From Antedon mediterranea (lineage: Eukaryota; Echinodermata; Crinoidea; Comatulida; Antedonidae), in the NCBI RefSeq assembly GCF_964355755.1, contig NC_092672.1, positions 33,910,501 through 33,974,500 of the forward strand: a stretch of 64,000 nt of DNA, given 5' to 3'. Positions 1-64,000 of this stretch are shown here, one piece after another. The notes under the pieces are model-generated. The model was not told the DNA's origin. It was given only the letters and a program-made list of their open reading frames with translations, and did no database searches. The position numbers and the translations under genes are program-made. Within the stretch, counting starts at the first letter, position 1. Each line of letters starts with the position of its first letter.

Positions 1-3000
1 AGTAAGTATCTTGAACTTTGACAACAGCGATTAAAATAACAAGCAAAACAAAGACGAAAGCCACGCTTTTTTAAACTATCACTTGTATACTGTATAACCT
101 ATAATATTGTCCTGCAAAGAAGATGAGAAATGGTTCTCGAAACTCAAGTTCAAGACTGTTCGGAATTTAATTAAATGCCTTGTTATACTACGTATGTTTG
201 TCCGTAATTGTTGTGCTATAATATATGATTATAATTATTTTATTACGAAAAATCATTCAAAAGACTTGGTTCCCATTTGCGTCCAACACAAAGACGTAGG
301 CGCAACGTAATTGATTTGACCAATCACAAGCGATAGATTGTTCGAACTGTCGTTTGCCATTGGTCACTAATAGGCTTACATTGCGTATACGTCCTTGCAT
401 TATAAGTGAACGGTCTGGAAACATTTGGAGAAATTTTTGTTTACATTTCAGTGACGGTGCTTGTGGAACTCCAATAATATACAGATACAACAATACTAAT
501 AAACTGTATGAACATTACCAAGATTTGACTAGAACAAGTGATGTACAAAAAGTTGAGAATTTTAAAATAAATGGACAACTCTATATTTTGCTTGTTGCAG
601 ACAGCAGAATAGTTTACGTCTACAAATTTAACTCACATACAGGTAAGGGTACTCTACTTATTATTGCATATTGATTGATTGATATTGATTGATATTGATT
701 GATATTGATTGATATTGATTGATATTGATTGATATTGATTGATATTGATTTATTGATTGATATTGATAGTGATTGATTGATGTTGATTTATTGATATTGA
801 TTGATTTATATTGATTGATTTATAATGATTGATTGATATTGATTTATTAATTGATACTGATTGATATTGATTCATTGATATTGATTTCTTGATTTTTACT
901 TGCTGTATGTTTTGCTCTCCAATCCATTTTTCGTTTTTCTGTCCAACTTATTCTGAAACATCCATCTTCCCACACTACTTTAATTTCTATTCTATAAAAA
1001 TATGTAATTTTATTTGTTTTAGGTTTTTTCGAACAACATCAAGCGATGGCAACACAAGGTGCATGTGATACATCGTATTTAGAATTGACTACAAATCATT
1101 ATTTACTTGTGACTAACGGAACATCATACGAAGTGAACTCAACGGTGTATAAATGGAATTTTACCAGTAACCTATTCGTGGAGTATGCTCAGCTACCAAG
1201 TCATGGGTCTCTGAGTGGTAAACTATTCTCAGTCGATGGTATAATGTACGCGGCAATAGCAAATGTAAATGGAACAGCATCAGCAGCTCCAGAGGTTTGG
1301 AAAATAAAAGAAAACTGTAAGTGATATAAAGTTGATAATTTTATTTCCTTTCAGTTACATTATAATATAATGTAGCTCGTTTGCTATGACCAAATATCTA
1401 GCTTGTCTCTAATTTGTGAATATTTGTATGTATAGCGGAAGGTGATGGTTAGTGGTGGTGCGCATTTGGTATACCAATTGACAATGTATGGATGCTCACG
1501 CGAGGCAAGGTATCATACATTATCAGTGAATAATGCTAATTTATCGATTCAGATACAGCATATTTTTTTTATAGTTAAAACCGATTTCCATAATCGTTTT
1601 GATGAATGGACTCAAGAAAATGTTGATACGTCATCAGTGGGTAAGTGCGTACAGGTTGAAAGAAATTGCATTACGATCCATCCATCATCCATCGCAGGGT
1701 TTGGTTTTAAAGAAACACTTCCTGTTTTGCTTCCGTTGAGAGCTAATCAATGTAATAAAAAAGGTTGATACAGTAAAGCTCTGTCTACACTATCAAACTG
1801 TTTTTGTCAAACTAGTTTATAGTGTAGACAGAGCTTAAGATATTAGATTAAGTTTCAGCAAAATAATAAAAGCCATATAAGATAAATGCCAATGTTGTTT
1901 ATTTCTGTTTTATAGAGGATTATTAAGGTATGTTTACATACATTGAATCAGCATCTGTAAAAAAAGGAATGTCAGCCTCTATCATTTGGGTTTTGTATTT
2001 TCAGTATGTTTTGAAAAGGTGAAGCTTTCAAATTAACCTACCGTGCGCATGCGGACGGCCAAATTGTTCAACTTCCGTTCATTAGTGTATTTTTTTTCTT
2101 TTAGTTAACATTGATTTTCAGCTAAGTTTTGATGACTGGACTCAAGAATATGATGACGAGTTTGACTGGACACGGATTCATGGTTCTACGCCATCAACAG
2201 CCACTGGACCCTCAAACGGTCATTCTGGGTATACGGTTATAGGTGCGTATGTTGGTATCTATATATAAATTTCCAAAACTGTTGGAATTTTAGACTAAAT
2301 ATCGGAAAATTTCAAAAGGATACACAATGTTGAATTATAATTGTTGCTTTTGTTTATTTCCACTTATAGCTGATCATTATGTTTATATTGAAACATCAAG
2401 TACAATAACTGAAGGGATGTCAGCTTGCCTAAAGAGTCCACCATTGTTATCACCAGGGCAGCAGATATCTTTATCATTCTTTTTTCACATGTTCGAGGCT
2501 ACTACTGGAAAACTCAAAGTTTACAGAACGTCAAACCTGGGAGACGAACTGTTATGGACAAGAAGTGGTAACTATGGAGATTCATGGCGCTCTTCTGGAG
2601 CAATACAATTTACACACAATGGTGATGGAGACAACTACATTGTGTTTGAAGCAATTAAAGGGAGTTCCGATGCTGGTGTTATTGCAATTGATGACATTCA
2701 ATATAATGATGGTATGCAACTTTAACATTTTGTGATATATTTTTTTTAAAGATTATGGAATTACAGTACTGTTATACTACGGTATATATTACTAAAATAA
2801 AAAAAACATTTCTTTTGATACAGGTCCGGCGGCCGTAGAATAAGTCTTGAAAAAGAATAGAATCTTTTACACATAACGTCGTTCGTCTACGGATTGTGCC
2901 CAAACTCTACAGTCTATGGTTTTTGTCCAATTTTTTTTTTTTTTTATAGTACAAACAGATTTCCAGACAGGTTTTGATGGCTGGGTTGAAGTAAATTATG

Positions 3001-4349
3001 ATGAGTTTGATTGGACACGGATAAAAGGTGCAACGGGATCAACAAACCGTACTGGACCAACGAACGGCCATACAGGTAAATATTATGTTTGTAGGTGCTA
3101 GGGGATTGGAGTTATTCTATTTTTGATACAGTAAAATATTGTACTAAATTTCAAAATACCATTTTGTTCACTTCAACAAACATAGGTGATTATTATGTTT
3201 ACATTGAAACATCAAGTCCAATAACTGAAGGGATGTCAGCTCGCCTAAAAAGTCCAGTTCTACCAAAAGGTCAATATGTTACCTTGTCATTTTTCTACCA
3301 CATGTACGGTGGTACTATTGGAACACTCAACGTTAACAGAACGTCAAACGTGGGGGGCGAACTGTTATGGACTAGAAGTGGTAACCAAGGAGATTCATGG
3401 CGTAATGCTGTAGTAAAATTTGAGCAAACTGGTGATGAATACAACTACATTGTGTTTGAAGGCATTAGTGGAAGTGACTTTACTGGTGACATTGCAATTG
3501 ATGACATTCAATATTGCTGCAGTAGTATGTATACTTTAAAATGTTGTTATAGTTAGGATTAATATTATACAGTACTGTAGGCCTAGCTATCCTGTATACT
3601 ACCGTAATCATCATTCTAGTTTGTGCTTTCATCACCTTTTTTTAACGATCACTAGACGAATCGAACACTTTCTGGGCAACTGGAATCGAGACATTCACAA
3701 ATGATGGCGATACTTACTTAGTAGCTGTGAATCCATTGGAATGTGCACATACCATAATAGTGTATAGATGGGACAAGTCGTCTGAAGAATTTAAAATTCA
3801 TCAACGTATTCCTGTGGAAAATTGTCCCACGAGATCTACTATTTTCAAAGTAAGTACTACCCATGTGAATCAGCCTCCTCTTTTTCACACTAATACAAAA
3901 TTACAGGGTAATAAAAATATAGATTGAAATACTTATACTGTACTACTTATTTTTTCTGGAAATTGAAAAATTGGCTCTCTAATTGGTGATCTTTGAGACT
4001 TTTTGCAGTTGTTTTCTAAATCTGTAGTATGTATATTATGTAGGCCCTACTATGTCATTGAAGATGTTCTCTATATTTACAGGTTGGCGGAGAAATGTTT
4101 ATGATAATAACCTCAAGCAGAACGGAATCATTTGAGTCTGATGACGATCTTGAACTCTATACTACGTCATCACCAATATTTAAATTAGAAGGGAGTATGT
4201 TCGTAAGTTACGGAGCCATACCATCACACGAATGTTATGATATAATATTTTTTGAGCGAGATGGGGAGTACTTTTTGGGTCAGTCAAATAAAAGAAATGT
4301 TAGTGGTGGCATAACTACTCCAAGCTTCAACATATACCAATGGGTGTAG
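1..4349 (+). CDS. EAR-repeat/MAM-domain secreted protein, copy 1 (5' end outside window)
   Basis: Exons read from splice sites: last base of an exon at 1, then 452-642, 1023-1316, 1575-1640, 2105-2242, 2370-2711, 2950-3075, 3186-3524, 3656-3849 and 4083-4349 (TAG). Phases are consistent and almost all module boundaries are phase 1. The product has EAR (EPTP) blades in the first two exons, a short MAM-like exon, two MAM modules of two exons each (N-part with FDDWTQ or FDGWVE, C-part with SLSFFFHM, LLWTRSGN, IAIDDIQY), then three more EAR blades ending YQWV. EAR repeats form beta-propellers that act in secreted or surface proteins; MAM modules mediate adhesion. No enzyme motif is seen. It parallels 11650-17127 exon by exon, so it is one member of a tandem pair. 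Signal peptide, PAN and EGF exons would lie left of the window. All listed exons are open. Confidence 0.85.
264..410. repeat. Foldback MITE-like repeat (family B) in intron
   Basis: A roughly 150-bp insert absent from the same intron of copy 2. It carries GCGTCC, GACGTAGGCGCAACG and TTGACCAATCACAAGCG-type words. Related sequence recurs at 18255-18415 and 59165-59275, and a shorter relative is at 24885-24965, so it is a dispersed non-autonomous element. Confidence 0.55.
660..890. repeat. TTGATTGATA microsatellite
   Basis: An imperfect array of TTGATTGA and TTGATTGATA units inside the intron between two EAR exons. The matching intron of the paralogue carries the same kind of array at 11975-12190, so it existed before the gene duplicated. 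Confidence 0.9.
1775..1837. repeat. MITE family A, minimal copy
   Basis: Two inverted ends of the CTCTGTCTACACTATCAAAC family face each other with almost no interior. It is the shortest of about ten copies in the window. Confidence 0.75.
1916..1990 (+). pseudogene. Decayed MAM C-part exon (copy 1)
   Basis: After an intact-looking acceptor (TTTTATAG) the sequence resembles the start of the MAM C-part exons (DYYVYIE...EGMSA), but an in-frame TAA follows GATTAT and similarity stops soon after GGAATGTCAGCC. The preceding 66-nt exon at 1575-1640 is the orphan N-part of this lost module; being phase 1-1 it can still splice to 2105. A shorter relic is at the same place in copy 2. Confidence 0.6.
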
Positions 4350-6694
4350 TTGATGTAAAGTTTAAAACGTATGGCGCTCGTTGATTTATATTCAAACTGG
4401 ATGGAAGTTTGTTCGTAAATTTGTTTTGTATTGAATTTTGTTTATTGATATGTATTGTTGACGTGAGTTTTGTTAAGCACGTCTTTTGACGTCTTTTTAA
4501 CTCGACAGACTTTTTTGTTTTTTATTGTCGAAAGATTGAAAATAAAAAATCAATATATAAAAATAAATAAATTAGGGAGTCATAACGTCATATTACTGTT
4601 CTTACAACGAGATGGAAAGGGTGTACTCTTTGAGGAAGTTCATGGCTACACTACATTTCCTCCTCCATGGTCAGTCGAACCTTTCGGAGGAGTGTACAGA
4701 AGGACCGATAGACTCAATAGCTGCGTCACATGGCTCGTCGTACAAAAACGAATTACACGATAAAAGTTAAGTTAAATGCTATACGTAGAATGCAAATATT
4801 GAGGAGGATTGTTTTTTCCCTGTATCTAAACATCTCACACAAAACCCCAAATAAATGCACACAATTTATCGTGTTAGTTTGATTATTGTTATAAGTAAAA
4901 TCTGTGGCGGTTTAATTACAGGATTTTTAAAATAATTTTATTTTGAACGTAACCTAATGTATCTTTTGCAGAATCCGCGTATATTGATATAGTGAAATTG
5001 TTTTAAACGAATGTGCGTTGTAATAAATAGGTTTGTTTCTGCCTTTAACCGATATTGTTTAATGTTTGTTTGACAAATTTTAATATTACTTGCTGTAGTA
5101 ATCTTGTAATATTTATATATGTATAAATCTATAGAAGTCTTATCAAGGTAAAAAGTGGTCAGAAAATAGACAAAATAGAACTTGAATAGTATAGCTATAT
5201 CCCTGTCGCTCTACATGTTGTCTACTACTGTACTTAGTTGTATAACGTAACGTGATTATAAACGTAACGTGATATGTTGTCATGTTGCCTCCGTTCTAAG
5301 CGACCGTTACTGTTTGTTTGTTATTTTAGTATTCATGTTCATGTTTTCGGAGAATATATTATTTTATTATTTTCAAAACGCATAGTTAACAATGGTTTAA
5401 TTTAATATAAAGCTTTTATCAGATGTAGGTTAAAATTAAAAGCACGTCTTTATACAAGAAATCGTTTGTTAATGTAAAGTTGAATATATTGTAATGCAAT
5501 ATGATCCATTCAACGAATACAAAACAATCATTATTTGTTTCATAACACACCTACTATGAATTCTTCCAACAAAATAAGCCTGTGAATTAGGGCCAATTTA
5601 CAGAGACGAGTGGTAACGGTAAGCAGAAAACCACGTAGCTTTTCACACGTATAATATGTAGCTATCCTGAGGGAAACCGCCCGTCCACTCCGCGTTTAGT
5701 GTGTAAATCGTCATAAGGAATAACATCTATGTTGTATTACCGTTACCGTTTGCCTGTGTAAATTGGCCTTTAATTGGAATTTACATTTTGTTTTTCATAC
5801 GCGAAAAAATTCATTCACTTTATTATTCCACTTTTGAATAAATCATAAAATATAGTTTATCATCCAAAAAAAAAAATCTATAGGAGCAAACTTAACTATC
5901 TGATGAATATTGATGGTTAAATATTTGGTTGGTAATGATTTAATGTTTAAAGATAAATTATTCAATAAAAAAGGTTCGTTAAATCAAAGAGTTTTTCCTG
6001 AGGGAACAAAAATAGACTTATTTCTCCATAGTAGAAGCAAAGAGATGGTACAACTAATACCCAGTCGCAAGTGATGCGTAAGTAACCAATCAAATGGCAA
6101 GAATACACTCGTGTGTGTTAAATGTTGTTTATCAACTTCTTGTACTTTTAAATACGCAATAGTCACCACCGTTTTCCGCGGTGCAATCGCGGCGCCTATG
6201 CTTATAATACACTGTGGTGGGTTTTTTTTTCTTTTTTCTTTTCAATAACACAGTTATGTAGGCTGATCATTTAAGAATATTTTACAATAATTGATTTTCT
6301 CATACGATCCTTCATTCAAGAGTTACAATTTTTTAATTAACATGGTGTCCTGAAATCTCCTGAAAACGTTGTTATTTCTGTTGGTTACGCTTCCCTGTAC
6401 AGCATTGTTTGTCATCAATCAAAGATGTCTTCCGTGTCGTGAAAAAAAGGCGTATTACAATGTTGTTTACATTTTGTTTGGTAACTACTGCTTCAATCTT
6501 CCCTGGTTATTGTTTATGGTATGTTGCGATGGTCATGATGTTTATTGTTTTATGTTTGTCTTCATTAGATATTTATTATTTGTAGAAAAGTGTTTCTATA
6601 AGACCTAAACATAATTCATAGCATGTAGATTGAAGAAAAAAAACGGTATTTGTTTTATTGGTCAAAAAATAGATTGTTGTTACTGAACTAGTAC
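4350..6694. other. Intergenic region between the EAR/MAM copies
   Basis: Probable 3' UTR and AT-rich spacer. AATAAA-type signals occur near 4541 and 4850. An open frame at 4470-4763 (97 codons, with a stretch around FPPPWSVEPFGG) is not recognised and has no clear exon borders, so it is not called as a gene. A small MITE lies at 5591-5768. Confidence 0.5.
5591..5768. repeat. 178-bp MITE with ~34-bp inverted ends
   Basis: Left end GGCCAATTTACAGAGACGAG and the right end, read on the other strand, GGCCAATTTACACAGGCAAA continue into a shared GGTAACGGTAA. The interior has no coding potential. This is the terminal inverted repeat layout of a non-autonomous DNA transposon. Confidence 0.7.
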
Positions 6695-6850
6695 GATCAC
6701 TCGACGAATCGGACGCAGCATCAACTGGAATCGATACAGCATTATTTAATGAATAATTTATTTGCGATGGTCAGCATATGTTGTTTTGTGTTTATCTTCA
6801 TTATGAATATTATTATATATGTATTATTTGTAGAAAGGTGTTTTTCTAAG
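6483..6850 (+). repeat. Local direct duplication flanking a relic exon
   Basis: A segment with GCGATGGTCA, ATGTTTATTGTTTTATGTTTG and TATTATTTGTAGAAAAGTGTTT occurs near 6523-6600 and again, diverged, near 6766-6848. The relic EAR exon at 6695-6752 lies just before the second copy. Confidence 0.5.
6695..6752 (+). pseudogene. Relic of an EAR exon, third gene copy
   Basis: The run GATCACTCGACGAATCGGAC followed by CAACTGGAATCGA matches the acceptor and first codons of the exons at 3656 and 16402, but the acceptor reads CTCG instead of CTAG and the frame closes at TAATGA. It looks like debris of a further paralogue or of an unequal exchange between the copies. Confidence 0.55.
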
Positions 6851-7069
6851 AAGTATAGCGTATAAAGTAAGGTCCGTGCAGTCAGTTGGTTAAGTTATCA
6901 GGAAAACATGTTAAGTAACAGATTGAAATACATTCAGAAAACAGTCAGTTTGTAGCGGGTCTCACCTGCTAAGTATAGTGTAAATTTGGCGTTTATTTAA
7001 TGGTTTGTAAAGAAACACTGTAGTTTAAAGACAATTCGTGAAGAACTTAATGCAAAAAGGAACAAAAAG

Positions 7070-10000
7070 ATGTTCGAAACCAAGATATTTAAACTTGCAG
7101 TCTCGTGTATTGTTCTACTGCCGTTAACTATTTGTTACGGATTTGTGGAATGTGATATCAAGCCACCAGAAACGTCACCTTCTCACTTCTACGGACACGC
7201 TAACACAGCAATGTCCAACGAACTGGGCAAATACAAGGCAACGCAATACGAGTGTATGCAGCTTTGTCGAAAGGACGCACGTTGCCTAGCTTTTACGTAC
7301 GCTGCTGATACACACGAGTGCGCGACGTTTGATCGGGATAGCGTCACTGGACCGCAATACATGGAGACGGCATCTGGTGTCTGGTTCTATGACATGCGAC
7401 GAAAAAGAAAAGATTTTACTCGGGTAAGTTTAAAATGAATTTTTTTTTTACTTTTCAACCCCGGTTCCCAGCAGTCCGAAAAAATTCACTAAAATGAATG
7501 GATGCCCAACCCCATGTTTTTGTGTGCTTTTTAAATTTGTAAATCTTACGATTTCCTTGGGATGCTTATAAAGCATGTGAGGCGAAAATGTTAGAATTTG
7601 TTTATTGGTTATAGAATTACCTTGGGGCATGCCAAGCAAAGAACAGATGCGTCAACGGAGGCTCGTGTGTCAATGACTGTTCAGAACTGGAATACACCTG
7701 TGTATGTCCAACATATTTTTACGGGAAGTTTTGTGAAAACAGTAAGTACAGTCTGTAGTCTTCTCTTGCCTAAAACTCTGGCTACACTATCAAACTAGTT
7801 TGACAAAAAAAAGTGTGATGTGCTCAAATATGATAGTGATATACCCAAATATGGTAGTGATATGATATCATAATGGCCATATATGGCTTTATGATTTTAA
7901 ATTTTATATAGCGCAAAATACAAATAGTCTCTATGCGCTGTTTAGCACAAGTGTGAAAATAAAAAAAAATGTTGATGTAAAATAAACCACGAAATAGCCT
8001 AAAAACCGAATAAATTGACCAAGACAACAGAAAAAGTTCGAAAACGGAATCTCACATCATCCACACTGGTAATGTGATATGGGCATATCACATTTTTTTT
8101 GCATAAAGTTTTATAGTGTAGACAGAGCTTAAAACCTGTTTTCTACTAGGCGAATTTAGTCACGTGTATTTAATCTTTTTCGCAGAGAAATATCGCGCTC
8201 CCCTTTTCTAGTAGACGCTTCTTTCCGCGTGAATAAACAGAATACAGGCTTAAATATGGAACGCCTCCTCTGCCTTCAGTTCACATTTATCATGCAGTAC
8301 ACACCAATGGTCATGCAGTACACACCAATGGGCATGCAGTACACACCAATCGTCATGCAGTACACACCAATCGTCATGCAGTACACACCAATCGTCATGC
8401 AGTACACACCAATCGTCATGCAGTACACACCAAACATCATGCAGTACACACCAAACGACATGCAGTACACACCAATCGTCATGCAGTACACACCAATCGT
8501 CATGCAGTACACACCAATCGTCATGCAGTCAAATATTGCGTAATCTATACCGCCACCTATCGACAAAATCGAATATCAGGTGACGTTTATTAGACGGCTG
8601 TAAAACTAAGGCTATACAAATTTTATACTACAGCAACTCACGCTGTCTACTACTACACCGCACATGCTTTACGTCCTATATATTCCAAGATTTCTTTAAT
8701 AGTTTTTTCAAGCCATTTTAGTTATAAAGCACGTGCGATGTAGTAGTAGACAGCGAGTTGCTGTAGTATAATGTTTGAATAGCCTTAGTTTTACAGCCGT
8801 CTAATAAACGTCACGTGATATTCGATTTTGTCGATAGGTGGCGGTATAAATTATGCAATATTTGACTGCATGACGATTGGTGTGTACTGCATGACGATTG
8901 GTGTGTACTGCATGACGATTGGTGCGTACTACATGACGATTGGTGTGTACTGCGTGATGTTTGGTGTGTACTGCATGATGTTTGGTGTGTACTGCATGAT
9001 GTTTGGTGTGTACTGCGGTTCTAGGACACCTACCCCCTAGACAGTTACCCCCCGGATGTTTACCACCCGGACAACTACCCCCTTAGGACAACTACCCCCC
9101 GGACAACTACCCCCGGACAACTACCCCCCGGACAACTACCCCCTTAGGACAACTACCCCCTTAGGATAACAACCCCCCGGACAACTACCCCCCGGACAAC
9201 CACCCCCTTAGGACAACTACCCACTTAGGATAACTACCCCCCCCCCCCCCCCCCCAATCCAAAAGTAGACAAATATATAGGACCGGTTTCTGTAAAAATG
9301 AAATCATCTGTTTTTAACGGGTGTTTCGAAACTAGAGACCCGAGACCAGAGACCTGACACGAGACCCAATACGAAAAGGGAGACCTATATTTGGGTCTCC
9401 CTTTTCGTATATTAGGGTCTCCCTTTTCGTATAGTGTGGTCTCTCTTTTCGTATAGTGGGGTCTCCCTTTTCTTATAGTGGGTCTCCCTTTTCGTATATT
9501 TAGGTCTCTCATTTCGTATATTTGGGTCTCCCTTTTCATATATTTGGTCTCCCTTTTCGTATATTTAGGTCTCCCTTTTCGTATATTAGGGTCTCTCTTT
9601 TCGTATAGTGGGGTCTCCCTTTTCGTATAGTGGGGTCTCCCTTTTCGTACGTGGGTCTCCCTTTTCGTATATTTAGGTCTCCCTTTTCGTATTGGGTCTC
9701 GGGTCTCTGGTCTCGGGTCTCTAGTTTCGAAACACCCGTTTTTAACCGATTATTCTGTTTAACAGCACGCTAGACCCTAGATGTGCTAGATTTAAAGTAC
9801 CGTATTTATTGAAAAAACGGCCTGGGCTGTTTATTGTTCAGGTGGTTTTTAGGTGGACATTTATTGGAAGAAAGTTGTTTATTCAATGGGAGGGGGTATA
9901 ATCTAATGGAAATAGACGCCGATTATTCCATATGATGTGTCATGGGAGTGACATGGTCACCGTTTATTTGAGGGGAATTTATTTAAAGATCGCCGTTTAT

Positions 10001-11987
10001 TCGGTGAGTGAACATTGAGGTCAAATATCAAAAGTGATATTATTCTTCAAGTGTACAAAAATACAAATGACAAATTTGAGACAAAAATTAATTCTTTTAA
10101 GACCAGTGGTTATCGAAGCATTGTCCTGACGCAAAAATTATTATTATTATTAGCGAACCCAGTCTTTACAGTAAATACAGGGAGTACTATTATAATACGT
10201 TCGACTATCCTATGATCATGTGTGACAATCTTCAGTTTATACCAGGCTATATTTATGTTCAATCTTTTACTTTTGTTTACAATAATGAATAGTTTTTCGT
10301 CAAAGTAACGAATTAAAATATAGTTATTAATTCCTATTATACGCTGTTGTTGCAGAGTCAGGTTGTTGAATGGTCTGGGTGGTAGTTGTCCGTTCGGGGG
10401 GTAGTTGTTCTAAAGGGATAGTTTTCTGGGTGGTAGTTGTCCAGGGGTTAGTTGTCCTACGGAGGTAGTTGTCCTAAAAGATTATTTGCCCTCGGAGTAT
10501 TGTCCAGGTCCAGGAGGTAGTTGTCCTACGGGGAGTATTGTGTCAGAGGCAGTTGTCCGCAGGATAATTACCCGGGGGGGGGGGAATTCTCCGGGGGTAA
10601 TTGTCAGGGGTTAATTGTTCCTAGGGGGTAATTGTCCGGGGGTAGTTGTCCAGGGGTTAGTTGTCCTACGGAGGTAGTTGTCCTAAAAGATTATTTGCCC
10701 TCGGAGTATTGTCCAGGAAGTAGTTGTCCTACGGGGAGTATTGTGTCAGAGGTAGTTGTCGGGGTAATTACCCGGGGGGGGGGTAATTGTCCGGGGGGGT
10801 AATTGTCCGGGGGGTAATTGTCCGGGGGGTAATTGTTCCTAGGGGGTAATTGTCCGGGGGGTAGTTGTCCAGGGGGTAGTTGTCCTAAGGGGGTAGTTGT
10901 CCTAAGGGGGTAGTTGTCCGGGGGGTATTTGTCCGGGGGGTAGTTGTCCTAAAGGGGTAGTTGTCCTAAGGTGGTAGTGGTCCAGGTGGTGGTTGTCCGG
11001 GGGGTAGTTTTCCGGGAGGTAAATGTCCAGGGGGTGAATATCCGGATACGCCTAACTGCATGATGTTTGGTGTGTACTGCATGACGATTGGTGTGTACTG
11101 CATGACCATTGGTGGTGTGTACTGCATGACGATTGGTGTGTACTGCATGACGATTGGTGTGTACTGCATGATAAATGTGAACTGAAGGCAGAGAAGGCGT
11201 TCCATACTTAATTGGTACACCATGGTACACACCATGATGTTTGGTGTGTACTGCATGACGATTGGTGTGTACTGCATGACCATTGGTGTGTACTGCATGA
11301 CCATTTGTGTGTACTGCATGACGATCGGTGTGTACTGCATGACGATTGGTGTGTACTGCATGATAAATGTGAACTGAAGGCAGAGAAGGCGTTCCATAGT
11401 TATGCACCAAACAGAAAATGGTGAATTTAGACTCTAGCTATCATCTTGTGTATTTAATTTACAGTTGATTATGCAGACTATTCTTATTTCGGCCATGTAT
11501 AATTTGAGCAGTGTTAAACTGACACTTTAGCTTGAATCTTTCAGAATTTATCCATGACTATGAGTTTAAATCAAACATTGTTGGTATATCATCAGCAAGC
11601 AATGCGGCGTTTACATACAAGAACAAACATTATCTCGTGATTGGAGGATAGTAAGTATTTTGAACTTTGAATACAGGGATAAATTGACAACCAAAACAAA
11701 GACGAAAGTCATGCTTTATTAAACTATAACTTGTATACTGTGTAACTTACCTATATTGTCCTTTTTTTATATTTCAGTGACAGTGCTTGTGGAACTCCAA
11801 TATACAGATACAACAATACTAATAAACTGTATGAACATTACCAAGATTTGACTGGAACAAGTGATGTACAAAAAGTTGAGAATTTAAAAATAAATGAACA
11901 ACTCTATATTTTGTTTGTTGCAAACAGCAGAATAGTTTACGTCTACACATTTAACTCACAAACAGGTAAGGGTCTGGTATTGATTGA

Positions 11988-12032
<45 letters not shown>

Positions 12033-15000
12033 ATTGATTGATGTTGATTAATTGATTGTCCTGTCTGTCTCGATTTCTTGATATTTACTTGCTGTATGAT
12101 GTTTTCTCTTGATCAATTGATATTGATTGATTTATATTGATTGATTGGTATTGAGTGATATTGATTGATTTATATTAATTGATGTTGATTAATTTGATTG
12201 TCCTGTCCGTCTCGATTTCTTGATTTTTACTTGCTGTATGATGTTTTGCTCTCCCATCCACTTTCTCGTTGTTCTGTTCTCAAATATCCATCTTCACACA
12301 CTCCTTTAATTTCTGTTCTATAAAAATAGTTTTATTTGTTTTAGGTTTTTTCGAACAACATCAAGCGATGGCAACACAAGGTGCATGTGATGTATCGTAT
12401 TTAGAATTGACTACAAATCATTATTTACTTGTGACTAACGGAACATCATACGAAGTGAACTCAACGGTGTATAAATGGAATTTTACCAGTAACCTATTCG
12501 TGGAGTATGCTCAGCTACCAAGTCATGGGTCTCTGAGTGGTAAACTATTCTCAGTCGATGGTATAATGTACGCGGCAATAGCATCTTTAAATGTAACAGC
12601 AGCAGCAGCTCCAGAGGTTTGGAAAATAAAAGAAAACTGTAAGTGATATGAAGTTAATGATTTGATTTCTTTTCAGTTACAAATTCAAAATAACTGTTAT
12701 TGTCCAATTACATACACAATACATACAATTGGAAATGTGTCGTTTGATACACTACATACATAACAATTATAAAATTATATAGAGTTATACTGTACATCCT
12801 TCACACAAAATTTGTTACAACAAAAAAATAAAAAGAGCACACGTAACTTAAACTAAAACTTAATATATACATTACATTACATTATAATATAATGTACCTC
12901 ATTTACGGTAACCAAATATCTAGCTTGTCTCTAATTTGTGGATGTTGTATGTATAGGGGAAGGTGGGGGTAGTGGTGTAGTGGGGCATACAGATTGGCGG
13001 CGTATGGTATAAACACGCGAGACAATTGATATCTCCCCACGGGAGTTAGGTAGGTAAGGTATAGGTACGTCATATATCAGAGAATAATGGCAATTTATCG
13101 ATTTAGATACGGGATATAAGTTGGGTTTTTTTTTCACGCCGCGGCTTTAGCCAGCTATATTTCCAGAAGGCATAATCATTCAGAAGCTTTATCAACGCGG
13201 AAGCTATATCTACGGCTTACAGTTTTGGAATTTTGTAAACTCGACTAATTTATAGGTCCATTCTGCTTGACCCAAAATACGTCTGGGAAAAGAGAGTCTA
13301 CGAGGGCTCACGGTTGAACGATTTTGGATTCTCGCCCTTTGATAGGTTAGAACATGGAGAAATAAGTTATTTCTCCATGGTTAGAATCAACACACTGCGA
13401 AAGATTTTTTTCACGTTGTTTCTGAGGACTGTCCAACACACGGGAAAATATTAACATTCTTTGATAAGGTTACATAAACTCTCTTTTTTATTTAATAAAC
13501 ACATAATATCATATTTAATTGAATTTTACAATGTTGATATACAAAATATATTACTAAAACCCATAATTGTATGTAATTATTTTATCGAAAAATGGCGTAG
13601 TTCATACAATTGCCTACTGAGGGCGCAATTGGTATACTTCGTTCGTGGCTAAAAACGATTATTTTCGGTGATGTTTTGGACCCTATATTTTCGACAACTA
13701 CAAGTCATTTTTGCCAAATTCTTTCTTTATTATAATATTGATACAAATATTACCAGGCAATGTATGATTTGTTTGAAAAAAAATAACTTTTAATGTTGCA
13801 TCGTTATATTATAATATATGTGGGTCGGGTCACTAGGGAATGCTCCTACTCTGGAATATACTACATATACTGTAGTTTAGTTTATAATTATATTTTTGTT
13901 CTGTACAGTAGGCCAGACTATATCTACACAAAATGTTTACTACTGATTTATAAAAATAATTGATATAATAAATCATTATTTCTGAAGAAAGAATAATAAT
14001 TAAAACTGTTACGCCAAAAAGGCGAGCGGCGTTTTTCTGTAAGAAATATTTCTTGTTTATAGTTAACACAGATTTCCATAATGGTTTTGATGAATGGACT
14101 CAAGAAAATCTTAATACATTGTCAGGGGGTAAGTACGCAAAAGTTGAAAAAATGTTTACAAAATTGGCATTTTTAAAAACTAATTCTATGTTTGATACAA
14201 TAAAGATATTAAATTAAGTTTCAGTAAAATAATAAAAGCCACAGAACATACATTCTAATGTTGTTTATTTCCATGTTTTATAGAGGATTATTTCTGTACT
14301 CTGGATTTTTGTAATTTCATTATTGTCTGAAAGCGGACGACCAAATTATTAAACTTCGGTTCATTAGTGTACGAAAAAAAGTTTTTTTTCTTTTAGTTAA
14401 AATAGATTTTCAGCTAGGTTTTGATGACTGGACTCAAAAATATTATGATGAGTTTGATTGGACACGGCGTCATGGTTCTACGACATCAACAAGTACTGGG
14501 CCATCAAACGGTCATTCGGGGTATATATGTAAGTTTGTAGTTGGGATTGGGGTTATTAATAATTCTATTTTTGGTAAACTGCTGGACTAAATTTCCGCAT
14601 ATATCAAAATGCCATACAATATCAAATTATTCATTCATTCATTTTCTTTATTTCGGATAGTAAATCCATATACAAATCATACAAAAAAAGACAAAAGAGA
14701 AAACATTTTACCAATATAAGCAATTTCCACATTATTGATAATTTTATAAAACCGTTGGAATTTTAAACTAAATTTTGGATCATTTAAAAAGGACATTCAA
14801 TATCAAATCAAGTGTTGTTTTTTTGTTTATTTCTACATATAGCTGATTATTATGTTTATATTGAAACATCAAATCCAATAACTGAAGGGATGTCAGCTCG
14901 CCTTAGAAGTCCATTGCTATCAAACAGCCAAAGTACTGTATCTTTATCATTCTACTATCACATGTACGGAGCTACTATTGGAACACTCAACGTTTACAGA

Positions 15001-17127
15001 ACGTCGAACTTGGGAGACGAACTGTTATGGACAAGAAGTGGTAACCAAGAAAATGTATGGCGTTATTCTGGTGCAATACAATTTACATACAATGGTTATG
15101 GAAACAACTACATTGTGTTTGAAGCAATTAGGGGAAGTTACTTTACTGGTGACATTGCAATTGATGACATTCAATATAATGGTGGTATGTAACTTTAAAT
15201 GTTGTGATGAATTTTTTGTTTAAGATTATGGAATTGCAGTACATGTTATACTAAGGAACATATTACAAAATCAAAATAATAATATAAAAAAAATAATAAT
15301 CCGGATCTGTTCTTTTGTAACTGATTTCCCCTGATACAGGTCCTCGGTCGTCGAATAAAATGTTATTTAACCAGCCTTTCAACTAATAATAGTTTCAGTT
15401 GACTAACAATAGAACAGCAACGCCAAAAACAATGGTAATTTGTATTTGCACATAAAATAAAAGCATTGTATAGCGACTCTAAAAGTAATAGTATTTCATA
15501 TTGCAGAATGAAACCAGAAAACTAGATCTTGAGAAAATTTAGATATCTAAACACTCTAATTTTCCTTTCTAACCCTCTTCCTCTAATGTAGGACCAGTAG
15601 TCGGAATCGGAAAACCAATTTCTGATAAAGGATCAGATTTCACATTTTTTACGAACAAAGTATTGTTATTGTTTTAGCTCTAACAAATTTTGAGACTGGT
15701 TTTAATGGTTGGACTCAAAGATATCATTGGACACGAAAATATGGTTCTACGCCAGCAGTAAACACTGGACCAGCAAACGGCCATTCAGGGAATACAAGTA
15801 CGTTTAATTATATAGGTTTATATAATGTGGGTATATTATTTATATATACAGTTGAATATTAGACTGCTGCAAAATCAAAAAGCCATAGATAATAATAAAT
15901 AATAATTTGTTTGCATATAGATGATTATTATGCTTACATTCAAATAACATCTGTAAGTTATGATAGGCCAGCCCGCCTAAGTAGTCCATTGCTACCACCA
16001 GGCCAACGTGTATCGTTATCATTCTTTTACCACATGTACGGAGCTACTATTGGAACACTCAACGTTTACAGAACGTCAAATTTGGGGGACGATCTGTTAT
16101 GGACAAGAAGTGGTAACCAAGGAGATTCATGGCGTAATGCTGTAGTACAATTTGAGAAAACTGGTGATGGAGACAACTACATTGCGTTTGAAGCAAGTAA
16201 AGAAAGTGACGGCACTGGTGACATTGCCATTGTTGACATTGCAATTGATGACATTCAATATTGCTGCAGTAGTATGTATACTTTAAAATGTTGTTAGTTA
16301 GGATTAATTATACAGTACTGTTAGGCCTAGCTATCCTGCATACTACACCGTAATCATCACTCTAGTTTATGCTTTTATCACCTTTTTTTATCGATCACTA
16401 GACGAATCGGACGCTTTTTGGCCAACTGGAATCGAGACATTCACAAATGATGGTGATACTTACTTAGTAGCTGTGAATCCATTGGAATGTGCACATACCA
16501 TAACAGTGTATAGATGGGACAAGTCTTCTGAAGAATTTCAAATTCATCAACGTATTCCTGTGGAACATTGTCCCACGAAATCTACCATTTTCAAGGTAAG
16601 TAGGCCTACCACCCCTGTGAATCAGCCTCCTCTTTTTCACACTAATACAAAATTACAGGGTAATAAAAATTAGATTGAAATACTGAAAAAATGACCAAAA
16701 TAAGTCAATGTTTTTTCTGTTGAAATGTCTGACGTAAAAAGGTTTAAAACGTGTGGTCTCAAATTGGTGATCTTTGTGACTTTTTGCATTTTTTTTCTAA
16801 ATCTGTAGTATGTATTATATTATGTACTATGTATAATGAAGATGTTCTCTATATTTACAGGTTGGCGGAGAAGTGTTTATGATAATAACCACAAGCAGAA
16901 CGGAATCACGTGATGCTTATGACGATCTTGAACTCTATACTACGTCATCACCAATTTTTAAATTAGAAGGGAGTATGTTCGTAAATTACGGAGCCATACC
17001 ATCACACGAATGTTATGATATAACATTTTTTGAGCGAGATGGGGAGTACTTTTTGGGTCAGTCGAACCAACGAAATGTTAGTGGTGGCATAACTAATCCA
17101 AGCTTCAACATGTACCAATGGGTGTAG
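7070..17127 (+). CDS. Secreted PAN-EGF-EAR-MAM protein, copy 2 (complete, ~846 aa)
   Basis: Twelve exons: 7070-7423, 7615-7741, 11545-11650, 11778-11965, 12345-12638, 14063-14128, 14397-14528, 14843-15184, 15678-15797, 15921-16271, 16402-16595, 16861-17127. Phases join without a break to 2541 nt. Residues 1-24 are a signal peptide (hydrophobic run ending ICYG). Residues ~28-118 resemble a PAN/apple module (CMQLC, RCLAFTY). Residues 119-160 are EGF-like (CVNGGSC, YTCVCPTYFYGKFC). EAR blades 1-4 cover ~161-356, a MAM remnant 357-378, MAM modules 379-536 and 537-693, and EAR blades 5-7 694-846. PAN, EGF, EAR and MAM are all extracellular modules, so an adhesion or recognition role is inferred; no ligand can be named. 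The ATG at 7070 is chosen because it directly precedes the signal peptide. Intron 2 (3.8 kb) holds a large foldback repeat. Confidence 0.87.
7771..8131. repeat. MITE family A, long copy
   Basis: Left end resembles ACTCTGGCTACACTATCAAA and the right end is TATAGTGTAGACAGAGCTTA. The interior has the family words GTGATGTGCCCAAATATGG-like and CATATATGG. It lies in intron 2 of copy 2. Confidence 0.75.
8290..8528 (+). repeat. 21-bp minisatellite (CAGTACACACCAATCGTCAT)
   Basis: About eleven near-identical 21-bp units, open in frames on both strands, which explains spurious repetitive reading frames. The same unit in opposite orientation is at 8863-9015 and 11058-11370. Confidence 0.95.
8527..8868. 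repeat. Long inverted repeat centred near 8697
   Basis: Left arm words CCGCCACCTATCGACAAAAT, GACGGCTGTAAAACTAAGGC and GCTGTCTACTACTACA return inverted in the right arm. With the flanking minisatellites in opposite orientation the symmetrical region is larger still. Confidence 0.85.
8863..9015 (-). repeat. 21-bp minisatellite, inverted copy
   Basis: About seven units of the 21-bp repeat seen at 8290-8528, here in reverse orientation, with GATGTTTGG variants at the end. Confidence 0.92.
9030..9255. repeat. GGACAACTACCCCC array ending in a poly-C run
   Basis: Variable 13-18 bp units built on GGACAACTACCCCC, some with CTTAGG inserted, ending in a homopolymer C run near 9236-9255. The inverse-orientation counterpart is at 10365-11040. 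Confidence 0.9.
9319..9737. mobile_element. MULE-like non-autonomous element with internal tandem array
   Basis: Ends are GGGTGTTTCGAAACTAGAGA and its inverse, continuing to about 38 bp of terminal inverted repeat. It is flanked on both sides by the 9-bp direct repeat GTTTTTAAC (9310-9318 and 9738-9746). The interior is about 14 copies of a ~20-bp unit GGGTCTCCCTTTTCGTATA with variants. A 9-bp target duplication is usual for Mutator-like elements; the family call is inferred from that alone. Confidence 0.75.
10365..11040. repeat. GGGGGTAGTTGTCC array
   Basis: Irregular tandem copies of GGGGGTAGTTGTCC and GGGGTAATTGTCC with CTAAGG insertions, reverse complement in kind of the array at 9030-9255. 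A larger internal duplication (CTACGGAGGTAGTTGTCCTA to GTCAGAGG) is seen at about 10455-10555 and 10665-10755. Confidence 0.9.
11058..11370 (-). repeat. 21-bp minisatellite, third array, itself duplicated
   Basis: Two blocks of the same 21-bp unit, each ended by ATAAATGTGAACTGAAGGCA and GGCGTTCCATA, at about 11058-11205 and 11238-11397. They match the left edge of the composite element in inverse orientation. Confidence 0.9.
11975..12190. repeat. TTGATTGA microsatellite in copy 2
   Basis: Intronic array homologous in position to the one at 660-890 in copy 1, followed by a repeated TCCTGTCTGTCTCGATTTCT segment. Confidence 0.88.
13455..13800. repeat. Dispersed repeat shared with 20835-21060
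   Basis: The stretch with GTAGTTCATACAATTG, TGGCTAAAAAC and a TTTTGGACC-like word recurs diverged at about 20835-21060 in ACAA2 intron 1. It is part of the extra 1.1 kb by which this intron exceeds that of copy 1. No coding potential is seen. Confidence 0.6.
14284..14315 (+). pseudogene. Shorter relic of the lost MAM exon (copy 2)
   Basis: The acceptor TTTTATAG and AGGATTATT remain at the same place as the relic in copy 1, after which similarity is lost. Decay therefore probably began before the duplication and then continued independently. Confidence 0.45.
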
Positions 17128-17974
17128 TTGTACATCATGCAAGTCGTGCATATAGAATGAACTTAAAACGCTCACTGCTATTTTAGAAGACTCTGCTTTG
17201 GTATTTGAAATTTTACCCATTTAATAATTTAGGCATATTATTGGAAACAAATTCAACATTACCCAACTTTTCGACTTTACCTAATGAATAATTCATTATT
17301 GGTGACTTTACAGCTTGACCTAATAATACCTTCAAATTATTACCCCAATTACTTTTGGGATCATACTCCCAATGTTGCAGCCAGTAATCAGCGCAGTTTG
17401 TTTTGACCTATACCAGGTACCCATTTGTACACATGGGTGAAGAGAGGCAAATTAAAGTATTGTGCCTCAAATTCAAGCAATGCGACGAGCTTTGGATTCG
17501 AACCCATGATCAATAGTCCAACGCCACACGCCGTCAAGAATTCAATATTTCGAACTTTTCGGCATTCACCTAAAATAATTCGTTTTTTTAACTTTCCGGC
17601 ATTACCTAAAGAATAAAATTATTCCTTATTTGAATTCCTCTCAGTATTATCTAATGAAGAATTCACTATTTATGCCTAATTCTGCAGGATACCGTCGGGA
17701 ACTATGACATTAAAACAACTTATTTTTTAAAGTATCGCGCGCACGAGCTTACGACGACGATTGGAAAACAAATTGACGTAATGTGTAACATAAAGCAAAA
17801 TGACCATAGTCGATTCCAACACAATGCTTAAACAATATTGTATTATGTTTCTGAATTGTATGCGTATACGTTATTTCATGTATATATGGATAATAAGTAA
17901 GTATAGCAAGTATAAGTATTAGTGCATCATTAATAGAAAACAGATAATTTATTGTTGATTGTTGATAATTGTCT

Positions 17975-18154
17975 TGCGGCGTAACACAGAGCCCTGAGGC
18001 CCCGGGTTTAGGAAGCCTTAGCGGCCTCCAACGATGTGAGACCTCGAGCGTTTTGAGCCTTTTTCGACATATTTTAATGCCTGCTGTTTTTTCCTCCGGG
18101 CACTGCTCAGGGGCCCCTAGGGTCCAGCGGGCGCTCATAGCCGTTACGCCACTG
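17975..18154. repeat. hAT-like MITE, GC-rich
   Basis: Ends read GCGGCGTAAC and, on the other strand, CAGTGGCGTAACGG, a style common to hAT elements. The 180-bp interior is much richer in GC than its surroundings, so reading frames there are chance. Confidence 0.5.
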
Positions 18155-18254
18155 GGTCTTGTTATTAGTTCGTGGGCATTTTAGAAGAAAGTTGTAACAG
18201 AGTATTATGTATGTGCCACTATTTAGTTTTTGTTTTCTTCGTTCATATTGCGTT

Positions 18255-18415
18255 GTTTAGGCTTGTCCAACGCAAGGACGACGTAGTGCAACGCAAATCA
18301 TTCTTAATTGACAAATCACACTCGATGACTATTCCAACTGTGTGCCGCTTGCCATTGGTAAACTCGCTTGGTGCGTTGTCATGCTAGTCGTACGCATTGC
18401 GTCCAAAAAGGAAAA
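18255..18415. repeat. Family B foldback repeat
   Basis: Contains CCAACGCAAGGACGACG, TTGACAAATCACA and a GCCATTGGTAAAC-like word near an inverted TTGCGTCC. Related to 264-410 and 59165-59275. Confidence 0.55.
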
Positions 18416-19641
18416 ACAAAGCTTTATTCAATTTTCTCGCGACGGTTACTGCATAATTTAAGCCAATTTTCAGATTCGATTTATTAAGTAATTCATACAT
18501 AGTATAATGATAATTGTTTTCTTGGCAGAAAAACACAAGCAAAACAATACATACAATATTTAAATTTATTATCAACATGGAACCTAACAACTGATCAAGC
18601 AATATAAAATACAACAGACCTAATGGCCTATCTTTGGAACTCATTGTTGTGTAGTCTAATAGCGCTAGGTAAGAATGAAAATTTATGTCTATTTGTTTTA
18701 ACTGGAATTGTTGGTAATCTTCTAGTTGACGTGCATTGCCTTAGTTTATTGCGACTGTCTGCCGAATATTATTTACCGTACAGCTATATTTAGGTTGTAT
18801 GTGTTTACATTACTTTCTTTAATTTCCGTTGCGACGGTTACCGCATTATTATTTATTTATGCCAATATTTAGTTTTTGTATTTATTAATATGTCTAAATT
18901 GGCGTTGGTAACCGTATCTTATTTACTCTTTAGTTCCGTTCACATCATTTTTTTTTTTTGGCAAGCCTGTGGCTTGTTTATATTAAAAGAATATTAAATA
19001 TTTTTTTGTAAACGCATAATTAATAGTGGAATATATATTAAACATAGAATATTGATATTACAAAGCACGTCGTCTCCGTTAGTTTTTATTTTGTTAAGAA
19101 AAAAGTATAAAAGAGTTGGAAGTGAACGTCTGCCTGAGTCGACTGTGTGCGTGTGATAAACGGATTGAAGATCGAAAACGTTCTATTTTCAAGCCTACGC
19201 CCTATTTAACAAAACGAATGACACATTATCGTTATACCGTAAAACCTCGAAATGAAGGGTTCTTCTTAACTTTTTAGCACTCTTTTTAGGTGGACTTCTT
19301 ATTAAGGCATCTTTTCGAGATTGGCTTTTTTTCGAGAATTTTTCAAACTAAAGACATTACCTGCCAATTTAAGCCTATTTGTGATTAAAAAAAAAGATTA
19401 CAATTTTAACCTGTAAAATTAATGTTGGCCTACGATAGTTATCTCGATCAATACATTTATTATATCTGGATCACAGTTATTTAAGGCATTATTCACCTCT
19501 TTCTACATTCGAATAGTCTATCTCGAAAAAAAGAAGCCCCGTGGGCCGACTTGATTCAGAAAAGGCTTCTTTTTACAGACACCAAAGATCGAGAGGGGTG
19601 GGCTTCTTTCGAAAAGAAGCCCAATGGAATTCCTTTTGAGG

Positions 19642-20060
19642 TACCGTAAATCTTCTAATTGCAACCCTGCGTTATTATTCTTTGATTGTTTTTTAGGATG
19701 GGTTTGGCCTACTATTAGAAGGAGGTTACGGTACTATTAGGCCTACTAATCTTAAATTGGCACCTGAAAATAGTAGGCCTAACCCACCCCCAACTTTTCC
19801 GGTCAGCAACTCATAGTAAAATAATAAAACAGTACAAATAAACAAATTTGGTTGAACTCTAACTTTATTTTATAACTCAAAAACACTCAATCCTCCCTCA
19901 CTCCCGAGATCAACATGCATTATTTCCTTATTTTCAAAATACGGCTGCATCATAAGTTTTTGTGACTCTAATAGTAAGAGTAGTTGGTAATTATTATAGA
20001 TTGACTTATTAGAAGGGGGTTACTATTAGAGTGTAGGTTGGTATTAGAAGATTTACGGTA
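19642..20060. repeat. 419-bp MITE, ends TACCGTAAATCTTCTAAT
   Basis: The left end TACCGTAAATCTTCTAATT is mirrored at the right end by ATTAGAAGATTTACGGTA. The interior repeats GGCCTACTATTAGAAG-like words in both orientations. No coding sequence. Confidence 0.75.
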
Positions 20061-20205
20061 TTACAGTTAGGGCCTACTGTATTTCATTTATTATGTTTAT
20101 TAGAAAAGTAAAAAAGTTGGTGGCGCTTTATCAAAAACAATTCAGCTTTACAATTATTGGGTACACACATTCATTTTGTTTTCTGGCAACACATCAAGAA
20201 CAACA

Positions 20206-23200
20206 ATGGCGCTGTCCAGAGGTACGCTGCCCGGTGTTTAATCTAGATTATTTTCTTAATTTGTTTGCGTTTTATAATGTACACAACGTTGTTTTTTGTG
20301 TCTAGGGCATTATATCAGCCAAGTATATCAGCCAAGTATATCAGCCTATAGCCTAGGCTACTTAGTTAGTAGGCCTCCTAGCTAGGGCCAGGCTAGTAGT
20401 AGTAGCCTAGTAGTAGTCCTAGGCCGTGTCTACTAGCTAGGCCTAGCTAGAATAGATAGATAGGGAGGGAGGGAGGGAGAGAAGAGTTGACGGCGCTACT
20501 GCTCTTTCTAGCGGCATATGACCGGTTGGGCCGGTGATTTCTATGAAACGCCCAGTGCGTATTAAGTGCTCATGGGAAAGGAAAAGGAAATTAGTTTATC
20601 GTAATTTTTAATTGTTTTTTTTAATCTTTCGAGTTAAAGTTCAGTGTCTCTCTCTACTACTAGTCTTATTAATTATTAGCCTAATAATAAAAAGACTAGA
20701 GAGACACTGAACTTTAACTCGAAAGATTGAAAATTAATAATTAGGACTAACTGTCTAGTAACAAGTATACTATATATTATGAAGTTAAATAAACATTATT
20801 TTTTATTTACTAATGATTTAATATCATTTTTTATTTTACAGTCAATGTTAATAAATATACAAAATATTTTACTAAATTATGTAATTATTTTATTTAAAAT
20901 GTCGTAGTTCATACAATTGGCTGAGGGGATAACTTGTTTTACATCCTGGCTAAAAACTATCATTTTCTGCAATGTTTTAGACCGTGTATTTCGGAAACTA
21001 CAATTCACATTTTCATAATTTCTTTAATTGTAATACATTAATAAAACTATATTAAAAACTGTGATATTAACTTTTGAATATACATAACTATAAAGCCTAT
21101 CCCTAATATAAATGGAACTTATTAGAAGAAACCAGCACCACCGGCATCAGAATAGCATTTGGCGTTTCATAGAAAATAATGTTTTTCTCAACTTGGCCTA
21201 ATCCCTTACTAGCTAGCCTAGTAGTAGCAGCCTAGAGTGATGACCTAGTTAGGCACCTACTGTGTAACATTAACATCAGCAGACAGGTATGACTGGTGGA
21301 GAAGTAGACAATGATTTGATTTGAATTTATTAGGAAAATCATCAGAAATTACTGACATTACAAATAATACATTTATAATTATAAAAGATTTTCCAGGATA
21401 GCTCAAAAAGCTTATTAGCAATGAATGATTCACGCACACACGGTTCTGTAATCTGTAAAAAAAAAATGTAAATAGGGCTTAGTCGATGATATCTCGATGA
21501 TGATATCGGCTATGTTTAAAATCAATCTTTTATTTTGTTTGTAATAAAATACATTTGCCACCCAAACGTCTTGCAGGTATATTTGTTGTAGCTGCCAAAC
21601 GAACTCCATTCGGTACTTTTGGAGGAAAGTTAAAAGGTCACACTGGAACTGACCTCTGTGAGGTCGCAGCAAAGGCAGCTCTTGTTTCTGCTGGCATAAA
21701 ACCAGAATGGATTGACTCAACAGTTGTAGGCAATGTTGCGCAAGTACGTACACATACTATATACAGTGTTATAACCCTAAGAACTACTAGGAATTCTTTT
21801 TTTAAAAAGCTCTTAAAATCTCTAATGTTATATTTCCAAATTTTGGTAAAAGCATAAAGCAATGCTAAAGGGTTTGTTTTATTTAATGTCTTTAGGCATA
21901 CCAATAGGAAATGAATCACTGTCCTATCAGATAGGTGGTAATCCCTCTGATACAGCGGCTATTTTGTGAACCAGTTCACTGGGGTAACCCCCTACTCTTC
22001 TCGAATAATGAACTGGGTTCTAAGTGCACACAGGTTAAGAAATAAATAAAAAACAAAGGAATACAAATTCCTTGTTTATAAATCTGTGTTAAATTAAAAT
22101 ATAAAGAAGTGGCATAAAAGTATACTACATTCTGAACAACATTTTTTATTTTACATAAATTTAATGTTTACAATTTCAATGTAGTTTGAACAAAACAGTA
22201 CAAAATTTGATATTTTACACATGAATCTTTGAAAATGAATAATTTTTACAGACTGCTCCAGATGCAGCCTACGTATCGCGGCATGTTGCACTCAGATGCG
22301 GTGTACCAGACTCAAAACCTGCCTATACTGTCAACAGACTCTGTGGATCTGGATTTCAGTCGGTAGTGAATGGAGCTCAGGTGAGGCATCTAAAAATTCC
22401 TGATCAGTATATTTTTTTTTTTTTTTTTTAGTTTTTATATATTTAGGCAAATTGCCAAGGATAACCATAAGCGAATTCATTCAATATCCTTCTTAAATGT
22501 GGCAATCCTGTTCACAAGACAAACAAATACACAAGATGCTCTACATAAACAAAGTCTTATTACATGTCTTTGGGAGTGGCGTTGTAATTTTTCATTACAA
22601 AAAATCCTGACATATGAATTGAACCAATATCCTTCTTAAAGGGCAATCCTGTTCACAAGACAAACATATACACAAGATGCTCTACATAAACAAAGTCTTA
22701 TTACAAGTCTTTGAGAGTGGAGTTTTAATTTTTCATTACAAAACAATCCTGACATATATGACGTGAACCCAGATCCCTTGGATTAGTAGCTAAGCATCAT
22801 AACCACTAACTCCACAACTCCACTCCAGCCACATCATAAACAAGCTCTGTCTACACTATCAAACTAGTTTGGCAAAGTAAGTGTGATGTGCCCAAATATG
22901 GTAATTATATGGCCAGATATGGTAGTGATATGATGTCATCATGTCCATTACATGGGCACATCACGTTTTGTTGTCACATAATTAAATTCATTTATTTGTA
23001 ATTTTACTTTCTCTGGACCAGAGATTATGAAATATTTTGAATAAAGTTTGATAGTGTAAACAGAGCTTAAAGCTCAGGTACAGGCATGAATTTTAAATAT
23101 AATATTTGGTTAATTGTACATAAATCAAATATTTGTAACAGAAATCGAGACGAAAAAACATGAATTTTCCTTAATATGGTCAAATACAAAATTTGGCAAA

Positions 23201-26200
23201 ATTCTTCCATAAAAACCAGGAAGACTTTTTTTCAGTAGTTAGGTAGTTAACCTAATGTAATAACATGTCTGGTGACTCCCTAGACGGTGAAAAAAGATGG
23301 TTGATATACGGTGGATAATTTTTGCTATAGCATGAAAATAAAAATCTGAAGTTGAATAAAAATATCAGAAATGTAATATTCAAGTTATATTACCTATATT
23401 TAGTCATCTGATAACATTTTTTACCACACCTTTTATTTTTCATAGCTTTTACTCTGTAATTTGAACTATTCCCCCACTGATAAGAAAGTGCTTATTTTCA
23501 ACAAGCTCGTGTAACACAAATAAAATCTCAAAAATTATGAAACATAGGGGAAACTATAGATCGATAATTATTGGAATGTATGATCAATATAAATTTTTTG
23601 CCCGTACCTGTCCTTTAAATAAACACAATCGCCATGTAAACTGTCTGTGTATATTGTATGTGTGTACAATGAATTGAAGGGGTCTTTGTGTAATGTTTCT
23701 AGAGTGGTTTTAGGATAGATATTTATTATATTTTATAACGGGTGGCCATGACCTTAAGATTCTTTGCAATCTTATTTTGGTGACCTACCAGACACTGTAT
23801 TACTACTTATATACTTATATCTTATTATTTGTCTTACTTTGTATTAATGTGTGTGGTAAACAAATAAAACAAACAAACTGTTTGTTTTTACACGTGTTGC
23901 ACATCTAGATAAAGTTAAGATGCTGTGGTTTTTTGTTTTTTTTTCTGGATTATATTTTTGTGTGACTTGTAGGAAATCCAATGTGGAGAGGCTGAAGTTG
24001 TCTTAACAGGTGGTACTGAGAACATGAGTCAGGCTCCCTACACCTTGAGAGATGCACGCTTTGGGACAAGGCTTGGAGTAGATCTCAAGGTAAACACGTT
24101 TTACTGTTAAAATACTGCATTTGAATGCTTATTGTTTGTTAAAACAAAAAACAAAAAAGTGTTTTATTCATATGAAATAATTTCACACTTGGATATAGAT
24201 TCATTTGAAGAAAATCTAAAACTTAACAATTGTCACAAATTCATTCAATTCAATTTATTCTTTATTTAAAAAAAGTGCATTAGAAAAAGTTGGTTTAGAA
24301 AATTCTGCAGAAAGGTGACACCTGCCTCCAGATCCGACTGGTCTAATTGTACATGCACTGACAATTTATTTAATACTCATAATAAATTCAGAATTTTTTG
24401 GAAAATCAGATATTAGGGAGCAGCATATTGTGTTGTTAGTCGTCGCATGTGACGAACTGTATTGAGTAACCAAGTTTGCATGATGAATTAATATGACTTA
24501 TTCTAGACATATTGTCAGAAATCTAAAGCTACCTAAATTTTAGGAATGTATATGAAATGGGGATATCAGCTAACGAAGTGTGACATTTTCATTATCGTAT
24601 TCGTAGCATTGCGAAAACCTCCCTAACGTCAATAATTTACCCTTATTTCCAGCTTGAAGATTCTTTATGGGCGACTTTGACGGACATGCATATCAAAACG
24701 CCAATGGGAATAACGGCAGAAACGCTAGGAAAAAAATATAACGTATCACGGCAGGATTGCGATGAATTTTCTCTCAAATCACAGCAACGATGGAAAGCAG
24801 GTCTAGTACAGGATTTTTATTTTTTTTTTTTTCTCATTTTTTATTTATACTATGTTGTAAATAAATACAGTAGACAAAGCAGAGACGTAAGCGCAACATA
24901 ATATGGATTATTATTGACACTTGCCACTTTCTTGCGTTGCGCTTACGTCCTTGCGTTATAATATATTGAGCTCTGATATATCTCTATATAAAGCTTTGTC
25001 TACACTATCAAACTTTATATGATAACACAATTTGATGTGCCAATATATGGACATGAGGATGTAAATCATATCACTACCATACTTGGCCACATCACACTTT
25101 TTTTATTATTATTTCTTTAATCAGCTCAAGATGCTGGTAGATTTATTGATGAAATGGCACCAATTGAAATGATGATTAAGAAGAAAACGATTGTCATGGA
25201 CACGGATGAACACCCACGTCCAGAGAGTACGATAGAGAGCTTAACGAAATTACCACCGGTTTTTATGAAAGATGGCTTGGTGTCAGCTGGAAATGCATCG
25301 GTAGGTTCACTTTACAAACATCTGAGTAAATAAGCATTCTAAAATATTACTTTTGTTATATTGTATACAGTAGAACCAAAGATAGGTAACTGGGTGAAAC
25401 GTTTGTAATCCATGGACGCCATTCTGGCAGACAAATTTGAACCAGAATAAAGTCGTTGTCAAGGCAATATCGTACGATGTTTTGGTCAAAGAACGAAGTT
25501 TTCTAACCAAGCATGTCAATGTAAACACACAGAATTAATCTGAAAGTGTCCAGATCCCAAAGAAACTTTTATTTTACTTTGTTTACATAATTTTTTCCCT
25601 TTTCCATGAATCAACCCTCAAGATGGTTAACCACAGATACTTCGAGGCGGACCGCAAAATTTAAACCATTTACATTCAAATCACAATAATTACCTGTCCG
25701 CCCGAATGGCGTCCATGGATTTACTGGGCGCGTAGTGTTATAAGATAGGGGCTTGGCAACAGTTACCTAATACATCTGGGACCAACAAAGTGTCTGTTTA
25801 ATAGACAGGTCCTCTGAATAAATTCTCCCGTTAATAAAGGCTTGGCCGTAGTGTTAAAACATATACAGTATTTCTTATCATTCATTATGGAAGTGTCCCC
25901 TTAATAGGTAGGTCCCAAGGAATGGATAGTACCGTAATTTCATATGTTACTTGAGTGCTCTTACTGTAGGTGAGCTTTTTTAATGAAAATGAGAAACATT
26001 TTTTTTATTGATACAGGCAATTCATTAGAAAGGTCATAGGTTATATTGTCATGAATTTCAATACTTTTGTACATGTAGGGAATTTCAGATGGTGCTGGAG
26101 TTGTCATATTAGCCAGTGAGGATGCTGTTAAAAAGTACAACCTGACGCCTCTAGCCCGTCTAGTAAGCTACCATGTGTCTGGATGTGATCCAAGTATCAT

Positions 26201-26759
26201 GGGCATTGGACCTGCCCCAGCTGCTCGTCGAGCTCTGGAGAAAGCAGGCCTAGCTGTTGGTGATATGGACCTGTGTGAGGTTAATGAAGCTTTTGCTGCT
26301 CAATATCTTGCAGTTGAGAAAGAGCTAGGCCTAGATCCTGATAAGACAAACACTAATGGTGGTGCGATTGCTTTAGGCCACCCAGTTGGTGCATCAGGGA
26401 GCAGAATAACAGCTCATTTGACTCATGAAATCAGGTAAATTATCAAATCATAGGCCTAAAGGTCACAAAATCATAGGCCTAAAAGTCACAAAATCATCGG
26501 TGCGGCATTAAAAAAAACATTTTCGCAAGTTATGATTGTCAAATTACTATTAGTTATTTTGTTCTTTCCTTTCTCAGCTATATATTTTTTCGGGTGTCTC
26601 GGTTAGCGAAAAACATCAAATTTAGTGTACATTTATTATTTTGAACAATTTTTTAATCCATTTTATTTTGGCAGACGCACTGGAGGGCGCTATGCACTAG
26701 GATCAGCATGTATTGGCGGTGGACAAGGAATTGCTGTCATTTTAGAAAACCTAAAATAA
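20206..26759 (+). CDS. ACAA2: 3-ketoacyl-CoA thiolase, mitochondrial (acetyl-CoA acyltransferase 2)
   Basis: Eight exons: 20206-20221, 21577-21743, 22252-22380, 23973-24089, 24653-24800, 25125-25300, 26079-26434, 26675-26759, giving 397 aa, the same length as human ACAA2. It catalyses the last step of fatty acid beta-oxidation, splitting 3-ketoacyl-CoA with CoA to acetyl-CoA in the mitochondrial matrix. The start [18 protein letters not shown] fits the family, whose N-terminus is an uncleaved targeting signal. The nucleophile Cys92 is in [10 protein letters not shown], His352 in GHPVG and Cys382 in the CIGGGQG loop, so all three thiolase residues are present at human numbering. The five-codon first exon is supported by the ATG context, GT donor and phase 1 join to GGT at 21577, but is short enough to deserve checking. 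Introns hold a SINE, MITEs and a hairpin. Confidence 0.95.
20623..20728. repeat. Hairpin with ~30-bp perfect arms
   Basis: AATCTTTCGAGTTAAAGTTC and its continuation to GTGTCTCT are repeated inverted at 20699-20728, separated by a ~45-bp loop with further short complementarity (AGTCTT/AAGACT). It lies in ACAA2 intron 1 and could be a tiny foldback element or a transcribed hairpin. Confidence 0.8.
20835..21060. repeat. Dispersed repeat related to 13455-13800
   Basis: Shares GTCGTAGTTCATACAATTG, CTGGCTAAAAAC and TTTCGGAAACTAC-like words with the intron of EAR/MAM copy 2. Confidence 0.6.
22430..22830 (-). mobile_element. tRNA-derived SINE, minus orientation, partly duplicated
   Basis: Contains ACAAGATGCTCTACATA, GTCTTTGAGAGTGGAGTT, TGAACCCAGATCCCTTGGAT and AGCATCATAACCACTA, the inverse of the SINE at 47679-47985. 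The segment with CAATCCTGTTCACAAGACAA appears twice in tandem (about 22505 and 22645), so this copy has an internal duplication. Confidence 0.75.
22841..23070. repeat. MITE family A
   Basis: Starts AAGCTCTGTCTACACTATCA and ends GATAGTGTAAACAGAGCTTA. In ACAA2 intron 3, adjacent to the SINE. Confidence 0.8.
24885..24965. repeat. Short foldback, family B relative
   Basis: GACGTAAGCGCAACATAATAT on the left faces TTGCGTTGCGCTTACGTCCT on the right, a small hairpin element just after ACAA2 exon 5. Confidence 0.55.
24991..25105. repeat. MITE family A, right end lost, next to exon 6
   Basis: Left end AAGCTTTGTCTACACTATCA is followed by family interior up to GGCCACATCACACTTTTTTT; the right inverted end is missing. 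The T-rich remainder runs into the polypyrimidine tract of the acceptor used by ACAA2 exon 6 at 25125. Confidence 0.65.
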
Positions 26760-26773
26760 ATCGCAATCTCAAA

Positions 26774-26840
26774 GAATAAAATATGAAATAATATAAAAAT
26801 TAAAAATATAAATGATTGGAATAATATACTAAGCAATAAA
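26774..26840 (+). terminator. ACAA2 polyadenylation signals
   Basis: AATAAA occurs at about 26776 and again in GCAATAAACAG at about 26834, within 80 bases of the TAA. Either could direct cleavage. Confidence 0.55.
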
Positions 26841-27528
26841 CAGTTTGTGAAAATAATATAGTTTGCTCATTGTTATTTATTAAAAACATATTTCTATAAA
26901 TATATTCTGACAAACATGTTTACAACGTCATAAAAACCTAATATAAACAAAACAAAAATGTATTTACCTGGCAGTCATAGTGTCTACTAGAATATCAACA
27001 GCAATACTGTTTTTTTTTATTAATTTGTTTAATTTTTTTGTGGAGAAATACTTGGAAGACAGTGCAAATATTTAAAAAAAACAAATTAAATTTCTATTAT
27101 TTATGTGCATTGTGATTGGTCAATGTTGGCATGAGGACAGCCAATACCATTCTGTTATTAAGTTAAGCGCTAACTTTAGAACCCTACTAAATTCTGATTA
27201 GGCCAAATAAAATAATTTTGTTAGTTTCACATTTTTACCAATTTGACATATTGAAAAATAATTTTAAATCTTGTACATGAAACGTGGCCTTACCCTATCT
27301 GTATTTGAGTATCCTAAATATTTTTTAAAAACTTTTTTGCATCGTATCTGAACTTCTACCCCTTTGTGGGCTTAGGTATATCCACTCAAAGTTAAAACGC
27401 AGTACAATTTTATTTATGTTAAAATAGATTTTTATTTTTTATTTATGTAATTCAATATAAATGATTTTTTTTACCTAGCATATTATATAATCATTTAAAT
27501 AGAAAATTAATTTTATAAAATAATATCA
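26841..27528. other. Spacer between convergent ACAA2 and SUMF2
   Basis: AT-rich, without reading frames or repeats of note. Inverse AATAAA words near 27430-27450 could serve as the polyadenylation signal of the minus-strand SUMF2 gene. Confidence 0.45.
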
Positions 27529-30500
27529 TCATAGTTCCTCTTTTGGTTTCGTTTGGCTACCCTTTTTATATTTTGCTGAATTCAAGTCCGCAGGATTTGG
27601 CCGTGTTTGACGTTGAGGTTTAGGATTTTCTTGTACGTTCTCTTTCTTTTCCTTCTTGCTGTCTGCCTTCTTGCCCTTTGGCGGGGTTTGTGTATGTTTT
27701 GTAGGGATGGTCTCAGCGCATCGGAAACCGAGATTATCAGAGCCAGAGTCCGCAGTGTTACCCATCCTGTAGAAATAAAACTTTGCTTTTAAAAATAGAA
27801 ACATTGATTGCCAGTTTAAATTGATTTTTTAATTTCATATTCATTTCTTTAAACTGGATGAAGTATAGGACTGTTTTATTAAGGGGCCCAGTACAGGACC
27901 ATCATCAGAATACCAGGAGGGTTAGTGATATGACCTCATCATGTCCATATATGGGCACATCACATTTTTTGTCACATAAAGTTTGATAGTGTAGACAGAG
28001 CTTTACACCATATCTACCTAGTTTAGGGTAAAAAAAACCAGTTTGATGTATGTATATGTTATGTCATAGCCTTGTCTACACTATCAAACTTTATGGAAAA
28101 AAACGTAGTGATATGACATCATGTTCATTTTTTGTCACAAAGTTTGATAGTGTAGACAGAGCTTTACACCATATCTACCGAGTTTAGACAACAAAATAGA
28201 AAGTGTCATGTATGTATATGTTATGTCATACTTACTTTGTTGTTACACGTGTCATGTGATTAAATGAGCCATCTTTCGTATCTATATAAGATCCACCACG
28301 TAAAACGTACTGTTTTTCACCTTGAGAAGGGTAAACGGAAGACGTCCATTCCCATACATTGCCAACCATATCAAACATTCCTAATAATTAGAAATAATTT
28401 TATTTGAGAAACAAATATAGAGCTTGTCATGTTCTTTTGACTGCTTTGGCTTTTATACGCCTTCCTTGTAGCACATCACATCACACCCAGTCAGTGTCCT
28501 AATTATTTAATTGTGTTCTCTTGTGTTATCAATTTTTAGGTTTCATTATTTGAGAGTTTTTGCTGGTGTTTTCTCTGATAGGGTGCCCTTTATCAGTAGT
28601 AAATTGATATATTATTTTCATATTTTTAAATTTATAAAATAGTAGTAATAATTTTTCTATAGAAAACAATACCATAATCATTTTGAGCTGGATATGCGTC
28701 CACTGGAGCAACACCATGGTAACCGTCATCCTCACTATTTTCAGATGGAAATTTTCCCTGTAAAATAAAAATAAAAAGTTAATTATATTTTGAACATGAT
28801 ATGGGTACTTTGTCATATTATTATTATTATTTTTTTTTAATGGAGTTATTTGGCTATGTTAGGAGAAATTGCGAAAGACTAGAGCATTGCAAACTGAGCA
28901 AGCGTGCTGTTTTTGTTACTACACACCTTTACCAATTTTCTTTACAAACTTTTTGAAGATTTATAGTATTTGGTTTCATCAAAATCTTGCATTCAAAGAC
29001 AATAAATCCAGTTAATAATGTCATTATTTATTTATTTGTTGCCGTACTTTACCTGCCAAATATTCATCCTGTTCTGTTCAAACCGGTTGCCCCAGGGATA
29101 CTTCTTTCCCACTAGCCCACCACGGGATGCCACCTCCCACTCCTTCTCTGATGGTAGCCTCCAACCTCTCCACTGGCAGTATGCTTTCGCATCATTGAAG
29201 CTGACGTGAACTACAGGATAGTTCAGCCGTGTACTAATGCTAGATTTTTTTCCTTCAGGCTACAAAAAAAAGCATGTTCTGAGATATTTTAGGCCTATTA
29301 CTGGTAAATTTATAAAGTAAACTGATGCCAATCTGGGCTTGATGGTGATGTACGCTCTGTCTACACTATCAAACTGTGTGTGACAGAACTGATGTGCCCA
29401 TATATGGACATGATGATATCATACAACTACAATATTTAGGCATATCACTACTGAATTTGAGCGCATCACACTTTTGATAGTATAGAAAAAGGATAGTAAA
29501 CTAGTTTTGATCGGGTACATAATATTATAGGTGTAGCCCATCGTTTGTCAGTTATTCTCCTATGATCGATCGAAGACCATCGTGCCACCGTCATGAAAAC
29601 AAATGCAATGTCTACAAAAGACGTAACAGAAAATGATGTAAAATCAGTTAGAACTTAGATGATTTTTATTATTTTTTTATATGTCCATTCAATTACATTT
29701 TTTCAACAAATCATTTGTTTACCTGTCTCCAATAGGCATTTGGCACTGGTACCCACCAAGGGACACTCTGAAAATAAAATTTATTTTAAAAATAAACATA
29801 AATACTGGGATATTCTCTTTTCAATAATAACATAACAGATAAAACTAAGATGTTTTTTTTTTTAAAGATGTACAAACAATATTGGCTATCAGCTGTTACA
29901 TTCATTACAACTCAAAACCTTTTCAATCCCAATTCAAAGTTCAATTATATTCAGTACAATTTCTTTCCCGGATATTTGCTGTACATGTAACGATGTAATT
30001 TCTAAACTTACTGGTATGCGCTCTTCAATTGTGTTTTTTATTTCTGCTGGTACGAAAGCGTCAAATACAAAGCTCCATTGATAAACCTCTGCCTCAGTTT
30101 TAAATTTTTTTGCTCTTACAAATTTTCTGATAGATTGTATAACAAAAAAAATAATATTTTAAATATTAAAGATGTATTGTCCCTTGAAACACAAAAAAAT
30201 GAAGGTCAAAATATTCTAAATTTAAAGTGGCCATATCAAAGTAATATTAAAGTTATTCACTTTAAGTCAAAAATTTGAGCCAAAAACAACAAGTTTACGT
30301 AATTAACAGGTAAATTAGCTTGATTACATTTCATCTGGAAAATCGTCACGAGCGAAAGTAAACAAAGATTTCAAACCATGAGTACGCATTATGCATATGC
30401 TAAATTAGGATTGTTTACAACTCGTCACGGTTAAGAAGGTATTTTCACACAGATCATGAGGAAGTTTTATGATTATGCATACAGAGTAGCCAAACAAGCG

Positions 30501-33500
30501 CGTTTCATTATGGGATATGTTTTGATTGAAAACTTTGACTGGAAGTCAAAGTTATTTTTTTAACAAAAAAACGTCTGTATTTCAGTTAATTTTTTGTTTT
30601 TCCGAAAAATTTTTGGTGATAGTTAATAACTATTATGATACTTCAAAATGACCCATCTTTTTTCAAAATCTATTATTTTTTATTTTTTTGGAATTAGTCA
30701 AAGGGACAATACATCTTTAAATAAGCAGAATTTTGTATACTATTATCCCAAAATAAATGTTGGATTATTAGTGGAAATAATTCTGGTTTTGCCAGAGTTT
30801 CTGGTTTTAGAGAGTTCAGTTTCAGAAGAGTTTAAATAATTAATATTTGTAAAATACGATGGGCCGATTTTTTTTTTTTTAGTTTAAATGATTCTCGACT
30901 CTCACACACACATTATAAAAAGTTTTTGAAATAAAATAACATCATTGTTTTCTATGCAAAATAAGTTTGGCGAAAGTAGGAGATTTGTTTTTAAAAAAAT
31001 ATAATTAATTTGGCACAAAATGCATTGACACTGTGAGTCAAAGATGTGGACTAAAGCTCTGTCTACACTATCAAACTTTATGTGACAAAAAAATGTGATG
31101 TGCTCATATATGGACATGATGTCATATCAATACCATATTTGGGCATATCACTACCATGTTTGGGCATATCACTACCATGTTGGGTATATCACTACCATAT
31201 TCAAATTATCCCCAGAAAAACCCTTACCTAAACGCTGCATTTGTTATAGGATATTTGTTTATTTTAAATGGTTTTACTGCCGTTTTTTTCTGGGCGGACT
31301 CTCCTGCCTTCTCGTCAACATCTGCCGAGCCTAACAAGAAATCGCCACCAGATATTTGCAACATTTCTTCGTAATGATCATATTCTGGGTCTGAGGACAA
31401 AGAATCATTCTCAATCAACTAGTAAGTTATTTAATTTTAATTTAATTTTATTTAATTTTATTTTAATCTAAACTATCATTTAAACAACTATTTATTAAAA
31501 TGATAATTTATCTGTTTTTTTTTTTATAGTTTACAGTATTTTGTAAATGATTTCCATAAAAAAAATGTAATATTAAAGCTTTGATTTCCTGATTTAAAGC
31601 AACTATTTATGTGTTGTGACCAAAAGTTAAATAGCTATATAATGTATATTTCTAGTACAATGACATAATTAATGTTGAACCATTGAATAGATGTTAATTG
31701 TTATAGTTCTATGAATTGTTTGCCATTGATTGTAGTATTACATAATCATTATTAGTGTTACACAGTCTGTTTCAGCATTAATACAACCTGTTGCAGTTCA
31801 ATAGATAAAGACAGCTATTAATTCTTTTGTTTTCATTATAAAAGTTTTGGACTACAGTGAAAAATAATCCTACGTGGCTCTACACTGGTTTTAGTTCTTT
31901 TTTTTTTTTACTTTTTTAAATTTTAATGAGTTCCTTTATTTAAAAAGTACAATAAATTGTGTGCCCAATGTGCTCTTTATTTTATTAATAATATTAATTG
32001 ATTTAAAAATGAAATTGTCTTTGTAGAATAATAGGATTTTATTTAGTAATAATGATGGAATTCACAGAAAATATTAATTTATGTATCATGGTTATGGTAT
32101 TAATTAATGCACTTGTCAATTGTATGACCCACTATACGACCCCCGGGAGAGGTGCGTCATGGGTGCGTCATTTACAAATAATTACTGACGCAGGGGTGCG
32201 TCAAAAGGATTACGGTCGAAGCGGCCGCCAACTAAAGCGGCCGCTAGTTCAATAACGGTAATCTGTATGGAACGCCGTGTGCGCTTTGATTGTCGTTGTT
32301 TTGTAATCTTTGATTGTCATTGTTTCGACAGGTTTTCTTTACCTCGGACGTAAATAACAATCTACATTATTAAGTAATTTATTCTCTTTTTTTTACAGAT
32401 TGAATGTGATACGCGTACGTTCTTTTAAACGAAATGGCGAATCGATGATTACTTATTTTAACTGTTCTAAATGATATACATATGTTTAATAAAGTCTATA
32501 AAATACATTGTGGTGTTTATATTGTATATTAATATAATATAATAATAAGCCAATTATTAAGAATTATATTTAAATAAACCAATCAATAAAGTATATCAAA
32601 ATATATAAATATATTAATAATTAAAAATATTTGTTATTGTATATTAATTAATTAGTAAAGTAACTAGTAGTGTTCGCAATCATAATTTAATTACAATAAC
32701 ATAATGACAGCAATTTATTTAATATCCCTACACTATTTTATTACTTCAGATATTTAAATATTGATCAATTGAAAATGAGTTTTAAATACTAAAATAAGAT
32801 GAAAGTGTCTGTTTGATACGGTAATTAATTACGCGAATTATTACGCGTGACGGCCAGCAATAGTGCTGCTGCACATTAGGTGCGCGTCCCATGTTGCTTT
32901 ATTGAAAACACAAACAATGTATTACAATGGAATAACACTTAAATGTATAACACACCCTATTACTAATAATAAAAACCAAGATTCGATAGTACAGTATGTA
33001 AATGAGATATAAATATTCGGCAATACCGTACGTAAATTATTATTCATTGCAATACTGTATAAAGATTCGATAGTATGTAAACAAGATATAAATATTCGGC
33101 AATACCGTACGTAAATTATTATTGCAATACTGTATAAAACTCGATAGTTAAATGTAAATGAGATATAAATATTCGGCAATAGGGCCTACCGTACGTAAAT
33201 TATTATTGCAATACTGTATAAAATTCGATAGTTAAATGTAAATGAGATATAAATATTCGGCAATACCGTACGTAAATTATTATTGCAATACTGTATAAAA
33301 TTCGATAGTATGTAAATGAGATATAAAGATTCGGCAATACCGTACGTAAATTATTATTATTATTGCAATACTGTATAAGGATTCAATAGCATATAAACGA
33401 GATATAAAGATTCGGCAATACCGTATACGTAAATTATTATTGCAATACTGTATAAGGATTCAATAGTATGTAAACGAGATATAAAGGTTCGGCAAAATAT

Positions 33501-34618
33501 ATTTCGATATATGTATTAGTTAATAGTAAATACAAATAAAATATACATTGATTTATCGGCAGGCAAACTTAATTATTATAGAAATATAAAGATTTGATAG
33601 TACATGAGTTGGCTTATATTTATTTAGCTGTAACTCAACTCGCCATAGGCCATGGCGTTGACAACGACAATCAAAGATTAAAGCGCACATGGCGTTCCAT
33701 ACAAATGACAATATTAAACTGGCGGCCGCTTCGACCATACTCCCGTCAAAAAACCTAGATGGTACGTCACATCAATGGACAAGGTGTGTCAATGTCCGTC
33801 ACTTTACCACCCACCAAATCATAAACAACATGGTAACAGTGCGTCAAAATGGGTGCGTCATGGTCACCTAAGGTAAGTCACACTTTTGGTATGGTATTCA
33901 ATGGTATGACGCACATCGGACAAATGACGCACCTCTCCCGGGGGTCGTATAGTGGGTCATACAATTGACAAGTGCATAAACGTCGCATAAGATCTATCTA
34001 TTCTAGCCTTAAATATCATAATATTGACCTTATTTTTAATATTTAACCCTAAATAAATGAATTAATTTGGTTTCTGAAACAACAAGAATACAGGCCATAC
34101 ATAGCAGTAGTAGAAATTAAAAATTAAATAATATTAATATAATATATTTAATTAGTTAGGCCTAAATTAATAATAATTGTTTTATGAAATTATTAAATCC
34201 ATAAATATAAACAAGAATAACAAGAAATGTTTCATTTTATAGACACAATGACAGACCTATTAAAAATATAAGCTAAAATGTATCTAGGCCTAGGTTGAAC
34301 TTTTCAAACAACGTACTCGTCATACGTGGTCGTCGGCGCGGTAGAGTCTAGAAAAAGTAAACAGTACCGGTGAAGTAAGTAAAGTCAGTCGGGGTTGGGA
34401 AAAACATGAAGATATTCGAGTTAATTAAAAATAATCTTAACAGTTCTCTGTACTAACCTGATGGTATTTTCTTTTCTTTAGCTGCATAACAAACGTAACA
34501 TAATAGACAATGTAAAAATATTAATATATAAGCGTTCATGTTTACCTCTTCCCCTTCGCAGCAGCAGACAGACCAAAAAATTATGAATGATGATCAAAAT
34601 GTGAATTGTAAATTGCAT
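27529..34618 (-). CDS. SUMF2: SUMF2-like formylglycine-generating-enzyme paralogue, ER lumen
   Basis: Minus-strand exons in order: 34546-34618, 34458-34481, 31228-31390, 30012-30126, 29723-29767, 29053-29259, 28673-28757, 28237-28380, 27529-27766, for 364 aa. Residues 1-22 look like a signal peptide. The FGE-sulfatase fold follows: [73 protein letters not shown]. The two catalytic cysteines of SUMF1 are absent; the site reads [15 protein letters not shown] as in SUMF2, so no sulfatase-activating oxidase activity is expected, and known SUMF2 instead binds and restrains SUMF1. A ~60-residue lysine-rich tail ends in KEEL, a plausible ER retrieval signal. Exons 1 and 2 (the latter 24 nt) are inferred from splice sites, phase 1 joins and the signal peptide. 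The frame needs 145 nt in exon 8 while the coordinates give 144 (near 28260). Confidence 0.87.
27921..28004. repeat. MITE family A, right half
   Basis: Family interior (CATGTCCATATATGGGCACA) runs to the right end GATAGTGTAGACAGAGCTTT; the left end is missing. The flank after it is repeated after the next copy. Confidence 0.7.
28069..28164. repeat. MITE family A, short copy
   Basis: Left end CCTTGTCTACACTATCAAAC and right end GATAGTGTAGACAGAGCTTT. The following ACACCATATCTACC...TATGTTATGTCATA segment duplicates that at 28003-28068, so a MITE plus flank was duplicated in tandem beside SUMF2 exon 8. Confidence 0.75.
29352..29485. repeat. MITE family A
   Basis: Starts CGCTCTGTCTACACTATCAA and ends TTTTGATAGTATAGA with a decayed right terminus; in SUMF2 intron 5. 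Confidence 0.7.
31052..31205. repeat. MITE family A with internal small tandem
   Basis: Left end TAAAGCTCTGTCTACACTAT, then GGGCATATCACTACCATGTT repeated about three times; no right end. It abuts the donor side of SUMF2 exon 3. Confidence 0.7.
32108..33976. mobile_element. 1.87-kb foldback DNA transposon, TAA target duplication
   Basis: Ends TGCACTTGTCAATTGTATGA continue through CCCACTATACGACCCCCGG to GGTGCGTCAT and are mirrored at the right end, with TAA on both outer flanks (32105-32107 and 33977-33979). Subterminal inverse segments (GCGGCCGC, GGAACGCC, AATCTTTGATTGTC) lie at about 32215-32335 and 33640-33750. No transposase frame is seen. The three-base duplication and ends are compatible with a PIF/Harbinger-type non-autonomous element. 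It lies in SUMF2 intron 2. Confidence 0.75.
32982..33500. repeat. 76-85 bp tandem repeat inside the foldback element
   Basis: About seven units, each with ATTCGATAGT, GAGATATAAATATTCGGCAA, TACCGTACGTAAATTATTAT and GCAATACTGTATAA. The units sit in the middle of the 32108-33976 element. Confidence 0.9.
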
Positions 34619-34898
34619 GGAAATCACTCAAGCATTCAATTCCCTATGGCACGCCACGTGGGCATTACTATTACTTGCTTCATGCAAAAGCAATCATATA
34701 AATACAGTATTGATTCTCTGTTGGGATGTTGGTTTCTTGTACAAATATGGCAATTACATTAGAAAAATCTTGTTCCTTTTAGTGATAAGCAGGAATTTTA
34801 TTGACTGACTATTATCTCACAATTTAAATACATAAAAGAATTATTTTTCTTTCTTCAATTGTTTTTTAATTCCTCATTATTCAGAAGTCCATTGTGCT

Positions 34899-34904
34899 TT
34901 TTAT
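34899..34904 (-). terminator. PARK7 polyadenylation signal
   Basis: On the minus strand AATAAA follows directly after the TAG stop (TTTAGAATAAAAAG). The 3' UTR would be very short. Confidence 0.5.
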
Positions 34905-34905
34905 T

Positions 34906-37051
34906 CTAAACTTTCAGCAACATAGGGGGCACAATCTTCTCCACCATATCCTTGCCTTTTAAAGTCTCTACAATGCACAGTGCGAATTCAAAAGCTGTTC
35001 CTGGACCTCGACTTGTGATAAGCTGACCGTCCCGGACCACGCGTTCTTCCGAGTATGTATACATCCCTAGAATAAAATTAAATAATTACTAATTTTGCTT
35101 ATATATCGATCCTATACTGAAAACCAGATCTCCTCAAACTTTGTTTTACTGTTCAACATTTTCTGAAAATGGTATTATTAGGTAGTTTAATTTATTTATT
35201 ATTGATTACATAATAGCCAGTTCAATAAAATATAGATTTTTTTTTTTATTTAATTTGGTATTTGAAAATTATAAAATTGTTGTTGGCAGAAAATCCATAC
35301 AAAAATTCTCCTAAAAACCACTTTGAATAGAAATTGTTTACATTAGTGACTATAATAGAATTTGGAATACCTGAATTAATGAGTTTTTCCGACACTCCTG
35401 GATGTGACGTGATGGTCTTGCCTTTTCCAATTCCATGACTCAGTAGGGCTGTGGGACCTAAGATAAATTAAGACAGTTTTTAGTTTTAAAAAAAAAATGT
35501 GAATTTGCTCCAGTCATTTATTTAATAGCAACGATACCCACCCCTGGTTGTTTTTCAAATGTAGTTGGAACCTTATGGTCATTTAATAATACATGTAATA
35601 CCAAAAACTTGTATAACAAACAAATGGTATACAATACATGGTATTTACCAAAGGTTGTGTAACGAACAAATGTTGTAACAGATGTAATATTACATGGTGA
35701 TACACTAATGACCACGTAAATTCAATTTCCACATGGATTTTGTTTCAGAATCCTCTACATAAAGCAAATAAATGAAAAATACAGGCATTTTATCCAGTTC
35801 TAATTTTGTGTGAATTGAACATGTCTGTTATTGACTACAATGATGGATTGTTTTATCACATTTTGGTGGGTCAAAAGTCTTATTCATCCCCACACAGGTA
35901 AATTACACTGGATGAGAAGTGTGGTTATGGGAGGAGCCACCATGCTTCTCCAGCATCATGTGTTACGTACCAGCACAGATGGCAGCTATGGTTCCATTTT
36001 TGTTCTCCTGCTCTTTCAATACGATGCCAACAGCAGCAGACTGAAAACAAGCAACAAATGAGTAAACAAGCAAGCAAAATAATACATTTTAATTGTTATT
36101 ATTCAGCAAAATATGATTATTCATTGTTTGTCTATTTTTTAGTCTTAGTTTATATCGTATTATGTAAGGACAATTCTACAGAAATTGTTTTTTAAATATA
36201 TTTGTATTTATTGAGGAAATAAATATTTAAATAGATGCATAATGACATGTGATTGTTGATGAATCTGTGGTTCTTTCTTTTTTTTTTCATTTTATTACCT
36301 CAGACAAATTCTTTGCACCGCCCCCGCCACCAGGTAAAATAATGACATCATACGGCCCCTGGAAAAGAAAAAAAACAGACAGAAAGAATAAATATAGTAT
36401 TTAGTTATACTTTTACAGTACAGCTATGGAAATACAGTACAAATTCTCTGCCTAATGCATGAAATAATCAAATAAGGTGCAATATATTTTATATTTTAAG
36501 ATATTTTAAAGATACACTAGTATTTTTAAGATATCCCCTTAAGTAGAGGTTCCACCATAGGACCATACCGTACCTCTTTGACTGCATCCTCAACACTTTT
36601 GTCTGGAACAATTACAACATTTCTACTGCAAGTTACTGGAGCGATGCCTGTAAGACCTGCAACTGTGACATCAATCTGCAAAAATTATATATTCTTCTTA
36701 AACATATAATCATTATAAATTCATACTGCACAGCACCGTATCCTTGTCTTTCAAGGGGTTTCTTCCTGCATACAGATCAGCTCTTTACAACTCCCTGGCT
36801 GCTGCATGTTGCAGCCATGCAGGAGGCAGAGCCATAATTGCTCTGGCAGGCAGGAGGAACTCTGGTGCATGTGTCTAACTATATTTTTTACGGTATGTGT
36901 AGCCTAGCTTATTTATAGATAGTTATAGGAAGTTATACGGCGAATGCAATTTTAGAACAACGTAACGTACCTCTGCTCTTCGTAAAACATCAACAGGAAT
37001 CACAGTTTCCATTTCTTCAGCTCCATCAGCAAGAAGCAAAAGTGCTTTCAT
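34906..37051 (-). CDS. PARK7: Protein deglycase/chaperone DJ-1
   Basis: Minus-strand exons: 36971-37051, 36574-36675, 36299-36358, 35971-36040, 35371-35457, 34906-35066, giving 186 aa (human 189). It belongs to the DJ-1/PfpI family, a redox-sensing cytosolic and mitochondrial protein that protects against oxidative and carbonyl stress. It starts [20 protein letters not shown]; Glu15 matches human Glu18. PGG and NLSE motifs follow. Cys103 in AAICAGPTALL matches the reactive Cys106, and His123 in TSHPG matches His126. The C-terminal part has YTYSE and [12 protein letters not shown]. The N-terminus lacks two or three residues compared with human. An AG just before GATAGATCCGTC upstream of the ATG allows a spliced 5' UTR. 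It lies upstream of SUMF2 on the same strand with a short gap of about 290 bases. Confidence 0.95.
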
Positions 37052-37175
37052 GACGGATCTATCCTGTTATTGAAAGATTTGCAAACTTAATTAGCTAGTA
37101 ACCTATTAAATTAAGTATTACTAGTAGGCTAGGCCTGATCCTTTCATCAACATCAACAACAAATCACCATCCAAG

Positions 37176-37195
37176 CCCCGCCCCTTTATGCAAAT
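37176..37195 (-). promoter_or_regulatory. Candidate PARK7 promoter elements: GC box and octamer
   Basis: CCCCGCCCC (37176-37184) and ATGCAAAT (37188-37195) lie about 125-145 bases upstream of the PARK7 start codon. GC boxes bind Sp/KLF factors and the octamer binds POU factors in animals. Function here is inferred only. Confidence 0.4.
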
Positions 37196-37199
37196 GAGG

Positions 37200-38059
37200 T
37201 TTACCTGGACTGTCGTCTGCTAATAATTTATTGCAGTCAACACATTGTTTTTGTTCGCAGAAATGATCTTCAAAATAATACTAAAAAGAAATTATGCATA
37301 AAAACACAAATATATTATTTATTACAATAGAACTTTAACCTTATTCATTTTGATAATGGAAAATGTTGTTTCGAAAGCATTTGCGTTACATGGAAAAAAT
37401 ACTACTAACTACGCCACTTTACGTCTAGAAGCCTGCCCTCTATTGACTAGTATAAATCAAATTAGATGTAGCCCACCCTCTAGAGTAGGGCTACTACAAA
37501 CTTCGAATACTGTACATTTTGATACTGCAGCTAATCTACACAACTCAAACCATTATGCCATGCAATCCGTTTCTTCGTGAAATTATTAGAATAATAATAA
37601 TAATATTATCGATATCAAAACCTGCATGGTGCAGTACTCCATTCGGATTGGAGAATTAGTTATATTGATTATTTTTTCACTCACATATTTTAATCGATTA
37701 TGCTTTTGCTTTAGTATTATATTATATAGCTTATAAGTTGTAATTTTTAATGTATAAAATATTAGATTGTGCAATATACCGTATTCCATATAGAAAACAA
37801 AAAAAAGATCTACACACTACGAACATTGATTTGCGGTACATCACGTATATTCAGACATCTTACAAGATACAAGTCTACTTTATTGTCAAAATTTTACAAT
37901 TTAGAAATATGTTTTGTACCATAGTAGATCATTAAATAATACAAAGTTATAAATATTTAAATAAATGAATACAAGTTACTATCTTTTAAAAGTTTTGATT
38001 CAATAAATTGCATACCAAAAACAGTGTTGAAAATCTGAAATTGTTTTCTGTGTCATAAG
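37200..38059. other. AT-rich spacer upstream of PARK7
   Basis: An open frame at 37350-37580 has no recognisable domain or splice context. No gene or clear repeat is supported here. Confidence 0.4.
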
Positions 38060-38995
38060 TTAATAACAATCATTAAAAGATGAGAAGCCAAAGGCAATGT
38101 TAAATTAATATAAGGGAAAATATTAGAACTAGACGAATTTAACCAAAAATATAATTTTAAACCAGACTTCTTATTATATCACCAGATTGTAAATTCAATT
38201 CCAAAGCTCTGGAAACAGAAATTAATTGAACAAGGTATAAACACAACTAATGAAGTTGAATCCAAATTACAGACATTCATTTCTGTGAAAACGAGAAATT
38301 GTCATTATATCTATAAACACATTATATTAAAAAATGTTGAAGAGCCAATTGGAATTGAATCCAAATGGGAAAAGGAGTTTGACAACAAACTTAATTGGAA
38401 AAACCTTTTCTCAAATTTACACGCCTGTACAAATGACACTAAGCTAAAAAATGTTCAATTTAAATTTATTCATCGTATAATTTATACAAATACAATGCTC
38501 TTTAAGAGGTCAAAGGTCGATTCACCAATGTGTAGTTTTTGCAAGGAAAAGCAGGAAACACTGCTACATATGTTCTTTGAATGTGATCTGGTAAAGAACA
38601 TTTGGGAAAATGTAAAACAATATATGTATCGAAATATCAACAATAACTTAATTATCACCAAAGAAAGTATATGTTTTGGTTTTGGAAAAACACACAGTGA
38701 TGCAAACATTTTAATTTTAATTACAAAGTGGTACATATTTAGTTGCAAAATCAAAAAACAATTACTTAATTATAATCATTTATTTCACATTTACCAAAAA
38801 TACAAGGCAACCATATTATTAGCAAAATGATTATTATTAAGTGTATTTTTGCGATACATTATTTTTTTTTTCTTTAATTTCATTACTCTCTTATTTTTGA
38901 GAGAGTATTATATCGTTTTAATAGTTACGTTGCCTTTATATATTAATTTTGTATTATGTATGTGATGAAATGAAATAAAAAAAAAAAATAAATAA
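38060..38995 (+). mobile_element. 5'-truncated LINE, reverse-transcriptase C-terminal region
   Basis: The frame up to 38830 encodes a C-terminal RT region with a zinc-finger-like CSFC...HMFFEC motif followed by IWENVK, typical of zf-RVT in L1-type LINEs. Further same-sense matches start upstream of the ATG at 38285 (SIPKLWK, LQTFIS). The unit ends in an A-rich tail with AATAAATAAAT at about 38975-38995. RT catalytic and endonuclease parts are absent, so it is a dead insertion. Confidence 0.8.
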
Positions 38996-39261
38996 ATAAA
39001 TTAATATAATTATTTAATCTTTTAAATTATTAACTTATGATATAGAGTCTCATTCGTTATTTTAAAAAACGACTTGTGGCTACATGAGAGAGAAAATGAC
39101 CAATTAGCAATTTGTTTCAATGCTTATGTAAATCTAAGCCAATCAAATTGTTTAAAATGGTAATTTGAATATCAAGTGAGCAGCATACCACGATTCTTCA
39201 GGTTGTTCATTTTCTACGAAGAGGGGAAGCGTGCCGAACAAAATGGTGACAATTGTAAGCC

Positions 39262-39320
39262 TGGTGAGTTTAATCAAAGAATATATATCACAAGAATGAG
39301 TAATCCGCGATTTTCCCTGT
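39262..39320. repeat. Outer inverted repeat, left member
   Basis: GAATATATATCACAAGAATG followed by AGTAATCCGCGATTTT is repeated inverted at about 45757-45806, outside the palindrome arms. The two members are not equidistant from the axis, so this is a separate, older inverted pair. Confidence 0.65.
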
Positions 39321-39811
39321 AACAGTAATATTGTCCATGTGGTAGGGCGCCGCCATAAGTGTGGATGTATCTGGGATGTATACAACTTTTTGTGACGGTT
39401 TCACTAATCAAAGGCTGGACCACCGGTAGTATTTTGATAAAAAATGTTATCAACTACATGCCAACATCATGTTAAATACTATTTGGATATTTAATTGTTC
39501 GTTTTATGCAATTTATTTAGTAAAAACTGCCGTATAAACAGTTTGCTTTATCAACCGGGCGCTACAATAGCGTGACCGGGCGCGATTTTTTTTTTCGTAC
39601 ATAAGTTGGGGACCCCCTCATGAAACGTCACAAAATAAACATGAATAATTCATCATTTAAAATTAAAATTATAGTTTCTATTAATACTATTAGGCCTAAT
39701 TATTAGTCTCTAAACCCATGTCTATTCTAGTAGTAGCTGTGTGGGTGTGTGTGACGTGTGTGTGTTAGATATGACCAAACTATCTTTGGTATGACACAAT
39801 CCGAGTAATAA

Positions 39812-40533
39812 GTCAGCAAAATTAAACAATAAACATTACAGAAAAATACATTTTTTATTCTGTGAGTCAAATCTTCCCATCTCATGTGTTCATATACGCG
39901 CATTTTTAAAGTTCCTTTGAGTACATGCATATTGTTTGATAATAAAATAGCAGAATTAAAAAAATACATTGCACAAATTATACACATTCTTTATTCTTGT
40001 GGGTCTAAGCTTTCTTTGGGCTATGTCCAATGAATTACTACTTAGTTTAATGTCTTGCCTAGCTGTCGATTAGCCTCGACTCGACACATTTTGTGTGAAG
40101 AGTGCGCGAAGGCAATCACGTGAATTGACTTAGAATCCTAGGCCTACTGTAGAAAGAAAGTATCGTATCGCAGTTGTGTAGGCCTAGGATTCTAAGTCAA
40201 TTCACGTGATTGCCTTCGCGCACTCTTCTTTTTCACACACACACACACACCACTATGCAAAATGTGTCGAGTCGAGGCTAATCGACAGCTAGGCAAGACA
40301 TTACACTAAGTAGTAATTCATTGGACATAGCCCAAAGAAAGCTTAGACCCACAAGAATAAAGAATGTGTATAATTTGTGTACTGTATTTTTTTAATTCTG
40401 CTATTTTATTATCAAACAATATGCATGTAATCAAAGGAACTGCGCGTATATGAACACATGAGATGGGAAGGTTAGACCCACGAGAATAAAAAATGTATTT
40501 TTGTGTAATGTTTATTGTTTAATTTTGCTGACT
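39812..40533. repeat. ~720-bp palindrome nested in the left arm
   Basis: Centred near 40163: GTCAGCAAAATTAAACAATA, GGGTCTAAGCTTTCTTTGGG, TAGCCTCGACTCGACACATT and TAGAATCCTAGGCCTA all return in inverse order. A CA-dinucleotide run (40240) interrupts one side. The mirror copy is at about 44305-45026. Confidence 0.85.
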
Positions 40534-40537
40534 CTAA

Positions 40538-42022
40538 AGGCTGGTTTCCTGTCGACGTAAGAACATCACTTTTGTTGCGACTACGTCGATTTGTCGTAAG
40601 AAATGCGGATTTTACAGGAAACCGATTACGATCGAAAATTTACAAAATCGACGCAACGTAAGAAAAATGGTAACGACAAACGATTTTACAGGAAACCGAT
40701 GACCTAACAATTATTGCGTTACGACGTTTTCTTCCGATTTTACAGGAAACCGGGATTTTTGATCTTACGCTTGAATGAACGCCCTTGCGTCACGTTTCTT
40801 ACGTCTCTTACGAAAGTTGACTTGAAGTCAACTTTCGCAAGAGACGTAAGCGCAATCGTAACAAGCAACCAATGAGCGACAAGAGTTATGACGTAATGTG
40901 TATGTCCTTATAGTGAAATAAAGCCGGACAATAACATTTGTATGTATTTACTACTATAATTTTAGCCCACTTTACGATGTTGTACATACTTTACAAATGC
41001 ACAGTAGTTTCAATATAGGCCTAATAATGTTCTAATCAGGGAGTTTACAGCTCATATCAAAATCTAATACTCTTATTTATGGACGTGCAATAAACAATCA
41101 GCATCGGTAGAAACGTCACGAAAATGAACATTTGCAACAAGATAAGATATAGAAAGCCCCTTTGTAAGCAATATAATATTATTATGTAACTTTTAAAAAA
41201 AATTGTTTGCTTGATTTTGTATAATTTATATTGTTTTGTTAAATTTATTCTTATTATAGGCCTGTAAATAATGGATATCTTACTGCGGTAGTACTATCTC
41301 ATGCTCGATTAGAGTATGCCTGGGCCCATAGGCCAAGGCCTAGCCTAGGGCCTAGGTAGGTCTAATAATAATAGGAATCCCGAAATGATTTGCCTTTTTT
41401 TAATTTTGAAAACTATTTAAGGCTAGGCCTAAAGGGCCAGTATAATTCATTCATATTTTGATTCATACAATAATACATAGGCCTACTAGCCTAGGCTCCT
41501 TATAGGCTAGTTTGATTAGATTTTGGTCAAATCAATTCCTATTAGTACAGTATTAATTAAGTATTATTACTAATACTAGGGCCTAGCCTATCTACTAAAA
41601 ATAATATGTTGGTGTGCTGCACTGACACTGATGCTGAGTTGCACTGACACTGATGCTGAGTAGCTACAGGTACAATAACATCATTCAACATTTCGCGCGA
41701 AAAATGATAAAACCCGCTCTAAAAAGAAACACCAATCAGAGATGTTGTTTCAAATACGTCATAAATCTGACCGACGTAAGAAAAAAATTTCAACTTTCGT
41801 AACAACACTAAAATCGACGTAAGCATACGACGTGTGTTTCACAGCTAAAATTTCAACTTTCGGGAGCAGCATAACTACAGATGTTTTTCTGCGGCCCGAC
41901 ACGATCTTGACTAACGTCAACGACGTCAATTTTTTCTCAACTTTCGTAAGAGACGTAAGAAACGTATGAAACGCAAGAATCGTTGCAAAATTCGACTTCT
42001 TACGTCGACAGGAAACCAGCCT
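40538..42022. mobile_element. Nested transposon, ends AGGCTGGTTTCCTGTCGACG (left arm)
   Basis: A 1.49-kb element with terminal inverted repeats AGGCTGGTTTCCTGTCGACG (plus TAAGAA) and TAA on both outer sides. Subterminal copies of GATTTTACAGGAAACCG occur three times. It has no long frame. Its insertion must predate formation of the inverted dimer because both arms carry it at mirror positions. Confidence 0.75.
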
Positions 42023-42815
42023 TAACACACACGTCACACACACCAACACAGCTACTACTAGAATAGACATGGGTTTAGAGAATAGTAATTAGGCCTAATA
42101 GTATCAATAGAAACTATAATTTTAACACGTAATTCTTTAGTAATAAATTATATTAAACACACCATAAACTAAAGGCTGATTATTTCGACAATCCACACAA
42201 AACGCCGCTATTCTATTATGAAATCGCACGCGGCAACCACAGCGGAGATAGGCCTAGAATCCGTACCGCACTTGTGTAAACTACTGTAATCACTTCTTGT
42301 TGTTGCTATACGCTTGGGTGCACACGGAACAAGAAAATTTAACTGATGAATTATTCATGTTTATTTTGTGACGTTTCATGAGGGGGTCCCCAACTTATGT
42401 ACGAAAAAAAAAATCGCCGGTCGATTTTTTTTTTCGTACATAAGTTGGGGACCCCCTCATGAAACGTCACAAAATAAACATGAATAATTCATCAGTTAAA
42501 TTTTCTTGTTCCGTGTGCACCCAAGCGTATAGCAACAACAAGAAGTGATTACAGTAGTTTACACAAGTGCGGTACGGATTCTAGGCCTATCTCCGCTGTG
42601 GTTGCCGCGTGCGATTTCATAATAGAATAGCGGCGTTTTGTGTGGATTGTCGAAATAATCAGCCTTTAGTTTATGGTGTGTTTAATATAATTTATTACTA
42701 AAGAATTACGTGTTAAAATTATAGTTTCTATTGATACTATTAGGCCTAATTACTATTCTCTAAACCCATGTCTATTCTAGTAGTAGCTGTGTTGGTGTGT
42801 GTGACGTGTGTGTTA

Positions 42816-44300
42816 AGGCTGGTTTCCTGTCGACGTAAGAAGTCGAATTTTGCAACGATTCTTGCGTTTCATACGTTTCTTACGTCTCTTACGAAAGTTG
42901 AGAAAAAATTGACGTCGTTGACGTTAGTCAAGATCGTGTCGGGCCGCAGAAAAACATCTGTAGTTATGCTGCTCCCGAAAGTTGAAATTTTAGCTGTGAA
43001 ACACACGTCGTATGCTTACGTCGATTTTAGTGTTGTTACGAAAGTTGAAATTTTTTTCTTACGTCGGTCAGATTTATGACGTATTTGAAACAACATCTCT
43101 GATTGGTGTTTCTTTTTAGAGCGGGTTTTATCATTTTTCGCGCGAAATGTTGAATGATGTTATTGTACCTGTAGCTACTCAGCATCAGTGTCAGTGCAAC
43201 TCAGCATCAGTGTCAGTGCAGCACACCAACATATTATTTTTAGTAGATAGGCTAGGCCCTAGTATTAGTAATAATACTTAATTAATACTGTACTAATAGG
43301 AATTGATTTGACCAAAATCTAATCAAACTAGCCTATAAGGAGCCTAGGCTAGTAGGCCTATGTATTATTGTATGAATCAAAATATGAATGAATTATACTG
43401 GCCCTTTAGGCCTAGCCTTAAATAGTTTTCAAAATTAAAAAAAGGCAAATCATTTCGGGATTCCTATTATTATTAGACCTACCTAGGCCCTAGGCTAGGC
43501 CTTGGCCTATGGGCCCAGGCATACTCTAATCGAGCATGAGATAGTACTACCGCAGTAAGATATCCATTATTTACAGGCCTATAATAAGAATAAATTTAAC
43601 AAAACAATATAAATTATACAAAATCAAGCAAACAATTTTTTTTAAAAGTTACATAATAATATTATATTGCTTACAAAGGGGCTTTCTATATCTTATCTTG
43701 TTGCAAATGTTCATTTTCGTGACGTTTCTACCGATGCTGATTGTTTATTGCACGTCCATAAATAAGAGTATTAGATTTTGATATGAGCTGTAAACTCCCT
43801 GATTAGAACATTATTAGGCCTATATTGAAACTACTGTGCATTTGTAAAGTATGTACAACATCGTAAAGTGGGCTAAAATTATAGTAGTAAATACATACAA
43901 ATGTTATTGTCCGGCTTTATTTCACTATAAGGACATACACATTACGTCATAACTCTTGTCGCTCATTGGTTGCTTGTTACGATTGCGCTTACGTCTCTTG
44001 CGAAAGTTGACTTCAAGTCAACTTTCGTAAGAGACGTAAGAAACGTGACGCAAGGGCGTTCATTCAAGCGTAAGATCAAAAATCCCGGTTTCCTGTAAAA
44101 TCGGAAGAAAACGTCGTAACGCAATAATTGTTAGGTCATCGGTTTCCTGTAAAATCGTTTGTCGTTACCATTTTTCTTACGTTGCGTCGATTTTGTAAAT
44201 TTTCGATCGTAATCGGTTTCCTGTAAAATCCGCATTTCTTACGACAAATCGACGTAGTCGCAACAAAAGTGATGTTCTTACGTCGACAGGAAACCAGCCT
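42816..44300. mobile_element. Nested transposon, mirror copy (right arm)
   Basis: Mirror image of 40538-42022 about 42419, with the same ends. Confidence 0.75.
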
Positions 44301-45756
44301 TTAGAGTCAGCAAAATTAAACAATAAACATTACACAAAAATACATTTTTTATTCTCGTGGGTCTAACCTTCCCATCTCATGTGTTCATATACGCGCAGTT
44401 CCTTTGATTACATGCATATTGTTTGATAATAAAATAGCAGAATTAAAAAAATACAGTACACAAATTATACACATTCTTTATTCTTGTGGGTCTAAGCTTT
44501 CTTTGGGCTATGTCCAATGAATTACTACTTAGTGTAATGTCTTGCCTAGCTGTCGATTAGCCTCGACTCGACACATTTTGCATAGTGGTGTGTGTGTGTG
44601 TGTGAAAAAGAAGAGTGCGCGAAGGCAATCACGTGAATTGACTTAGAATCCTAGGCCTACACAACTGCGATACGATACTTTCTTTCTACAGTAGGCCTAG
44701 GATTCTAAGTCAATTCACGTGATTGCCTTCGCGCACTCTTCACACAAAATGTGTCGAGTCGAGGCTAATCGACAGCTAGGCAAGACATTAAACTAAGTAG
44801 TAATTCATTGGACATAGCCCAAAGAAAGCTTAGACCCACAAGAATAAAGAATGTGTATAATTTGTGCAATGTATTTTTTTAATTCTGCTATTTTATTATC
44901 AAACAATATGCATGTACTCAAAGGAACTTTAAAAATGCGCGTATATGAACACATGAGATGGGAAGATTTGACTCACAGAATAAAAAATGTATTTTTCTGT
45001 AATGTTTATTGTTTAATTTTGCTGACTTATTACTCGGATTGTGTCATACCAAAGATAGTTTGGTCATATCTAACACACACACGTCACACACACCCACACA
45101 GCTACTACTAGAATAGACATGGGTTTAGAGACTAATAATTAGGCCTAATAGTATTAATAGAAACTATAATTTTAATTTTAAATGATGAATTATTCATGTT
45201 TATTTTGTGACGTTTCATGAGGGGGTCCCCAACTTATGTACGAAAAAAAAAATCGCGACCGGGCGTGTTGGTGTTTACGCGTTTTCACGTAGGATAGTTT
45301 AATAATATTCCTATATTTAACTTGTTTCTGGTAAAACAAATAAATGTTAATGACATTTAACATTTTTTCCTATTAATAACATGTATTTTATACTAATTTA
45401 TATCATAAAAACAATACTTAATTTACCGGGCGTAGAGGAGTACACGGGCAATGGTAAAGAATAGGCCGTGCTGAGTAACGATTCGTTGACTTTTGGTGTT
45501 GCTGTGTTAGGCCTTTTTTGTGAACTAACTTAGCATGTTAGTAAAAAATTGTCTGTAAAAGTGAATGTACACTAGTTTGTTAATAAATATGTATTATAAA
45601 ATAGTTTACAATTGCAAAACTATTATCATAATTCTATTTAATGTGACATGTATAATATCTATTAAATCAAGTCTTATTTGTATGGATGTATACATCCGCC
45701 CTTATGAGGGCGGGCATCACTCTCTGGAGCTAGCTCTATGTTACAAATTTCTCATG

Positions 45757-45806
45757 CAAAAATCGCGGAATACTCATTCTTGTGATATATATTCTTTGGT
45801 TTAATA
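45757..45806. repeat. Outer inverted repeat, right member
   Basis: Reverse-orientation match to 39262-39320 (AAAATCGCGGAATACTCATT, CTTGTGATATATATTC). Confidence 0.65.
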
Positions 45807-47410
45807 CATGGTGCTCTACCGCCATATCTATACAAAATACATAAGCACAGTCTAGATAATACTAAATAGGAAGCTAAAACCGCTAAAAGTTCAATCTGTA
45901 GTCGAATAGGCTTAAAGAATTAGGACGAAAGAAAATCGGGTTTGATCGTTCACCTGTTCAATGACGATGTTGTTCATGTAGTACCATAGGTGTTGCAGTG
46001 GGTCTATTGATGAGGTGGCCCATCAATCATTTTAAGATAATTATATTGTATTTTTGTTTTTATTTGTAGGTCATTACAAGAAATTTAACCTAAATCGCAA
46101 GTTCTTTTGGACCTAATTCTAAAACTTGTGGATGAAGAAAAATAATTCATATAAAAAGATGCACTGCTGGCTTACTGGAGTCTATTGAGTCTGCGCGCTA
46201 TGGTGCTCCCCAAAATCTTTCTGGGATATTATTATTTTTTCATCGTAGCTTTGGAGCATCGGTCCATCAAACAATAGTAAGAACTAATACAACCGAACCA
46301 AAATATTATTTTGCATAAATAAAATGTTGATTCAAATTTGTAGAGTACTAACACACATAAGACATGGAGGTATCTATTTTTATACCTCCATGCATACGAT
46401 TTGCTACCGTGCGTATTATTTTGACGATTTGATTGGTTGAATTAACTGGTGGGGTTAACAACCTCTAGAAACATTTTCACTTTACTCTAACGTCTCTGCG
46501 CATGCGCACTTTACACGCTCGGAATAATAACTACCGGTGGAAAAGAATTATAATTTTACTACCGTTATAATTCTTTGGTCTTGTGTGTATTTTTTAATTC
46601 ACAGTGCATCTGCTCAACGAGAAAGCATCAAACTTTTTTTACAGGTGATTTTAGGAAATAGTTTAAGAAAATAGGCCTACCGATTATTGGTTGTATCATG
46701 CATGAAATTTAGGCATATGAAATCAATATTGTTTATAATTTGATTATTAATATGATATAACAAAAAAAAAGATTGTATCAATAGGTATACATCAATTGCC
46801 AATTATATCATAGAATAATGTGCTACACATAATAAATGTTCAACAATTCATATGTATTTTTACAAACATATGGATTTTGCGAATTTTATTAATTATTAAT
46901 TTTGAGTTTAAATAATTTAACTAAATTGTTTAGCAAAAACAACTCTTATGGAATTTATTTTCAAAATTAGTGTCCATTTTCGCTTCCAATTTTTATCATC
47001 AAAGCAATTATAATATTTATTTTGTTAGGTTTGTCTAGCTTTTTACATTTTAATTGACCATGTCGTGCTTCATACTTTTAAAACTATTGAGCAAAAATAA
47101 TGCAGATTTCTTCTGATTTTTTTATTGATTCAAACGACTTTTTGTTTTTTTATCGGCTAATCCACAAGTGTTTGTACCATTTCTGTGCTTACTATGTAAG
47201 TATACGTTTAAATACGATATCTATCGACATAAATCATTTATGGTTTTGAGGATTTTACAGGATGTTTTCATCATCTCGATTTGTTTTTATTACGACGTTT
47301 CATCAAACTGTTTGAAGAATTTTATTCCACATTGTTTTGTTCACAGTCGATTGCTATGACGTTATCATTTTTTCCCACGTTTATTCTTATTAGATAAGTA
47401 TTGAAGCTGA
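45807..47410. other. Unassigned AT-rich region
   Basis: No gene supported. Small hairpins are visible: GGAGGTAT...ATACCTCC near 46365-46392 and AAAGAATTATAA...TTATAATTCTTT near 46540-46576. CGCATGCGCA lies near 46498-46507. Confidence 0.4.
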
Positions 47411-47678
47411 ATGCATCAACTACGATTTTGTTTTCATCAAGATTTTGTTTTCATCAACTACGAGTTTGTTTTCATCAAGATTTTGTTTTTATCAACTACG
47501 ATTTTGTTTTCATCAACATTTTGTTTTTATCAACTACTAATTTTGTTTTCATCAAGATTTTGTTTTCATCAAGATTTTGTTTTCTTCAACTACGATTTTG
47601 TTTTCATCAAGATTTTGTTTTTATCAACTACGATTTTGTTTTTATCAACTACGATTTTGTTTTTATCAAGATTTAGTT
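47411..47678 (+). repeat. 21-bp minisatellite (ACTACGATTTTGTTTTCATC)
   Basis: About twelve units with variants ending AAG instead of AACTACG. The array resumes at 47986 after a SINE. Confidence 0.95.
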
Positions 47679-47985
47679 TTGGAGTGGAGCTGTGGCTTGG
47701 TGGTTATGATGCTTGGCTACCAATCTAAGGGTCCTGGGTTCAAGTCCTGTCATATGTCAGGGTTTTTTTCTCATGACAATTTACAACTCCACTCCCAAAG
47801 ACTTAATAATAAGTCTTTGTCTATGTAGAGCATCTTGTGTATATGTTTGTCTTATATGTTCTAGTGCAGTATATGGAGAGCCATCTCGATAGTGCTTTGC
47901 ACTCATGGCAATCCTCAGGGTGCTGCACCGCTGTGTTGTCATGTATGTTTGCCTGAAAATTAAATAAAATAAAATAAAATAAAAA
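47679..47985 (+). mobile_element. tRNA-derived SINE inserted in the minisatellite
   Basis: The head has an A-box-like TGGCTTGGTGGTTATGATGC and a B box GGTTCAAGTCC at 47737-47747, as in tRNA genes. A ~200-bp body (CTCCACTCCCAAAGACTTAA, AGAGCATCTTGTGTATATG, GGTGCTGCACCGCTGTGTTG) follows, with a TAAAA-repeat tail. Inverse copies are at 54649-54962 and, rearranged, at 22430-22830. Confidence 0.85.
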
Positions 47986-48365
47986 CTACGATTTTGTTTT
48001 CATCAACTACGATGTTGTTTTCGTCAACTACGATTTTGTTTTCGTCAACTATACGACTTTGTTTTCGTCAACTAAGATTTTGTTTTCATCAACTACGATT
48101 TTGTTTTCATCAACTACGATTTTGTTTTCATCAACTACGATTTTGATTTCATCAACTACGATTTTGTTTTTGTCAACTACGATTTTGTTTTTGTCAACTA
48201 CGATTTTGTTTTCGTCGACTACGATTTTGTTTTTATCAACTACGATGTTGTTTTCATCACTCTGATTTTGTTTTCATCACTCCGATTTTGTTTCCATCAC
48301 TCCGATTTTGTTTTCATCAACCACGAGTTTGTTTTCATCAACTGCAATTTTGTTTTCATCGGTTT
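47986..48365 (+). repeat. 21-bp minisatellite, second half
   Basis: About seventeen units continuous in kind with 47411-47678, with TCATCACTCCGATTTTGTTT variants at the end. Confidence 0.95.
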
Positions 48366-48894
48366 TTTTTCTCAATTAATTGACTTAACAAAAAAAATAG
48401 TGCAAGCGCTGCCGTTTTTCATCACATTTTAGTATTTCATCACTTGGATTATGACGGCTTTTTTAATCAACGGGTAAGGATGACGTTGAGTACCACCGCG
48501 TCATTAATTTTGGTCTACTATACGTAGAGATGTCATCACTTCGATTTTTTCATCTTTTTAAGTCTACAAGTTATCTCAACATTTCGTACACTTTGATGTT
48601 CGTGTCATCTTCATTTTGCATTTCGTGGTGTGTACCGACTAAATTATTATTTGTTTTTATATTATTTGATAGTACAGGGTTTTTCTAGTATTGTTAAAGA
48701 CGATTTCAGCCTACAGTGCAGTCGTAAAGTAAGACTGTAGGCTAAATTATAGGGCTTTGTATTTATCTAAGAAATATTCTATGATAATTATTAATGATTG
48801 ATGATGATTATTGATGATTATTAATTTAATGTACAGTATCCAAGTACAAGTAACATTAGCCTATACTCTAGGCTCTATGCTATGCACAAAAGTG

Positions 48895-49085
48895 TTTATA
48901 TATATACACTTGACTGATGAAGGGCTAGTGTTGCCCGAAAGCTCTAACTTTTCTGGCTGTTTACTTTATCGTTTTGATTTAACTTTTCGCTTTTTATTTT
49001 TGTATCTCCATTTAGATCCAGCCACTGATACCCACAGCATTGTCATTTTTTGTCAGTAATTTGCCTTTGGATTTATATATACACT
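48895..49085 (+). repeat. Dispersed repeat with hammerhead-like core
   Basis: Contains CTGATGA (48914-48920), a GGGC...GCCC stem, GAAA (48937-48940), then GCTCTAACTTTTCTGGCTGT and TGATACCCACAGCATTGTCA. The same ~180-bp unit is inverted at 62845-63015. The core resembles hammerhead ribozymes carried by Penelope-like retroelements, but stem I does not pair here. Confidence 0.6.
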
Positions 49086-49479
49086 TGATATAGATCTATA
49101 CTGTAGTAGGCCTACATATTCAGGCTCTATTAATAGTGTTTTTTAAGATTGCATTATTTAGTGATATTATCTCGAAAAAGTTGTTATAATAATATACTCT
49201 GTGTAATAGCATTGAGTGATGTAATAGCGATTTTAGATCAGCATGTTTTATCTTATGTGCAGTATTATAGCCTATTCGTATATAGTGGTCTTTCGTGACA
49301 GAAGACTGTTTTGTGTAGGACTTGTGTTAGGCCTATGTTTTGTTAGCACGTCTTTTAGGGTAAAAGTTATTAGCTACAGTTTCAATTTAGCTCTATTATT
49401 ATAATAACCTAGGCCTAATAATCAATATTAATGATTTAATGTATTAGCTATATAGTATATAGATTGTGGCTTTAATTAT

Positions 49480-50810
49480 TTACTGTTATTAACATATGCT
49501 GCAAATATCACTGATGTTCCAAAATATGTATATACACAAGTTACAAATCTAATATATAATTTTATTTGGAACAATAAAAGGGAAAAGATAAAAAGAAAAA
49601 CTCTAATTGGTGATGTTGAGATGGGAGGCATTAAAATGCCTGATTTTACTCTTCATGTTAACGCACTCATGTGTGGCTGGTTAAAAAGAATTATGAATGA
49701 TGATGGTGCTAAATGGAAAAATATTCCAATGTATTATATTAAAAAATATGTGATGTTAATGTTTTACTTAATATGTCATGTTATAACATTATTGATGTTA
49801 ATTCTGATAAAATTCCACTGTTTTACAAAAATATGATAAAAGCCTACATAAATTATAACAGAATCTCTAAAGAAAAACCTGAAACTTATAACGATATAAT
49901 GAATGAGCAACTGTGGGGAAACCACTACGTTAAACTAAAAAAAAATCGCTTTTCTACAAGCATTGGATTGACAGTGGCATTATCAGTATTAAAGACATTG
50001 TTAATAAGAACACTTTTTTAACATCAAACGAAATACTGGTGAAACTACAATGTAAAACCAACTGGTTAAATGAGTATTTGTGCATTATTAAGGCAATACC
50101 AATTCAATGGAAACGTATTATTAAGGAGGTAGATATTTTCAATTGTGATGATAATGATGAATTCGTTGGGACCAAGTATGAGATTAATACTACCAAACTA
50201 ATATACTCATGGTTTGTGAAAGAATATTTCATTATTCCAATGTCACAACTAAAATGGGAAGATTACTTCAATGATAACAACATTGATTGGAAAACTTCTT
50301 GGTTACGGAAAGTATGTAAAATGAAAGATAAGAAACTAGCACAATTCAATTATAAGATGTTACATAGAATACTGCCTACCAACAAACGGCTGTATCAGTG
50401 GAAAGTTAAGGAAACACAAACGTGTGACAAATGTGGAGAAATTGAAAATGAAAATCATTTGTTTTTTAGTTGTAGATTTATTCAGAAATATTGGAGGAAA
50501 ATGCTTAGTATCTTTGTAAGTTTAAATCACAATAATATATCATTTAAACAATTAATACTAGGAACGGGAGATAAGCTAATAGATTATATTTACACTTTTG
50601 CAGCATTTACTATTTATAGAATAAAAATGTTATCTGCACTAAATAAGCCAGTGGGTAAATCTTTATGGAATTCATTTAAAAGCAATATGTTATATAACAT
50701 TGAATGTGAAACATACAACAATAAAGAAACAAGTATAGAAAAATGGGTAGCTTTAAGAAATAAGATTATGATAATATAATTTCTAATTTGATACGATTAA
50801 CCGAAAAAGA
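49480..50810 (+). mobile_element. LINE fragment, RT C-terminal region with frameshift
   Basis: Same-sense pieces encode IWNNKR, GGIKMPDFTLHVNALMCGWL and, at 50039-50779, a 246-codon frame with a zf-RVT motif (CDKCGEIENENHLFFSC followed by YWRKM). Frame changes occur near 49740-49835 and 49960-50040, so it is inactive. It is an L1-type element and a distant relative of the fragment at 38060-38995. Confidence 0.82.
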
Positions 50811-51969
50811 ATTACAGTGATACGGGTTACTGGTGGTACTGAGCTATTATTGTTTTTTTTTTTATCATGTATATAAATATATTGTATAATCCGAGTTGTA
50901 AAATGAAAACAAACAAATGAAAATGTGTGAACTATTTTAAAACGGGATAGATGATAATGATGATCCTGTCAAGTGTATAACAAAATATAAGAAAATTAAT
51001 GAAAAAAGGAGTAATACAGAATTCATATATGTAAAAATGTTACTTATGAACTGTAACGACATTTACAAGTTAAATAATACGATTTTATGTAATATGAGAT
51101 AATATGAATGTGAATAAAAGTGGTGTTTGCGCCACAAAAGAGAAAAAAAATTATTTACTGTGCTTTGATGATGAAATGACATTTATGTTAGATTAGCAAT
51201 GTTGTTATTTATTATGGTTCCGAGCTCTTTTTAAATACATCAACGATCGAATGCCGACTTTGCTTGCAAAGTGCGCCTAATAACCCTATTTATTAATTTA
51301 GTTCACATCGTTAATGAACGCACTTTTACTGAAGATCATTATTGAAATAATTAATATAATTATAATATTAATTAATAATTATTAATAATAATTTTTGTTG
51401 CACGCCAGATTGAAAAGCAAGAATTACTACATTATTATCTTAATGCCAGTAAGCGAAGATATCGCGTTAAGTAACTTGTTTCCGCATTCCAGGCAAACAA
51501 ATAAAACGTAAATAACTATCGATAATAATCACAGCTTTAAAACAAGCGCGCGTTTAAAATGATTTTTGCCAAATTAGAGCAAGCGTAACTTTTTAATTTA
51601 AATCTCAGTTTATTCATATTTAAATTCGAATTTGCTATTTTTGACGTGTGGCGAAATTGACTATAACAATTTCAATATCTGTTCTGATTATTGACGAACA
51701 CACAGCCTTAATTGGACGTATACAAATAATAGATTTTCGATGAGAACAGGACCTACGTATCGATTATCGTTGCCTGGTCCTAGAAACAACCAAAACTGTG
51801 GAATAGAGAATGCCCCAAAAATGTCTTTACGGAGGTCTCTTATTACAAATTTATTGAAAAATACCACCACACCACCTTCCATTATATTATATTTTCTTTT
51901 GTTGAGAGGGCAATCGCAATCGCCGATAGAAAAAACAACATTTTGAGGTGAATTGAATGAATTCTGATT
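50811..51969. other. Unassigned region
   Basis: AT-rich. Overlapping frames on both strands at 51688-51999 have no recognisable domain. Likely LINE 3' remains followed by spacer. Confidence 0.4.
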
Positions 51970-52265
51970 AATTTGGTATGGAGGTAAGCTTGTGCTCAAT
52001 TTGTATATTGTACAATTAATACTGGTAAGTCGTGTGTGGGTACAAATTAATTTAGTACGGAGGTAAGTTTGTGTTTACACAATGGATACAAATGGTGGTA
52101 AATTTGGTGGGTACATCAAATTAATATGGAGGTACGGTAAGACAGTAGGCCTACAATAGATAAATAGTGGTAATTTGGCGGGAAAATTAATTTAGTATGA
52201 AGGTAAGTTTTATACAATATTGGTAAGTTTCGGGAAGGAATAAATTGATTTGGTATGGAGATAAA
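51970..52265 (+). repeat. Irregular repeat of TTGGTATGGAGGTAAG
   Basis: About five copies of a TTTRGTATGGAGGTAAGTTT-like word at 40-70 bp spacing; several contain a strong splice-donor match (AGGTAAGT). About 600-900 bases upstream of SFT2D3. Confidence 0.6.
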
Positions 52266-52881
52266 TGTTTTTCTACTAATCATTTTGTTTATCTAATATG
52301 GGTTGTGTTTGATGTAATTATTTGTTAGTATGATCTGTTCATATGTGTTTTGTTGTTGTGTGGTACAGTAAGTTATACTCCTAATTATGATTATTACTAA
52401 CCTTTCGTCAGTGGGTACAAGCAAAGAATATAAATAGGTAAAGAATCAACAGTACGCGCTGTTATACATAGAAGGATAGGAAACTTTCGTCAGTGGGTAC
52501 AAGTGTGTGTGGAGTGCACGCCTTGCATACTTCTACCCACCACTTAACCTAAAGGTAAATAATTTAGTCAATTCGATTAAAATACAATATTCATTTTCTT
52601 TAAATTAATTTGGGTTTTCTCCGAGAAATTCGGTTTTTCCCTCTGGATTTACTTTAAAAAAAGAGCAATAAGGTGGCCTTCACGTGGCCCTCCTTGTAAG
52701 TACCTGTGACTAACTGGGAAACCGACACCTTTATTCCCATGCTTCGATGTTGTTTAGTGTATACTTGAAAAATGTGAGATATTTAAATAAGTTTCTATTT
52801 TTTTATTTTGCCAAGTTTCTAGGTTGAGGGCGCTGTTCAACAAATAAAAAAAGAAAATAAGAGTGCCACAAAACAAAAATT

Positions 52882-55800
52882 ATGTCATCGAATTTGGGAA
52901 TAAATTCTCAGCTACAAGATTACTTATCAAGCTCTAAAAAGAATAGTGATTCTTCGTCACAATCTTCATTATCTTCGCAATCACTTAAATCATGGGTTTC
53001 ATTTGGAAGGTCAGAACCATCATCTCCAAAAGAGCAGGAAAATGGTTGGTATACCCAGGCTGCCGAGGATCCGTTCTGTCCAAGTTTGGTAAGTGTTGTG
53101 CGCGAGAATATAAGCTTTTTGGCAGTGGTGGAAGTGCCCTACCCAGGTCAGGTTCTCACAACCTAGGCCTAGAAAAATAGTTTACATATTATGAATTGTC
53201 AGAGCTTGCAGTATGAAGTGTAATTCTTCTATATTGTTGTTGTACCTCAAGTCACATTATATTTAGCCATCTAATGATTATGAATTTATAATATAAATCT
53301 AGAATTATAATATAATTATAAGTTATAACTAGGCCTAGGCCTGGGCCTTTTTTAGTTAGTAGGCCTGACTAAAAAAAAGACTAATCATAACTCCATGATG
53401 GATTAGCTAAGTGGCCTAATAATAATAAACTAAAGAGTACTATTATTATTAAGACTTACCTGTCTCTCTATAAAGTTGAAGTATGATTTGGATTATGTTT
53501 TACAGTATCTAAAAGATGTCACTGTGTTCATAATATTATTACTATCAATCATTGATTATTACTATTTCTTTAATTGTTATGTCTGAAGCTATGCACATGT
53601 ATGTATACTGTCCCTACTGTGTGACTTAATACAAAACTTATTAAATAAATATCGTAGCTAGGCCCCTGGCTTAACACATTCAAAACCAAATGTTTTACAA
53701 ATTGGAACATTCCTAATCTAATCTCTTTAAATACTTACTTACTGTACTAAGTACTAATCTCTATATTAAATGTAATCCCACAAAAATATTAACAGTATGC
53801 CGAGAAGGCTGAGATTTTAAGAAATGCTTCCAAAATCAATAACTGAAAGAATAGGTCAAACCATTACAATAATTAATAAAATCAACCTCTTCTTCTTTCC
53901 AGAGTAAACGTCAACGCATTCTAGGTTTCTTTACGCTACTTCTAATGGGAGTTTTCTGCTTTGTAATGGCTGGTTTTGTTGCTCCATTTATTGTGTTAAA
54001 GGCGAGAAAATTTGCTCTACTTTACACTATGGGAAGTTTATTTACAATTTCAAGGCAAGTACATTTGTTAGATCTTTGGTTTTACAACAATGCAAGTTAA
54101 TTGTATGAATACATACTGGTAATAGAGAAGTACAGTAGCACTACTTGACGTACAAACTTGACAAACCGTAACATGGCTTTAAATTACAGCGTACATTCAT
54201 CATTAGATATTATCTTTATAATTACCGTACTAATTGTGAAACCAGACAGAAATATACTTTAAAATGTTTAAACATTGATTGATTTATTTTTTTTCGGCAT
54301 CAGTACATAAAAATCAGACATACAATTAAAAAATAGCAACCTAAACATTGCTGTACCTTGAGCTCAGTCTACACTATCAAACTTTGTGACAACAAAATGT
54401 GATATGCCCATATATGGACATGATGATGTCATATTTGGGCATATCATTATCACTACCATATTTGGGGACATCACACTTTTTTGATAGTGTAAACAGAGCT
54501 TTATAGAGTTAACATGGTAAATTATACTGTTTACAAAGATTACGTTTTTTACGCTGAATTTAAAATAACTTTGTTTTGAAAGTTTTGTTAATATTAAATT
54601 ATTTTATTTATAAAAAAAAAAACTACAACAGGACAGTTTAGATTGCAAAAAAGTTTATTTTATTTTTATTTTATTTTATTTAATTTTCAGGCAAACATAC
54701 ATGACAACACAGCGGTGCAGCACCCTGAGGATTGCCATGAGTGCAAAGCACTATCGAGATGGCTCTCCATATACTGCACTAGAACATATAAGACAAACAT
54801 ATACACAAGATGCTCTACATAGACAAAGACTTATTATTAAGTCTTTGGGAGTGGAGTTGTAAATTGTCATGAGAAAAAAACCCTGACATATGACAGGACT
54901 TGAACCCAGGACCCTTAGATTGGTAGCCAAGCATCATAACCACCAAGCCACAGCTCCACTGTTTGCTATTTGTGATTATTAATATGAATTTTTAGCTACT
55001 TTCAGAAATTTGTCATTGTTTTATTATGATAATAATATTGATTTTTTTTCTTTTTTTAAACAGTTTTTCTCTACTTTGGGGTCCTTGGGCTCACATAAAG
55101 CATCTGTGCTCTGTACAACGTTTACCATTCACAATTGCCTATTTTGGAACTATGGCTGCTACGTTATATTTTGCTATGGTGGTAAAGTTTTCTTTCTACG
55201 TTTCATTTATTTTATTATTTCAAATAGAAGCAGTTTGAATGTCATCATCACCAAAATATATGGTGTGAAATAGAATGCATCCAAGAATGCAATATGATGA
55301 ATAATGAACTCTTGTGTTTACCTTTATATGGATACTAATGTTTACTCTTTTGTGGACATTTATCTATTAAGGCATTATTACTGGACAGTTCTGTCTTCAA
55401 TTTTATTTCCATTAGTTGCATTTATCTGCGCATGTGTAGTATATTTTTATCCACCTTTTTGTGATGAATATGCAACCAATTAAAACTTGGGAATGTTTGA
55501 TTCGCGAGATATGTGTTAAATGGAAACAGGCTTCCAGTGGTAGCACAGGATTTCAAAATAGGGCAAGGTCCAGAGTCTAAAAACTGTAAAATGAAGTGCT
55601 GACCATGAGCAAATCTTTTGCATTGATGGGCGCCGACTGTTGCGTATTCATGTTGAACATGTGTTCTGAGAGTGAGATTATAAAAAAACACTAAACTAAT
55701 TGTAAATCTTTCTTTTTATTTCTCAGACAAAATCAACCATATTAACATTCGTGTGTGCAATTTGTCAAGTAATCGCTCTCACGTGGTACATTATCAGTTA

Positions 55801-55891
55801 CATACCAGGTGGCCAGACAGGATTAACATTCTTTGCGAAGTTGTTCTCCTCCGCAGCCGGAAAGGCAGTTTCAAAAACTTTACCTGTTTGA
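52882..55891 (+). CDS. SFT2D3: Vesicle transport protein SFT2D3
   Basis: Four exons: 52882-53088, 53903-54054, 55064-55181, 55727-55891, giving 213 aa (human SFT2D3 is about 215). The family (yeast Sft2) consists of small four-helix Golgi proteins linked to retrograde endosome-to-Golgi fusion. A serine-rich cytosolic N-terminus of ~70 residues is followed by membrane segments: ILGFFTLLLMGVFCFVMAGF, FALLYTMGSLFTIS, FTIAYFGTMAATLYFAMV and ILTFVCAICQVIALTWYIIS. RKFALLYTMGS and the C-terminal KTLPV point to SFT2D3 rather than D1 or D2. Intron 2 starts GC (CAAG|GCAAGT), a GC-AG intron, joining AG to T to make Ser. Intron 2 also holds a MITE and a SINE. Confidence 0.92.
54358..54504. repeat. MITE family A, full-length copy
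   Basis: Starts GAGCTCAGTCTACACTATCA and ends GATAGTGTAAACAGAGCTTT, interior CATATATGGACATGATGATG. About 147 bp, in SFT2D3 intron 2. Confidence 0.8.
54649..54962 (-). mobile_element. tRNA-derived SINE, minus orientation
   Basis: Inverse of 47679-47985: A-rich tail (TTATTTTATTT on plus), CACAGCGGTGCAGCACCCTG, AGGACTTGAACCCAGGACCC (B box inverse), AAGCATCATAACCACCAAGC. Very similar to the 47679 copy, so recently active. Confidence 0.85.
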
Positions 55892-56382
55892 TAACAAAAA
55901 CATTTCAGATTATATGTATCAAATTTATAAAACGGAGTAAGCACACAGGGGGTTTGAACCACTACGGAATGACGCTGTAGGTGCAGTGCCCAATAACTTC
56001 CATAATGTAATGCAGGCACGAATCCATGTTATAAACATTATATTTGACCCACTGACTTGTGGTGCTAGAACTGCTTGATTACAATACATACAAAGAAATG
56101 GGACCAAAAGTTAATTCATCACGCTGTAATAAGTACATAAAGATGTTTTGTACGGCAAAAATCATAAACAAATTAAGGTGAATAAAATCCTTTTTTATTC
56201 ACCTTCCCTTGTGCCATATGCATTAATTAGTGGTACAACACAAGTCTTTCATTAATGTAATGTAAGGATTTGGCCCTTTATTTTATTTGGTATGGGTATG
56301 TAAAAAGGATAGCTATCATGAGAAGTTTGACTAATTTTATAATGTAAATATTGTAACCTTTCAGCAGCCTATATATCGTATT

Positions 56383-56392
56383 GTAAATAAAT
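56383..56392 (+). terminator. SFT2D3 polyadenylation signal
   Basis: GTAAATAAATA gives AATAAA about 490 bases after the TGA, the first clear signal downstream. Confidence 0.45.
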
Positions 56393-56446
56393 ATAATTTA
56401 TTATTTCTTTGTGTTGGTTACTTTTTCTATTGAAAAACGTTGTACA

Positions 56447-56565
56447 TAAAGCTCTGTCTACACTATCAAGCTAGTTTGACAAAAAGTGTGATGTGCCCAA
56501 ATATGGTAGTGATATTCCCAAATATGATAGTGATATGACATTTTTTGTCACATAAAGTTTGAGAA
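56447..56565. repeat. MITE family A, right end lost
   Basis: Starts TAAAGCTCTGTCTACACTAT and runs to GTCACATAAAGTTTGAGAAG, where the right terminus has decayed. Confidence 0.7.
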
Positions 56566-56689
56566 GGAGGTGTTGTTTCTTTACCATAATAAGCAGCAGA
56601 ACTGGGTACACTCTAGTCTCATTAGTTTTGAATAGTTTTACTATATCCCCTCTATTATTCAATAGTATTATTCCCGAAAAATCCACTTT

Positions 56690-58990
56690 TTAAAATTATG
56701 CGATAATATTGCTATATATGCGCATATATTGCTTTAAAATCATGTTATAGAGTGTTGTACCCAGTTATATCGAAAAAGAAAAGTGTCGAAATTTGGTCAT
56801 TTTTGGAAAAAATCCCTGTGCTATATATAGCACAGGGATTTTTCGAAAAATGGCCAAAATTTCAACTTTTTAAAATTCAATTACTATGCGATAATATTGC
56901 TATATATGCGCATATATTACGTTATCATCATCTTATAGGGTGTTTGTACCCAGTTATATCGAAAAAGGAAAGGGTCGAAATTTGGTCATTTTTGGAAAAA
57001 ATCCCTGTGCTATATATAGTACAGGGATTTTTTGAAAAATAGCTAAAATATCAACTTTTTAAAATTCAATTACTATGCGATAACATTGCTATATATGCGC
57101 ATATATTGCGTTATCATCATCTTATAGAGTGTTTGTACCCAGTTATATCGAGAGAAAAAAAGGTCGAAATTTGGTCATTTTTGGAAAAAAATCCTGAACT
57201 ATTAGTACAGGGATTTTTCGAAAATGGCCAAAATATCCACTTGTTAAAATTCAATTATTATGCGATAATATTACTATATATGCGCATATATTGCGTTATC
57301 ATCTTATAGAGTGTTTGTACCCAGATATCGAAAAAGAAAAGGGTCGAAATTTTGTCATTTTTGAAAAAATGCGCAGAACCCATTATTCGACTCTGCACAT
57401 GTTTAACAGGGATTTTTCAAAAAATGGCAAATTTTCGACCTTATTATTTTTCGATAAAACTGGTTGCTATAGCACAATTGACATGCGCAGAGCCCATTAT
57501 TCGCATCTGCGCATGTTTATTATACTATATTAACCATTTATGTCAAAAATCGTTACTATAGCACAATTGGCATGCGCAGAACCCATTATTCGACTCTGCG
57601 CATGTTTATTATACTATAGTAACCATTTATGTCAAAAAATAAAAGGGTCGAAAATCGGCCATTTTTCGAAAATCTCCCTGTACTATATATAGTACAGGGA
57701 TTTTTTTTAAAATGGCAAATTTTCGACCTTTTTGTTTTTCGATAAAACTGGTTACTATAGCACAATTGACATGCGCAGAACCCATTATTCGACTCTGCGC
57801 ATGTTTATTATACTATAGTAACCATTTATGTCAAAAAATAAAAGGGTCGAAAATTGGCCATTTTTCGAAAATTTCCCTGTACTATATATAGTACAGGGAT
57901 TTTTTTAAAAATGGCAAATTTTCGACCTTTTTATTTTTCGATAAAACTGGTTACTATAGCACAATTGACATGCGCAGAACCCATTATTCGCATCTGCGCA
58001 TGTTTATTATACTATAGTAACCATTTATGTCAAAAGTGGTTACTATAGCACAATTGACATGCGCAGAACCCATTATTCGACTCTGCGCATGTTTATTATA
58101 CTATAGTAACCATTTATGTTAAAAGTGGTTACTATAGCACAATTGACATGCGCAGAACCCATTATTCGACTCTGCGCATGTTTATTATACTATAGTAACC
58201 ATTTATGTCAAAAGTGGTTACTATAGCACAATTGACATGCACAGAACCCTTTATTCGACTCTGCGCATGTTTATTATACTATAGCATTTATGTCAAAAAA
58301 TAAAAGGATCGAAAATCGGCCATTTTTCGAAAATTTCCCTGTACTATATATAGTACAGGGATTTTTTAAAAAATGGCAAATTTTCGACCTTTTTATTTTT
58401 CGATAAAACTGGTTACTATAGCACAATTGACATGCGCAGAGCCCATTATTCGCATCTGCGCATGTTTATTATACTATAGTAACCATTTATGTCAAAAGTG
58501 GTTACTATAGCACAATTGACATGCGCAGAACCCATTATTCGACTCTGCGTATGTTTATTATACTATTAGTAACCATTTATGTCAAAAGTGGTTACTATAG
58601 CACAATTGACATGCGCAGAACCCTTTATTCGACTCTGCGCATGTTTATTATACTATAGTAACCATTTATGTCAAAAAATAAAAGGGTGGAAAATCGGTCA
58701 TTTTCCAGTAGGGATTTTTCAAAAAATGGCAAATTTTCGACCTTTTTATTTTTCTATAAAACTGGTTACTATAACACAATTGACATGCGCAGAACCCATT
58801 ATTCGACTCTGCGCATGTTTATTACTATAGTACAAGGATTTTTCGAAAAATGGCCAAAATATCAACTTTTTAAAATTCAATTACTATGCGATAATATTGC
58901 TATATATGCGTATATATTGCGTTATCATCATCTTATAGTGTTTGTACCCAGTTATATCGAAAAAGAAAAGGGTCGAAATTTGGTCATTTT
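56690..58990. repeat. Complex satellite of alternating hairpin units
   Basis: Two unit types with a combined period near 187 bp. Type A: GCGATAATATTGCTATATAT...CCCAGTTATATCG...TCCCTGTGCTATATATAGCA hairpin. Type B: TGGTTACTATAG...CTATAGTAACCA arms enclosing CATGCGCAGA...TCTGCGCATG arms, about 92 bp. Units A dominate 56690-57330 and 58840-58990; B dominates 57360-58840, spaced by GTACTATATATAGTAC hairpins. Many short frames here are artefacts of the array. Confidence 0.9.
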
Positions 58991-59164
58991 TTGAAGAAAA
59001 AAATTCTCGAAAATGATCAAAATATCTACTTTTATAATATATATACTTTTATATAATATATTTGCTTATTGTGTGATTCTGCGCATGCCAAAAATGGTCG
59101 AAATTCGGCAATAAAAAAATGACCCAAATGTATGTTGAGGTAACATGCGCAGTATGTGAGCCTA

Positions 59165-59275
59165 AATCCACTTGGACGCAACGCAGCGAGTTGACCAATC
59201 ACAAGCGACAATTCAAATGACCCATTATGAATGGTCAAATGAATTGCATCCATATGTGAACCAAGCTTAATGATA
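59165..59275. repeat. Family B foldback repeat
   Basis: Contains CCACTTGGACGCAACGC and GACCAATCACAAGCGACAAT; related to 264-410 and 18255-18415. Confidence 0.55.
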
Positions 59276-59574
59276 GGTCTGGTGCACAACCACTGTGCCA
59301 TATTCTACCACTGCCATGTGGCAGAACAATAATTGTTATATGTAGTTACAAACACTAATTGAAAAACCGGACCTTTAATACTAAGAAACAGACACTCTAA
59401 CATTAACATACTACAGTATAAATATTCAAAATCAATATTTTATCTAAATTTCTGTTATAAATTTCGCAATAAAGTTAATGTGTCATTAAAATTATTGATG
59501 TTATTAATTTACAGAACTTTAAATCGCACCCCACAAAAACCATCACGATCATCTACCTTTTAAAAAGATCCAAC

Positions 59575-59670
59575 AATGTTTAAGATCCAACAATGTTTAA
59601 GATCCAACAATGTTTAAGATCCAACAATGTTTGATCCCACAATGTTTAAGATCCAACAATGTTTAAAATA
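59575..59670 (+). repeat. GATCCAACAATGTTTAA tandem repeat
   Basis: Six near-identical units of about 17 bp. Confidence 0.92.
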
Positions 59671-59829
59671 CAGCAATGAAATAAAAGTTTGTGACAGAAA
59701 ACATTCATTAACTACATTTTCTCTGTTTTATAACAATGGCTATTATTATACATAAAAATAACCCAATGCACTGAATAAACTATAGTAGAAAAGTTAAGAA
59801 ACAATACATGCACCAGCTATTATTAAATA

Positions 59830-60230
59830 TAATCATGAATATTCATGATATTCCTACAATCACAAATATTTTATAATAAACCTACAATCATGAATTATTC
59901 ATAAAATGCCAACACTCATGAATATTCATGATACACCAACAATCATTAATAATCATGTTATTCCTAAAATAATTACTATTCACGATATACCTACAATCAT
60001 GAATATTCATAACACTTTACAATCATAAATATTCATGATATACATACAATCATGAATATTCATAATACTTTACAATCATAAATATTCACGATATACCTAC
60101 AATCATGAATATTCATAATACTTTACAATCATAAATATTCACGATATACATACAATCATGAATATTCATAATACTTTATAATCATAAATATTCATGAATA
60201 CATACAAACATGAATATTCATGAACTACAT
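59830..60230. repeat. ATGAATATTCAT-rich tandem array
   Basis: Units of about 25 and 50 bp built on CAATCATGAATATTCATAAT and ACTTTACAATCATAAATATT; each contains the palindrome ATGAATATTCAT. Confidence 0.9.
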
Positions 60231-60239
60231 ACAGACTAA

Positions 60240-61499
60240 TTACAATGGATTGGCAAATATAAACAATAAAAAAGGAATATTTAATGTACCAATAAAGTCT
60301 TAATACCAAAAAAAAAGAACGTAAATAATATTTCATATGATACATAAATATATTGCATTATTTTCTACTCTATATACAAAGCAAGCTGCGACAAGGTGAT
60401 AACAATGAGGTCATTGTGTTTTAATTTGGTCTAATTATCTCCAAAATGTCAGTATTAAATCAAAAAAGAAAAAATCATATTCCCTTACACTTCCTAGTAC
60501 AAAGGCACTCTATGTCTGAAAAATAAAATAGAATGTGTTTTTTTTTCATAAAAGTAAGATTTATCAAAAGCTTTCCATAACAAAAAATGTTTTTTAAGAA
60601 AACTCTTTCATATTAAAACTAGTTAGTATATTAATGACCAGAAAAAAATAAGACTTTTTAATTCATCTCTTAAAAGACCCTAACAATGTTATCTTTGTTT
60701 ATATTGAGTCCAATATATAGGCTTATCCAATCTATTATTGTATACTTTTTTATAGTACCTGTATTATCAACAATATAACAGGTGAAAAACACAAATACAG
60801 TACAATTATTTAAAATGTAATTGAAAATCTGTTTGACCTTAAAACTTTAAAAGGTCGCAACAAGATAACAGAGAAAATGTAACACAGTATATCATTAATA
60901 TGTATATTATTATTATTTAAAGGTTTGAATGTCACATAATAGTTATTCCGTTAACCAAATATTAAATCAACAACACAAAATTATTTACCAGAAAAAAACT
61001 TTAAATTTACAGCAAAATCATGGTAGCCACATTGACTGAAGTTCCTTTTTCTATGAAAGTGATTTTTAATTTTATTAGAACCTGCGAAATGGCATATTCA
61101 AAGTCTTTTTAAAATTAATCTTCATTTTTCATGTTTTTTTGGGGGACAATACATCTTTAATTATTTTAGTCATTTATACCATATTATAAATTCTCCAACT
61201 TTAGGTCTCTCTACCTCATAAAATGCCTAACTACTTTCAACCGTAGTAAATAACATACACAAAGTCTATATCTCCATTTCCAATCGTTAAAATTCAAGTA
61301 TAATATATATTTTTAGTTCATTACATAATACTAATATTTGGTCAACTTTACAAACTATTTTATGAAAACCAATAAGTACAAAACTAAATGATACTAACAG
61401 CTGAGAATGTCTTATTTTTATTTGCGTCCAAAAAGGAGAAGGCATTTGAGGACCGGCAATTTCAAATCTACTTCAGTAGCTAGTGAAGTAAAGGACATT
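60240..61499. other. Probable 3' UTR and spacer downstream of the ABCB gene
   Basis: AT-rich, no supported gene. On the minus strand AATAAA at about 61417-61422 lies ~80 bases past the stop and may be the polyadenylation signal. Confidence 0.45.
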
Positions 61500-63903
61500 C
61501 TACTTCTGAAGACCGCCAGCGAGTGTGAAATAGCTCCCTCGTTTTGCCATCAGCTCGTCATGAGTTCCCATCTCAATGACTTGTCCATCATCGATGACAG
61601 CAATGGCGTCCGAGTTCTGAATGGTGGACAGTCTGTGGGCTATCACAATACAAGTTCTTCCTTCCTTTGCACGGTCAATAGCCTCTTGTACGACCTGTTG
61701 AAGATACAAAGAGTTTTTTTATTATTTATTTACTGTTTGTTTTACCAAGTAAAAAAGAATAAAACAATGTACATAATAATTGTTATTATCAATATTTTGC
61801 CTTCGGAATGAATTAGGCTGAAATGGTGTTGAAATGATGATGAGATGGTGATGAAATAATGATGAGATGGTGATGAAATAATGATGAGATGGTGATGAAA
61901 TAATGATGAGATGGTGATGAAATAATGATGAGATGGTGATGAAATAATGATGAGATTGTGATGAAATAATTATGAGATGGTGATGAAATAATTATGAGAT
62001 GGTGATGAAATAATGATGCGATGTTGATGATGAAAGAATGATGAAATATTGATGATGAATGATGAAATGATGATGAGATGTTGATGATGAAATGATGAGA
62101 TGTTGATGATGAAATAATGATGAGATGTTGATGATGATTTTAACAATAGGTTAGAACAAAAATATTGGCTAACCTTCTCACTCTCAGTGTCCAAAGCAGA
62201 TGTGGCCTCATCTAGAAGGAGAATCTTTGGGTTCCTTAGCAAAGCCCTAGCAATAGCTACTCGTTGTTTCTGTCCACCAGACAACTGTGTTCCCTTCTCA
62301 CCTACAGGCGTGTCATATCCCTACAAAAGATGGTAATAGTTGAAATCATGAATATTTATAAGCCATCCACCAATGAAAGATAAAATCATGAATATTTATA
62401 AGCCATTATCCAATGGAAAATCCATAGAGATAAAATCATCAATGTTTATAAGCCATCAACCAATGGAAAACCTAGAGATAAAATCATGAATATTTATAAG
62501 CCAGAAACCAATAGGAGACCATACTAACCTCTGGTAGGCTACTGATGAAGTCATGGATGTTTGCCTGCTTAGCAACGCTAATTATTTCGTCCAAGTCTGG
62601 CGTATAATCAACGCTATATGCGATGTTGTCGCAAATGGATGAGTTGAACAATACTGGTTCCTGGCTCACAATACTCATTTGTGAACGAAGGAACGACAGG
62701 TTTATTTGTTTGACATTGTGCGAATCGACAGTCTGAAATAAAACATATTTGGGTCAATTGGTGGTTTGTTGTTATTGGTTCTAAAGAATAATGTCCAACG
62801 TCAATTCATTTGATTTTTAAAATTAAAAAATATTATAAATAAAAAGATATATATAAATCCAAAGGCAAATTACTGAAAAAATGACAATGCTGTGGGTATC
62901 AGTGGCTGGATCTCAATGGAGATACAAAAAAAAAGCGAAAAGCTAAATCAAAACGATAAAGTAAACAGCCAGAAAAGTTAGCAGAGCTTTCGGGCAACAC
63001 TAGCCCTTCATCAGTGCAAGATAAAAGATATTATATATATATATATATATATTATATCCAATCTGCAGACAGTACTGTTTCGATCTTCTTAGATCTCGTC
63101 AGTGCAGCTCAGGTTTCGAAGTGAAATGTACCGCAGAACTGGCACAATATATAGGCTGAGCCAGGTATGCGGGACATGGTACACTGATTATGAACACAAA
63201 GAGTGCACAAGCTCAACGAGCGTGCTTTGCAAAATGCTAATAGTATTCACAACAAAAATGCACCGTTTCGAAATAAAGAGTGCTCTACAAAACAACATAC
63301 TATATATGTATATAGAAGAAAGTAGAAAAAATGTATTATTCCAGGGTCTTCCATGAAATTATATTATATAATAATAAATATTAAAAATAATTTAAACTCA
63401 CCACTGATCCTTCTGCTGGGTCATAAAAACGTTCCAGCATCGAAATTAGTGTACTTTTGCCGCATCCGCTAGCTCCGACCAAAGCCAGGGTTTTACCAGA
63501 CGCAACCGTCAGGTCAAGTTTGTGAAGAATGGTTGTATCTGGTCGTGTCGGGTAACTGAACACCAACGAGTCGTATTTGATCTCCCCAACAATTTCCTAA
63601 TTTGAAAAAAGTTACAACAAAACATATAGTCAACATACCAACAATTAATACAGTAAAATCTAAATACTTGAACAGCAGTGTTAACATAGATTCTGATAAT
63701 ACGTTAGTATTAGTTATATCAGAATTTTAAATTTGAATTTACTTACTGGTTTCTGGCCAGATGTTGAGTAGCTGTCAATTTTTGGAACCAGATTAAACAG
63801 CTGTAGCATACGCGCTGTGGATATCTGAGCTTTGGAGAAATCTGGCACGAAGGCAAATGCTTGACCAACGGAGATACCGGCAAAAGCTATCACATGGAAG
63901 ACC
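61500..63903 (-). CDS. ABCB-type (P-glycoprotein-like) transporter, C-terminal part
   Basis: Minus-strand exons: 63747-63903 (partial at its 5' side only by window end), 63402-63596, 62529-62732, 62174-62320, 61500-61694 (stop TAG). About 298 residues are visible. The first exon is the end of a transmembrane domain ([14 protein letters not shown]). The ATP-binding domain has Walker [11 protein letters not shown]-loop SQEP, signature LSGGQ, Walker [10 protein letters not shown]-loop SALD and H-loop IAHRLST, all intact, so ATPase competence is expected. Ending soon after the H-loop shows this is the last NBD. Such proteins export lipids, xenobiotics or bile salts across the plasma membrane; the exact ABCB member cannot be told. 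Intron 62733-63401 holds a ribozyme-bearing repeat. Confidence 0.93.
61815..62145. repeat. 22-bp tandem repeat GATGAGATGGTGATGAAATA
   Basis: About fifteen units, becoming irregular toward 62145 (GATGAGATGTTGATGATGAA). In the last intron of the ABCB gene. Confidence 0.95.
62335..62515. repeat. ~50-bp tandem repeat in ABCB intron
   Basis: Four units of AAATCATGAATATTTATAAG followed by CCATCAACCAATGGAAAA-like sequence. Confidence 0.85.
62845..63015 (-). repeat. Dispersed repeat with hammerhead-like core, minus orientation
   Basis: Inverse of 48895-49085. On the minus strand it has CTGATGA, a GGGC/GCCC stem, GAAA and AGCTCTGCT, the last able to form a 3-bp stem III; no matching stem I is found. 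Confidence 0.6.
63061..63110 (-). ncRNA. Type I hammerhead ribozyme
   Basis: Read on the minus strand from 63110: stem I strand GAGCTGCA, box CTGACGA (63102-63096), stem II GATCT-AAGA-AGATC (63095-63082), box GAAA (63081-63078), stem III ACAG-TA-CTGT (63078-63069), then C63068 as the cleavage-site residue (GTC) and TGCAG (63067-63063), which pairs with CTGCA of the first strand. All conserved core residues are present and all three helices pair. Such short-stem-III hammerheads are known from Penelope-like retroelements and retrozymes. A second, weaker core lies beside it at 62988-63014. It is in an ABCB intron in the gene's sense orientation. Confidence 0.85.
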
Positions 63904-64000
63904 CTGGAATAATAAATTTGTTATTGTTATAGTGCGAAAAAATTACAAAACAAATTGTGTTTTTTATGTGTGTAATTCAATTTACAGTCGGGGGAAAATG

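Follow-up and report, generated by a model that had tools for sequence, protein, structure and literature searches.

The palindrome in the window, the 64,000-nucleotide stretch analysed here (C3:33910501-33974500), is an inverted transposon dimer whose two identical arms lie end to end within one 9-bp target site duplication (TSD). We give about an even chance to its having arisen by sister-chromatid transposition, or hybrid element insertion, into the TSD of the element itself, with trimming of the axis afterwards. A wider reading, which we hold more tentatively and at somewhat below even probability, is that long head-to-head palindromes arise recurrently in this genome when members of the MULE-like E family transpose by alternative ends into their own TSDs, the inverted 9-bp TSD being the signature of such events. 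Genome-wide searches covered the 354-Mb assembly of 18 contigs. The features of the dimer and of related loci are collected in Table 1.

Table 1. Features of the dimer (window positions) and related loci of the E family (contig positions).
Feature	Position	Strand	Remarks
Left flank	39269..39573	.	Belongs to a high-copy host repeat bounded by inverted ends of ~46 bp
Left TSD copy GACCGGGCG	39574..39582	+	9 bp; adjoining element end one G short
Arm A	39583..42416	+	Putative non-autonomous MULE-like element E with nested element inside
TAA target duplication, left of nested element	40535..40537	+	Single TAA at the empty site in L009
Nested element in arm A	40538..42022	+	1485 bp, TIR AGGCTGGTTTCCTGTCGACGTAAGAA, >30 further copies in genome
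TAA target duplication, right of nested element	42023..42025	+	Empty site in L009
Axis CCGGT	42417..42421	.	With the following C, CCGGTC, six bases of CGCCCGGTC
Arm B	42422..45256	-	Identical inverted copy of E, outer end full
Nested element in arm B	42816..44300	-	Mirror of 40538-42022
Right TSD copy GACCGGGCG	45257..45265	+	9 bp
Right flank	45266..45804	.	Rest of the host repeat
Class 1 loci	C1:15100, C4:29758750 cluster, C5:6469836, C7:5200038, C8:20071518, C11:13647937		Central T direct
Class 2 locus	C1:35931292		Separate neighbours 22 bp apart
Class 2 locus	C6:20266631-20268424		Arms 83%; central 9-mer unlike outer TSD either way round

The original prediction, that the arms match base for base around an axis at 42419, was borne out. 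Two methods agreed on an inverted repeat (39576-42416 and 42422-45262) with a 5-nt spacer and that axis, and alignment of the element arms proper (39583-42416 and 42422-45255) gave 100.000% identity over 2834 bp without gaps. The log10 probability of 2834 paired bases arising by chance is about -1576 at window composition, and chance is ruled out as the source of the palindrome. The further claim that each arm is a complete element with its own ends held in part. Element ends were found at both outer boundaries and that of arm B is complete, but the left outer end of arm A lacks one G beside its TSD, the ends at the axis are trimmed, and the arms are not simple elements, as a second element is nested in each. 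Rfam and tRNA scans of the window gave no matches. Elsewhere in the window are a low-complexity tandem repeat (47401-47728), with FVFINYDFVF in overlapping frames, and a remnant of a LINE reverse transcriptase C-terminus (zf-RVT; 38285-38830).

The ACCGGG noticed earlier on both outer flanks is present and belongs to the 9-bp target duplication GACCGGGCG. When the flanks were joined at one GACCGGGCG, they gave an uninterrupted match of 97-99% to 40 scored copies of the host repeat, and eight empty paralogous sites read AGCGT-GACCGGGCG-TGTTGG, with the 9-mer present once. The whole dimer therefore lies inside one ordinary 9-bp target duplication, and the match to the empty sites indicates that adjoining flank was neither lost nor gained. 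Two identical inverted copies between direct outer TSDs, the arrangement that characterizes sister-chromatid transposition and hybrid element insertion, were thus found at 39574-45265. The host repeat has more than 500 candidate copies, and its inverted ends of about 46 bp lie at 39269-39314 and 45759-45804 in the window; ACCGGGC recurs in it near the insertion (39554, 39575, and 45425).

The outer element, E, has the termini GCGATTTTTTTTTTCGTACATAAGTTGGGG and TIRs of at least 84 bp that are 96-98% identical, and a pattern search detected 698 perfect 29-bp E-type ends in the genome. The TSD was exactly 9 bp in 28 of 31 two-ended spans, with a single mismatch in one more and failure in the other two, and the 9-mer consensus is palindromic and GC-rich (G-N-C-C-N-G-G-N-C). 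Mutator-like elements habitually have 9-bp TSDs and long TIRs. E has both, and by these sequence features it is provisionally assigned to the non-autonomous, MULE-like DNA transposons. The assignment is provisional because the searches turned up no transposase associated with an E-type TIR: among 36 MULE-domain matches in the genome, none of the four loci read had an E-type TIR nearby, and P-type transposase matches exist, with no matching TIR at the loci checked. The four longer family members that were read (2.6-5.1 kb) contained no recognisable transposase frame; a 7.5-kb candidate on C1 lies outside that set. The P superfamily was first suggested for E by apparent 8-bp shared flanks with a CCGG core and was rejected, the family TSD being 9 bp rather than 8 bp (or the 7 bp of Galileo), and the hAT superfamily was rejected since it needs an 8-bp TSD. 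Five equal-scoring 651-aa MULE-domain frames (C2:1382286, C2:15352026, C3:9339044, C5:1627366, and C11:21020252) likely represent a recently active autonomous family, and the one locus read among them (L071) had no E-like TIR. Three equal-scoring 794-aa frames with a P-type transposase RNase H domain (C1:2823415, C3:37950354, and C8:6208861) likely also belong to recently active elements.

The nested element has the ends AGGCTGGTTTCC. A copy of E on C4 (L009) is free of it and carries TAA once at the corresponding empty site. A 3-bp TWA target duplication, as in PIF/Harbinger elements, thus flanks the nested element, which appears to be PIF/Harbinger-like by the length of this duplication. A palindromic dimer of the same nested family was observed at C3:19339986-19342823 (L076). 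Its arms are 94.9% alike, and both fall about 70 bp short of one end at the axis, where they are joined at AGACGTCT; it is another inverted dimer, of a different family and perhaps of a different origin than the E dimer.

Since the arms are identical and carry the same nested insertion, one arm must have been copied from the other. The original prediction had favoured either a head-to-head insertion or a very recent inverted duplication. Of the two, the evidence favours duplication in situ of a single insertion over the arrival of an unrelated second copy: the nested insertion is common to both arms, and what is left of the central TSD matches the outer TSD in reverse complement. As to single 2.83-kb copies elsewhere, there was no composite among the matches scored genome-wide; E alone occurs in near-identical form on C4, and the nested element has many copies. 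Leaving the nested element aside, E and the C4 copy align over 1348 bp with 4 gap positions and 0 substitutions. This near-identity implies that E moved very recently, and it supports a recent age independently of the identity of the arms. With zero differences over 2834 bp, divergence between the arms is at most about 0.001 substitutions per site (95% upper limit), and the young age holds unless gene conversion kept the arms alike.

The axis reads AAATCG-CCGGT-CGATTT, and the CCGGT, taken for a remnant from the start, can be identified as a trimmed TSD. With the next base it forms CCGGTC, which occurs in the inverted TSD CGCCCGGTC and is absent from the direct TSD GACCGGGCG (chance 0.027); owing to the trimming, the orientation of the central T depends on 1-2 informative bases. 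About six bases appear to have been lost from the axis, and we infer that a long palindrome cut and rejoined at its centre would account for this loss.

Junctions at which two E-family ends face each other at short distance numbered 12 in a genome-wide search that used an exact pattern and therefore under-counts older junctions. At six loci (class 1), the neighbours, which either are about 85-93% alike or differ in build, are not sister copies, and the central 9-mer equals an outer TSD in the same orientation, as read from one outer flank only at several of them. From these sequences, the class 1 loci are best described as one member inserted into the TSD of another. Two loci fit neither of the other kinds (class 2). 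The two class 3 loci, the window dimer and C3:8111349-8113552, have sister arms. The arms of the latter are 98.9% identical, which alone is no proof of sister copies because other copies reach 98-99%; however, they have three sites in common that differ from the two nearest other copies, and they are therefore sister copies. At the centre of this locus (C3:8112440-8112450), TACCGGGCC is the exact 9/9 reverse complement of the outer GGCCCGGTA, a match with a chance of 0.001 under TSD base frequencies. The central T was inverted at 2/2 sister-armed vs. 0/6 non-sister loci (Fisher p = 0.036, a guide only, as the classes were drawn after inspection of the data). Other arrangements were also observed. 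At C8:20071530-20073413 (L058, L059), two inverted members 22-23 bp apart have one common outer TSD, GCCCCGCCA, and so resemble a composite that moved as a whole; a third member adjoins. At C4:29757840-29760610 (L053, L054, L062), three members lie end to end, with the same direct 9-mer at both junctions and in the right flank.

These patterns would be explained if the starting point was a single E, with the Harbinger-like element already nested in it, inside a target duplication T of the host repeat (L-T-E-T-R). After replication, the transposase would bring together two E ends from different sister chromatids, a left end from one and a right end from the other, and this hybrid pair of ends would insert into the right-hand T. 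By bookkeeping, two outcomes would be possible: a parental chromatid plus a circle, or L-T-E-T'-E'-T-R. The second would be an inverted dimer in which the arms are necessarily identical, the outer T is direct and the central T is inverted. A few bases at the axis would have been lost later, for example when a hairpin or cruciform centre was cleaved and then rejoined. In a token model of the outcomes, the observed order was reached directly only by alternative-ends transposition; the central T is always direct when an element simply inserts into a TSD. The inverted-T model draws on the two sister-armed loci, of which the window dimer is trimmed at its centre, and it gives no account of the missing G at the left outer end.

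The main rival to sister-chromatid transposition is a nested self-insertion followed by a crossover between the arms. E, either excised from the sister or a near-identical copy, would have inserted inverted into the right-hand TSD, leaving the central T direct; recombination between the arms would then have flipped the centre, with gene conversion keeping the arms identical. Long inverted repeats recombine, and if the arms of a simple nested dimer crossed over, the central T would be inverted as well. Members of the E family often insert into the TSD of one already present, as the six direct-T loci indicate, and the palindromic TSD consensus makes a good target. This route, however, requires two steps and needs both sister-armed loci to be in the flipped state, and half of its products should be direct tandems, whereas none of the 12 end-to-end junctions is a sister-armed tandem; we regard it as unlikely, though not strikingly so. 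A dimer made elsewhere could instead have moved as one unit by its outermost ends, in which case the central bases would be left over from its former site. The outer TSD suits a whole unit, and C6:20266631-20268424 and C8:20071530-20073413 look like co-moved units. The exact inverted 9-mer at C3:8111349-8113552 argues against macrotransposition, as does the CCGGTC at the window axis, which likewise fits the inverted outer TSD, and such an origin seems quite improbable to us.

An inverted duplication formed during repair or replication is judged to be just as improbable as macrotransposition. Either the sister would have served to repair the gap left by excision, the template being switched from one inverted TIR to the other and the ends being joined at the axis, or a replication fork would have folded back in error. 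The trimmed axis resembles end joining, the long TIRs supply homology, and the nested-family palindrome L076, joined at an internal point, may be such a case, but the clean 9-bp central T and exact element ends at C3:8111349-8113552 point to joints made by a transposase. Least probable by far is an artefact of sequencing or assembly (a missed adapter, a fold-back chimera, or a misjoin in repeats), even though perfect 2.8-kb palindromes are a known form of artefact and the flanks sit in a high-copy repeat. Assembly error is unlikely because the two flanks form one continuous host repeat, uninterrupted when joined, and its empty form exists in eight paralogues; moreover, the boundaries are element ends within a 9-bp TSD, the axis departs from perfect symmetry, and the arms have diverged at a second, older locus of like build. 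The earlier preference for a true inverted dimer over a missed-adapter artefact is upheld on these grounds.

Sister arms together with an inverted central TSD may provide a signature that can be read in ordinary assemblies; in the literature searched, an inverted central TSD was apparently not described as a trace of sister-chromatid transposition. If the signature is true, past sister-chromatid transpositions could be counted in any assembly and their natural frequency measured; sister-chromatid and hybrid-element transposition have so far been known from genetic screens in maize and Drosophila. The dimer also suggests a route from ordinary transposons to multi-kilobase palindromes, which break and rearrange chromosomes, and a way to separate true palindromes from missed-adapter artefacts in long-read assemblies.

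Two inverted transposon copies at one place are known as double Ds in maize and double P elements in Drosophila (e.g., singed-weak), and they are unstable. Double Ds has one copy inserted within the other; the copies of the window dimer instead adjoin at their ends, separated by an inverted TSD remnant. Alternative and sister-chromatid transpositions have been described for Ac/Ds in maize and for P in Drosophila (PMC3744419), and the product of a hybrid element is an inversion flanked by two identical element copies (PMC2775673). As in sister chromatid transposition of Ac/Ds and hybrid element insertion of P, ends on sister chromatids would act jointly here, and the product would be an inverted segment between identical inverted copies. 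Unlike in those systems, inversion would here have affected no more than the element's own 9-bp TSD, the transposon is MULE-like, and the event has been deduced from an assembly rather than observed. Galileo, a member of the P superfamily with 7-bp TSDs (PMC2775673), and other foldback-type transposons resemble the E family in their long TIRs, mostly non-coding copies and rearrangements between copies. In contrast to Galileo, the window element has a 9-bp TSD, and its palindrome comes from dimerisation and not from TIRs alone. The window dimer is a genuine and informative structure, yet one assembled from known reactions.
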